A stretch of DNA of 40,284 nucleotides from a virus. The position numbers and the translations under genes were made by a program. The stretch is taken from positions 1 to 40,284 of the IMG/VR virus record IMGVR_UViG_3300030329_004322, one strand, 5' to 3'. The first letter of the stretch is position 1, and every line of letters begins with the position of its first letter. Below the pieces are notes generated by a model. That model had not been told where the DNA came from, did not search any database, and worked only from the letters and a program-made list of their open reading frames with translations. Shown piece by piece: positions 1-40,284 of the stretch.

Positions 1-93
1 GCCTGGGCGGTTATCCAGGAACACAGGAACGGACCCCAGGTCGAATCGCTCGGCTGGCGAGGGGTCGCACAGACACAAAGGAGGCTCACAATA
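1..93 (+). repeat. Structured leader repeat, copy A (5' truncated by the window edge)
   Basis: This is the first of five copies of a leader placed directly before small genes. The window starts inside it, at the GCCTGG loop of the proposed pseudoknot, so the 5' strand of helix P1 is missing. It matches the copy at 35848-35937 base for base for about the first 75 bases. The bulged hairpin is intact: outer pairing GACC/GGTC, inner CCA/TGG and GTCGA/TCGGC. It ends in the Shine-Dalgarno sequence AAAGGAGG followed by CTCACA and the start of the 94-330 gene. A contig beginning exactly inside a repeat may reflect an assembly break. Confidence 0.85.
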
Positions 94-330
94 ATGACGA
101 CACACGACATCAACGCCGTTCTTGCCGAAACAGAATCACGCTTCAGACAGCGCACCCCCGCAACGCGTGCCGATGAAGCGCTTGCAAGCTATCGCGTCGG
201 ACGTAGCGAAATGCGCAGATGGTGTCTCGACAATGGCGTAGCGCTTGACGAATTCTGTCCAGACTTCATTGCAGCGTCAGAGAAACTGTTTCACAGGTTG
301 CGACGAGAATTCAAAACCGATCGTTGGTAA
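94..330 (+). CDS. Hypothetical small protein behind leader copy A
   Basis: A 78-aa protein of unknown function. ATG 94 lies behind a strong AAAGGAGG site supplied by the upstream leader repeat. The product is rich in Arg and Glu, looks helical and has no membrane segment or recognisable motif. The stretch around residues 28-50 (RADEALASYRVGRSEMRRW) could be a helical DNA- or protein-binding segment, but that is a guess. It belongs to the class of small early genes that share this leader (35238, 35548, 35938, 36607), whose products do not resemble each other. Confidence 0.7.
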   Translation: MTTHDINAVLAETESRFRQRTPATRADEALASYRVGRSEMRRWCLDNGVALDEFCPDFIAASEKLFHRLRREFKTDRW

Positions 331-340
331 AAAGGGACCA

Positions 341-359
341 GCAGGACATCCGGTCCTGC
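341..359 (+). other. Intergenic hairpin
   Basis: A perfect 7-bp stem (GCAGGAC/GTCCTGC) with a 5-nt loop between the 94 and 392 genes. No T-tract follows, so it is not a typical intrinsic terminator. It lies about 20 nt upstream of the GGAGG site of the 392 gene and may stabilise or process the mRNA. Confidence 0.55.
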
Positions 360-391
360 CCCGCTAAACCCGCAGCACGGAGGACGTTGTT

Positions 392-733
392 ATGCCGATG
401 AACTGGGACGTATCGCGAATCGAAGACCACGCAGTCGTAACCACGGACCCAGACGACGAAACGCAATGGCACCCGACGACATTGTATTTGGTTAATGCTT
501 GCGGCTGGATCGGCATGGGCGAAATCACGAAAAAGAATTCGGTCGAATTTTATGCGCGATTAAGGGCGCGCGAACTTCTTCTCGATATGGGGCTTGGGGC
601 CAGAACAGAATGGGCCGATGTCAAATCGCACATTGGTCTTGCCACCAACCACAGCGACTGGTCGTCTGCCGAGTTTTGGAAGGCATTGCGCAAACGACAC
701 GAAGAGAATAATGCACGGTGGACTCGCAAATGA
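392..733 (+). CDS. Hypothetical protein
   Basis: A 113-aa protein of unknown function. ATG 392 follows an ACGGAGGACG ribosome site at good spacing. The protein is soluble, rich in Trp and charged residues, and ends in a basic tail (RWTRK). No catalytic motif is visible. It sits among small plus-strand genes upstream of the AAA/VWA core, in the typical place for early phage accessory proteins. Confidence 0.65.
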   Translation: MPMNWDVSRIEDHAVVTTDPDDETQWHPTTLYLVNACGWIGMGEITKKNSVEFYARLRARELLLDMGLGARTEWADVKSHIGLATNHSDWSSAEFWKALRKRHEENNARWTRK

Positions 734-744
734 AGAATGGGGGG

Positions 745-790
745 GCGCGCATCCTACACGCGCAGTGGTCGTGCGGGATCGGACCCGCAC
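745..790 (+). other. Pair of intergenic hairpins
   Basis: Two GC-rich hairpins lie between the 392 and 829 genes: GCGCG/CGCGC (745-749 with 759-763) and a perfect 7-bp GTGCGGG/CCCGCAC stem with a 6-nt loop (771-777 with 784-790). Neither is followed by a T-tract. They resemble the hairpin at 341-359 in position, between a stop codon and the next ribosome site. Confidence 0.5.
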
Positions 791-828
791 CTGACGAGAG
801 CCGCGAAACCACACGAAAGGGACCAACG

Positions 829-1266
829 ATGACATCAGATACAACACTCACGCACGTCGCAAGGATGTTCGCCCACGATTTCGGCAATCGGCCCGTCCAG
901 ATTGTGGACGGAGACCAGCCCCCCACGGCAACGGGGGAGGCGGGGTCACATTGGACCGAGTCGGGCAAGACACAGGTTTTTTACCCCAACGCATACCAAC
1001 GGGCTGGAGGGTTTTCGGTATATCACCCATCCACCTACGCCACGGAGGTCGGTGAGGGATGGGTCAGGAAATTCCGAGGCGTCCGCAAGGTCCGCGTGGA
1101 GGGCGAGGTCGAGGGGTACAGCACGGCATACGAGATCGTCGGCAGCGGCTACAGGAGCGAATCGGGCAACACCTACCACCAGGCACTGCACCACCGATAC
1201 GGACGCATCACCACCCGCAGAACACCGGACGGAGTCACCACAATTCACCGAGGAGAGGAACGATGA
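829..1266 (+). CDS. Hypothetical protein
   Basis: A 145-aa protein of unknown function. The frame is open from 718, but ATG 829 is preferred: it follows AAAGGGACCAACG, nearly the same leader as before the 34945 gene, and avoids overlapping the upstream gene. The middle and C-terminus are rich in Gly, Tyr, Thr and Arg (VRKVRVEGEVEGYSTAYEIV), suggesting a beta-rich fold. The C-terminus overlaps the next gene by 4 bases (ATGA), so the two are probably translationally coupled. Confidence 0.6.
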   Translation: MTSDTTLTHVARMFAHDFGNRPVQIVDGDQPPTATGEAGSHWTESGKTQVFYPNAYQRAGGFSVYHPSTYATEVGEGWVRKFRGVRKVRVEGEVEGYSTAYEIVGSGYRSESGNTYHQALHHRYGRITTRRTPDGVTTIHRGEER

Positions 1267-1433
1267 CCGCAGACGAAAGGATCGAGCGCCTGCAACAGCA
1301 GAACACACTCCTAACCAACGCATTGTGGGGAATGCTCAACTGCCAGGACTACGGACCTGAGCCGGGAACGGTCGGGTTCACGGCAGTCACCAAAGCCCGC
1401 GCAGCACTCACACTCGCACGGGAGGAATCATGA
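1263..1433 (+). CDS. Hypothetical small helical protein
   Basis: A 56-aa protein. ATG 1263 overlaps the previous stop (ATGA) and follows GAGGAGAGG. The N-terminus is a short coiled-coil-like helix (DERIERLQQQNTLLTNAL). The C-terminal layout (VTKARAALTLAREES) is close to that of the 37249 gene product (VVKARAVLEKNFYRKEES), which also starts with a helical ERTRRQNERLSEAL segment. The two may be distant paralogues in separate early arms. Function unknown. Confidence 0.6.
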   Translation: MTADERIERLQQQNTLLTNALWGMLNCQDYGPEPGTVGFTAVTKARAALTLAREES

Positions 1434-1711
1434 TCTACAACGACGAAGGTGGATTCATTCCGAACGACACAAGCGACGACGACGAGTTCGCGATGGACGA
1501 GGCACAGCGCAACGTCCGCGTCCAACTCCCGTCGCCAGTTGTCCCCGGCAACCTCATCGACATATCTATTGCCGGCATCGGCACCCTGAAAGGAGTCACA
1601 CAGGAGGAAGCGGTCGCACTGATCGGGAAGCTGCGGCAGGCCATCGCATTCGTGCAGTCAAATCAAAGCGACGAACAGAATGCAACAGACCCCGAAGACT
1701 CGCCGTTTTAA
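1430..1711 (+). CDS. Hypothetical acidic protein
   Basis: A 93-aa acidic protein of unknown function, coupled to the previous gene by an ATGA overlap and preceded by GGGAGGAATC. A predicted beta segment (LIDISIAGIGTLKGVTQEEAVALIGKLRQAI) is followed by a helix and an acidic, disordered tail ending in DSPF. Its neighbours suggest an early accessory role. Confidence 0.65.
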   Translation: MIYNDEGGFIPNDTSDDDEFAMDEAQRNVRVQLPSPVVPGNLIDISIAGIGTLKGVTQEEAVALIGKLRQAIAFVQSNQSDEQNATDPEDSPF

Positions 1712-1725
1712 AGAAAGGACAAGGG

Positions 1726-1803
1726 ATGACACGCAACGACAGTCCCGCTGCCAAGGCAAAAGAATTCGTTGAACTGTTTCTCGACGAGGTGCGCGATGCC
1801 TAA
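1726..1803 (+). CDS. Possible 25-aa leader peptide or mini-gene
   Basis: A very short frame (MTRNDSPAAKAKEFVELF, then LDEVRDA) begins at ATG 1726 behind AAAGGACAAGGG and overlaps the start of the next gene by 8 bases. It looks like a single amphipathic helix. Its ribosome site is better than that of the downstream gene, so its translation could deliver ribosomes to ATG 1796. It may be a coupling peptide rather than a functional protein. Confidence 0.4.
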   Translation: MTRNDSPAAKAKEFVELFLDEVRDA

Positions 1804-2815
1804 CGGCGCACCGGTCAAGCAGGAGGACATCGACAAGATCCCGCGGCTCGGCCACATATACTGGCATTGGATTGGCGGCGTCGAGCATACAACCAAGGAC
1901 GTTGCAGCCGCACTCGCATCCAGCGGATACACCGAAGACGATTTCCTTTTTACGTCACCGAAAAAAGCGTACCACGCCGCGCTCCGTGACATCCGCAGGC
2001 TGAACCTGGACGGCACTCGCATACTCGCAAGAGGGTTGCCGGTTTCATCGGTGAGCCTTATTCGGCATCAGGTGACGTTCGAATCTCTGACGGAGGCAGA
2101 GGATTCGCTGGCGTATCAAAAGGAGATGTTCGTGCAGTATGACCGGAGAACGCGGAGCGTGACGGTCGAAGTCGTAGGCAGCGCGGACGAGAATGACGAG
2201 CTTGAGCAATTGGTCAACGACACGTTCGCCAGACGAATGACTGTGGTCACGGAGCAGGAGGTTCGGCAGTTCGTCCAGCGTCAGGGTCGAGGGATGCGCC
2301 ACGTAATGTGCAAGCCGCGAGGCGGCATCTGGTTTGTGCCGGAGGATAAGACGCCGGACCTGCACCGACTCGAACGATTCGTGAGTGCGATGGGCGGCAC
2401 CTTGTATATGCAGCCCGTTCTGGATACGTCGGACTGGAGGAGCGATGTATCAACCTTTGTGGACCACGACTTCGAAGTCGAGGTCGAGGCCATCAATCGG
2501 AGGCTGGAGGCACAACTCGCCAAGGGCAAGCCGAAGAAAAAAGCGTTGGAGACCCTGGCGAAACAGTACCACGCCCTACACACGAAGGCCCGTGCATACA
2601 AGCGGCTGATGGACTACCGCTCGACGCACATCGAGGACACATGCAGAGAGCAGACGGAACTGATGGAGAAAGTTATCCGGGGAGAGACAGACGTCACCGT
2701 TCAACTTTCGTACAAGGAGCAGAAGCGAATCGAACGTGAAGAAACGAAGGCAAGGAAGAGCGAAGCGGTGCTCGACGACGTGAAGTCCGCCAACACAAGC
2801 AAGGCCCCATTCTAA
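1796..2815 (+). CDS. Large conserved-type phage protein upstream of MoxR/VWA (DUF6744-like, tentative)
   Basis: A 339-aa soluble protein. A TTG start at 1769 is possible, but ATG 1796 (after GACGAGGTGCGCG) gives a more natural N-terminus. The first 220 residues look mixed alpha/beta. The last 120 are highly charged and helical, with a probable coiled coil around VEAINRRLEAQLAKG and a Lys/Glu-rich tail. Length, layout and position directly before a MoxR-like ATPase and a VWA protein recall phage proteins filed as DUF6744; that assignment is from memory and uncertain. The gap to the ATPase gene is 13 bases, so one operon is likely. It may be a substrate or adaptor of the ATPase-VWA pair. Confidence 0.65.
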   Translation: MPNGAPVKQEDIDKIPRLGHIYWHWIGGVEHTTKDVAAALASSGYTEDDFLFTSPKKAYHAALRDIRRLNLDGTRILARGLPVSSVSLIRHQVTFESLTEAEDSLAYQKEMFVQYDRRTRSVTVEVVGSADENDELEQLVNDTFARRMTVVTEQEVRQFVQRQGRGMRHVMCKPRGGIWFVPEDKTPDLHRLERFVSAMGGTLYMQPVLDTSDWRSDVSTFVDHDFEVEVEAINRRLEAQLAKGKPKKKALETLAKQYHALHTKARAYKRLMDYRSTHIEDTCREQTELMEKVIRGETDVTVQLSYKEQKRIEREETKARKSEAVLDDVKSANTSKAPF

Positions 2816-2828
2816 AAAGGACAGACCA

Positions 2829-4007
2829 ATGATGACCGCCAAGTACGCACAGAGCTACTGGAACAAAGCAAACGAAGCCATCGCCCACCTGTCCCCGCTC
2901 GTTCCGGAGCGCGAAGAGGTTTTGCACACTTCCTTCCTCGCACTCGGGACTGGAAAAAACCATTTCCAGATCTCGCCACCGGGGTCCGGAAAGACCTACC
3001 TCGCTGAGATCATCGCAAGGGGGATCGTTGACGCCGACGTATTCTACAAGCTGTTGAGCAAGTCGATCCCGATAGACGAGGTGCTTGGACCCACCAGCCT
3101 CCAGGGCATCAAGATGGAGGACTACCGCCGAGCCATTGACGGCTTCCTGCCCACAGCCCACATCGCGATACTGGATGAAGTTTACAAGGCGGGCGATGCG
3201 CTTTGCAATCCTCTTCTGCGGATGATGAACGAGCGGAAGTACCGCAACGGGAGAACCGTTCTCGACGTTCCGCTCGTTTCCGTATTCGGGATGGCCAATG
3301 AGATGTACGAGGGCCCGGCGCTTGCAGCGTTCGACTCCCGGTGGACATTCAAACACCGCCTCGACTACCTGTCCGACAAGAGTTCGTTCGGCGCGATGAT
3401 CGACGCGACCCGCGAAGGACGGGTGCCCGACATCACATTCCTCGGCATCACGCTGGACGAGATCCACGCAGCACAGACAGAGCTACGGAACGTCGCGTGG
3501 GCCGAAGGCTGCACGGATATTCTCTGGCAGTTGCGCGAGGAGTTCCGGCAGGAGGGGCTTCCGTTCGATGATCGCAAGGCCGTCTGGGTAGCGCGTGACG
3601 TTCTCCCGGCAGAGGCTATGCTTCAAGGGCGCGACTACGTCGACGCGGAGGACTTCGCAATCCTCCAGCATGTATTGTGGTCGGACCCAGACCACATTGA
3701 TCGGGTCCGAGCCATCATCCTCAAGATCGCGAACCCACTACAAGATCAGGCCGACCGCCATGTCAAGTCTGCGCGGGATGCATTCAAAGCCGCGCAGAAG
3801 GTCGTTGCCGAATCTCCTGGCGACGAAGCGGTCCGTATTGCGGCATCCGCTGACGCACGGGTCGAGGTTAGTGACATTCTGAGCACACTCGAACAGATGG
3901 GCAATGGCACCCAGGGCAAGTCGCAGGCGATATGTGCCGCCGCCATAAAGAAGGTCGAGCGCATCGACGAGCGAGTCATTCGTGAAATCCTCCGCATAAG
4001 GGATTAA
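2829..4007 (+). CDS. MoxR-family AAA+ ATPase, RavA-like
   Basis: A 392-aa AAA+ ATPase of the MoxR/RavA type, a chaperone-like remodelling motor. Visible motifs: Walker A PPGSGKT (50-56), Walker B IAILDEV (112-118), sensor 1 in FGMAN (153-157) and a likely arginine finger in FDSRW (R171). The segment from the GPTSLQGIK stretch through GFLPTAHIAILDEVYKAG to NERKYRNG follows E. coli RavA closely in order and wording. The C-terminal 180 residues are helical. The start is ATG 2829 or 2832 behind AAAAGGACAG. The VWA partner follows after 2 bases, the usual MoxR-VWA pairing. What it remodels in this phage is unknown. Confidence 0.93.
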   Translation: MMTAKYAQSYWNKANEAIAHLSPLVPEREEVLHTSFLALGTGKNHFQISPPGSGKTYLAEIIARGIVDADVFYKLLSKSIPIDEVLGPTSLQGIKMEDYRRAIDGFLPTAHIAILDEVYKAGDALCNPLLRMMNERKYRNGRTVLDVPLVSVFGMANEMYEGPALAAFDSRWTFKHRLDYLSDKSSFGAMIDATREGRVPDITFLGITLDEIHAAQTELRNVAWAEGCTDILWQLREEFRQEGLPFDDRKAVWVARDVLPAEAMLQGRDYVDAEDFAILQHVLWSDPDHIDRVRAIILKIANPLQDQADRHVKSARDAFKAAQKVVAESPGDEAVRIAASADARVEVSDILSTLEQMGNGTQGKSQAICAAAIKKVERIDERVIREILRIRD

Positions 4008-4009
4008 TC

Positions 4010-5686
4010 ATGGCGAAAAAAGGGATGATCCAAAGAGCGTTCAGTTTCTTCGGCAAGGGCGGGGTGGCAAAGAAGGCCCCCCCGCGCCTTGCCGAATACC
4101 AGAGAGAGAAATCAAAGCGCTTTGATATACGCGACGATAAACGATACATCATCGACTCTTCCGAGTTCAGTCGGCAGGACTTTAAATTCCTGGAGCTACG
4201 TGCTCCCGAACTGACCCGCCTCGGGATAGATGGCGCAAGAATCCTGCCGCACTTCCGGGAGTTGCAAGTCGACGGGTGGGAATGGTTCTATCGTGGAGCA
4301 CCGAGAACAAAGGAGCGCGGCGAATATTACGCGGACTTTAATCCGCACGACACGGTGCTTTCGCTGATGGGGGGGATGGCAGAGTATCGGTCGCTCCGAG
4401 GCAAGACCATTCGGAACAAGCTAACCTCTCTGATCGCAACGAAGAAGCTGAACGACATTCTCAATAGTCTCCCCGAGCAGGTCGTGCGGTCGATAGCCTC
4501 CGCACAGCAGTCAGGGGAAGACGCGCGGCAGGCCGGAAAGAGGCTTAAGACGTTTCGGCGTATGTGGGAGGAAGCCGACGAGGCCGGGAACGAGGAGAAG
4601 AAGCAGCAACTTGAAGCGATGGGCCATGAGCTTGCGGAACTGGAGGAAGATTCAAGGGAAGAGGCCGAGGCCAATGCACAGAAGGCAGCGGAGGCAATGC
4701 GAGACAACGAGGACGAGATCCGTGATGCCCTGCGCCAGTGTCTGTCCGAAGCCGAAGAGGCGGCAGCGGCAACGCAGGCGACGATGGACACTCTCTCGTT
4801 CGGCCGAGGCCCCGGTGTGAGTCGAAAGCTGAACGAAGAGATGCTCATCGAGATGTCAGAGCAGATCGAGAACGACCAGAATCTCCAGGACATTGCGAAG
4901 CTTGCGGGTCGCATCAAGCAGATCATTGCCCGCAAATCACAACAGCGCGACCGCACCGATTATGGTGAAGTCATCGACACAGAACTCGGCAGCGATGTGT
5001 CTCGAATGGTTGGCCCCGAGTTAGCGATGCTGGCCGATGAAGACCTTGGCCTGGACCTTGTGCGGCGGCTCTACGACGAGCAGGCAACGGTCTGGACGAA
5101 GGAGTCGCAAGAGTCTCTCGGGCGTGGGCCTATCGTCTGCGCCGTAGACTGCTCCGGGTCGATGGGCGGAAAACGGATTTGCTGGGCCAAAGCGATCGCC
5201 TGTGCGCTGTACAGGGTATGCAAGGAACGAAAGCAGCCGTTCAAAATGATCCAGTACAGCGGCAGCGTTTATGCGAAGACATTCAGCCACGGTGGAGAAG
5301 ACGATGCAGAGTTTATGAAAATGCTCCAGCACTTCGAGGGAGGTGGGACATATTACGAAACCGCGTGGGCGGAAATCATCAAGACGTTTGACGAGGAACG
5401 GGAGATGGCGAAAGCTGATGTGGTATTTATCAGCGACGAGATGTTCCCGGTTGGTCAGTTCCCGAACGAGCTACGGCGGTTCAACGAGGCGCTCGTAGAC
5501 GCCAGGGCCAAGTGCTTCGGCATCAGCGTGACGGGCCGCAGAAAATACTACGGCGAATCAGAGAACTCCGTGGTGGGTGCTTTCCAGCACTTCTGCCATT
5601 CGTCGTGGGGAATCAACCCGCACCTCGACAATGACAACGACCAAGCCTGTATCGAAGAACTCTTTGTCGGCAACCTCGAAGCGTAA
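4010..5686 (+). CDS. VWA-domain protein, ViaA-like partner of the MoxR ATPase
   Basis: A 558-aa protein with a C-terminal von Willebrand A domain. The MIDAS metal site is visible as DCSGS (D380, S382, S384), with GGGT (T447) and a later acidic ISDE (D476). The N-terminal 160 residues are globular and basic at the start. Residues 165-255 form a long Glu/Ala/Lys-rich coiled coil. The segment before the VWA domain (SDVSRMVGPELAML through LDLVRRLYDEQ) has the same layout as E. coli ViaA. It probably binds the ATPase through the VWA domain and recruits a client. The start is 2 bases after the ATPase stop. The next gene is separated by a 178-nt structured spacer. Confidence 0.92.
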   Translation: MAKKGMIQRAFSFFGKGGVAKKAPPRLAEYQREKSKRFDIRDDKRYIIDSSEFSRQDFKFLELRAPELTRLGIDGARILPHFRELQVDGWEWFYRGAPRTKERGEYYADFNPHDTVLSLMGGMAEYRSLRGKTIRNKLTSLIATKKLNDILNSLPEQVVRSIASAQQSGEDARQAGKRLKTFRRMWEEADEAGNEEKKQQLEAMGHELAELEEDSREEAEANAQKAAEAMRDNEDEIRDALRQCLSEAEEAAAATQATMDTLSFGRGPGVSRKLNEEMLIEMSEQIENDQNLQDIAKLAGRIKQIIARKSQQRDRTDYGEVIDTELGSDVSRMVGPELAMLADEDLGLDLVRRLYDEQATVWTKESQESLGRGPIVCAVDCSGSMGGKRICWAKAIACALYRVCKERKQPFKMIQYSGSVYAKTFSHGGEDDAEFMKMLQHFEGGGTYYETAWAEIIKTFDEEREMAKADVVFISDEMFPVGQFPNELRRFNEALVDARAKCFGISVTGRRKYYGESENSVVGAFQHFCHSSWGINPHLDNDNDQACIEELFVGNLEA

Positions 5687-5797
5687 CCGCTCCTTCCCGT
5701 AACAGCCGGAGTTAAACCCGACACGGGAGTCAGGGCTTCCGCCTTTCCCTTGCCGCGAGAGCGGGAAGGTGTCGGCACCGGACAACGGGAAGGCCAA

Positions 5798-5843
5798 GGG
5801 GAGGATGGTGATCGGAATCACCCTGCGCCATCCTCCCCCTTTT
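5798..5843 (+). terminator. Terminator- or attenuator-like hairpin after the MoxR-VWA operon
   Basis: A perfect 11-bp GC-rich stem (GGGGAGGATGG with CCATCCTCCCC) encloses a smaller TGAT/ATCA hairpin and is followed by C then TTTT. It lies in the 178-nt gap 5687-5864, which also holds a CCGACAC/GTGTCGG long-range pairing and a CCTTTCCC/GGGAAGG stem. The short T-run suggests partial termination, lowering expression of the downstream genes, rather than a full stop. Confidence 0.6.
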
Positions 5844-5864
5844 AACAACTCGGAGGGTACCACA

Positions 5865-6218
5865 ATGAACGTCCTTAGAATGAGGCTCGGGGTCGACCTC
5901 GTGCTTTCGGTAGCGGCCGGTTGGTCGCTTGAAAGCGTCGCCCTGGGTTGTGCGCTCGTGTCGTACGCTGTGACGCTTTTCGCTTTTAACGTCAGGGTCA
6001 ACAAGGCACTGCTGGTGTCAGAGGATTACCGAAAAGCCCTCTCGCGAATGGAGCACTCACAGGGGGAGGCCCTGAAGGAGTCGACCGGGCTTGCGGCAGA
6101 GGCCCACGACCGATGGAGCAGGATGATGGATCAAGCCGAGAAGCAGATGGCCGAACCCGACAACGATCTGTTCGGAGAGCTTGGCATTGACCCGGACGAG
6201 GAGGATGACGATGAGTGA
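5865..6218 (+). CDS. Small membrane-anchored protein
   Basis: A 117-aa protein. The frame is open from 5769, but ATG 5865 is chosen because it follows CGGAGGG at ideal spacing and lies just after the hairpin at 5798-5843. Residues 10-40 (LVLSVAAGWSLESVALGCALVSY and on) form one long or two short membrane segments. The rest is a charged helix and a very acidic C-terminus (DPDEEDDDE). Possible roles are host membrane interference or anchoring of the upstream ATPase-VWA pair; there is no direct evidence for either. Confidence 0.65.
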   Translation: MNVLRMRLGVDLVLSVAAGWSLESVALGCALVSYAVTLFAFNVRVNKALLVSEDYRKALSRMEHSQGEALKESTGLAAEAHDRWSRMMDQAEKQMAEPDNDLFGELGIDPDEEDDDE

Positions 6219-6438
6219 CGACCAGATCAGACGGCTAAATCAGATCATCGGAGCCAAGCTGTTCAACATCCACGTCGAAGACGATGTGGTTCAACTTACA
6301 TTCGACAAAGGGGGCGAACAGTTCTTCGCATACGTCGCGGATGACGTAGAGGTTCACCGTAGGGAAGAGTTCCCCGAAGACGACAACCAGCTTTCGATAT
6401 TGGAGGAAAAATCCAGTGCCCGCCAAGATGACCTATGA
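6211..6438 (+). CDS. Hypothetical small protein
   Basis: A 75-aa acidic protein that overlaps the previous gene by 8 bases. ATG 6211 has good spacing from GAGGAGG; ATG 6205 in the same frame is too close to it. The sequence alternates beta-like segments (VEDDVVQLTFDKGGEQFFAYV) with acidic loops. No known domain is recognised. It overlaps the next gene by 23 bases. Confidence 0.6.
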   Translation: MSDDQIRRLNQIIGAKLFNIHVEDDVVQLTFDKGGEQFFAYVADDVEVHRREEFPEDDNQLSILEEKSSARQDDL

Positions 6439-6721
6439 GAGCATGGAAGAAGAGATCTTGTTTATAACCGGGGAGTTGAAATTCCTCCAGAAAAAATACC
6501 GATTCTATGACAGAGACACAGACCCCAATACAGTGCCGAAACACGCGTGGGAGAAGAAGCGGGAACTCCACGAGCGCAAGGTCCACTTGACGGGGCTGCG
6601 ACGCACCTACCTGATGTCGCAGAGGGGATACAAGAACCCCATCACCAAGGAGATGCTCAACCGGATCGAACAACTGAAACTGGAGCGGGGGGTACAAGGC
6701 CCCTCCGTAGGTTTTGAATGA
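6416..6721 (+). CDS. Hypothetical helical protein
   Basis: A 101-aa Lys/Glu-rich, mostly helical protein. GTG 6416 follows TGGAGGAAAAATCCA at good spacing; ATG 6428 is an alternative. Residues 10-60 could form a coiled-coil hairpin around YRFYDRDTDPNTVPK. No catalytic or binding motif is evident. It is in an overlapping run with the 6211 gene. Confidence 0.6.
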   Translation: MPAKMTYESMEEEILFITGELKFLQKKYRFYDRDTDPNTVPKHAWEKKRELHERKVHLTGLRRTYLMSQRGYKNPITKEMLNRIEQLKLERGVQGPSVGFE

Positions 6722-6731
6722 ATCTGCTGTG

Positions 6732-6893
6732 ATGTTCGAGCACGGAGGCGTCGAACTCGTCGACACTGACAAGCGCTACATCGTGAAGGTGAACGGAAAG
6801 GAGGTATATCGAAGCCCGTTCCACTCAGACCCATGCTATTGCAACGCATACCGCGTATTCAGGAAGGAGGCATACGGTGAAGTCGATCCGTAA
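6732..6893 (+). CDS. Hypothetical 53-aa protein
   Basis: A short frame starting at ATG 6732 and ending at TAA 6891-6893. The product begins MFEHGGVELVDTDKRY and contains VKVNGKEVYRSPFHSD, DPCYCNAYRVF and a short acidic end. It looks like a small beta protein with two closely spaced cysteines. No clear ribosome site precedes the ATG, so it may be coupled to the gene ending at 6721. Its end carries the AAGGAGG site of the next gene and overlaps it by 17 bases. Confidence 0.5.
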   Translation: MFEHGGVELVDTDKRYIVKVNGKEVYRSPFHSDPCYCNAYRVFRKEAYGEVDP

Positions 6894-7158
6894 GTGGTGG
6901 CTGCGTCGCCGCCTCGGAGGGATCTTCGGCGGCATATGGTGGGCGATTCAAAGGGAGAGGCTCGGCTTGATGCTTGCCCAGGCCAACCTGACCCCCGGCA
7001 AAACGATAGACGGTGCAGAAGACAAGATCAAGGCACTGATCGCAGCAGAGCACATCTGTCCAACGTGTAGATATTTCGACGGCACATGCCTGTTCGGTCT
7101 GGACGCCAACGTAGACAAGGTCATCAAGTGCGCTGAATTTAACCGGAGGGATCAATGA
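6877..7158 (+). CDS. Hypothetical Cys-rich (possible zinc-binding) protein
   Basis: A 93-aa protein with GTG start 6877 behind AAGGAGG. The N-terminus is strongly basic and aromatic (KSIRKWWLRRRLGG), then IWWAIQRERLGLMLAQ could be an amphipathic membrane-surface helix. The C-terminal half holds CPTCRYFDGTC followed by a further Cys near the end (IKCAEF), four cysteines in a zinc-knuckle-like spacing. Function unknown. It is coupled to the next gene by an ATGA overlap. Confidence 0.6.
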   Translation: MKSIRKWWLRRRLGGIFGGIWWAIQRERLGLMLAQANLTPGKTIDGAEDKIKALIAAEHICPTCRYFDGTCLFGLDANVDKVIKCAEFNRRDQ

Positions 7159-7865
7159 ACAGACACGGGAAGAGAACCGTAGAGAACGCATATGCAGGCG
7201 GGCCGCTCGTAAAGAAGCCCTCAAACTTCTCCGCGAAGATCCGGGAAGCACTGAACCGAAAGGGATGGAATCAGACGCAGGCGGCGGCTTTCGTTGCCTG
7301 CGACTATCGCGGAAACCAGATGCCGATCGTGAGCTTCAGCCGGTACTGCCAGGCACACGCCGATGAATCAAAGATCGGATTTGAGGCGCTTCGGAATATC
7401 GAACTCGCACTCGACCTCCCTGTAAGTCATCCCAATATGCACTGTGAGCGCGACCCCGAAACCGGTGCTTGCAGACTCGTATCGAGTTCGGCGAGGAATA
7501 CTCCCCGTGCGTCGGACATCTTGGAGAGCGACAAACCTAAAAAGGACAGGACGTCAAAAACAGAACAGGCAATCAGACAGCATGAGTTCGAGGAGGCATT
7601 GTCGACCACGGGTGACCTCGGCAGAACTTCCAGAGTACACTCCCGACAGGCAATCAGACGGCATGCCCATTCGACAAACCGAACCGGCTCGTTTTTCGCC
7701 AAGGCAGAACTTCCCGAGTACACTCCCGAGTTCGAGGAGGCATTGTCGGACGCGGGTGACCTCCTGGATCTCCTGGGCGACTTCCTCGACCTGCTGGACT
7801 TGGTCAAGGAGACTATCCCCAACCCCAGAATCCGGGAGCTGTTTGCGCGTCTGCTGACCCAATGA
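7155..7865 (+). CDS. Possible XRE-like HTH protein with an internally duplicated tail
   Basis: A 236-aa protein. Residues 25-90 resemble a Cro/CI-type helix-turn-helix (KIREALNRKGWNQTQAAAF, then SFSRYCQ and ALRNIELALDLP), so a transcription regulator is plausible but unproven. The C-terminal half is low in complexity and contains duplicated DNA. Motif EFEEALS recurs in frame 48 codons apart and QAIR(Q/R)H 27 codons apart. A third repeated segment, encoding AELPEYTP, recurs 83 bases apart and so is read in another frame in its first copy. The end is a Leu/Asp-rich helix (DLLDLLGDFLDLLDLV). It is the last gene of the arm, followed by two terminators. Confidence 0.6.
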   Translation: MNRHGKRTVENAYAGGPLVKKPSNFSAKIREALNRKGWNQTQAAAFVACDYRGNQMPIVSFSRYCQAHADESKIGFEALRNIELALDLPVSHPNMHCERDPETGACRLVSSSARNTPRASDILESDKPKKDRTSKTEQAIRQHEFEEALSTTGDLGRTSRVHSRQAIRRHAHSTNRTGSFFAKAELPEYTPEFEEALSDAGDLLDLLGDFLDLLDLVKETIPNPRIRELFARLLTQ

Positions 7866-7877
7866 CACAAGGGTCGG

Positions 7878-7913
7878 GGCCGGGGTGGGCCGAGAGGCCG
7901 CCCCGGCCTTTTT
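7878..7913 (+). terminator. Intrinsic terminator
   Basis: An 8-bp GGCCGGGG/CCCCGGCC stem with an inner GGCC-GAGA-GGCC hairpin, followed by TTTTT. It sits 12 bases after the last plus-strand gene of the left arm. Confidence 0.9.
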
Positions 7914-7962
7914 GCGTCCGGGGACTACGCCCCAGCAACTAAACCCGTGATCTAAGAGACAG

Positions 7963-8006
7963 GCCCCCGGAACGCCTCCAATCGGCGTTCCGGGGGCTTT
8001 TTCTTT
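7963..8006 (+). terminator. Second intrinsic terminator
   Basis: A perfect 14-bp stem (GCCCCCGGAACGCC with its complement, 7-nt loop), followed by TTTTTCTTTT. It backs up the terminator at 7878-7913 and shields the convergent minus-strand late block from read-through. Confidence 0.93.
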
Positions 8007-8345
8007 TCCCCACAACCACATACGGCCCCATAGGGGCGTTTTGGTGGACGATCTGCCCGAACTGTAGCTAACCATATAGGCTTAGTGATCGGCCGTGAGA
8101 GGGCCTTAAAATGCGCGGCAGGGGTAAAGGCCAGTGCTTGCGGGGGTGTTACAGGAGGGGGTCGGCCGGATTCCTGCGACGACGACGTCCAGGCCCGATC
8201 GGATAACCATTCAGCAATAATCGCATTCGGGTTTCAACGTCAGGAACAGAACGGCAAAAAGGAGGGCTGCATAGGAACCGAATGCGTGGCTCGTTTTTCT
8301 ACCGGTAGGAGCCGGTAGAACGCTGCACGGCCACCCTCCCCGTGA
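8007..8345. other. Convergent intergenic region without a supported gene
   Basis: About 340 bases between the plus-strand terminators and the end of the minus-strand lysis gene. A plus-strand frame at 8085-8318 has no ribosome site and reads like random sequence. The only clear structure is a 7-bp hairpin, CTACCGG/CCGGTAG at 8299-8318. On the minus strand it is followed by A rather than T residues, so it is not a normal terminator for the late transcript. No convincing tRNA or promoter was found. Confidence 0.5.
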
Positions 8346-8759
8346 CTAATACAGGAACGCGACCTCGTCGTCTTTGTCTGGGTCGATGTCAACGTGGAGG
8401 AATTTCTCGTGAATGCCTATGCGGCGAATGCCAGATTTCATCAGGCAGGAGAGAAGCCGATAGCGGTCACGGGATGTGGCGCACTGGAGGTCCACGGCCA
8501 CAGACGTTTCTTGACGCCCACCCGTCCAGCCGTTGCCGTCAACTTCCCGATCCTTTACGAGGTGGCTCGAAGTTGGCGACCCTCCCTCCTTCTTGTTGTG
8601 TTCCACGCAACGACAGCCGCTATTGATCTTGATGCCGCGCCCGAAAGCATCGCGAGTTAACTGGAGGCGTTCCACCAGGTCTGGGGAGATGCGATCTTCT
8701 CCGCATCCACAGCGGCAAGCAAACTCCGACTTCGAAAAGTTAGGTGTCATATCACCCAC
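8346..8759 (-). CDS. M15-type zinc peptidase endolysin
   Basis: A 137-aa peptidase of the M15 (D-Ala-D-Ala carboxypeptidase or L-Ala-D-Glu endopeptidase) fold, which cuts peptidoglycan cross-links at lysis. The N-terminus SKSEFACRCGCG is typical of this family. Zinc ligands fit SSH (H66), AVDL (D90) and LHVD (H122), with D124 nearby, and INSGCRC is the usual substrate-loop motif. GTG 8759 follows AAAGGAATCCGAA at good spacing; the in-frame ATG 8750 is too far from it. There is no signal peptide, so release would need a holin. It lies at the end of the late block beside small membrane proteins, a lysis cassette. Confidence 0.9.
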   Translation of the reverse strand: MGDMTPNFSKSEFACRCGCGEDRISPDLVERLQLTRDAFGRGIKINSGCRCVEHNKKEGGSPTSSHLVKDREVDGNGWTGGRQETSVAVDLQCATSRDRYRLLSCLMKSGIRRIGIHEKFLHVDIDPDKDDEVAFLY

Positions 8760-8806
8760 TTCGGATTCCTTTCAAGTCCACTTCTCCGCGCAGTCGCTCT
8801 GACTGG

Positions 8807-8908
8807 TTAGTCTTCCTCGTCCCACATCTCCGCAAGCCGAAAAGCCAGCACAACCAGACACCACCCTGCACCGAGCAGGGTGATGACGAGTAGCGCAATA
8901 GGCGACAT
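8807..8908 (-). CDS. 33-aa single-span membrane protein (possible holin or lysis accessory)
   Basis: A very short protein starting at ATG 8908 (MSPIALLVITLLGAGW, then CLVVLAFRLAEMWDEED). It is almost entirely one membrane helix with an acidic cytoplasmic-type tail. The start overlaps the stop of the upstream gene (ATGA) and follows AGAGGTGCATTG. Position beside the M15 endolysin and size fit a pinholin-like or lysis accessory protein, but no family was recognised. Confidence 0.6.
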   Translation of the reverse strand: MSPIALLVITLLGAGWCLVVLAFRLAEMWDEED

Positions 8909-9312
8909 CAATGCACCTCTTGGCGCTTCTGGATGTACATCTGAATAGGCTGGAGGATCGCGTTGGTAAGGTTGCTCAGGAGGAGGAACGGCGTGAACTC
9001 CCCGGCGGCCATTGCCGCGGGCACCCACATCCCGGAGCTGATCAGATTAGACCCCAAGGTATGCCACATCATTTCGCGTATTCTCTTGCGGCTGACCTTA
9101 TCGATTTTTCCTTTCGGCTTCCTCTGGACAACTTTGATTGTCTGGTTGGCGCGTTTGAGATTGCGCCGCGCATCGACATGCTTCCCCACCTGATCGTCCA
9201 GCAGCAATTCAAGCCGCGAGATCTCCGCATCTCTATCGCGGAGAGTCTCGGCCAGTTTGGATGTGGCCCATCGCTCGTAGGGGACATCTCGGTCGAAATT
9301 AAAGTTCGGCAT
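8908..9312 (-). CDS. Coiled-coil protein with hydrophobic C-terminus (possible holin)
   Basis: A 134-aa protein starting at ATG 9312 behind GCGAAGGTAGCCT. Residues 15-65 form a charged coiled coil (LRDRDAEISRLELLLDDQV). Residues 68-85 are very basic. Residues 87-125 are hydrophobic (GSNLISSGMWVPAAMAAG, then FLLLSNLTNAIL) and could span or dip into the membrane. Its place in the lysis cassette suggests a holin or holin regulator. The basic-then-hydrophobic arrangement would also suit a membrane-bound virion protein. Confidence 0.6.
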   Translation of the reverse strand: MPNFNFDRDVPYERWATSKLAETLRDRDAEISRLELLLDDQVGKHVDARRNLKRANQTIKVVQRKPKGKIDKVSRKRIREMMWHTLGSNLISSGMWVPAAMAAGEFTPFLLLSNLTNAILQPIQMYIQKRQEVH

Positions 9313-9395
9313 AGGCTACCTTCGCAACAGTTTTGCGATTCCCTTCCCCACCAGTTTTACCGGTGAGGGAATCGGGAGAGCCGTAGATGCTATCC

Positions 9396-9563
9396 CTACG
9401 AACCGCCGCCAGCCGGACGCTTTTTTCCCGCAAGCTTCCCAACAACATCGAAGATCATATCGAACAGGATGTCGTCTTTGTCCGTCGGCGTAAGCTTCAC
9501 GATTTTCTCCGCCACGTAGAATGCGGCCAATACGTATTCCCAATTCCCTGTGATCCATTCCAT
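9396..9563 (-). CDS. 55-aa protein of the lysis cassette (MEWITGNWEYV-type)
   Basis: A small protein starting at ATG 9563 behind a strong GGAGGGCCTGACA site. It begins MEWITGNWEYVLAAFYVAEK, continues IVKLTPTDKDDILFDMIFDV and ends in a basic, Gly-rich tail. This layout (aromatic N-terminal helix, then LTPTxxDDI) is familiar from small phage proteins near holin/endolysin genes, whose role is unclear. Its first 13 residues and ribosome-site region are duplicated at 9658-9697, where the copy is frame-broken. Confidence 0.7.
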   Translation of the reverse strand: MEWITGNWEYVLAAFYVAEKIVKLTPTDKDDILFDMIFDVVGKLAGKKRPAGGGS

Positions 9564-9621
9564 TGTCAGGCCCTCCGTTTATGCGTCGTTGTCGGTGACT
9601 TTATCGCCAATCGGGGCATCT

Positions 9622-9690
9622 TCAAGACGCCTTCATCGAAGCCTCGGCCAGCGCCAACACGTATTCCCAATTCCCTGTGATCCATTCCAT
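9622..9690 (-). pseudogene. Duplicated, frame-broken copy of the 55-aa gene
   Basis: A second ATG (9690) with its own AAAGGA site starts the same MEWITGNWEYVLA sequence. It then runs into LAEASMKAS and a TGA at 9622-9624. The LAEASMKA part resembles the end of the 9851-10141 gene (LAEAAMKA). If the ribosome skipped one base at TCT-TGA the frame would continue as EDAPIGDKVTDNDA to a TAA just before the Shine-Dalgarno of the 9563 gene. That downstream segment has no start codon of its own. It is either a decayed chimeric duplicate or a +1 frameshift gene. Confidence 0.55.
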
Positions 9691-9692
9691 TG

Positions 9693-9851
9693 TCAGGATT
9701 CCTTTGCTGTAATGTGGCTGCTCAATCTCTCAAGTTCATCGATTCTATTCTGGAGAATAACGCACGTCCCATCTCGCTGTGCTGCTGCTTCAACCGCTTT
9801 CGTCAACTCGGCCCTAAGCTCTTCGATCCGTGCTCTGATTTCATCTTCCAT
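9693..9851 (-). CDS. 52-aa coiled-coil protein
   Basis: A short frame from ATG 9851, overlapping the previous stop by one base (TAATG). The product begins MEDEIRARIEELRAELTKAV and includes LQNRIDELERLSS. It is a nearly continuous charged helix with heptad-like leucines, so an oligomeric coiled coil is likely. Its position between a virion protein and the lysis cassette suggests a small structural or lysis accessory protein. No family was recognised. Confidence 0.6.
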   Translation of the reverse strand: MEDEIRARIEELRAELTKAVEAAAQRDGTCVILQNRIDELERLSSHITAKES

Positions 9852-10141
9852 TACACGTCCTGAATATTTGTTGCGCCAGCCTCGGCAAGACGCGCCTTCA
9901 TCGCAGCCTCGGCCAGCGTTAAGGGGGCCTTAGTGAAATCCGCGGTAGTCTTCACGGTCTTCCATTCGGGCACAGGGAAAATCTTCCCGTCGGGAAGCTC
10001 CACCTCCACAGTATAAACAGCCAGCTTCGCGTATTTATCATCCCCGTGAGCGGCCAGCTCCTTCTGATAACAGGAGGTGACGGTGAATTTCACCCCGGTA
10101 TACTGTCCACCGTGATAATTGAGATTACAGGTGACTGCCAT
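9851..10141 (-). CDS. Hypothetical virion-module protein
   Basis: A 96-aa protein. The frame is open further upstream, but ATG 10141 with its GGGGAGGAACA site is preferred. It overlaps the end of the fibre gene by 17 bases. The N-terminal 75 residues look beta-rich (YTGVKFTVTSCYQKE, then VYTVEVELPDGKIFPV). The C-terminus is a helix ending in LTLAEAAMKARLAEAG. It follows the fibre gene and may be a fibre chaperone or minor tail part; this is inferred from position only. Confidence 0.6.
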   Translation of the reverse strand: MAVTCNLNYHGGQYTGVKFTVTSCYQKELAAHGDDKYAKLAVYTVEVELPDGKIFPVPEWKTVKTTADFTKAPLTLAEAAMKARLAEAGATNIQDV

Positions 10142-12245
10142 TGTTCCTCCCCTTCTCCAAATACCGAAGCCCCGACTGAAGCTCGGATGCCATCGGGAAG
10201 TTTTTGATCTCGTCTGCGGGGACGTGCCTCTCAATCAGATGGGCAAGCCAGCAGAAATTTTGAAATGCCATATCCCATGAGAACTTCACGCCCTTCTGTA
10301 AATTCAGGAACCGGTGACCGGGAATCTCACCTTCCCCCGGCTTCTCTGCTGCCGTGACGATCCCCCGCGCTTCCAGTGCATCGACCAATTCGGGAGCGTG
10401 AATCTGGTAGCCTGCGAGAACCCCGCCAGACTCTACAGCCCGTTGCGTGGTCAGGGAGCGCCCAGAGATGGCGTCAGGGAGATCATCGAGGGAATCTGCC
10501 CATGACGTGTCTGAGGCGTGTACCGTGCCATCGCCCTTAAACACCACTCGGGTCGTGGAGCCATTCGCGATTGTCAGAATATTGCCCGTAGACCCCGCCC
10601 CCTGCCACGACGCGCCCCCGTCCGTGACGTTGCCTTCGATGTCCACAACGCCCTGCGACCCTGTGGTGTCGTCCGTGGCTGCCGCCTCCGCAATGAATCC
10701 TCGGAGATGCAAGGCCCCAGAAGCAACGGAGTTTGGGTCCCTGACGCCGGTAATCTGCAACCCGCCAGCATCGGCTTGTGCCTTGCCGACAGCCCCAAAT
10801 ATCGTTGGATCTGCAAGGTCCCCGAAGCCATGCCCAACGTCACTACTCTCAAATGTCAGGGCGAAGTTGTCGTTGGTGTTCTGGTCAATCTGCACACCCT
10901 GAGTCTGGTCATTGTTAAGGGAGCCTCCCCCCGTAATTAGCACGCTTCCGTCGAACGTCAGGTTTGCCTCACCCTGAATAGCATCTGCGCCCGTGACGGT
11001 AGTGATCCAGTTATCCGTGCTGCCTGTTAGCGCCGTACCAGACGAAAGCGCAGACCCTGCCACGCTAAACGCCTTCCCAGACGCAAGATCGAGTCCACCA
11101 TCATCGAAGGTTCCAATCTCCGCATCGTCTACATAGAATGCGATCTTGCCGTGGTCGCCAGTTCCACTGGCCGTCTTGCTCGTAAACCGCACCTCTTCTG
11201 CCGTCTTGTTCGACCCGCCATTGAGGACCGCGATTTCCAGCGCCTCGGCAGACCCTGTGCCCATCTTCATTGTCACGTCGGCGTTATTGTTGTCGTCGTA
11301 GAGCGTCATGTCGCCTGCCGTGATGCTCAGAGCGCCCGTGCCCGTAGACAGGTTTATGTCCCCACCAGACGTGACCGTAAGATCGGTGTCGTCTCCTTCA
11401 ATCTTCTCACCGCTGCCAAAGGTAATGCCCACGTTGGCGGGAACGACGACATCCGCCGTTGCCGTGAGGTTGATGTTGTTTCCGGAGATCGTAAGGTCCG
11501 TGCCGTCACCCTCAATTTTCTCGGCATCATTCCCGAAGGTCACACCTACATCGGCGGGTATGTTCACGTCGCCTGTGGCGGTCAGGTTGAGGTCACCGCT
11601 TGACGCGACTGTGAGGTCGGTTCCGTTGCCCTCGATCTTCTCGGCAGCATCACCGAACGTGATTCCCACATTCGCTGGGACGACCACGTCCGCCACCGCC
11701 GTCAGCTTTATATTGTTTCCGCTGATCGTCAGGTCAGTGCCGTCGCCCTCAATTTTTTCGGCAGCATCGCCAAACGTCAACCCTATGTTGGCGGGAATCA
11801 CGACATCGCCACTGGCACACGTCAGGTTTATGTTCCGTCCGGAATTTATCGTCAAGTCCGTGCCGTCAGATGACAGGTGCTCACCGCCACCAGCATCGTT
11901 GAGGTATAGCTGTGCGGCACCAGCCAGGACGAGGTCGTCGGTGCTTTCATCCCACAACATATATGCCCCGGAAGTAGCACCGAATAATTGGACGTCATAG
12001 CCCGTCCCGTCCACGCCCACCGTCAGAGTGTTCGACAACTGCGTGGTGCCCGTATGTGTCTGATTTCCGGTCCACGTCTGATTGACGTTCAGCACGCCAA
12101 TGCCGTCTGCCGAGGTGCTGTCTACATTGTCACGGTCCACCTGCCCTGACAGGAGCGTACTCAGAGACGACGGGTTTGCATTCCAGTTTGCTGCCGTGGG
12201 GACTTGCCCCGCGACGAATGTGTAGTTCTGGTTCCAGACCGCCAC
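10125..12245 (-). CDS. Tail fibre or receptor-binding protein with tandem repeats
   Basis: A 706-aa protein with GTG start 12245 behind AGGAGGCAATAA. Residues 1-110 form a conserved-looking N-terminus (AVWNQNYTFVAGQVPTAANW). About residues 110-290 hold four to five tandem units of 39-40 residues, each with the core VGITFGDAAEKIEGDGTDLT followed by a beta strand and VVVPAN. This is the pattern of trimeric fibre shafts. A variable Gly/Thr/Asp-rich region follows. The C-terminal 110 residues become charged and helical (HRFLNLQKGVKF, ERHVPADEIKNF) and may be a trimerisation or tip domain. It lies at the end of the structural genes, before lysis. The host receptor cannot be inferred. Confidence 0.75.
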   Translation of the reverse strand: MAVWNQNYTFVAGQVPTAANWNANPSSLSTLLSGQVDRDNVDSTSADGIGVLNVNQTWTGNQTHTGTTQLSNTLTVGVDGTGYDVQLFGATSGAYMLWDESTDDLVLAGAAQLYLNDAGGGEHLSSDGTDLTINSGRNINLTCASGDVVIPANIGLTFGDAAEKIEGDGTDLTISGNNIKLTAVADVVVPANVGITFGDAAEKIEGNGTDLTVASSGDLNLTATGDVNIPADVGVTFGNDAEKIEGDGTDLTISGNNINLTATADVVVPANVGITFGSGEKIEGDDTDLTVTSGGDINLSTGTGALSITAGDMTLYDDNNNADVTMKMGTGSAEALEIAVLNGGSNKTAEEVRFTSKTASGTGDHGKIAFYVDDAEIGTFDDGGLDLASGKAFSVAGSALSSGTALTGSTDNWITTVTGADAIQGEANLTFDGSVLITGGGSLNNDQTQGVQIDQNTNDNFALTFESSDVGHGFGDLADPTIFGAVGKAQADAGGLQITGVRDPNSVASGALHLRGFIAEAAATDDTTGSQGVVDIEGNVTDGGASWQGAGSTGNILTIANGSTTRVVFKGDGTVHASDTSWADSLDDLPDAISGRSLTTQRAVESGGVLAGYQIHAPELVDALEARGIVTAAEKPGEGEIPGHRFLNLQKGVKFSWDMAFQNFCWLAHLIERHVPADEIKNFPMASELQSGLRYLEKGRNNGSHL

Positions 12246-14801
12246 TTATTGCCTCCTATCGCTTGCGTCAAGAGCACGGCGAACGGCATTTCTCCTGTCA
12301 TACAGGCTGCCCCGTTGAACGCGCCCTTCGTCTACGCCCATGAATTTAAGGCCACCAAGCTCTGTAAACAGTTGCTGCCACAAGAAACCGCGCTCAGACT
12401 CTCTTGCCAACCGACGCGCCTTGCCCACAGTCGGCAGCGCCGTGTCCATTGCATTTTGGAACTTGCGCCGCAACCCTGTCACCTCATCGGGCTCACCCTC
12501 GAACTTTTCGAGGGGCCTGTCGAGAAACACCGAATACCCCCGCTTCGGGATGCTCTCAAAGAACAATTTTGGGAGAGGACTGATGCTTGACGCAATATCC
12601 CTGATATTGAACCTGTTCAAGTCCTGGAATGGAAGGTTGGGGTTGAAGAATGTCGGCTGGACAGGCTGTCCGTTGAGGTGCGCGAAGCCTTCGCCTATCG
12701 CCTTGGGCGTCCGAATGGCGTGTAGTTCCTCGAAATAGTCTGGCGTCGTCAGGTCGCGCTGGTCAGCAGACATCTGCTCAAGGTTGTTGATAAGTTTTGC
12801 GATGCGCCCATATTTTTGCGGGTTCGCAATCATGGCTTCTACTTGGAGGGGGATGTTGAAGCGCATCCATGAGTAGAAGGGGATGATGGTCCTCATCACA
12901 TCCCGCTCAAACGGTGTAAGAGCAGTGTAGTCGAACAAGTACTTGTTCACGGATGCGCGGGCCTCTTCTTCACTCATCCCCTTTTTCATTTTATTGATGA
13001 AATGCGCCAACTTAGCGTTGTTCTCTATGAACGCCCCCGCGGCCCTGTTGGCCCTCATGGGTCTTGAGTTTATAATCTTTCCCGCAAGGCTGGGAATCTT
13101 TTCGATGCCAGCAAACTCGCCGAGTTCTGCGGTTATTTGCCCGCCCTGGAGGATGCCATTCTTAAGGGCTAAGTCGTAATACTTCCCCGACTTGGCTGTC
13201 TGCTGGGCAAAGGCTTCTGCGTAGTCACGGGGGTCATTGACGCCTGCAAGCCAGTTGTTGAACCAGTTTCCGTACATGTTCCGGGCGTGGAAGCCGGGGC
13301 TGAAGACGGCCATTCCCTTCCACACCGATTGCCACTTGCGGAACCCCTCGAACATGGAATTCAACTCTTCACTGTTGGTCCACAGCCTGTTGGCGGCCGC
13401 GAGGTCGTCAGCAATAGGCTTGGGCAGAGCAAAGAAGACGCCGTCACCCTTCACGATTTCCGTGAAGTCATAGCCCTTATCCAGCATTGCTTTCATTTCG
13501 GGGGTGGTATTGCCGATGCCAGCCTTCCACTCCTTGATGCTCTTGAGCAGACCCGCATCCTCGACCTTGAAGGATATGCCGTTCTCGGGATCAAAGACCA
13601 CGTCCTTGAGGCGCTTCGTCGAACGCGCCCGCACGGACTCCAGCGACCGAATCTTGGCAAGCCTGGCGATGTCTGTCTCCACATCCATTGTCGCGTGCTC
13701 CTGGGCCTCTTCTACCGTATCGAACTTCCGCTTCTTCTGGAAGGGCTGTGCTCCACGCGTCAGGTCCCGAGGTGACAGGTTCCGTGCTATCTGTGGCTGC
13801 ACGACCTCGCCTGCCTTGCTCCGAATCGGAACGTAGAGGCTTATAAGCGAGTCTTTATGCAGGAGGCCTTCCGCGACGTCGCCCTCTCCCTCCTTACGGA
13901 AGAACTTCAGGAACGCCTCGCTCTTCTGGAGAATCAGCTCTTTGTCTTCGGGGCGCAGTCCCTGAAGCCTATGCTCTATCGCAGCACGCAGAGCCGAGGG
14001 GCTGTCTGACAGAAGCCCCAGGGCGTGCAACTGGTCTCCTGAGAGGCCCTTCTCAAGTTCGGCGATGGCCTCGGCAAACTCCCGAGTTTCGGCGTCAGCC
14101 AGGTTCCGTATTCCCGTCCGCTCGGCGATGAACTTGTCGAGAGCTTCGGTGTTAAAGGCACCCTCACCGACATCACGATTAAACGCGTCACCCCTGCGTG
14201 CCAACCCCCGAAGTTCAAAGTCGGGGACGACGGCTCTCCCAGCGGCCTTTCCTAACCTTGTCTTGCCTGCGAGAGCGCCCACTTGGGAGAGGCCCCGCAG
14301 TCCCGCCTTGCCGATGAATCCCCCCACCAGGTTCAAGGGATCGGTGACCATGTCAAGGACAAAGCCTGCCGCAGCCTGGGCGGCCGTGGCCTCTTCATCC
14401 TGCCCCCCTGCCAGAACTTGGCTGAAGGTTGGTGTATCCTTGAACCGCCGCTCGTCGCTCTTGATAAACTGGCGACCGCCCTCTTCTATCGCGGCCCCGA
14501 GGTCACCACTGCGCTGAAGTTCCAGGGCTGCTCCCGACACTGCACTTGCGGGGCGGTTCAGGAAGTCAAAGATGGTGCTTGTCGCCGTTTCAAACGGCCC
14601 AGACCTGTCTCGATCCAGTTCCGTCTCCAACAGGTCGAGGTCCCCGCGATGCTGGAGCCTGCTCTCGCCGCGCCGAATCTCTGTCCTCGCCCCACGATCA
14701 GCACGCGCTTGCCCCACATTCACCTTGGGTGAATCGAAGGGATACCGGCTTATGGATAGCTGGTTATTTCTTGCGACTATCTCGTCATAGGGGTTTGCCA
14801 T
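12246..14801 (-). CDS. Large internal virion protein (LPD38-like, tentative)
   Basis: An 851-aa protein between the transpeptidase-domain protein and the fibre gene. Residues 1-75 are basic and disordered. A hydrophobic stretch around 135-170 (AAAGFVLDMVTDPLNLVGGFIGKAG) could insert in membrane. The middle (FSPGFHARNMYGNWFNNWLAG) and the later FYSWMRFNIPLQVEAMI segment recall large phage virion proteins with LPD38-type domains. Such proteins are thought to be ejected with the DNA in short-tailed phages. The assignment is by pattern memory and position. Start ATG 14801 follows AAAGAGAAAATAG. Confidence 0.6.
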   Translation of the reverse strand: MANPYDEIVARNNQLSISRYPFDSPKVNVGQARADRGARTEIRRGESRLQHRGDLDLLETELDRDRSGPFETATSTIFDFLNRPASAVSGAALELQRSGDLGAAIEEGGRQFIKSDERRFKDTPTFSQVLAGGQDEEATAAQAAAGFVLDMVTDPLNLVGGFIGKAGLRGLSQVGALAGKTRLGKAAGRAVVPDFELRGLARRGDAFNRDVGEGAFNTEALDKFIAERTGIRNLADAETREFAEAIAELEKGLSGDQLHALGLLSDSPSALRAAIEHRLQGLRPEDKELILQKSEAFLKFFRKEGEGDVAEGLLHKDSLISLYVPIRSKAGEVVQPQIARNLSPRDLTRGAQPFQKKRKFDTVEEAQEHATMDVETDIARLAKIRSLESVRARSTKRLKDVVFDPENGISFKVEDAGLLKSIKEWKAGIGNTTPEMKAMLDKGYDFTEIVKGDGVFFALPKPIADDLAAANRLWTNSEELNSMFEGFRKWQSVWKGMAVFSPGFHARNMYGNWFNNWLAGVNDPRDYAEAFAQQTAKSGKYYDLALKNGILQGGQITAELGEFAGIEKIPSLAGKIINSRPMRANRAAGAFIENNAKLAHFINKMKKGMSEEEARASVNKYLFDYTALTPFERDVMRTIIPFYSWMRFNIPLQVEAMIANPQKYGRIAKLINNLEQMSADQRDLTTPDYFEELHAIRTPKAIGEGFAHLNGQPVQPTFFNPNLPFQDLNRFNIRDIASSISPLPKLFFESIPKRGYSVFLDRPLEKFEGEPDEVTGLRRKFQNAMDTALPTVGKARRLARESERGFLWQQLFTELGGLKFMGVDEGRVQRGSLYDRRNAVRRALDASDRRQ

Positions 14802-14845
14802 CTATTTTCTCTTTATATGGCCTCGGGCCCATCGACCCTTGGGCG

Positions 14846-15973
14846 TCACAATGAGGTCGCGGCGGTTGTATTCAGGTGAACCTGTGGTACACGTCCACCC
14901 AAGCGTGCTGTTTCCCTTTTTGTTCTACCATATACTTTTCTCTTGCCGAAGCCTTCGCCAGCATACTCCAGAATCTCAATTACAGAACCCTTACCGACAA
15001 GTTTAACGAGGTCATTCATGTCGTCATTGAAAAACCTGACGCAGCCGTGCGACACGAATCCCTTGTTGATAAATTTATCGCGCTGCCGAATGACATCGTC
15101 TGGATCGTACTGCCCGTGCAACAGGAAGGGGTTGCGATTATCGTAGAACGACAGTGACAGCCTAAGCTTGTATGGGCCCTCTTCACCAGGCCCAACGGGG
15201 CGCTTCTGCTTGTCGATGATCGTTCCCAGTCCGGTAGGTGTGAAGTATTTCTTCCCATAACGACCACCAGTGATATCGCCCGTCCCGATCTGGTACTCTG
15301 CTATGACGTCCCCATCCGTGGATATAACCTGCGCCACGTTGATATTCGGATCAATTACAACCTTGTTGCCAGTTGCCGCAGGGCCTGCCAATGCAGCGCG
15401 GAATGCATTCTCTGTAATCGTGGTGACACCATCCTGCTGTTGCAAACCACCTACTTCTCTTTCGGTCCTTGCAATCATGTCGTCGGTGATGTCGTCGGGA
15501 ACAAGGGCCACGGGGTTTGGAATCTCCACCGGGGCTGGTTCTGATAGATTGATAGGCATATCCAGTGGTGTTTCGGGGCGAACCAAAATCTTCCGCATTG
15601 GCAGCTCTACGTAACGCGGATCTGGTATGTCTTCAGGTAGATTTTCCTCGACATCCTCCTGTGTCATTTCTGGACGCACAAGATCCGGTCGTACATCAAC
15701 AGGCTTAAGAATTAAGTCATCGGGTATGTCGCTGTGCTGTGTCTCCCGTGGCAATCTTGGGCGCAACGGGTCCGGTCGCATATTAACAGGATTCAAGGAG
15801 AAGCCTTCCAGAGAAGACAGGTCCAAGTCGAGGGGCTGCTGGATGGGGAAGGAAGTCCCGTCATCGTTTAGGCTTAGGTATGTTGGAGGGGGCACACTAC
15901 GATCCTGAAGCGTCAGCGTCGGACGTTCTCCAGCCCTGATCTTTGCCGCAGTAATATCTGTTACACCACCCAT
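14846..15973 (-). CDS. Virion-module protein with YkuD L,D-transpeptidase domain
   Basis: A 375-aa protein with two parts. Residues 1-160 are Pro/Asp-rich and contain loosely repeated units (NPVNMRPDPLRP, KPVDVRPDLVRP, KILVRPETPLDMP). Residues 203-335 fit a YkuD L,D-transpeptidase: FTPTGLG, then LLHG (H286), then SHGCVRF with S308, H309, G310, nucleophile C311 and R313. YkuD enzymes form or exchange 3-3 cross-links in peptidoglycan; the phage form might remodel or hydrolyse wall. No signal peptide is seen. It lies among large virion proteins, away from the lysis cassette, so a role at DNA entry is more likely than in lysis. Start ATG 15973 follows AGGCGGAATTT. Confidence 0.85.
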   Translation of the reverse strand: MGGVTDITAAKIRAGERPTLTLQDRSVPPPTYLSLNDDGTSFPIQQPLDLDLSSLEGFSLNPVNMRPDPLRPRLPRETQHSDIPDDLILKPVDVRPDLVRPEMTQEDVEENLPEDIPDPRYVELPMRKILVRPETPLDMPINLSEPAPVEIPNPVALVPDDITDDMIARTEREVGGLQQQDGVTTITENAFRAALAGPAATGNKVVIDPNINVAQVISTDGDVIAEYQIGTGDITGGRYGKKYFTPTGLGTIIDKQKRPVGPGEEGPYKLRLSLSFYDNRNPFLLHGQYDPDDVIRQRDKFINKGFVSHGCVRFFNDDMNDLVKLVGKGSVIEILEYAGEGFGKRKVYGRTKRETARLGGRVPQVHLNTTAATSL

Positions 15974-16026
15974 AAATTCCGCCTGCTCTAAGCCCCCAGC
16001 ACCTTGGCCTTGTTGTGCGGGGGCGT

Positions 16027-17226
16027 CTAAGGGTTTACGGACAATGCGCTATCGATCTGCTTTTCCGTGAGCCCGTGATCCCCAAGCTCCTTGCGGAGCT
16101 CCTGTTCCCGTAATTCCTTGTTTTTCAGTATGTTCTCCCGGGTTTCTCGCCTGCGATGCACTCCTGGAACTTCGGAGTAAACTACTCCGAGCCCTTCAGG
16201 GCCTCCGTGCAATGCCGACCTCCCAAGGTATTCAGTGACCCCTTCAAACATGCGCTGACCTTCAAACGCGATAATCTGACCTGCGGTTATAGTTCCTCTT
16301 TCGAGCGCGAATGCGTAATACCTTAGACGAAGACCAGCGGGCAGTTGGCGAATTTCTTCAGGAACCGCCGGACTTGACTCCCCTTCTGTTGCGATGCGCT
16401 GAAACTCAGGCACGCGCTTGATGACTGCCGCCTGCTGTGCCGGCGTGAGCGCCGTAGCCCCGGTAAATGTTTCGAATGCTTTTTCGGCTCCACCATTCGC
16501 TATGTCTTTCTTGGCCCGGGCTACGGCGTCATCGATCGTTTTCTGATCCAGTATGGCCCCCCAATCGACCCACTCTGGCACATTGAAGAATGCCTGGTCG
16601 CCTCCTTGGGCAAGCAAGTTAGACAAGGCCCGAGCCTTAACCTCATCGACCGAAATTCTATCACCAAGGCGTGAGGCGTCGCTGCTTATCTGCCGCATCT
16701 CTTCCTGTAGCACCACACCAAAATCGCGCTTGCCAAGCTGGCGGGCCTCCCGCTCCAGCTTGTCACGTTCAAACCGTGCCTTCTGGGGGTCGATTCCCGC
16801 CGCCACGTCAGCGCCCGTTGTTCGCACCATCTCGAAGAAGTCTTCGCCCGTAGGATTTACATCTAAGAGCACCTGCCGCTGCAGCTGCTCCAGGTAATCC
16901 TGGCGTTTTCTCCTGTCGTCCTGCTCTTGATTGAAGCGCATCTCTTCGCGCTCGTCTCTGACAGCCTGACGCGCAAGCCCCCTGAGTTGTATCTGTGTAT
17001 TCTGGAGGTGGTTGATAAGCTCGACGTCGGCGTCACCGGCATTTAACAGAGCCTCTGCCAACTGCCGTGACCCCGCCTCCGGGTCCGGGTTGGAGGAGGC
17101 ACTCAGGGCGGCCTTGGCGAGTCGCTGGTTTGCCGTGCGCCTGTTGTGCGCGGTGTTTTGCTCTATACCCCGTGACGTTGCACGTCCGAGGTTTGCAAGT
17201 GTTGATAGGTTCAGTCCGAAAGCCAT
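16027..17226 (-). CDS. Probable internal virion protein
   Basis: A 399-aa, mostly helical, charged protein (DEREEMRFNQEQDDRRKRQD). ATG 17226 overlaps the previous stop (TAATG), which indicates coupling to the 780-aa protein. The extreme C-terminus, LGDHGLTEKQIDSAL, matches an internal segment of that neighbour (LRDHGLTEDQINQGF), including 23 nearly identical bases. No enzymatic motif is visible. Position between the nozzle-like protein and the transpeptidase suggests an ejected internal virion protein. Confidence 0.6.
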   Translation of the reverse strand: MAFGLNLSTLANLGRATSRGIEQNTAHNRRTANQRLAKAALSASSNPDPEAGSRQLAEALLNAGDADVELINHLQNTQIQLRGLARQAVRDEREEMRFNQEQDDRRKRQDYLEQLQRQVLLDVNPTGEDFFEMVRTTGADVAAGIDPQKARFERDKLEREARQLGKRDFGVVLQEEMRQISSDASRLGDRISVDEVKARALSNLLAQGGDQAFFNVPEWVDWGAILDQKTIDDAVARAKKDIANGGAEKAFETFTGATALTPAQQAAVIKRVPEFQRIATEGESSPAVPEEIRQLPAGLRLRYYAFALERGTITAGQIIAFEGQRMFEGVTEYLGRSALHGGPEGLGVVYSEVPGVHRRRETRENILKNKELREQELRKELGDHGLTEKQIDSALSVNP

Positions 17227-19568
17227 TAGTTTATCCCCCTGCCTTCAACGGCCCGCAACATGGTCTCCGTCTGGTGCTGGTGCCACTCAGGAGAGGCGGG
17301 GCTGTCCTGAATCGCTGCCTGCCGTATCTGGTTCGGGTCCACGCCCCGCCTTTGCAGTTCACCCATGGCGATGACGAAGTCCTGCCCCAAGTCGCCGTTG
17401 CCGAACTGATGGGCGTCCATGGCCGTAAGTTTTCGGCTCAGACTTGAGAACAGCGTGGTGAGGTCTTCCGTGGAGATTTCATTCGCATATCTCTGGAAGT
17501 GGTTGATATTCCCCGGTTTGGTGTAGAGGCTTATAGAGGTGGGGTGATCAGCGAGGAAGGCGTCACTATACCTTTTCATCTCGCCCGGGTCGTCAAGGCT
17601 GTACTGTTTCCCCTTGTAGGTTACGGTGCTGCTGCTTGTGAGCATGGTGTGCCCTGCCCACAGAGAGAGGGCGGCGAGACCTGTCCATCCAGCTACTGTG
17701 GCCGCAGTGCCGAGGCCAGCGCCCGAACCACCTACAGCCGCTGAGGCGCCTCCACCGGCTCCTGCTCCCGCACCCGCACCTGTGGGCGTGACACCGCCTG
17801 CCGCAGCAGAGGCGTTGATAGCTGCAATGGCCTCGCTCTCGCTCATACCCGTAGCATCCATCAGCCTTGCCAGCCCTGCGGCGTCTACGCCAGCGGCGTT
17901 CGACGTCCCCAGAATCTGCCGCGCCGCATCCCTGCCGAGTCCCGTGAGTCTCACAAGCTCGTCCACTGCGGACTCGTCATCGCCACCACGATCGAAGAGC
18001 ATGCCGACGCCTTCCACCACCGCTCCCCCAACGTCGTCGAGAACCCCGAGTCCCTGCGGGCCGAGGATGTCTACCACGGCGTTAAACAGCGCCTGTTGGT
18101 CCCGAGACTCAATGCTGTCCTGCAACATCTTCAGGCGCGCTTCAGACTCGAGTTTCGACGTCCCCTGAGCATCCAGCTTGAAGAGGTCGTCAATGATTGC
18201 ATCGCGACGTTCCTGCGCCTGTGCGCTGATGTCGAGGCGTCCCCGTGCCGTGCCTTCATCGAAGGCCCCCAAGACGTCGGCAGAAGCCCCCGCGCCCCGG
18301 CCCAGATCTACGAGGCCCAGCCTGTTCAGCTCCTCTATCGTCTGCCTTCTCCCGAGACGGCGGGCTTCGTCGAAGTCTGCAAGGTCGCGCTTCCCAATGT
18401 CATCCAAGCCCGTGGTGTCGATCCGGCCTCTCAGCAGCCCCTCAAGGTCTGCCATCAGGTCTCCGCTATCCTCCATACCTTGGAGGTCGGGGGCTGGGGG
18501 GGGAGTCGTATCCGGGGGCAGCACGTCTTCGATATTGGCACCCGACGCCACCAGGAAGCCTTGGTTTATCTGATCTTCCGTGAGCCCGTGATCCCTAAGC
18601 ACGGCGCGTATCTGGGCGTCAGAACTGGTGCGCCGAAGGTTTCCGATGGCGATGGAGACCTGTGCGATGTCTACATCCCCGCCTCCGGGGGCAATCTTGG
18701 AGAGGGCACCGGGAGCACCATCGACAGTGCCGTCAATGGCGTCACTGGTGTCTATCTCCCCGTCGTTCATTTGGTTTACGGTGTAGGGAGTCACAGTCCT
18801 ACTCACGACCGTGCCGTTGGTGTCTGTTTTCTCCACGATCTTGTTGCCGCCCTCTACTGTCGTCCGCACCTCAAGAATCAAATTGCCGTTGGCATCGCGT
18901 TCTGGCTCACCCGGGCCTCCGCCTGTGGGTGGTGGCGGCCCGCTCCAATCAACGCCACTGCCCGTATCGCGTTCGTACTTTCTGTTCCAGGCCTGAGCAT
19001 TTCTGTTGTACTGCTGTGGACTCAGGCTGAAGTGCCTTTGTACGTCTTCCGGTGTTGCTAGGCCACTTCCTGGAGGTGGTGGCGGCGGCTCAGAGCCATC
19101 TCCCGGTGGTGGTGGTGGAGGGGTAGATCCGTCTCCGGGTGGCGGCTGACCATATACTTCCCCAGTCTCCCAGTTCCGAGAAGTCACAGCGGCAAAGCCT
19201 TGATCTCTGGCCTCTTTATCCGTCATTCCCGCCGCAATCCCCGCATCATAAGCATCACGATACGCCTTGGTGGCGTCCTGCGCGTGCTGGGGCGACTCCG
19301 TAGTAACAGGCAGGTTTGTATCTGTGTGTCTGACGGTGGGCCGAGTCCTGACGGTGGGCCGAGCCGCTGGAGTGCCAAAGGTGTTGCTACCAAGGTCTGC
19401 GGCACCACCTTTGGGCACCAGTGTCCCGTCGGGCAGTCGCCTAAATCCGTCAGGGACACCTGTGGGGCCGTGGGGTCCTATGTTCGTACCCCTAACCCCC
19501 GTGGGGCCCTGGATCATCACTCCGTCCTTCCAAACGGAGCCGTCTGGGTGTTTTACCACATTTGGCAT
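17226..19568 (-). CDS. Probable internal virion protein with Pro-rich linkers
   Basis: A 780-aa modular protein. The N-terminus is Gly/Pro-rich (GPTGVRGTNIGPHGPTG). Residues 140-170 hold poly-Pro linkers with GDGS spacers. Several short helical modules follow, including LRDHGLTEDQI near residue 335 and TGMSESEAIAAI near 585. A Gly/Ala-rich stretch precedes one likely membrane segment (AATVAGWTGLAALSLWAG, near 635), and the C-terminus is globular. Membrane-competent, modular proteins at this position in short-tailed phages are commonly ejected into the envelope; that role is inferred. Confidence 0.6.
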   Translation of the reverse strand: MPNVVKHPDGSVWKDGVMIQGPTGVRGTNIGPHGPTGVPDGFRRLPDGTLVPKGGAADLGSNTFGTPAARPTVRTRPTVRHTDTNLPVTTESPQHAQDATKAYRDAYDAGIAAGMTDKEARDQGFAAVTSRNWETGEVYGQPPPGDGSTPPPPPPGDGSEPPPPPPGSGLATPEDVQRHFSLSPQQYNRNAQAWNRKYERDTGSGVDWSGPPPPTGGGPGEPERDANGNLILEVRTTVEGGNKIVEKTDTNGTVVSRTVTPYTVNQMNDGEIDTSDAIDGTVDGAPGALSKIAPGGGDVDIAQVSIAIGNLRRTSSDAQIRAVLRDHGLTEDQINQGFLVASGANIEDVLPPDTTPPPAPDLQGMEDSGDLMADLEGLLRGRIDTTGLDDIGKRDLADFDEARRLGRRQTIEELNRLGLVDLGRGAGASADVLGAFDEGTARGRLDISAQAQERRDAIIDDLFKLDAQGTSKLESEARLKMLQDSIESRDQQALFNAVVDILGPQGLGVLDDVGGAVVEGVGMLFDRGGDDESAVDELVRLTGLGRDAARQILGTSNAAGVDAAGLARLMDATGMSESEAIAAINASAAAGGVTPTGAGAGAGAGGGASAAVGGSGAGLGTAATVAGWTGLAALSLWAGHTMLTSSSTVTYKGKQYSLDDPGEMKRYSDAFLADHPTSISLYTKPGNINHFQRYANEISTEDLTTLFSSLSRKLTAMDAHQFGNGDLGQDFVIAMGELQRRGVDPNQIRQAAIQDSPASPEWHQHQTETMLRAVEGRGIN

Positions 19569-19577
19569 TTATTACTC

Positions 19578-21113
19578 CTAATGCTTACGCACGCGACCGA
19601 TGGGCTTGTAGATGGCGGTGGTACTGCGAATGCTCATTGACTCTGATTCCGTGCGATTTCGGAACTGAAATTGCAATGTAGGGTCGTACCCGTTGAGGTC
19701 CGTATCCTGGTTCGCTACCATCGTATCGGGGGCAATCTTGTCTTCTCCAATTTCAAAGGCTCCTATGCTGGCGAAGCCCCCGCCTTGGTTGAATGTCGAG
19801 GAGTCTCCAGGGATGTTGGGACTGAGAAACGACGCCGTTACGGTGTAATCGCCCTCAATGTCAAAGCTGTGGCGGGCATAGAGCCACCGCAGCGTCACCT
19901 CGGGGCCCTGGGGGGGGCTTGAGGCAGTGAGGAAGCTGGAGTCTATCGCCGTAGTGGACGTGCCGTTCGTGTCGTTCAGGCCCTCTTCGTGCTTGTAGAG
20001 GAACCCGTCGCTGGCGTCCCCGGAGTATATGACGCGGTCCACAATGCCCGAGCACGTATACGCTTCATTAAGCCCCGCCGTCCATGGGGGGTAGAAGATA
20101 TTCCGGAGGTAGTCGTATACCAGGATTCTGTTCATGGTGGTCTGGCTGGCACCTACAGACGCTGCCACGGGAAGGTAGAACCACACCTCGTTTTCGGCCT
20201 CGTAGTGTTCTGCAAAGGACTGCTTGAGGCGCGTCTTGTCTACGAGACCCCAGAAGCCATCGCCGTCGAGACGGCCCGAAATCTTGAGGCTGTCCACGCC
20301 ATTGAAGGCGTAGATGCCGTCCTTGCGGACGTAGACCTGGAGTTCTCCCTTGGCGGGAACCTGCACCGTGACGACAGACCTGCCGGAGATGGTACCGGCA
20401 TTGCCCCTCTTCTTCTTGCGGTAGGGAGTCACGGCATTGCCTGTCGGCATGAGCCCCGTAATGGCCCTCTCGCTGTGGACGGCAAGGATGTCACCAATGG
20501 CCTTCACTCCCGTGATGATTTCCCCAATCTGGAAGAAGGATGTCGCGCCCCACGTCTCAATGTCTGCGATGTCGCTGTGCCAGATTTCGTCGGTTCCCGT
20601 GGAGGTGTTAGCCATCCATAGCCTGTTGTCGAAGAACTCCGTCCACTTGGCCCACGTGAAGCGCGAGTCTACATCCAGGGCTGCGGCATTGCCTCCCGCT
20701 GCCGTCCACTTCATAATGTTGTCGCCACTGACGCCATTCGTCAGAACGCGGGTGCCATTGGCGTCTACGTGGCTAAAGGTATTGTCGTCGCCTGCCGTGA
20801 TGGTCATGGTGGAGCTTCTGTCCGTCCACGTCCCCGATGCCCCTTCGTAGAATTTGTCACCATTCACCGCAAATTCCCGCGACGTAGAGGCATTGAAGTC
20901 GTGCTGCCCACAGGCCGTATAGGCAGCGCCGCCGCTGATGGCTGTGCCGTTATAGGGCGTTGTGCCCTTGCGCGACATCCCCTCGCCGCCCTTTCCGATT
21001 CGCACATCCTGCCCCCCCGACATTTCCTGCTGATTCAGTTCGTCCGGAGGGACGGAGTAGTTTACTCCGAAGTTCCAGGGTCCGTAGGTGTGCGGACTGC
21101 CAGGAATAGGCAT
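19578..21113 (-). CDS. Tail nozzle/hub protein (tail tubular B or P22 gp10-like role)
   Basis: A 511-aa beta-rich protein directly after the head-tail adaptor (TAATG overlap at 21113). The middle shows a beta-propeller-like series with DNRLWMANTSTG, DEIWHSDIADIETWG, IGDILAVHSERAITGL, QVYVRKDGIYAFNG, NEVWFYLPVA and ILVYDYLRNIFYPPW. This pattern is typical of nozzle or DNA-stabilisation proteins of short-tailed phages. It would close the portal-adaptor channel and hold the fibres. Family membership is judged from pattern and gene order. Confidence 0.7.
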   Translation of the reverse strand: MPIPGSPHTYGPWNFGVNYSVPPDELNQQEMSGGQDVRIGKGGEGMSRKGTTPYNGTAISGGAAYTACGQHDFNASTSREFAVNGDKFYEGASGTWTDRSSTMTITAGDDNTFSHVDANGTRVLTNGVSGDNIMKWTAAGGNAAALDVDSRFTWAKWTEFFDNRLWMANTSTGTDEIWHSDIADIETWGATSFFQIGEIITGVKAIGDILAVHSERAITGLMPTGNAVTPYRKKKRGNAGTISGRSVVTVQVPAKGELQVYVRKDGIYAFNGVDSLKISGRLDGDGFWGLVDKTRLKQSFAEHYEAENEVWFYLPVAASVGASQTTMNRILVYDYLRNIFYPPWTAGLNEAYTCSGIVDRVIYSGDASDGFLYKHEEGLNDTNGTSTTAIDSSFLTASSPPQGPEVTLRWLYARHSFDIEGDYTVTASFLSPNIPGDSSTFNQGGGFASIGAFEIGEDKIAPDTMVANQDTDLNGYDPTLQFQFRNRTESESMSIRSTTAIYKPIGRVRKH

Positions 21114-21811
21114 TAGCTAATCGTCCCTCTTACGTCGAGAATGACATGTGGGAATCCAGCATCGCGGCGCGGCAGCCTGAAGGACTCGTTGCCGTCCGTC
21201 TCCCCATCCACCTTCTTCATGGCGTCAACCTTGATGCGGTAGGCGTCCATCTCCTCCTGCTCCCCCCGAGAGTCTCCCAGTTCGCCCTTGTACCTGCCCG
21301 TGGCATAGTCGATGAGTGCCCACTGCCCATCTTCGGGAAGCGTCGTCAGGAGATCCGCGGCGTCATTAGAGGACGTCTTGTCGGCAATCACAGCGAAATA
21401 TCGGTATGTCACCGTCTCCGAGGCGGTGTCCGGCGTGGGCACAAGGTCCACATTCCAGTATCCCGTCGTGGAATCCCTGCCAGTGATGTATACAGCCCTC
21501 GCCGACCCGCTCTCGTCACTGTCGGGATCGGCCCTATCGGCCTCCTGGACGTCGATGATGTCCATGATGGCGTCGTCGGTGGTGTGCCTGAAGGAGAGTG
21601 GCCGCGACACGTCAGAGGCGAGGGAGTAATTGCGGGTGCCCGCCGCCAGCGTCAGCGTAGACTGCTTGAAGAGCCACTGCCACTGGCGCTCCCCTGAGAG
21701 CACTTTGGCTCCCTCATTCCAGTAGTCACGTGCGCGGTCCTTGAAGGGTGTGGCTGTCGTATTCAGGCCCACGCGGGCAAGGATGAGTTCCAGAGATTTT
21801 GCAAGTGTCAT
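21113..21811 (-). CDS. Head-tail adaptor (tail tubular A / gp4-like)
   Basis: A 232-aa protein starting MTLAKSLELILARVGLNT. The N-terminal helices, the DYWNEGAKVLSGERQWQWLFKQ segment, the beta-rich middle (SRPLSFRHTTDDAIMDIIDV) and the C-terminal Lys/Glu helix match the usual layout of adaptor proteins that dock under the portal in podoviruses. It sits between the capsid genes and the nozzle, the expected place. Confidence 0.7.
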   Translation of the reverse strand: MTLAKSLELILARVGLNTTATPFKDRARDYWNEGAKVLSGERQWQWLFKQSTLTLAAGTRNYSLASDVSRPLSFRHTTDDAIMDIIDVQEADRADPDSDESGSARAVYITGRDSTTGYWNVDLVPTPDTASETVTYRYFAVIADKTSSNDAADLLTTLPEDGQWALIDYATGRYKGELGDSRGEQEEMDAYRIKVDAMKKVDGETDGNESFRLPRRDAGFPHVILDVRGTIS

Positions 21812-21813
21812 GG

Positions 21814-22110
21814 CTACCCTGCCGAGAAGTCGCGAATGGCGATGGTTTTGGTGGCTCCCCCCGCCGTGGTCGTAATCATGGTATCTCCATCATCCCCGGC
21901 CCCCGTGCCATCGGAGAGCCACAGCACCATCCACCCTTCGGGTGGGTTTGGGGGTGTGCTGCTGCGCTCCTGAATGTTGATGGACGTAAACGCCAAGAAG
22001 GTGCCGTCGCCCGTGTAGGCGTCAGCGTCCACATTCCCCTGCACCTCACGGTCCCCGTACCTTGAGAGGTAGGTGCGGTCCTGCTGGTGCCTGTCAAGTT
22101 CTTCGCTCAC
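21814..22110 (-). CDS. Small virion-associated protein
   Basis: A 98-aa protein with GTG start 22110, overlapping the previous gene by 4 bases. The segment PPEGWMVLWLSDGTGAGDDG, followed by MITTTAGGATKTIAIRDFS, is a beta-rich motif seen in environmental phage tail-fibre-like proteins, where it often forms a C-terminal module. Here it is almost a free-standing domain. Possibly a minor head or tail part. Confidence 0.6.
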   Translation of the reverse strand: MSEELDRHQQDRTYLSRYGDREVQGNVDADAYTGDGTFLAFTSINIQERSSTPPNPPEGWMVLWLSDGTGAGDDGDTMITTTAGGATKTIAIRDFSAG

Positions 22111-22700
22111 AATACGGCTGCTGCCGCCAGGGAAGCGTTATCTGCCTGTGGGGCCGTCAGGCGTGGCACATCACCGCGATCCTTGAAGGCTTCCATTGCC
22201 TCGGGCAGCATCTCCTGCGTCATGCGGATGTCATTGAGGTACGCCTGCTTGTAGAGGTATTCGGCGAGGTGGCCGTCCTGCGTGAGCGGACGTCCGTACT
22301 CCTCGGTGCCCATATACTCTGGCCCTCCCAAGCCGCCGTAGTTGGAGTATACCCAGTCGGGGCACTCCGGTGTCCACGGCACCATGTTCCCGTTTTCGTC
22401 TTCTACATCTTCGTGGGAGGCTCCTCCCGTGGCGTGAGCCACGCCCCTGACGATGTCATTTCCGGTGTTTATGTTCGTCTGCTTCAGTGTGGGGATGGCC
22501 CCCTGCGTCTTCGCCGCTGCCGTGACGGTGGCGAGATGGGCATCGTGGTTCTGCTGCTGCGCCGCCATCTTCTTTTCCATCCGCTTCTCGAAGGCTTCCA
22601 TGCGATGTTCGATTTCTGCCTCCGCCTCGGCCTTCCCTTCGGCTTTGATTTCGGCGTCCGTGCGGCGTCCGACGCGCTTCTCTTCTCTTGTGTCACTCAT
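22107..22700 (-). CDS. Coiled-coil virion-module protein
   Basis: A 197-aa protein. The frame is open to 23015, but ATG 22700 follows GGGAGTGCAAAG and gives MSDTREEKRVGRRTDAEIKA. The first 70 residues are a long charged helix rich in Ala, Glu, Lys and Gln. The second half is Gly/Asp-rich with PWTPECPDWVYSNYGGLGG, and ends in helix and poly-Ala. It lies between the decoration-like protein and the small gene before the adaptor. Function unknown; a minor capsid or internal protein is possible. Confidence 0.6.
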   Translation of the reverse strand: MSDTREEKRVGRRTDAEIKAEGKAEAEAEIEHRMEAFEKRMEKKMAAQQQNHDAHLATVTAAAKTQGAIPTLKQTNINTGNDIVRGVAHATGGASHEDVEDENGNMVPWTPECPDWVYSNYGGLGGPEYMGTEEYGRPLTQDGHLAEYLYKQAYLNDIRMTQEMLPEAMEAFKDRGDVPRLTAPQADNASLAAAAVL

Positions 22701-22836
22701 CTTTGCACTCCCTGGTTTTTGTGGAGAGGAGAGGCCGGGAGTAGTGCAATACCTCTCCCCCCCACAACAGTTCCCTCCCTTTCGGGGGTAGGAACAGATA
22801 TTAAAATATCGCAGCGGTATCTCCGCGGCTACGACA
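22701..22836 (-). other. Structured spacer between head and connector genes
   Basis: A 136-nt gap, large for this block. On the minus strand it holds a palindrome GATATTTTAATATC, a CCC-GAAA-GGG-type hairpin and a GGAGAGG/CCTCTCC stem 17 nt apart, then the ribosome site of the 22700 gene. No clear T-tract follows a stem. It could be an mRNA processing site, weak terminator or internal promoter that sets the ratio of capsid to connector proteins. Confidence 0.4.
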
Positions 22837-23310
22837 TTAGATACATCCGGAAATCTGGATGGCGCAGCGCACGGGACTGCCGCTGTCTGCCTCCAAGGCG
22901 AATCCGACCACAAGCTCTTCTTCGCCATCAGCCATCGTGTCGACTTCCCCGTCAACGGTGTGACCGATGACTGCATCTCCTGCCGCCACGGAGCCGTCAC
23001 TGCGTGCTGACACAATGCCGGTGCGCTGAATCCAGCAGTAGGGGGCTTCGGAGATGTCTACTGCGGCAGCAAGAAAACCTTTGCCTTTTGCCGCAAGACT
23101 GGAGCCTCCCGTGTAGTCCGTGGAGACAGACGTTCCGTCCGTAGAGGCGGGATATACGATGTCCCCCGCCTCGCCATCGAGGTCCACAAGCAGGACAAGC
23201 TCGTAGATGTTCCCGGCGCTGTCTTCTGCAAGGTCGCCGAGGGCCCCGATCTTCAGGTACGATGTGGAAGTATAGGTTTTATCAACCGCTTCTGTAATAA
23301 TTCGAGCCAT
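22837..23310 (-). CDS. Capsid decoration/head-stabilising protein (probable)
   Basis: A 157-aa beta-rich, acidic, Gly/Ala-rich protein encoded directly after the major capsid gene. ATG 23310 is better spaced from GGAGG than the adjacent ATG 23313. Segments such as YLKIGALGDLAEDSAGNIYE and GSVAAGDAVIGHTVDGEVDT resemble small beta-tulip or barrel decoration proteins, and the position fits. No specific family was recognised. Confidence 0.6.
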   Translation of the reverse strand: MARIITEAVDKTYTSTSYLKIGALGDLAEDSAGNIYELVLLVDLDGEAGDIVYPASTDGTSVSTDYTGGSSLAAKGKGFLAAAVDISEAPYCWIQRTGIVSARSDGSVAAGDAVIGHTVDGEVDTMADGEEELVVGFALEADSGSPVRCAIQISGCI

Positions 23311-23343
23311 CATTCCTCCAGTGGTAGATTGTCGCCTACCGGA

Positions 23344-24327
23344 TTAGGTCATCGCCGTGATAACACCGAGGCGACGAGGGTTGGAGGTCGTCATCTGTCC
23401 ACCGAAGACCACATGTCCGACCTTCGCGTGCTGGAAAGTGTTCTGCTGGAACGGAGTCTTGGCGAAGTTCAGGCGCTTCATGACCTTCAGCTTCAGCCAC
23501 TTTGTGTTGAGCAGGTACATGTGGTCGGCCGCTACGTCGCGGTCGCTGAAGCAGACGGCCTTCTTGAATTTCGGGTCGCCAGGTTCTCCCAGTTGGTTCG
23601 ACTTCGAGGAGCCGTCAACAAGGTTGGTATACCCCACAGACATCCGCGACGACTCAATGTCGCTCTGAATGTCGAGGGGGGAGACGATAATGTCGGGCTG
23701 GTCGCCTCCGCTGGAGCAGTTGTTGTAAACCTGCGTGACCAGGTCCCAGCCAGCGAAGACGTTGGTGCTTAACATATTCAGGAACGTCGTGGCTGTGGTA
23801 TCATACTGATTACGCCATCCGGTGACGTTGGCGCGGTTGATGCCGCCCACCGTGCCCGACGTGGGATTGTCGGCGACGATGTCCTGAAGTCCCAGCATCT
23901 CCTTGGAGCCCGCAGATCCGAACATGCTGGCAGAGATGGTGTCCCTTACGGTGAGCATGGACTGCTCCTGCTTGGCGGCGAGGAGCTTCTTGGAGCCCAC
24001 GGCGTCGGACTCTACTTCTTCCGTCATCGAAATGGTGACGGGAACAGAGAAGTATCGTGGCGGGAAAAAGGCCGCCGTGATGCCGCTGACAGCCGCCTGA
24101 TTCACCGAATCGTAACCGGAGAACCACGTGCCGCTGTTCTTGGCATACATCACGTCTTCCTGGAACTCTTTGCCTCCGTCTTCGATTTCCACCTTGCCAC
24201 GCCGACGGAGGGCGGAAAGCAGGGGGTATTCGTCAAAAATGATATCGCTGAAGCGCCCACGATTTTTTCGCATCGTGAGGGTCCACGCGGCATCCCAAGT
24301 TTCTGTGGTGCTTGTTGGGTTTGGCAT
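23344..24327 (-). CDS. Major capsid protein
   Basis: A 327-aa protein placed after the scaffold gene. The N-terminus (GRFSDIIFDEYPLLSALRRRG, then VEIEDGGKEFQEDV) shows the motif of a large phage capsid family, in which an IFxxxPLLxxL helix is followed by a GG-containing strand. The rest fits the HK97 fold: a beta-rich P-domain (YFSVPVTISMTEEVE), a long spine-helix region (SKKLLAAKQEQSMLTVRDTI) and the late QQNTFQHAKVGHVVFGGQM strand region. Start ATG 24327 follows GAGGAATAAGG. The N-terminal motif is echoed at the C-terminus of the 81-aa protein at 28668-28913. Confidence 0.85.
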   Translation of the reverse strand: MPNPTSTTETWDAAWTLTMRKNRGRFSDIIFDEYPLLSALRRRGKVEIEDGGKEFQEDVMYAKNSGTWFSGYDSVNQAAVSGITAAFFPPRYFSVPVTISMTEEVESDAVGSKKLLAAKQEQSMLTVRDTISASMFGSAGSKEMLGLQDIVADNPTSGTVGGINRANVTGWRNQYDTTATTFLNMLSTNVFAGWDLVTQVYNNCSSGGDQPDIIVSPLDIQSDIESSRMSVGYTNLVDGSSKSNQLGEPGDPKFKKAVCFSDRDVAADHMYLLNTKWLKLKVMKRLNFAKTPFQQNTFQHAKVGHVVFGGQMTTSNPRRLGVITAMT

Positions 24328-24377
24328 TCCTTATTCCTCAGTGGTTTTGCCCTACTCCCCGTTTATGATTGCTGGCG

Positions 24378-25265
24378 TTAGAAGTTTCTGTTGAAAAAAG
24401 CGTCTACATCGGCATCGGTAGGCGCTGCACTACCGTCGTCAGAGAGGCCCGAAGTTACGGCCATGCCCCCTGCTGCGCTGACAGCGCCATTTCTGGCCGC
24501 CGCCGCTTGCGCCTGAACTTCGGCACCCCTGGCGGCAGCCTTCCCGGTCATCATTGCGACGAGGCTGTCTACCGTGAGGGGGGTGCCGTCGAGGCCGGGG
24601 CGTCCGCGCATGTCGCCGTAATTGGAGATGACGTTGTCCACCATTTCCTTGCCGTGGGCATCCACGGCGGTGGTGTATTCCGCCTGATATGCGCGGTCCT
24701 GCTCTCTGGTAACGTAGTCCGAAGCCATCCCTGAACTTTCTCTGAGGGATGCAACCTCGGCCTTCAGTGCCGCCACCTCACCCGAAATGGGGTGATGGTC
24801 TACGATGTCTGACACCGTAGACAGCGACTGCAAGGACTGCTGGGTGCTGTTTCTGCTGTCAACGCCCATGCTCTCAGCGATGGCATTGGCATTCTGCCCC
24901 GGAATGTGGGTGGGGGCAGCAGGCCCTGCGGGGGTTTCCTGCGCGGCCTTGAGTGTCTGAATCTCTGCCTTCGCGTCAATCAGCTCCTGCTCGTACTGTC
25001 TTACTGTGCCGACCTTGTCTGCGATACCGTTGCTCATCTCCCGTAGGCGGCGCTGAAAGGCTTCAGCTACGCCACGTGCTGCTTCTGGAACTTCATCCAA
25101 GCTGTCACGCTCGGCGTTCCAGACTCCCGGATCGAAAGCGGGTGTACCACTTGGCTCAGGGGTTCCCACATCCACGGGAGCCTCGCTGGGGGTACCACCT
25201 AAGGTCTCAGCGAACTCGTCGGGTTGTGATGCCTGTGCTTCCGCAGCTCCGTTTTCGTCTGCCAT
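24378..25265 (-). CDS. Capsid scaffolding protein (probable)
   Basis: A 295-aa acidic, Ala/Glu/Gln-rich protein immediately upstream of the capsid gene. Residues 1-50 are disordered, residues 75-115 are coiled coil (VGTVRQYEQELIDAKAEIQT), and residues 160-180 form a second coil (VAALKAEVASLRESSG). The C-terminus ends in DADVDAFFNRNF, a short amphipathic tail of the sort that binds coat protein. No protease motif was seen. Composition and place are typical of a scaffold. Confidence 0.75.
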   Translation of the reverse strand: MADENGAAEAQASQPDEFAETLGGTPSEAPVDVGTPEPSGTPAFDPGVWNAERDSLDEVPEAARGVAEAFQRRLREMSNGIADKVGTVRQYEQELIDAKAEIQTLKAAQETPAGPAAPTHIPGQNANAIAESMGVDSRNSTQQSLQSLSTVSDIVDHHPISGEVAALKAEVASLRESSGMASDYVTREQDRAYQAEYTTAVDAHGKEMVDNVISNYGDMRGRPGLDGTPLTVDSLVAMMTGKAAARGAEVQAQAAAARNGAVSAAGGMAVTSGLSDDGSAAPTDADVDAFFNRNF

Positions 25266-25266
25266 G

Positions 25267-25677
25267 CTATTCTCCCTGTTTTAATGCTGCTTCTACCTGT
25301 TCGTCTGTGGCGATGTCCGCGAGAGCACGTCTCGGCTTCGCGTACTCTGATCTCTTGTCTTCGATGCGCTCCCTATTCCAGTCTCTGTTTCCTCCTATAG
25401 TGTCTCCAGCTTCTTCCATCTCGTATTCTTTGAGAAGCTGTCGGTAGTGCTCGGGAGACTCCACTTCGACGTCGTATCCGAATTGGGGGTGGTGCTTGGC
25501 GTTGTGGTTCCCCAGGATTTCCGTGAGGCTGCGCTTCTTGTTGAATCCCTTCCCCCACGTCTGGTGCATCCTGCTTCCGCAGTCCTTGCACACCAGGTAT
25601 TTGGGCACTTCGGAGATGGGGAAGTAGAGGTCGCGCTGCTCCTCTCCGCATTCACACTGATAGTTGTGAAGTGGCAC
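25267..25677 (-). CDS. FmdB-type zinc-ribbon protein
   Basis: A 136-aa protein with GTG start 25677. The N-terminal 40 residues form a zinc ribbon: CECG at 8-11 and CKDCG at 30-34, preceded by HNYQ and followed by RMHQTW, the usual FmdB/Zn_ribbon_8 pattern. The rest is charged and helical. Such ribbons are often found between portal and scaffold genes in environmental phages, where their function is not established. It is separated from the scaffold gene by one base. Confidence 0.75.
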   Translation of the reverse strand: MPLHNYQCECGEEQRDLYFPISEVPKYLVCKDCGSRMHQTWGKGFNKKRSLTEILGNHNAKHHPQFGYDVEVESPEHYRQLLKEYEMEEAGDTIGGNRDWNRERIEDKRSEYAKPRRALADIATDEQVEAALKQGE

Positions 25678-25872
25678 CTACAGGCCCCCCAGCACCGCTC
25701 GGGCCTTGTCTCGCGCCTTCTCGGGGAGGCCCGAGAGGTCTACCGAAACCTCTCCGACTTTCTCCTTCACGTAGGCGCGAGAGCCGCTCTCCGTTGTCCT
25801 TCTTACGACTTCCGTGACGTCGAACGTCTCTGCCGCTGCTTTCTTGGCTGGTGCTTTCTTGGCCTTTGCCAT
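25678..25872 (-). CDS. Small Lys/Ala-rich protein
   Basis: A 64-aa protein starting MAKAKKAPAKKAAAETF, a histone-like basic and flexible N-terminus, followed by a short globular part (VVRRTTESGSRAYVKEKVGE) and an acidic-helical end. The basic tail suggests nucleic-acid or scaffold contact. It lies in the tight series between portal and scaffold. Family unknown. Confidence 0.6.
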   Translation of the reverse strand: MAKAKKAPAKKAAAETFDVTEVVRRTTESGSRAYVKEKVGEVSVDLSGLPEKARDKARAVLGGL

Positions 25873-25874
25873 CT

Positions 25875-26189
25875 CTACCCCTTGTCTTTTTTGAGTCTCT
25901 TGTCGGAGGCCGCCTGTATTGCGGCATTATGCCCCGATATTTCAGGGAGCATGGCGTCGAAGTCTTCGCCCTTGCCGCTGCCGTCGCATTCGTTGCAGAT
26001 CTTGAAGTCTTTGAGGGTGATGCCGTCGCGCACCACATCCACCATTCCGTCACCGCCGCACTTGTTGCAGGTAGCCTTGATGTTGGCCTCGCAGAAGTCT
26101 GCGATGGCTTGGGCGGCGTCTCCGTCTTCGCCCTTACGGTTTCCGTCGATGCAGTCCTTGATAATCTGGAGTGATGCTGCCGTGAACAT
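25875..26189 (-). CDS. Small protein with DnaJ-type zinc finger
   Basis: A 104-aa protein with two CxxCxGxG-like motifs: CNKCGGDG (about 41-48) and CNECDGSG (about 67-74). This is one DnaJ central-domain zinc unit without a J domain. The flanking parts are helical. In DnaJ this module binds unfolded protein. Here it sits between the portal and scaffold genes next to another zinc-ribbon protein, so a role in head assembly or folding is plausible but unproven. Confidence 0.75.
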   Translation of the reverse strand: MFTAASLQIIKDCIDGNRKGEDGDAAQAIADFCEANIKATCNKCGGDGMVDVVRDGITLKDFKICNECDGSGKGEDFDAMLPEISGHNAAIQAASDKRLKKDKG

Positions 26190-26192
26190 ACG

Positions 26193-26561
26193 CTATCTCC
26201 CTGGAGCCGGGGGTCCCTGCATCGGCCGAGACTCTGGAGTCGGCCCCTCGGGGCCTTGGGATAGGCGCTCTCCGACAAACTGGCGCATCGCCGGTGCTCT
26301 TGTCCAATGCTCAAGAAAGTCATCGATGCTTAAGAATAGCCCGTCCGCGTTTTTTTGTACCAACTCCTCCACTGCCCCTGGGCCGAGGGATTCTATTGCG
26401 CGGAGCATTGTCTCCTTGTCCGTGTGTTGGGGCATTTGAAGTTCCGCCACTATTTGTTCCATTCTCCCGCCCGCCCCGCCTTCTTGCGCTAACAGCATTT
26501 TTGCACGCTCCAACAACGGCAACTGCTGCACGTTTTCCCCAAAGCCTTCTTCTGGTGACAT
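26193..26561 (-). CDS. Hypothetical helical protein downstream of portal
   Basis: A 122-aa protein starting at ATG 26561, 2 bases after the portal stop. It is largely helical (LPLLERAKMLLAQEGG, then TMLRAIESLGPGAVEELVQ) with a Pro/Gly-rich disordered tail. No known domain is recognised. Its position suggests a minor head or assembly protein. Confidence 0.6.
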   Translation of the reverse strand: MSPEEGFGENVQQLPLLERAKMLLAQEGGAGGRMEQIVAELQMPQHTDKETMLRAIESLGPGAVEELVQKNADGLFLSIDDFLEHWTRAPAMRQFVGERLSQGPEGPTPESRPMQGPPAPGR

Positions 26562-26563
26562 GG

Positions 26564-28675
26564 TTAGACGACTCCTCGGTCATTTGATTGCGTGGCTACG
26601 GTCTGTTGTAGCTCTTGGGCATTGCTGCGCGTCTGGGATATGAGGCCCTGTGAGGGGTTTTCCTCGTCGGGCTTAGACGTGGCTACGGGTCCTCCCGTAC
26701 CTTCGGCCTCTTGGTCTATCATGCCTTGGTGCATCGCTATGTGCTGTTGTACCACCTGAAGGACTGCGGGTTGCACGGCGGGGTTGAGGTTCCTGAACTC
26801 GGGCATCCCCTGCACCTTTTCGGGGTCTTGTATCTCGAGGTGTGTCTGGTGGTCTTCGCCGCGTACAGGATTGGGCATTGGCTTCGGTTGTCCCGTTCCC
26901 GACAGGTTGAAGGCGTAGTTGACGAGTTCAAACTGTGCAGATCGTACGGCGTCGATATTGTTGCCCCTGCGGAGCACCCCTTCGGGATCAGGGAGGTTCA
27001 TGGCCTTGGCGGTCTGGATGATAATCTTGCGCGGGTCTACGAGGGGATGCGAGACGTATCTGTCGCCGAAGGCCAGCACGGCATCCCTTTCGCGTTCTGC
27101 CGCAAAGGGCGTCATGCTTGCCGAGTGAATATCTATAGACCGTTTTACGCGCAGCCACTCCTGCTGGATGGCTTGGTCCGGGGATACGTTGCCCTTTCGG
27201 GCGAGGCTCCGGAACCACTCTTCGTTCGCATACCTGTCGTCGGCCATGATGTCGAGCATGGCCCCGATGCCCCAGGAGTAGGCCCCTATGGGCACCATCT
27301 GCATGGCGGCCCTGTTCAGTTCTGCTGGCCCTGCGGCTATTGCTGCTTCTGTTGCAGATCCTCCCCCGGTGGCGTCTACGTTGATGAGGTGGAGTTCGTC
27401 AAACTTGGCGTCGCGCTCCAGCAGAAGCTGGTCCGGCTGTGGGCTCCCCCAGTCTATTGGGACGATGGTGTCTCTGATGCTCCGATTCGCCCCTGTGGAG
27501 GCCCAGAGCATACTGCCATCGGTGGCCTGCTTCAGTTGTGCGGGAAGTTGTGGATTTTCCTCTTTCACGGCGATGTCGCCGACCATGATTCTCTTGAGTC
27601 TCTGTAGGTTGTCGGCGCGTCTGCTTTGCGATTCCATGACGACTTTCTCTACCTGCTCCTCGTAGGAGGCCAGGGGTTCGCCATAGAACTGGTCAGACAA
27701 GTCGAAGGCTTCTGTGAAGTAGGGTATGCCCCCTTCGATGATGAACTTGGCCCCCTCGGGGCGCGTGTATTCGATGTCCAGCTCTTCGCCTGTGAGGGGG
27801 TTTTTGTCCTTTACGGCTTCAGCTTCGAGGAAGGGGTGGTCGATGTTTTCGAGGAGGAGACCCTTTCTGTCGCCGTCGCTGGCACGTACGAAGAACTTGC
27901 GGGTGCCGCTCATCCTGTCGTGGATTTCATAGCACGTCGTCATGTTTCGCAGCTTGCGTGCTTCGTCCATGCCTTCGCTCAGTTCCCGCCCCCCCGTGTC
28001 GGCATTATATGCGTCGTTGCCGAAGGTATCCTCGAACATCATCGTCTTCTGATCGCGGGCAAGGGCTTTCAGTTCGCCTCTCTTGTGCTTGAACCTCTCT
28101 GACGCGACGAGGTGGCCGAGGGGAACGTCCATCTCTTCTATGATGTTGGGGCTGCTTTCGTAGTCGTGGGGGAGGAGTCCTGGCTCTACGAGAATTTTCG
28201 TGGGGTCTACGCGCTGGAATTTCGTGAAGTGCTCGATGTCTCGCGTGCTCAGTACGCCGCTTACGCTGTCGTCGGCGAGTTCTATCTTCCACCATGCCCG
28301 ATAGCAGAAGATCACGTCCAGGATTCCCTGCCTGACGTGGCGCTTCATCTTCATGCGCTTCATGCCGTCGTTCCCCGCAATCTCCAGGGAGTCTTCGAGG
28401 CCGGGGCCGAGGTTGTGTTCCTCCTCCAGTTCCATGAAGATTTCGGGGTAGTTGAAGGAGATGCCGTTGACGATCTTGCGGACCATGGGATACAGTCTTG
28501 AGATTTTCACAATCTCGTCGTCGTCAAGGCCTGCGATGTTGATGCCTTTGAGGCGGTATCGTCTGTAGAGTTCGCGCCATCGCTCATGGTGGTGTGCCAT
28601 GAGTTTCTTGCGGTTCTCTATTGTGGACCACCAGAAGTCCTGCTCTCTTTCCCTCATGGATATCTGTTCAGGCAT
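26564..28675 (-). CDS. Portal protein
   Basis: A 703-aa protein directly downstream of terL and the 81-aa gene, the expected portal position. The N-terminus (FWWSTIENRKKLMAHHHERW, then ELYRRYRLKG) and ISRLYPMVRKIVNGISFNYPE are typical of large portals of podovirus-like environmental phages. The middle has EEQVEKVVMESQSRRADNLQ and a beta-rich wing. The C-terminal 100 residues are Gln/Pro-rich and may form a barrel or disordered tail. The portal is the dodecameric DNA entry channel at one capsid vertex. The start overlaps the upstream gene by 8 bases and follows AGGAAAG. Confidence 0.8.
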   Translation of the reverse strand: MPEQISMREREQDFWWSTIENRKKLMAHHHERWRELYRRYRLKGINIAGLDDDEIVKISRLYPMVRKIVNGISFNYPEIFMELEEEHNLGPGLEDSLEIAGNDGMKRMKMKRHVRQGILDVIFCYRAWWKIELADDSVSGVLSTRDIEHFTKFQRVDPTKILVEPGLLPHDYESSPNIIEEMDVPLGHLVASERFKHKRGELKALARDQKTMMFEDTFGNDAYNADTGGRELSEGMDEARKLRNMTTCYEIHDRMSGTRKFFVRASDGDRKGLLLENIDHPFLEAEAVKDKNPLTGEELDIEYTRPEGAKFIIEGGIPYFTEAFDLSDQFYGEPLASYEEQVEKVVMESQSRRADNLQRLKRIMVGDIAVKEENPQLPAQLKQATDGSMLWASTGANRSIRDTIVPIDWGSPQPDQLLLERDAKFDELHLINVDATGGGSATEAAIAAGPAELNRAAMQMVPIGAYSWGIGAMLDIMADDRYANEEWFRSLARKGNVSPDQAIQQEWLRVKRSIDIHSASMTPFAAERERDAVLAFGDRYVSHPLVDPRKIIIQTAKAMNLPDPEGVLRRGNNIDAVRSAQFELVNYAFNLSGTGQPKPMPNPVRGEDHQTHLEIQDPEKVQGMPEFRNLNPAVQPAVLQVVQQHIAMHQGMIDQEAEGTGGPVATSKPDEENPSQGLISQTRSNAQELQQTVATQSNDRGVV

Positions 28676-28913
28676 CTTTCCTAAGTTCCTTTAGGAATGG
28701 GTATTCACTGAAAATTTCTCCCGTAAATCGCCCGCCCTTCTTCCCGGACAGCCTGTGGCGCAGCAGCAGCGACTCGGCCCACGCCTCCGCCTCGGCATCC
28801 GTAAATCTCTCGTCCATCTCATCGAAGCTCTTGACGACCTTTTTCATGCCGGACTTGAGGGCCGCTCCGTGCTTCTCCAGAAACTCCTCGATGAGGTGGC
28901 CTCGCGTCGTCAT
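28668..28913 (-). CDS. 81-aa protein between terL and portal with a capsid-like C-terminal motif
   Basis: A small charged helical protein coupled to terL (ATGA overlap) and to the portal gene (8-base overlap). Residues 1-55 are helical (HLIEEFLEKHGAALKSGMKK, DAEAEAWAESLLLRHRL). The last 18 or so residues read GRFTGEIFSEYPFLKELRK. The major capsid protein has GRFSDIIFDEYPLLSALRR near its N-terminus: 11 identical positions out of 18. Possibly a capsid-scaffold-portal docking factor or assembly chaperone that presents the capsid motif. It could also be a remnant of a capsid-gene duplication. Confidence 0.7.
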   Translation of the reverse strand: MTTRGHLIEEFLEKHGAALKSGMKKVVKSFDEMDERFTDAEAEAWAESLLLRHRLSGKKGGRFTGEIFSEYPFLKELRKDA

Positions 28914-30403
28914 GCCAGTCTCGTAATTGCGGTGTCGTGGGCTTGCAGAGAGTCGATGATGTTCTGTCCGGTATGGGGGCCGTATCGCACGGGTGAAGAT
29001 TTTGTGGCGGGGGCACGTGTTGCGGCCATGCGTCGTCCCAGGAGGCTTCCGTTGTCTACCATGTCGTCATTCTTGCCATTGGGGAATCGAAGGTGTTCGT
29101 GTATCCATTCCTCGGTCCAGTGTTTACGGGGGACTTTCACTTTCCCGCGGGCGCAGTGGGCGCGGTAGGCTGTGGCTTTGGCTTTCTTGTCTCCTGCGGC
29201 ACTGAGCGTCTCCACGTGGGTGTAGATATTGCGTCTGTCCATCTCTTGCTGTATGTGTGTCGCGTAGTTCCAGTCGATCTTCTCTACGAGGGCTTCGTAG
29301 GGCTTGTATTCTTTGAGGAAGGTGCAGAAGGTGCTCCCCGAGATGTCGGGGGTAACTCTTCCGCGCCACATATCGGCAAGGTGCCAGTCGTTGTTCTGGT
29401 CGATGCCCCACGCGCAGATGACGCTGGGGTCTGAAGACTCCTTGTCGGTGTAGGAGAAGTCTGCCGTAACGTAATAGGTGCTTCCCCACGGCACCCCGTT
29501 GTGGTAGTCGAACCACTCGCGCTTGAAGTCCTGCCCTTCTGCCGGGGTCGGGTTCTGCTGGAAGAGTGCCGACCATTCGTAGGGGGGCATGGTGTTCTTC
29601 AGGTCTTCGTAGTCGGCGCGGGCGTATCTGCTTCCCCCTTTAGATTCCGATAGAAATTCTCCTGGGCTGCGGCCAAGAATGTCGTCATCTCCCGCCTCAG
29701 CTGGGATATTGAGGATTTCCCACTGTCCGGGTTGGGATTCGAGGAGTCTTCCTGCAAGGTCGCTCCAGTGCCATCGTGTGCAGACTATGATGATGACGCC
29801 ATGGGGTGCCAGTCTTGTGCGAAAAACGCTGTGGTACCACTTCCAGACTTTCTCGCGTTGAAGTTCCGAGTCCGCATCTTCGCGGTCTTTGAAGGGGTCA
29901 TCGATGATCATGATGTCGCCCTTACGTCCAGTAAGGGCGGTATTGACGCCTGCTGCGAAGTACCCCCCCAGCTTCCTGTCTCCGACGGTAACATTCCATC
30001 GGTCTTTGGCCTGAGAGTCGGGGGACAGGGTCACGTCCTTGAAGAGGTTGCGGAACTCGCGGCTGTTGACCTGGTCCCTGACGGCCTCGCCGTAGTCGGC
30101 GGCTCTGTCGGAGTTGTACGCGCAACCCACCATCGACAACTTGGGGTTTCTGCCGATGCAGTATGCTGGAAAATCTTCCGACACGGCCGCCGTCTTTCCG
30201 TGCTGGGGAGGGAAGAAAACCATCGCTCTCTTGCAGTCGCCACTATAGCACCTCTTGAGGAGGTCATTCAGGGGCGTGATGTAAGACCACTCCTGGTAGT
30301 CTTCGTGCATGAAGGCACGGTAGCGCGAGAAGTCGTCTATTGCCAGCTTGCGGCGTACGACTTCGGCCTTGTAGGCTTCGCGCTGCTCAGGCGTCAGGTT
30401 CAC
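28910..30403 (-). CDS. terL: Terminase large subunit
   Basis: A 497-aa packaging motor and nuclease. The Walker A-like motif is PPQHGKT (65-71), a Gln/His variant common in this terminase class. Walker B is IMIIDDP (164-170), and VCTRWHW (208-214) is the coupling motif region. The RNase H-like nuclease has a first Asp in TADFSY (D315) and a late acidic motif FPNGKNDDMVD. It cuts concatemers and pumps DNA into the procapsid through the portal. GTG 30403 overlaps the upstream stop (GTGA). No terS-like gene is directly adjacent; the 32839-33330 gene is the nearest candidate. Confidence 0.93.
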   Translation of the reverse strand: MNLTPEQREAYKAEVVRRKLAIDDFSRYRAFMHEDYQEWSYITPLNDLLKRCYSGDCKRAMVFFPPQHGKTAAVSEDFPAYCIGRNPKLSMVGCAYNSDRAADYGEAVRDQVNSREFRNLFKDVTLSPDSQAKDRWNVTVGDRKLGGYFAAGVNTALTGRKGDIMIIDDPFKDREDADSELQREKVWKWYHSVFRTRLAPHGVIIIVCTRWHWSDLAGRLLESQPGQWEILNIPAEAGDDDILGRSPGEFLSESKGGSRYARADYEDLKNTMPPYEWSALFQQNPTPAEGQDFKREWFDYHNGVPWGSTYYVTADFSYTDKESSDPSVICAWGIDQNNDWHLADMWRGRVTPDISGSTFCTFLKEYKPYEALVEKIDWNYATHIQQEMDRRNIYTHVETLSAAGDKKAKATAYRAHCARGKVKVPRKHWTEEWIHEHLRFPNGKNDDMVDNGSLLGRRMAATRAPATKSSPVRYGPHTGQNIIDSLQAHDTAITRLA

Positions 30404-31335
30404 TGCCGAGCCTGCTTGGGGGCCGGTTCTCCATATATTCCTCGCGTGCTCAAAACCCCTTGTTTTTCAGAATGGCCGAAGTATCGTATTTCAACGGGCA
30501 CCGACTCCAGCCCAAGTTCCACGGCTGCATCTATGCGGTGATTGCCCTCAGAAATAACAGGCCTGTCGTTGTGGTCTACGGTGATGAAAATTTTTTCTTT
30601 TATGCCGTTCTCTTTGATGTCTTCCAGAAACTCCTGCCACCGCGCACCGAGACGATTTCTATGCTCCCCCCGGACCTCGCCTTTCGCACCCGAATAGGAT
30701 GCCACGACATCCGTGGGGGCTGTGCCCTTCTCGACCCTTGTGATATGTCTTTTGTTGCCAACTTCGCCAATATCTGCCATTGTGTCGTCGATTTTCCATC
30801 GAGCGCCGTGGCTCAACTTCTTTGCTGTTTCCGGCACCACCTCGCCTACAGGCCCTTTTCCGACAACGATCTGTTGAAGATCCGTCTCCGACATCTCCGC
30901 GGCAGCTTTGCGCTCGGCCTTGTTGGGCACGACCTTCCTGGCCCTGAGAGCTTTCTTGGCGGCATCACCCACGGGACCCAGGGCCGCAAGACCCGCAACG
31001 CCGACATTCAGGGGGGTGGGGTCTTGAACAGCATGGACTATATCTTCAATATCTGCGACGGGGCTGAAGTCTTTGATGGTGCCCAAAACTCCCTCGGCTT
31101 GCTGATGCGGCATCTGACCGGCACCCGTGAAGTCGGGGTCCATGCTGATGGCTGTGGGGAAGCCCGCAGTCTGGCGGCGCCTGGCGAACTCCTCACGTGC
31201 CGCCTGCTCAAGCCCCCTGCGCGTAACCACCTCACGCGGGGTATCTACAGCCGTAGAGGCTCGTTCCGCCCTCACAAGCCCGTTGAGAGACTGAAGGCCT
31301 TGAAATCCGTACGCCTTTGGGTTGCCAGCAGGCAT
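30400..31335 (-). CDS. ParB-like domain protein upstream of terL
   Basis: A 311-aa protein. ATG 31335 (after GGGGAG, 6-nt gap) is preferred to the TTG just before it. The N-terminal 130 residues are basic, then hydrophobic-helical (LNVGVAGLAALGPVGDAAKK). Residues 235-295 fit a ParB/sulfiredoxin-like fold: EDIKENGIKEKIFITVDHND, then ISEGNHRIDAAVELGLESVP, where GNHR matches the nucleotide-binding GxxR box. ParB-like domains can bind CTP and specific DNA or act as nucleases. As the first gene of the late block beside terL and a large inverted repeat, it may help mark the packaging site; that is a hypothesis. Confidence 0.7.
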   Translation of the reverse strand: MPAGNPKAYGFQGLQSLNGLVRAERASTAVDTPREVVTRRGLEQAAREEFARRRQTAGFPTAISMDPDFTGAGQMPHQQAEGVLGTIKDFSPVADIEDIVHAVQDPTPLNVGVAGLAALGPVGDAAKKALRARKVVPNKAERKAAAEMSETDLQQIVVGKGPVGEVVPETAKKLSHGARWKIDDTMADIGEVGNKRHITRVEKGTAPTDVVASYSGAKGEVRGEHRNRLGARWQEFLEDIKENGIKEKIFITVDHNDRPVISEGNHRIDAAVELGLESVPVEIRYFGHSEKQGVLSTRGIYGEPAPKQARQ

Positions 31336-31343
31336 CAAATACT

Positions 31344-31407
31344 CCCCGAGATTGGATAAATGTAAGAAAAAGTGCTACCGGGGGTTAAGAATCGTTCCCC
31401 GAGATTG
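31344..31407 (-). repeat. Two copies of CCCCGAGATTG upstream of the late block
   Basis: The 11-base sequence CCCCGAGATTG occurs at 31344-31354 and 31397-31407, preceded by T both times. On the minus strand each copy reads CAATCTCGGGG behind a TAT-containing triplet (TATAG and TATC). The copy nearest the gene supplies the Shine-Dalgarno GGGGAG of the ParB-like gene. The pair may be an operator or part of a late promoter. No textbook -35/-10 pair was found here. Confidence 0.4.
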
Positions 31408-31448
31408 CTATACAGAGTAGGGACATGGGCATTCAGAAACCAACACCC

Positions 31449-31547
31449 CCCCAACAGGGAACCGACAAAACCGACAAAAGCCCCTATAGGGAACCTATAA
31501 AACCTACAAAAGCCCCTTTTATAGGTTCTATAGGGTCCTTGTTGGGG
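31449..31547. repeat. Large interrupted inverted repeat near terL (candidate pac/cis site or bidirectional hairpin)
   Basis: Left arm 31482-31502 and right arm 31517-31535 pair over 19 bp (CCCTATAG and AACCTATAAAA with their complements), with a 2-base GG bulge and a 14-nt loop. An outer CCCCAACA/TGTTGGGG pairing (31449-31456 with 31540-31547) encloses it. Within it, ACCGACAAAAGCCCCT and ACCTACAAAAGCCCCT repeat directly about 35 bases apart. It is strikingly A/T-rich at its core for this genome. It lies between the coiled-coil gene and the late block. It could be a terminator region, a protein-binding site or a packaging signal. Confidence 0.65.
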
Positions 31548-31549
31548 CG

Positions 31550-31801
31550 TTACTGAATCTGAGAGTGCAGTTTCTCCCGAATCAGCAGGTCCTCAGCCCT
31601 CTCGACCCTCTGGCTCACCAGGTCCTCAATCTTCTCAATTTGCTGGCTCACCACCAGAAGCTGCTCAGAAACGTCGCCCAAAAAACGCTCGGATTCGCTG
31701 TAGGTATCTCTTTTATCGACCAGGACTGCGGAGAACTCACGCAATGACTCCAGGGTCGCAACCAACAACTCCAAGCAATCCCTCTCAAGGCTCCTCGCCA
31801 T
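31550..31801 (-). CDS. Coiled-coil protein
   Basis: An 83-aa protein from ATG 31801; GTG 31813 in the same frame is an alternative and neither has a strong ribosome site. The whole product is a charged helix with heptad spacing (FLGDVSEQLLVVSQQIEKIE, then DLVSQRVERAEDLL). Its frame ends three bases before the inverted repeat. It may be a small DNA-packaging or assembly factor, but only the coiled coil can be supported. Confidence 0.55.
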   Translation of the reverse strand: MARSLERDCLELLVATLESLREFSAVLVDKRDTYSESERFLGDVSEQLLVVSQQIEKIEDLVSQRVERAEDLLIREKLHSQIQ

Positions 31802-31813
31802 ACCACCACTCAC

Positions 31814-32281
31814 CCTTTCAGCCTAATCCAACAGACCCTTCCCGAATGAAATCAGAGGCCTACCGAATGAAATTACAGGCCTACCGAACACATTTCCCCA
31901 CCTCCCTAATTACCCCCCCGCGAACAAACCCACTCTTCCCTGTTTGTTCGATCCACACCAAGAACCTAACAGAAAACACACCAAACCGCCCACCACCAAA
32001 AGAACCTTCTGTCAGCGGCCCCCTCGGTTCACCCACCGTCCAACAGAAACACAACCATAACTACCCAATACTACAACACTTACGACCCACCGCCCTCAGA
32101 AAGCGACCAACAGACCGCACCTCCCCGGGACAGTCCCAAGAAATATCCCAACAAGAGTGTCTCGTTATCTGCACCCAGCATACACCTACCCCCCCCCAAC
32201 AGTAACTACTATCTGGAACGGGTAGTGCCTTGCAGCACAGCCCATTATGGCAGTTTTGGACATGTGAGCACCACACAGAAC
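31814..32281. other. C/A-rich non-coding tract with repeats and a hairpin
   Basis: About 470 bases with very few G residues on the plus strand, unlike the rest of the window. It contains a direct repeat CCGAATGAAAT followed by an AGGCCTA box (31842-31884, two copies) and a perfect 9-bp hairpin CGAACAAAC/GTTTGTTCG with a 12-nt loop (31921-31950). Homopolymeric C runs also occur. No frame with a ribosome site and protein-like composition is present. The minus strand would give a G/T-rich leader upstream of the coiled-coil gene. It may be a cis-acting site or an untranslated regulatory RNA. Confidence 0.5.
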
Positions 32282-32662
32282 CTAAATCCACGGCTCACGC
32301 CTTCCACCATCATACAACCGCGCATGATCCTCGCGAACAAGCAACTGACACACATCCGTGCGCACACCACCGTTTATAACATACGGCGTAGCTAACACAC
32401 GACCAAACTTGCCACGACCCTCATGAGACTCAAACTCAATAGAATCAGCACTTTCAAGAACCTCCCGCAACCGAGCCGAAGCAGCCAAACCAAGAGCCTT
32501 CTCAACCTTGTTCCGCGTACGGCACTCAGGAGTGTTGATACCAGCAAAGCGAAGCCGAAGCTTCAGGCTTACGTCAAACCCCAGGTCAGCCAACACGTCA
32601 ATCGTGTCACCATCAAGGACACGCACAAGCTTACAACCGTAGTAGTACTTAGCGTGAGGCAT
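32282..32662 (-). CDS. Thermonuclease (staphylococcal nuclease-like)
   Basis: A 126-aa SNase-fold nuclease that would cut DNA or RNA in a calcium-dependent way. Visible residues: DGDTID (D19), R38 in RFAGINTPE with E46, and R88 in GKFGRVLA, matching D21, R35, E43 and R87 of staphylococcal nuclease. The residue equivalent to D40 is Asn (N43). There is no signal peptide, so it acts in the infected cell, perhaps in host DNA breakdown or in genome processing near the packaging genes. Start ATG 32662. Confidence 0.88.
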   Translation of the reverse strand: MPHAKYYYGCKLVRVLDGDTIDVLADLGFDVSLKLRLRFAGINTPECRTRNKVEKALGLAASARLREVLESADSIEFESHEGRGKFGRVLATPYVINGGVRTDVCQLLVREDHARLYDGGRREPWI

Positions 32663-32838
32663 AACCGTGAGACTGCGACCCCCAAATGCGACTTACCACA
32701 AACCACAGACTTGATAGGACTTGGTATAGCAAAACCAGAATTTGCTCAGATTTCCTGAGAGAAGGGAAAAAGTAGTTGGGGTGGGGGCTTCCGGATTCGT
32801 GATGTTTTCGGCTTCGTATATCGTTGTTTTTTATGGCC

Positions 32839-33330
32839 TTAGGTGGGCTTCTCGTCCTGGCCCTTGCCCCTGTCCCCTGTCCCCTCACTCATTAGTTGTG
32901 CTTCTGGATTGCTCCCAGTTTCGGGAGATTCTACCCCGTTTTCAGGGGTTTCAATAAGTCCCTCTACTACCTCAGCCGCTTCAAAGCCAAGGGCCGACAG
33001 CAGGTCTCCCGTGTCCATCTCCCCGAGATCGGCCGTTGTCGTGTGCGTCACCACAGTTTTGGGCATCCTGCTTGCCACGATTGCCACCATCTTCGCCACG
33101 ATTCGCTCATCTCTGGAATTTAGCAACCGGTGCATGGCACCCTCTCCAGCCGTCTCTATGCCCCTGCTTTTCAGATCAGCCTTTACATCATCGGGCAGTG
33201 TTGTCTCCTCTATGGGCCAGTCTAAGGCCTCAGCCAAGGCCATGTCGTATCTGTCCCACCTTCCGATGTTCAGACCCGTTTGGTTGCGGATGGCGACTTT
33301 CTGACGGAGTGCCTGTGCGGAGCCAGTCAT
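32839..33330 (-). CDS. Possible terminase small subunit (by position)
   Basis: A 163-aa protein. The frame is open to 33546, but the upstream part reads through poly-Pro, low-complexity DNA, so ATG 33330 is preferred although its GAGG lies very close. The N-terminal half is helical with GLNIGRWDRYDMALAEALDW and a later SRDERIVAKMVAIVASRM; the C-terminus is acidic and disordered. It is first in the minus-strand series leading to terL, where a DNA-recognising small terminase could lie, but no signature motif is visible. It could equally be an unrelated regulator. Confidence 0.5.
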   Translation of the reverse strand: MTGSAQALRQKVAIRNQTGLNIGRWDRYDMALAEALDWPIEETTLPDDVKADLKSRGIETAGEGAMHRLLNSRDERIVAKMVAIVASRMPKTVVTHTTTADLGEMDTGDLLSALGFEAAEVVEGLIETPENGVESPETGSNPEAQLMSEGTGDRGKGQDEKPT

Positions 33331-33491
33331 ACCTCTATGGTATGGTGTGGGGTGGCGGGGGTCAAGGGGTGGGGTGGGATGTTTTTTTTTGGTGGGTGGG
33401 GTGTGGGAACTTTGCAGGCCTGGCCTCACGTTTCCGCTGTTTCTGGCTGCGGTGTTGTCGGGCCACTTCTGGTTTATTTTGGATATTTTGC

Positions 33492-33520
33492 TTGACACCG
33501 GACGCAGGGTGCCGTATCCT
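33492..33520 (+). promoter_or_regulatory. Sigma70-like promoter for the right early arm
   Basis: TTGACA (33492-33497), a 17-base spacer and TATCCT (33515-33520), 45 bases upstream of the first gene of the arm. The spacer end and downstream flank (CAGGGTGCCG then TATCCTTTGGGC) resemble those of the promoter at 37177-37205, so the two share more than the hexamers. It faces away from the minus-strand genes. Confidence 0.8.
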
Positions 33521-33565
33521 TTGGGCGTTCGCAGGACATACACCACTACCGTAGGAGGTCAGAAG

Positions 33566-33850
33566 ATGTCACGAACGAATCAACACACGCTTGCCGTCGA
33601 GCCGGACGACGCCGTTGTCGTCTCGTTCTGTCCGGCCGTGGTCGATGCCGACGACCTATTTTCGGCGCTCGCCGGTCTGTTCTCTGGCGATGTCTACGCG
33701 AATCAGTGGGACGATCACGGCGAGCACGTCCAGGTACACGCTCGCCTGAAGGGCAGCGAGCCGCCATTGGCCGGCGACGAAGATGTCGAGCCGGTCGTCC
33801 GTGGCCCGTATCCTTACGGCGACTCGACCGCGACGAACTACGACCGATGA
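33566..33850 (+). CDS. Hypothetical acidic protein, first gene of the right arm
   Basis: A 94-aa acidic protein. ATG 33566 follows GTAGGAGGTCAGAAG, a strong ribosome site, and lies just downstream of the promoter at 33492. The product has an alternating hydrophobic start (DDAVVVSFCPAVVDADDLFS) and a Gly/Pro/Asp-rich end. As the first early gene it may act on the host, but no motif supports a function. Confidence 0.65.
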   Translation: MSRTNQHTLAVEPDDAVVVSFCPAVVDADDLFSALAGLFSGDVYANQWDDHGEHVQVHARLKGSEPPLAGDEDVEPVVRGPYPYGDSTATNYDR

Positions 33851-33893
33851 TCTAAAGGGTCTTTATTACGACTGTTACACGGTATAGGTCGAA

Positions 33894-33909
33894 ACGGGCG
33901 CAAGCCCGT
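33894..33909 (+). other. GNRA-capped hairpin
   Basis: ACGGGC-GCAA-GCCCGT, a 6-bp stem with a GCAA tetraloop, lies in the 113-nt gap between the 33566 and 33964 genes. The stable tetraloop suggests an mRNA-stabilising element. A weak -10-like TATAGG at 33873-33878 has no good -35. Confidence 0.5.
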
Positions 33910-33963
33910 CACGGGGTATTTGCCCTGTCTGACGAGACCAACACACCAAACGAGGAGGAAACC

Positions 33964-34371
33964 ATGACTACCACACACGAAGAATACGAAAAGCGCGAGT
34001 CCAAGGCCTTCCACCAGCAGATGGCAAACACCAAGGCCGACCCATACCGGAAGGAAGGCGGGGAAGCTTTCACCCGAGCACTCACAGAATACCCCGAGGT
34101 CGTCGCAGAGCGCGCAGAGTGGGCGATTGACGGAAACTACGGATACGGGGCAATGCAGTATCTGCGCGGCCTGTGTGGGACACAGAACAGCAAGAGGGTG
34201 TGCCTGTTCTACACAATCGCTGGGCTCGAATGGCGCACATCCCCTTACTACGCAGGCAAGGCTTGGAAAACCCTAAACAAGAAACAGCAGACCCACATAA
34301 ACGGGTTGTTCGATACGATCCTAAACACTCCACGGTATGCCCTCGAACGTGTAGCCGGGGAGGTGGAGTGA
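33964..34371 (+). CDS. Hypothetical protein
   Basis: A 135-aa soluble protein behind GAGGAGGAAACC. It is helical, with Trp/Tyr-rich parts (EWAIDGNYGYGAMQYLRGLC, then CLFYTIAGLEWRTSPYYAG). It may form a compact helical domain. Function unknown. It overlaps the next gene by one base (TGATG), indicating coupling. Confidence 0.65.
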   Translation: MTTTHEEYEKRESKAFHQQMANTKADPYRKEGGEAFTRALTEYPEVVAERAEWAIDGNYGYGAMQYLRGLCGTQNSKRVCLFYTIAGLEWRTSPYYAGKAWKTLNKKQQTHINGLFDTILNTPRYALERVAGEVE

Positions 34372-34565
34372 TGACACGCAAGGAGAAACGACGGGTTCTG
34401 TCATTTTTGAATACCGCAGGGTACGAACTCGGAAACCTTGACGGTACAGAGGACTGGGGATGGGATGGGTGCGAACTTGCAAAAGTTCTCGCAAAATCTT
34501 GGGAAATCGACATGGACACATTACGAGACTATCCCGAAACCCTATTTGGAAAGGGGGATTTCTAA
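34371..34565 (+). CDS. Hypothetical small protein
   Basis: A 64-aa protein starting MTRKEKRRVLSFLNTAGYEL. ATG 34371 shares a base with the previous stop and follows GGGGAGGTGGAG. A basic first helix is followed by an acidic helix (DGCELAKVLAKSWEIDMDTL). It might be a small DNA- or protein-binding regulator, but no family is recognised. Confidence 0.6.
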   Translation: MTRKEKRRVLSFLNTAGYELGNLDGTEDWGWDGCELAKVLAKSWEIDMDTLRDYPETLFGKGDF

Positions 34566-34573
34566 AGGGGCCG

Positions 34574-34596
34574 TGTGGGGGCGGCAATCCCCCACA
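34574..34596 (+). other. Intergenic hairpin
   Basis: A perfect 8-bp stem, TGTGGGGG/CCCCCACA, with a 7-nt loop between the 34371 and 34646 genes. No T-tract follows. It is similar in placement to the hairpins at 341-359 and 771-790. Confidence 0.5.
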
Positions 34597-34645
34597 AACA
34601 GGAACGGCCAAGTCGTTTAGGCACACCACAAAAGAGAGGTTTCAG

Positions 34646-34915
34646 ATGGCCTTTTACGCGAACCACCTGCGCAGCCATGGGCAGGGCCCGCTGTATCAAT
34701 TCGGAATCGGAAAACAATATTACGGCCGGACAGTCCGACTGTCGCTTGGTGGGTATGCCTGGGGATGGCGCAAGTTTGGCCTCGGCAAGATGTCACTGTC
34801 CAAACGGGAATATGGCAATAAGGCTCTGTTTTTCGGCCCCTTCCGTGTGTTGAGATTCCCCAAGGTGTGCCATGTGGGATTTTGGCCCCTGACACTGACG
34901 TTTATTTGGAAGTGA
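34646..34915 (+). CDS. Hypothetical basic aromatic protein
   Basis: An 89-aa protein from ATG 34646 behind AAAGAGAGGTTTCAG. It is basic and rich in Gly, Tyr, Phe and Trp (LYQFGIGKQYYGRTVRLS, GGYAWGWRKFGLG), with a hydrophobic end (VCHVGFWPLTLTFIW). A small beta-barrel or membrane-associated protein is possible. Other frames over the same bases are open but lack a ribosome site. Confidence 0.55.
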   Translation: MAFYANHLRSHGQGPLYQFGIGKQYYGRTVRLSLGGYAWGWRKFGLGKMSLSKREYGNKALFFGPFRVLRFPKVCHVGFWPLTLTFIWK

Positions 34916-34944
34916 ACACACCAACAACAGAAAGGGACCACACG

Positions 34945-35136
34945 ATGACACGCGACCAAGACGGAAACCCCGTCCACAAAAACATCGAACCGGACACAAG
35001 GACCGGATGGCGCGTCACCGTCTGGTTCGGCACCGACCCGGCGACCGATATCCGACGTTACGTATACCTCACCCGCGCCCAGGCTCGACGGGCTGACATC
35101 AGCGACGACATCGGCATACACGGCCGCATCGGCTGA
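34945..35136 (+). CDS. Hypothetical small protein
   Basis: A 63-aa protein. ATG 34945 follows AAAGGGACCACACG, closely matching the leader of the 829 gene; the frame is open further upstream without a start site. The core WRVTVWFGTDPATDIRRYVY is a predicted beta hairpin followed by a helix (RAQARRADISDDI). Its stop is followed at once by leader repeat copy B. Confidence 0.6.
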   Translation: MTRDQDGNPVHKNIEPDTRTGWRVTVWFGTDPATDIRRYVYLTRAQARRADISDDIGIHGRIG

Positions 35137-35237
35137 CCGCTCCACCCGGCCTGGCGGGTTATCCAGGAACACAGGAAGGGTTCCCAGGTCGAATCGATCG
35201 GCTGGCGAGGGAGCACAGACACAAAGGAGGCAGCGCG
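35137..35237 (+). repeat. Structured leader repeat, copy B
   Basis: It fills the gap between two genes. Proposed H-type pseudoknot: P1 ACCCG/CGGGT enclosing loop GCCTGG, whose CCTGG pairs with CCAGG just downstream. Next comes the bulged hairpin: outer GTTC/GAGC (one G-U pair), CCA/TGG, then GTCGA pairing with TCGGC. The 3' end carries AAAGGAGG. P1 differs from copies D and E, and the outer stem from copies A and D, but pairing is kept. Confidence 0.85.
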
Positions 35238-35444
35238 ATGATGATCCTCGACATCGAAGACGGTCGCTTCATTCTCTATGATCACGACGACGGCAAGACG
35301 ACATTCGATTCCCCCGAAGAAGTTAATTCGTGGCTGGCGAAGCAGGGCGCCGGGTCAGTCATGTGCTCGTCCAGCATTGACTTCCCTGAAGAGGAAGGGA
35401 TGACACACATCGAAGTGGACGTTGCACTCGGGAGTTACTTCTGA
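35238..35444 (+). CDS. Hypothetical small acidic protein behind leader copy B
   Basis: A 68-aa acidic protein that begins with two ATG codons; the first is 10 bases after AAAGGAGG. It reads MMILDIEDGRFILYDHDDGK, then TTFDSPEEVNSWLAKQGAG. The beta-start and the SPEEVNSWL helix suggest a small alpha/beta fold. Function unknown. It is a member of the leader-linked cassette series. Confidence 0.65.
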   Translation: MMILDIEDGRFILYDHDDGKTTFDSPEEVNSWLAKQGAGSVMCSSSIDFPEEEGMTHIEVDVALGSYF

Positions 35445-35547
35445 CCGCTCCACCCGGCCTGGCGGGTTACCCAGGCAAACAGGAAGGGTTCCCAGGTCGA
35501 ATCGCTCGGCTGGCGAGGGAGCAACAGAGACACACAGGAGGCTCACA
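35445..35547 (+). repeat. Structured leader repeat, copy C
   Basis: P1 is ACCCG/CGGGT as in copy B, and the pseudoknot pairing CCTGG/CCAGG is kept although flanking bases vary (TTACCCAGGCAAAC instead of TTATCCAGGAACAC). The outer hairpin stem is GTTC/GAGC, and the inner GTCGA/TCGGC is conserved. It ends in CAGGAGGCTCACA and the ATG of the next gene. Confidence 0.85.
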
Positions 35548-35835
35548 ATGACACACTACGTTGTCTACTTCGTTACCCCGCGAGCGAACGGTCTTCCCGA
35601 CGTTTGGACGCTGTCCCGTCCGTACGGTGCCCCTGCGGCCTACGACAGCCTGTCCGATGCCGAGGATGCCGCTCGCGAGTGCGCCGCTGCTTGGCCGAAG
35701 GGTTACGTAGACCGCGAGTGGGCTGTCGTTCGTCAGGTGTCGGAGGAATTTGAGGAGGCGCGGTTCATCCCGAACCCCGACAACCAAGACCACCCGAACC
35801 GAAAGTTCGTTAACTCGCGAACGAGTCGGATCTGA
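35548..35835 (+). CDS. Hypothetical protein behind leader copy C
   Basis: A 95-aa protein from ATG 35548, 8 bases after the leader's AGGAGG. The start MTHYVVYFVTPRANGLPDVW and the later AARECAAAWPKGYVDREWAV suggest an alternating beta-alpha fold with an acidic helix and a disordered polar tail. Small early phage proteins with this composition are often host-takeover factors, but there is no specific evidence here. Confidence 0.65.
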   Translation: MTHYVVYFVTPRANGLPDVWTLSRPYGAPAAYDSLSDAEDAARECAAAWPKGYVDREWAVVRQVSEEFEEARFIPNPDNQDHPNRKFVNSRTSRI

Positions 35836-35937
35836 CTCGACTCCCGCGCCTGGGCGGTTATCCAGGAACACAGGAACGGACCCCAGGTCGAATCGCTCGG
35901 CTGGCGAGGGGTCGCACAGACACACAGGAGGCTCACG
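35836..35937 (+). repeat. Structured leader repeat, copy D
   Basis: P1 CCGC/GCGG (35844-35847 with 35854-35857) encloses GCCTGG; CCTGG (35849-35853) pairs with CCAGG (35862-35866). The second domain has outer GACC/GGTC (35879-35882 with 35910-35913), CCA/TGG, one bulged G, and GTCGA/TCGGC with loop ATCGC. AGGAGGCTCACG precedes the ATG. It is nearly identical to copy A. Confidence 0.87.
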
Positions 35938-36135
35938 ATGACAGACAACCAAGCGGAACGGCTCATGGACAGGTTCGATGAAGGCGTGGACGGCCTGTTA
36001 CGGCACTTGGGAAACAAAAAATATAACGAGGGGGAGGCCGCTCTAATGTGCCTCATAGCGGCTCTGAGCCTACACCAAAGCGACGAGTCATTTAAGCAAT
36101 CTGTCAAAGACCTTTTGAGAAACCTCGACAGCTAA
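35938..36135 (+). CDS. Hypothetical helical protein behind leader copy D
   Basis: A 65-aa mostly helical protein (MTDNQAERLMDRFDEGVDGL, then GEAALMCLIAALSLHQSDE). It may form a helical bundle or dimer. Function unknown. A short AAGGAGGCTCACA site, the 3' end of the leader alone, follows its stop and serves the next gene at 36147. Confidence 0.65.
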   Translation: MTDNQAERLMDRFDEGVDGLLRHLGNKKYNEGEAALMCLIAALSLHQSDESFKQSVKDLLRNLDS

Positions 36136-36146
36136 GGAGGCTCACA

Positions 36147-36503
36147 GTGACACGCGCAAGAATCAAATACGACGTCCGCACAGACAAATACGAAGCAACA
36201 GAGACGAACGCCACGCTCGTCCCCGAGATCACCGAGGGCAGCAAGCAGCTCTTCATCGAGCTTGCCGAAGACGCAGGCAACTGGTCCGGCAGTCCCCTCT
36301 TCGGTGCCAACGTCGGCGGCGACGACGTTTCCAGGGGTCACCTCACTCACCTCAAGAAGCTCGGTCTGGTCACCACCTACGTAGACGAAGACGACCCGAG
36401 CGGCTCAAGATTCAGGCGCGATGCCTGGGTCATCTTCACCGACCTGGGTGTCCGCTACGCAGAGGAACTCGGCATCGACTACCTCCGCGACGAGATTTGC
36501 TGA
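36147..36503 (+). CDS. Possible winged-helix DNA-binding protein
   Basis: A 118-aa protein with GTG start 36147 behind AAGGAGGCTCACA. From about residue 28 it reads like a winged helix: SKQLFIELAEDAGNW, a Gly-rich turn, RGHLTHLKKLGLVTTYVDED (recognition helix and first wing strand), then WVIFTDLGVRYAEELGI. MarR- and similar regulators share this pattern, but the match is only by shape. It would suit a phage transcription regulator in this early arm. Confidence 0.55.
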   Translation: MTRARIKYDVRTDKYEATETNATLVPEITEGSKQLFIELAEDAGNWSGSPLFGANVGGDDVSRGHLTHLKKLGLVTTYVDEDDPSGSRFRRDAWVIFTDLGVRYAEELGIDYLRDEIC

Positions 36504-36606
36504 TCGCTCCACCGCGCCTGGGCGGTTATCCAGGCACACAGGAACGGCTCCCAGGCACACCGAGTGCTGGCGAGGGAGCGCAGAGAATATCATCGGGAGA
36601 AACGAC
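36504..36606 (+). repeat. Structured leader repeat, copy E (most divergent)
   Basis: P1 is ACCGC/GCGGT with the same GCCTGG loop, and CCTGG/CCAGG is conserved. The second domain has outer GCTC/GAGC and inner GCAC/GTGC with loop ACCGA, which replaces GTCGA/TCGGC of the other copies; both stems pair perfectly. After the hairpin the sequence diverges and the ribosome site is CGGGAGAAACGAC instead of AGGAGGCTCACA. Confidence 0.83.
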
Positions 36607-37134
36607 ATGAAAGACCACATCTCCGAAAACATCTCCGCCGTGATCGGGCGCAATTGCGAAGATCCTGCTATCGACCGATACGATTGGGCGGAGTACTGGC
36701 CCGTAGTGGACGAGCATCTACGGGTGATCGATGTTCTGGACTCCGACGGCTCGACCAACCACGTATTGGCCGACGTGCGAGACGGGGAGCTGGCCGTATA
36801 CGACGGCGCGTGTGAGGTGCTCGTCTCTGTCGATCTGGCGATCTCCAGGGGTTTTGGTCCGTATCTCATTTCGGAACACGGATGCCTAATCGCAGCCGCA
36901 GTGGCCGGGAGGCAGGTCGGTCGGGCGATTGCCAAGGACGCACTGTCGCTGCTCGAGGTCGAGGGCGACTCCGAGCTGCTCAGGTGGACGGGGATAGAAA
37001 TAGACGACGGGGACGCCCTGCTTTCAGCGGGACTCTCGCCGTACACGCCCCAATGGGAGGCGGCCGAGTGGGCTGCGCGTGACGAGTTCTACCGATTCAT
37101 CGCACGGCCAGCCCCCAACAACGTGACCGACTGA
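36607..37134 (+). CDS. Hypothetical protein behind leader copy E
   Basis: A 175-aa acidic protein from ATG 36607 behind CGGGAGAAACGAC. It contains Asp-rich segments (DAIDRYDWAEYWP-like start, RVIDVLDSDGSTNHVLADVR) and a helical middle (HGCLIAAAVAGRQVGRAIAK). No membrane segment long enough for insertion and no known domain were recognised. It ends the leader-linked series; a promoter follows. Confidence 0.65.
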   Translation: MKDHISENISAVIGRNCEDPAIDRYDWAEYWPVVDEHLRVIDVLDSDGSTNHVLADVRDGELAVYDGACEVLVSVDLAISRGFGPYLISEHGCLIAAAVAGRQVGRAIAKDALSLLEVEGDSELLRWTGIEIDDGDALLSAGLSPYTPQWEAAEWAARDEFYRFIARPAPNNVTD

Positions 37135-37176
37135 CCGACAGCCTTGTCGCATTGGATACATCTGTGTATTTTTCGC

Positions 37177-37205
37177 TTTACATTTGGGTCAGGTGTCCGT
37201 ATCTT
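37177..37205 (+). promoter_or_regulatory. Sigma70-like promoter before the RHH gene cluster
   Basis: TTTACA (37177-37182), a 17-base spacer and TATCTT (37200-37205), 44 bases upstream of the 37249 gene. The spacer end CAGGTGTCCG and the downstream TAGGC resemble the promoter at 33492-33520, which implies a shared type. Confidence 0.75.
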
Positions 37206-37248
37206 TAGGCACCACAAAGGGAGCAAACCTAAACGAGAGGGTAATAGG

Positions 37249-37500
37249 ATGAGGCGCGAACCGACCGACAAGGACAAAATAGACCTTTTTATCGCCTGGT
37301 GGGGCGAATATGAGCGAACGAGGCGCCAGAACGAGCGCCTATCGGAGGCTCTGGAGGGCCTTGTGGGCTACCTCGATGACCTGCGTCGCGCTGTTGGAGA
37401 CTCGCCGTATCGACTGCCCGACGATGAAATCCCCGTGGAGCCAGTGGTGAAAGCCCGCGCAGTACTGGAAAAGAACTTCTACCGCAAGGAGGAATCTTGA
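37249..37500 (+). CDS. Hypothetical helical protein
   Basis: An 83-aa charged helical protein from ATG 37249 behind GAGAGGGTAATAGG. It reads DKIDLFIAWWGEYERTRRQN, ERLSEALEGLVGYLDDLRRA and ends VVKARAVLEKNFYRKEES. Its layout resembles the 1263 gene product. It is coupled to the RHH gene downstream by a 4-base overlap and is the first gene after the promoter at 37177. Confidence 0.65.
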   Translation: MRREPTDKDKIDLFIAWWGEYERTRRQNERLSEALEGLVGYLDDLRRAVGDSPYRLPDDEIPVEPVVKARAVLEKNFYRKEES

Positions 37501-37652
37501 GCGACGAAAAGAGCGACATTCACATAATCGTAACACGTGAATTCAGAGAGGCCCTGGACGAGGCTCGGGGAGACATCCCGCTGGTCAAATACATCCGAAG
37601 AGCCATCGCAGAACGCATGGATCGGGAACAACAGCCGAGGGGGGGCAGATGA
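37497..37652 (+). CDS. Ribbon-helix-helix (CopG/Arc-like) DNA-binding protein 1
   Basis: A 51-aa protein with TTG start 37497 behind AAGGAGGAATC, overlapping the previous gene. SDIHIIVTREFREALDEARG gives one beta strand then helix A, and LVKYIRRAIAERMDRE gives helix B: a minimal ribbon-helix-helix. Such proteins dimerise and bind operators with the strand. It is a paralogue of the 37831 gene product, sharing the AR(G)-xxx-xxxYxR layout. Probably an early or late gene repressor. Confidence 0.75.
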   Translation: MSDEKSDIHIIVTREFREALDEARGDIPLVKYIRRAIAERMDREQQPRGGR

Positions 37653-37834
37653 TGCGCGAGATTCATCCACGGCACAATGACCCCAGGGTCCTTCACGCCG
37701 GACTAATGATGATGGTAACCAAACGAGCTGCATACGAAGACTCCGATGTCCACACAAGGCGGGGATTTGACTCGCACTTGACGGAGGTCAACGTCCAGCC
37801 CCAAAACCGCCACCCTTGGGGGGGCAGGACATGA
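37649..37834 (+). CDS. Hypothetical small protein between two RHH genes
   Basis: A 61-aa protein starting MMREIHPRHNDPRVLHAGLM, then MMVTKRAAYEDSDVHTRRGF. It overlaps both neighbours by 4 bases (ATGA at each end), so all are translationally coupled. It is rich in His, Arg and Met, with no recognised domain. It may be an accessory of the regulator pair. Confidence 0.55.
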   Translation: MMREIHPRHNDPRVLHAGLMMMVTKRAAYEDSDVHTRRGFDSHLTEVNVQPQNRHPWGGRT

Positions 37835-37992
37835 GCAACGTCAGGGGAAGGCCCAGGAAAAACCACACGCGCCCGATCTTCGTATACCTCACCGAGGAGC
37901 TGAAGGCGGCCGTGGACCAGGCCCGGGGAGAGGATACCCTCGCCCAATACGTGCGAAGCGCCCTCATGGAAAAGGTCGAGCGAGAACAGTAA
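37831..37992 (+). CDS. Ribbon-helix-helix DNA-binding protein 2
   Basis: A 53-aa protein from ATG 37831. A basic arm (MSNVRGRPRKNHTR) with an AT-hook-like GRPRK precedes strand PIFVYLT, helix A (EELKAAVDQARGED) and helix B (LAQYVRSALMEKVEREQ). This is the RHH fold with an added minor-groove contact arm. It resembles the 37497 product, which lacks the arm. Likely a transcription repressor or coregulator acting on phage promoters. Confidence 0.8.
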   Translation: MSNVRGRPRKNHTRPIFVYLTEELKAAVDQARGEDTLAQYVRSALMEKVEREQ

Positions 37993-38074
37993 GGAAATCT
38001 TTTCCTGCGAATCGGAAATATCTTCTCTTCCCAAGGCCATGAAGATCCACGATGTTCCATCACGGGAGGTAAAC

Positions 38075-38347
38075 ATGCCTAAATCCATACCGGAAAAGAC
38101 GAGGCTGGAGCGCGAAGCAAGGTCCAAGCTGCAACTCGTCCCCGACGCCTACATGCGGTCGATACTCCAGGAACTCGTCCCTGACGCCTGCAACGGACCC
38201 ACCATAGACTCCCGCCGCCTGCTTGACGAGATAGACCTATACTACCGATCCATCCAAGACTCCATAAGGCGGGAGCGGCAGCAGCAACGAATGGCAGACG
38301 AGGGTATTGCCGGGGAACTCAAACGATCCGGACGGGGCGCAGCATGA
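38075..38347 (+). CDS. Hypothetical helical protein
   Basis: A 90-aa protein. ATG 38075 follows ACGGGAGGTAAAC; the in-frame ATG 38039 lacks a site. It begins MPKSIPEKTRLEREARSKLQ, with LLDEIDLYYRSIQDSIRRER and a basic Gln/Arg-rich helix at the end. A helical bundle or coiled coil is likely. It overlaps the next gene by 4 bases. Confidence 0.6.
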   Translation: MPKSIPEKTRLEREARSKLQLVPDAYMRSILQELVPDACNGPTIDSRRLLDEIDLYYRSIQDSIRRERQQQRMADEGIAGELKRSGRGAA

Positions 38348-38571
38348 CCTATGACACCTGGAAATCTACAGAGCCACAGCACCAAGATAACCCGCCAGAA
38401 CACCACTATTACTTCGAGATAGACAACAGGACAATGCCGCCGTTCTACACTGACGATCCAGAGGAGGCCGAGAGATGGCTGAACAGAGGATGTACCGTCA
38501 CCGAACGGAAAGACACGCTCGACGGCAGTGCATTTACTTTTGGGCCGCAATCGCCCTGGGAATCATCCTGA
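38344..38571 (+). CDS. Hypothetical acidic protein
   Basis: A 75-aa protein from ATG 38344. It contains HHYYFEIDNRTMPPFYTDDP followed by EEAERWLNRGCTVTERKDTL, a beta strand then a helix, the pattern of small phage proteins with a short alpha/beta fold. Function unknown. A second frame starting at 38475 lies inside its 3' third. Confidence 0.6.
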   Translation: MTYDTWKSTEPQHQDNPPEHHYYFEIDNRTMPPFYTDDPEEAERWLNRGCTVTERKDTLDGSAFTFGPQSPWESS

Positions 38572-38594
38572 CGTGCGCCACCGAAGGACCGTGA
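38475..38594 (+). CDS. Nested 39-aa single-span membrane protein (candidate)
   Basis: A frame inside the end of the 38344 gene and running 23 bases past it. ATG 38475 is preceded by GAGGAGGCCGAGAG, a strong ribosome site. The product has a basic N-terminus (MAEQRMYRHRTERHARRQ) then a membrane helix (CIYFWAAIALGIILTCA) and a short end (TEGP). Cys-Ala after the helix is lipobox-like but not ideal. Similar nested short membrane proteins occur in phage. The strong site and clear helix support it; the short length does not. Confidence 0.45.
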   Translation: MAEQRMYRHRTERHARRQCIYFWAAIALGIILTCATEGP

Positions 38595-38654
38595 ACAAAG
38601 CCGGGGGTTGCCGATGACCGTTCGGGGAAACGGAAAGCGGCCAAGGGAGGATTC

Positions 38655-38849
38655 TTGTGGCGTGAGCGTCCGGGGCTGTTGTGTTGTCAGGGGGAGAAGC
38701 ACAGCAGCCATGCCACGCCGCAACGGGGGAATCCACCGCCCCCGGCGATAACGCGACAGGCCAACCATCGGGTAAGAGCGGACCAGGGCGAAGCGCTGAC
38801 GTCCTCCCGCCGCCTGTCCAAAAATAAACCCAGCCACGGCAGGGCGTAG
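38655..38849 (+). CDS. Doubtful 64-aa frame upstream of the ERF gene
   Basis: A GTG-initiated frame with a good AAGGGAGG site 6 bases upstream, giving MWRERPGLLCCQGEKHSSHA and a Pro/Arg/Ser-rich remainder. The composition is like a random translation of GC-rich DNA, and an overlapping frame from ATG 38613 is equally open. It may be non-coding leader. The 38595-38972 gap otherwise holds only the hairpins at 38876-38949. Confidence 0.25.
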   Translation: MWRERPGLLCCQGEKHSSHATPQRGNPPPPAITRQANHRVRADQGEALTSSRRLSKNKPSHGRA

Positions 38850-38875
38850 CATTCTGAGATACTCCATTATTTCTG

Positions 38876-38949
38876 CTGGACAGATCCGGAGATAACCCCG
38901 CCATGATCCTCTCCGGTCCCTTCGGGCCCGGGCGGCACCGGCTGTCCAG
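38876..38949 (+). ncRNA. Multi-branched structured leader before the ERF gene
   Basis: A closing helix CTGGACAG/CTGTCCAG (8 bp, 38876-38883 with 38942-38949) encloses a CCGGAG/CTCCGG stem (6 bp) and a GG-CCC-TTC-GGG-CC hairpin with one mismatch. This would form a compact three-way junction just 23 nt before the ERF start, ending in AGAGAGGGAG. It may control ERF translation. It is a single copy in this window, so there is no covariation to test the fold. Confidence 0.5.
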
Positions 38950-38972
38950 CCTTAACCTAAAGAGAGGGAGCA

Positions 38973-39674
38973 ATGGAACACCACGTTTACACGGCAATAG
39001 CGGAAGTGCAACGCGAGATGTCCACAATAGGCATCTCCAAGGGCCGACAGAACAAGCAGCAAGGATACGCCTTCAGGGGAATCGACGATGTCTATGGGGC
39101 CCTGGCCCCCCTGCTGGCGAAGCACGGGCTCGTCATACTGCCTCGCGTCACATCCCGAGAAGTCATGGAGCGCGATACACAGCGCGGGGGCGTTCTCTTC
39201 TATACCGTACTGATGGTGGAATTTGACTTCGTATCTGCCACGGACGGATCGAAGCACACCGTCACCACAGTTGGCGAGGCAATGGACTCCGGAGACAAGT
39301 CTTCCAACAAGGCCATGTCTGCCGCCTACAAGTACTGTTGCTTCCAAGCGTTCTGCATACCTACAGAGGGCGACAATGACGCCGACGCCACAACCCACGA
39401 CGTAGCCCCGAGACAAGAGAACGCCCCTCAGAATCGCTCTACGGCCACATCAGAGCCCTCCGACAAGCAGGTGCAATTCCTGGACAAGCTCCTACAGTCT
39501 GGAAGCGTCACCCCAGAGGAACGCGCAGCCACAATGACCAGAGTATCCAACAACCCCACCAAGGCAGAATACTCCAAAGCCATCGACGGGTGGAAAACGG
39601 AAATAGACAAGCGCAAGGGGGGCTGGGACCACGATGACCCCACCCAGGACATTCCTTTCGGGCCACCGACATGA
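38973..39674 (+). CDS. erf: ERF-family single-strand annealing protein
   Basis: A 233-aa recombinase of the ERF superfamily, which coats single-stranded DNA and anneals complementary strands for phage recombination and repair. Key segments: GYAFRGIDDVYGALAPLLAK (about residues 31-50), GLVILPRV, and GEAMDSGDKSSNKAMSAA followed by CFQAFCIPTEGDND, the usual ERF core. The C-terminal 90 residues are Gln/Ser-rich and charged, typical of the variable tail, and end in FGPPT. ATG 38973 follows AGAGAGGGAGCA. It is coupled to the HNH-like gene by a 4-base overlap. Confidence 0.9.
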   Translation: MEHHVYTAIAEVQREMSTIGISKGRQNKQQGYAFRGIDDVYGALAPLLAKHGLVILPRVTSREVMERDTQRGGVLFYTVLMVEFDFVSATDGSKHTVTTVGEAMDSGDKSSNKAMSAAYKYCCFQAFCIPTEGDNDADATTHDVAPRQENAPQNRSTATSEPSDKQVQFLDKLLQSGSVTPEERAATMTRVSNNPTKAEYSKAIDGWKTEIDKRKGGWDHDDPTQDIPFGPPT

Positions 39675-40003
39675 AGCCCATCAGCCCCAAGAACAGAGCC
39701 GTTAGAGACTCCCACCACAGAGAGCTGGTGTTGGGGTTGCCGTGCTGGAACTGCGAACGTGAGGGACGCCAGCAGACGACACGGACACAGGGGCACCACG
39801 TCCACAACCTGCGAGGCCCCTACACACGATCAGACTACCGCATGATTCCGCTCGACCAGCAGTGTCACGCCCACTTCGAGAACCACGGCAGGCAGGTAGC
39901 GGAACTGGAAATTCAGGCAGCGATAGATACCCTGAACCTGCTATACGGGGACCGCGCAGACCATTACATCGCGCTGGCTGGACTTTCCGAGGAAGATAAA
40001 TGA
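39671..40003 (+). CDS. HNH/His-Me finger-like endonuclease (DUF968- or Ref-like)
   Basis: A 110-aa protein. It has CWNCEREG (about residues 25-32), GHHVHNLRG, then MIPLDQQCHAHFENHGR. This order of a CxxC knuckle, a GHH motif, and a PL-x-CH-x-H metal site fits His-Me finger nucleases used in phage recombination. The exact family is not certain. It overlaps ERF upstream and the methylase downstream, so it is part of the recombination operon and may process recombination intermediates. Confidence 0.7.
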   Translation: MKPISPKNRAVRDSHHRELVLGLPCWNCEREGRQQTTRTQGHHVHNLRGPYTRSDYRMIPLDQQCHAHFENHGRQVAELEIQAAIDTLNLLYGDRADHYIALAGLSEEDK

Positions 40004-40284
40004 AACGACAAGATCCCAACCAGATCCTGATCGGCAATGTCCGGGACAGGCTCCAGGAACTACCAGCGGGTAGCGTCCAGTGTTGCGTCACCTCCCCGCC
40101 ATATTGGGGTCTGCGTGACTACGGGGTTGAGGAGCAGCTTGGCCTTGAGAAGACGCCGCAGGAGTATATCCAGAATATGGTGGAGGTGTTTCAGGAGGTC
40201 CGGCGGGTGCTTCGGGATGATGGGACGTTGTGGCTGAATATCGGGGACTCCTACGCCGGCAGCGGGAAGGGACGTATGGGCAAC
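40000..40284 (+). CDS. DNA methyltransferase, N6-adenine/N4-cytosine type (partial)
   Basis: The first 95 residues of a site-specific DNA methyltransferase cut off by the window edge. TSPPYWGLRDYG holds the catalytic motif IV (SPPY, a DPPY-class variant). TPQEYIQNMVEVFQEVRRVL, then DDGTLWLNIGDSYAG, is the following motif region of beta-class enzymes. It transfers methyl from S-adenosylmethionine and probably protects phage DNA from host restriction, or marks it for another nuclease. Start ATG 40000 overlaps the previous stop (ATGA). No restriction partner is visible. Confidence 0.9.
   Translation, partial: MKRQDPNQILIGNVRDRLQELPAGSVQCCVTSPPYWGLRDYGVEEQLGLEKTPQEYIQNMVEVFQEVRRVLRDDGTLWLNIGDSYAGSGKGRMGN

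Follow-up and report, generated by a model that had tools for sequence, protein, structure and literature searches.

A repeated leader of about 70 bases in an uncultivated phage contig: a candidate folded RNA family located upstream of unrelated phage genes

Introduction

The question raised by this locus is what kind of element recurs between small genes of a virus contig, and by what means it could act on the gene that follows it. The source record, IMG/VR record IMGVR_UViG_3300030329_004322, is an uncultivated virus contig of 40,284 bases, which was analyzed at its full length and is referred to here as the window. It encodes a MoxR-like ATPase and a distant terminase (top tblastn identity 40%), while searches of annotated phages by megablast with the first 20 kb of the contig, and by blastn with one of the leaders (copy B, see below), returned no match. 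A sequence-only reading of the window had described five copies of a structured leader, each encompassing a compact H-type pseudoknot and placed in front of unrelated genes, and had suggested that it could be a ligand- or protein-sensing riboregulator or a translation-boosting leader used as a cassette. The comparative analysis presented here indicates that these repeats are genuine and correspond to an RNA of about 70 bases, with a predicted fold, that had not been catalogued before.

Results

Copies of the leader in the window and construction of covariance models

All five copies (A to E) were found at the positions given for them, and a variant sixth copy (F) was recovered in the same window. 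The description of each copy as lying between a stop codon and the next gene applies to copies B, C, D and E, which extend from the stop codon of one gene as far as the start codon of the following one, whereas the upstream side of copy A is lost at the contig start. A covariance model built from the five window copies (R1), as the earlier reading had proposed, was run on contigs fetched by means of degenerate DNA patterns and led to homologues in other phage contigs. Most of the pattern matches represented noise, and a few scored 34-46 bits with R1 against a background below 20. The consensus shared by the true matches was then used to sharpen the patterns, and a second model (R2) was derived from 32 sequences. 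True copies mostly exceed 25 bits with R1 and 49 bits with R2, the background being below 20. The features of the window are as follows, with scores referring to R2 and with P1 to P4 denoting the helices described in the next sections.

1-93, plus strand: copy A, 5' end lost at the contig start; model match 1-66; 58.0 bits; leader of a 78-aa ORF (94-330); 98% identical to copy D
34563-34645, plus strand: copy F, variant and sixth in the window; 27.7 bits, E 3.6e-6; downstream gene 34646-34915
34563-34565, plus strand: stop codon of copy F
34570-34573 with 34582-34585, plus strand: P1 of copy F (GCCG with CGGC)
34575-34581 with 34589-34595, plus strand: P2 of copy F (GTGGGGG with CCCCCAC)
Linker of copy F, plus strand: AAACAGGAACG
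35137-35237, plus strand: copy B; downstream gene 35238-35444
35138-35143, plus strand: extra upstream strand (CGCTCC in copy B), complementary to the 3' strand of P3, with equivalents in copies C, D and E
35144-35148 with 35155-35159, plus strand: P1 of copy B
35150-35154 with 35163-35167, plus strand: P2 of copy B
35168-35179, plus strand: linker of copy B
35180-35185 with 35209-35214, plus strand: P3 of copy B
35186-35187 (AG) and 35203-35208 (UGGCGA), plus strand: internal loop of copy B
35188-35192 with 35198-35202, plus strand: P4 of copy B
35445-35547, plus strand: copy C, leading gene 35548-35835; 70.4 bits; P2 extended to 6 bp (GCCTGG/CCAGGC)
35836-35937, plus strand: copy D, leading gene 35938-36135; 69.3 bits; P1 CCGC/GCGG, P3 GACCCC/GGGGTC
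36504-36606, plus strand: copy E, leading gene 36607-37134; 76.3 bits, the highest among the window copies; P1 ACCGC/GCGGT, P3 GCTCCC/GGGAGC, P4 GCAC/GTGC

In copy F, P1, P2 and the linker are intact and the P3/P4 core is gone, a short GCC/GGC hairpin being found in its place. A weak match of 9.8 bits at 8326-8385, without P2 and the loop, was judged to be due to chance.

The extra upstream strand can pair with the 3' strand of P3 over 5-6 bp in all four complete window copies, and covaries with it in copy D; a helix competing with P3 is thus possible in this phage only. As a trait of the family this helix was rejected, since the one significant test is driven by the window copies (p of 0.058 with the window included and 0.22 with the window excluded). 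It is a speculation that, in the window phage, a ribosome finishing the upstream gene would cover the competing strand and so couple the leader to upstream translation.

Compensatory changes in the helices

Selection for RNA structure, which had been proposed from the five copies, can be recognized in these copies alone: pairing is retained in 99% of their pair cells, and the nine doubly changed cells, as compared to 4.2 expected, are matched by none of 500 shuffles. In the final alignment (A7), which comprises the 44 distinct copies that R2 retrieved from the records used for it and which is fitted to the model and hence biased towards it, 92.4% of cells are paired and 175 double (compensatory) changes are observed versus 47.8 upon shuffling. 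When the pairing partner is slid by one to three bases as a control, pairing in A7 falls to 29-50%. The same result is obtained with the alignment from which R2 was built (A6, 32 sequences), which was generated with MAFFT and is not structure-fitted: 89.0% of cells are paired, with 115 double changes versus 33.0 upon shuffling. The homologues consequently covary, rather than vary freely, at the bases proposed to pair.

P2 consists of 4-8 bp, P3 of 6 bp, and P4 is short with a variable loop, while P1 is formed by the loop of P2 pairing with the strand immediately upstream. A hairpin loop thereby pairs with a flanking strand across short connecting loops, which corresponds to an H-type pseudoknot as had been claimed. 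P2 covaries strongly, and P1 can be formed in 30 of 42 distinct copies, compared to a mean of 19.1 and a maximum of 27 in 2000 shuffles. The P1 variants reported for the window were all confirmed (ACCCG/CGGGT in copies B and C, and those listed above for copies D and E), and the P1 pairs found include ACCCG/CGGGU, AACCG/CGGUU, CAACG/CGUUG, CGCG/CGCG and CGCU/AGCG. P1 is not universal: with the short loops permitted, roughly one copy in four has none that is convincing. The downstream CCAGG, presented earlier as invariant, is so inside this window but not in relatives, where P2 covaries freely.

Minimum-energy folding of single copies did not pick this fold, z-scores being near 0 for most copies, and the median pair probability of P3 in folding calculations is 0.19. 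The evidence for the predicted fold is comparative and not thermodynamic in nature.

In several copies of one phage group (L263, L265, L271, L338, L370, L381 and L417), a small hairpin GUCC...GGAC is located upstream of P1 and starts near the stop codon, representing an optional extra helix.

The conserved core

Pairing in the second domain exists as described earlier but its inner layout had to be revised: the domain consists of the continuous 6-bp stem P3, an asymmetric internal loop AG/UGGCRA and the variable hairpin P4. The earlier layout contained a CCA/TGG stem with a bulged G, which the alignment does not support in that form. This stem is untestable by covariation because it is built on invariant bases, and its sole variable pair (the same variable position pairing with G96) fits 36 of 44 copies; P3 pair 71-101 explains this position better, 38 of the 44 copies retaining it in the form of C-G, U-A, G-C and U-G.

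Near-invariant bases comprise the linker between the two domains (AWACAGGAANG), the CAG preceding P4 and the UGGCRAG following P4, with a constant spacing between linker and CAG in nearly all copies. Position G62 of the linker is changed to U in four of the five copies in which pair 71-101 is broken, versus two of the 39 others, which on these few sequences may hint at a tertiary contact between linker and P3. Binding of the linker by a CsrA-type protein was rejected because five copies carry ACAGUAA instead of ACAGGA.

Distribution among phages

The family encompasses more than 40 distinct copies on approximately 30 uncultivated phage contigs, which range from ~4.5 to 208 kb and represent ten or more groups that share hardly any proteins, or none. 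Searches of whole records revealed one to three copies in most carriers, the window having six. An all-against-all blastp comparison combined with cluster HMMs, a grouping method of limited sensitivity from which distant families could escape, identified no protein family shared by more than three of the ten phage groups; a fast-evolving small phage protein could have eluded this comparison.

In cellular genomes, R2 retrieved the element from one of 395 genomes of one phylum and from none in four other phyla (0/299, 0/296, 0/299 and 0/297), in a search of ~1,590 genomes that scored the best candidates per genome and included a known-positive control only in the first set. The contig holding the single match also encodes portal, capsid, primase and exonuclease proteins, and the match is therefore phage-borne. 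A pattern scan of ~85,000 bacterial and archaeal species genomes yielded 24 stretches, among which only that phage contig was confirmed. The element is essentially absent from the ~1,590 cellular genomes.

At the gathering score, Rfam 15 produced no match in the window or in six homologous loci, and permissive Rfam searches produced chance matches only. Nucleotide BLAST of a homologue against annotated phages gave only three chance-level matches, and no description of the element was found in the open-access literature, to which the search was confined.

Contig 9 of genome G025 (JAQULO010000009.1), which has been binned into a Syntrophales MAG, is a phage of ~53 kb. A protein fragment at the end of this contig seems to resume at its start, which suggests a circular or permuted phage genome.

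Position relative to genes

For all listed copies with an assignable gene start, the element is carried by the coding strand of the next gene, and every listed copy is followed by a same-strand start with a Shine-Dalgarno-like sequence. Upstream of P2, a stop codon is usually found at a distance of 5-25 nt, which amounts to 12-13 nt in copies B-E of the window. From the end of P3 to the start codon, 8-32 nt are present in 38 of 41 copies, in two classes of ~12-15 and 19-32 nt; the short values of L365 and L388 may reflect the choice of a start codon preceding the true one, since a better Shine-Dalgarno sequence and ATG follow. The downstream Shine-Dalgarno sequences are strong and not visibly sequestered, and a conserved anti-Shine-Dalgarno strand was not found (p 0.49).

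In agreement with the earlier description, the downstream genes are small and unrelated, mostly without a Pfam or PHROG match; a DUF932 protein and a phosphoribosyltransferase-like protein are among the exceptions. Two related phages carry comparable leaders in front of different genes (G006, position 17176; G024, position 22202), and the leader is therefore a module independent of the gene, as had been envisaged by its description as a cassette. The window copies are situated between closely packed co-directional genes, and no sigma-70-like promoter was found in the 34300-36700 region, although the promoter type searched for may not be that of the host.

L354 (G007) carries two copies, at 4816-4891 and 7055-7130, which are ~2.2 kb apart and have near-identical downstream sequences. 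One copy leads a DUF932 gene while its counterpart is degenerate, which suggests a duplicated leader in decay.

Other features of the window

Two tandem 32-bp units (CCCCWAYAGGGAACC...AAAAG) are present at 31449-31512, in a divergent intergenic region that separates leftward structural genes from rightward early genes; these units look like operator sites. At 2829-5686 in a rightward region, a gene for a MoxR-like AAA ATPase (phrog_19600) is followed by one for a 558-aa protein (phrog_24053) with a weak match to an RNA-binding protein (phrog_850), representing an unusual pair. Several imperfect direct repeats of ~120 bp are found at 11374-11868 in the structural region, within a large gene that is carried by the minus strand and probably encodes a repetitive tail or fibre protein.

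Discussion

A leader that probably acts on the next gene

The sequence family, its helices, its strand and position, its spread among unrelated phages and its cellular rarity are established by comparison. Placed before assorted genes, the leaders probably set the expression level of the gene that follows them, and would do so without a viral protein. The tight arrangement of co-directional genes and the lack of a promoter-like site make control of transcription initiation unlikely and action on the transcript most likely, while the presence of up to six copies leading successive or nearly successive genes argues that genes are controlled individually and not together as an operon. Since no phage protein common to the carriers was found, a host partner or ligand is more likely, and a dedicated phage-encoded protein partner would be less likely.

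A tentative model, which we regard as plausible, is that of a cis-acting leader family that would contact a conserved host component and control the gene following each copy, most likely at translation initiation. On polycistronic phage transcripts, with a stop codon on one side and the next ribosome-binding site on the other, the ~70-nt element would fold into the H-type pseudoknot (P1/P2), the near-invariant linker and the P3/P4 hairpin with its AG/UGGCRA loop, and would act at the RNA level on the gene directly downstream. In the least certain part of this model, the folded element would abut the initiating ribosome on its upstream side, from which position we infer the ribosome to be the most likely partner; docking, most likely on the 30S ribosome or on a ribosome-associated protein, would then increase or gate translation of that gene without affecting its neighbours. 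The conservation of P3 in spite of its weak predicted pairing fits a fold that would be stabilised by a bound partner. Against this translation model, the downstream genes have strong Shine-Dalgarno sequences that are not visibly masked and that no conserved strand would cover, the spacing to the start codon is looser than expected of a fixed ribosome contact, and an intergenic processing or antitermination element would also be located there in a compact genome.

Alternative explanations

The foremost alternative is a riboswitch, in which linker and AG/UGGCRA pocket would bind a small molecule or ion that changes upon infection, thereby stabilising P3 and altering expression of the next gene. 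Its aptamer-like core with supported helices is present, a feature that is not specific to riboswitches: ~18-20 near-invariant nucleotides reside in linker and internal loop while the helices vary, folding of the weak P3 may need a partner, the G62 changes hint at a tertiary contact, and no phage protein common to the carriers was found. The downstream genes nevertheless show no metabolic theme or common pathway, no conserved expression platform in the form of anti-Shine-Dalgarno pairing was found, and metabolite riboswitches usually also occur in bacteria, whereas the ~1,590 cellular genomes hold no homologue outside a phage contig. We consider a riboswitch unlikely, if still worth keeping in mind.

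It is quite improbable that the element is a put-like antiterminator, a nascent RNA that would bind host RNA polymerase directly and allow read-through along the phage operon. The family resembles putRNA in size, in being phage-borne and in the lack of a common protein, but the best score of R2 on the whole HK022 genome is 6 bits, which is at chance level. Moreover, antitermination would not need copies between genes inside operons, up to six per region, and no promoter-like site was seen near the window copies, though the host promoter type may differ.

Doubtful to the same degree is an RNA processing or stability element, at which a nuclease would cut nearby and the pseudoknot or hairpin would shield the new 5' end, providing each gene with its own mRNA in the manner of the RNase III sites between T7 genes. 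Such an element would account for the intergenic position directly upstream of each gene, for several copies per operon and for a structured 5' end. P3 and P4 together amount to no more than ~8-11 bp, interrupted by a large internal loop, and P4 may comprise as few as ~3 bp, which is short for RNase III; a nuclease site would also require far less sequence conservation than is seen in linker and loop. R2 furthermore finds no match in T7.

A DNA-level element (a recombination boundary or single-stranded DNA hairpin) that shuffles gene cassettes would be consistent with similar leaders before different genes in related phages and with five close copies in one genome, yet it is very improbable considering the constant orientation to the assigned downstream gene, the position just before the ribosome-binding site, and covariation that is restricted to asymmetric RNA-type helices with a pseudoknot. 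A signal for stop-codon read-through, by analogy to retroviral gag-pol, would explain a pseudoknot closely following a stop codon, but is already contradicted and hardly conceivable, as many frames close within 1-14 codons and no useful extension would result.

Comparison with known systems

Various phage RNAs provide a frame for the leader that may act on translation. The leader of T4 gene 32 mRNA likewise contains an H-type pseudoknot, through which translation is controlled; it serves one gene, autoregulated by its own product, and has no conserved second hairpin, whereas the family described here precedes many unrelated genes, in phages for which no shared protein was found. The RNase III sites of phage T7 are several structured intergenic elements that each precede a gene, from which the present family differs in its shorter stems and in its conserved linker and loop.

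In Cluster K mycobacteriophages, the start-associated sequence (SAS) is repeated immediately upstream of many unrelated gene starts and has been proposed to function in translation initiation (PMC3203893). SAS is a 13-bp sequence (GGGATAGGAGCCC) next to the start codon, to which ESAS adds 17-bp inverted repeats (PMC3203893). The likeness resides in the position before many unrelated phage genes. Visual inspection shows some likeness between the SAS motif and part of the linker, but identity was rejected: R2 found no family member in TM4, Adephagia or Pixie, and the inverted repeats near the SAS sites of these phages are TTGACA-like and have no P3/P4 core.

The putRNA of phage HK022 is ~70 nt in length, contains two stem-loops and does not need a dedicated trans-acting protein (PMC9378689). 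The put sites suppress pausing and termination via the RNA polymerase beta' zinc-binding domain. Like putRNA, the present family consists of cis-acting phage RNAs of ~70 nt that have two structured domains and apparently need no phage protein. The two differ in their conserved core, with no convincing sequence or covariance match between them; moreover, putL and putR occur once each downstream of early promoters, whereas copies of the present family follow stop codons inside operons.

The family is a new RNA family within the known kind of phage cis-acting leader. We lean towards the opinion that it represents an undescribed class of phage RNA, a portable leader for whichever gene follows that could have spread among many unrelated phages because it needs no phage protein, and that would bind the 30S subunit, RNA polymerase or a small molecule. 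Its clear consensus, strong covariation, usable model and natural variants render a partner, be it ribosome, polymerase, nuclease or ligand, directly testable. Few phage-borne cis-acting RNAs are known that function in unrelated phages and need no protein of their own. The family could reveal a general phage means of tuning single genes inside long transcripts and could be of use as a portable expression module in phage biology.
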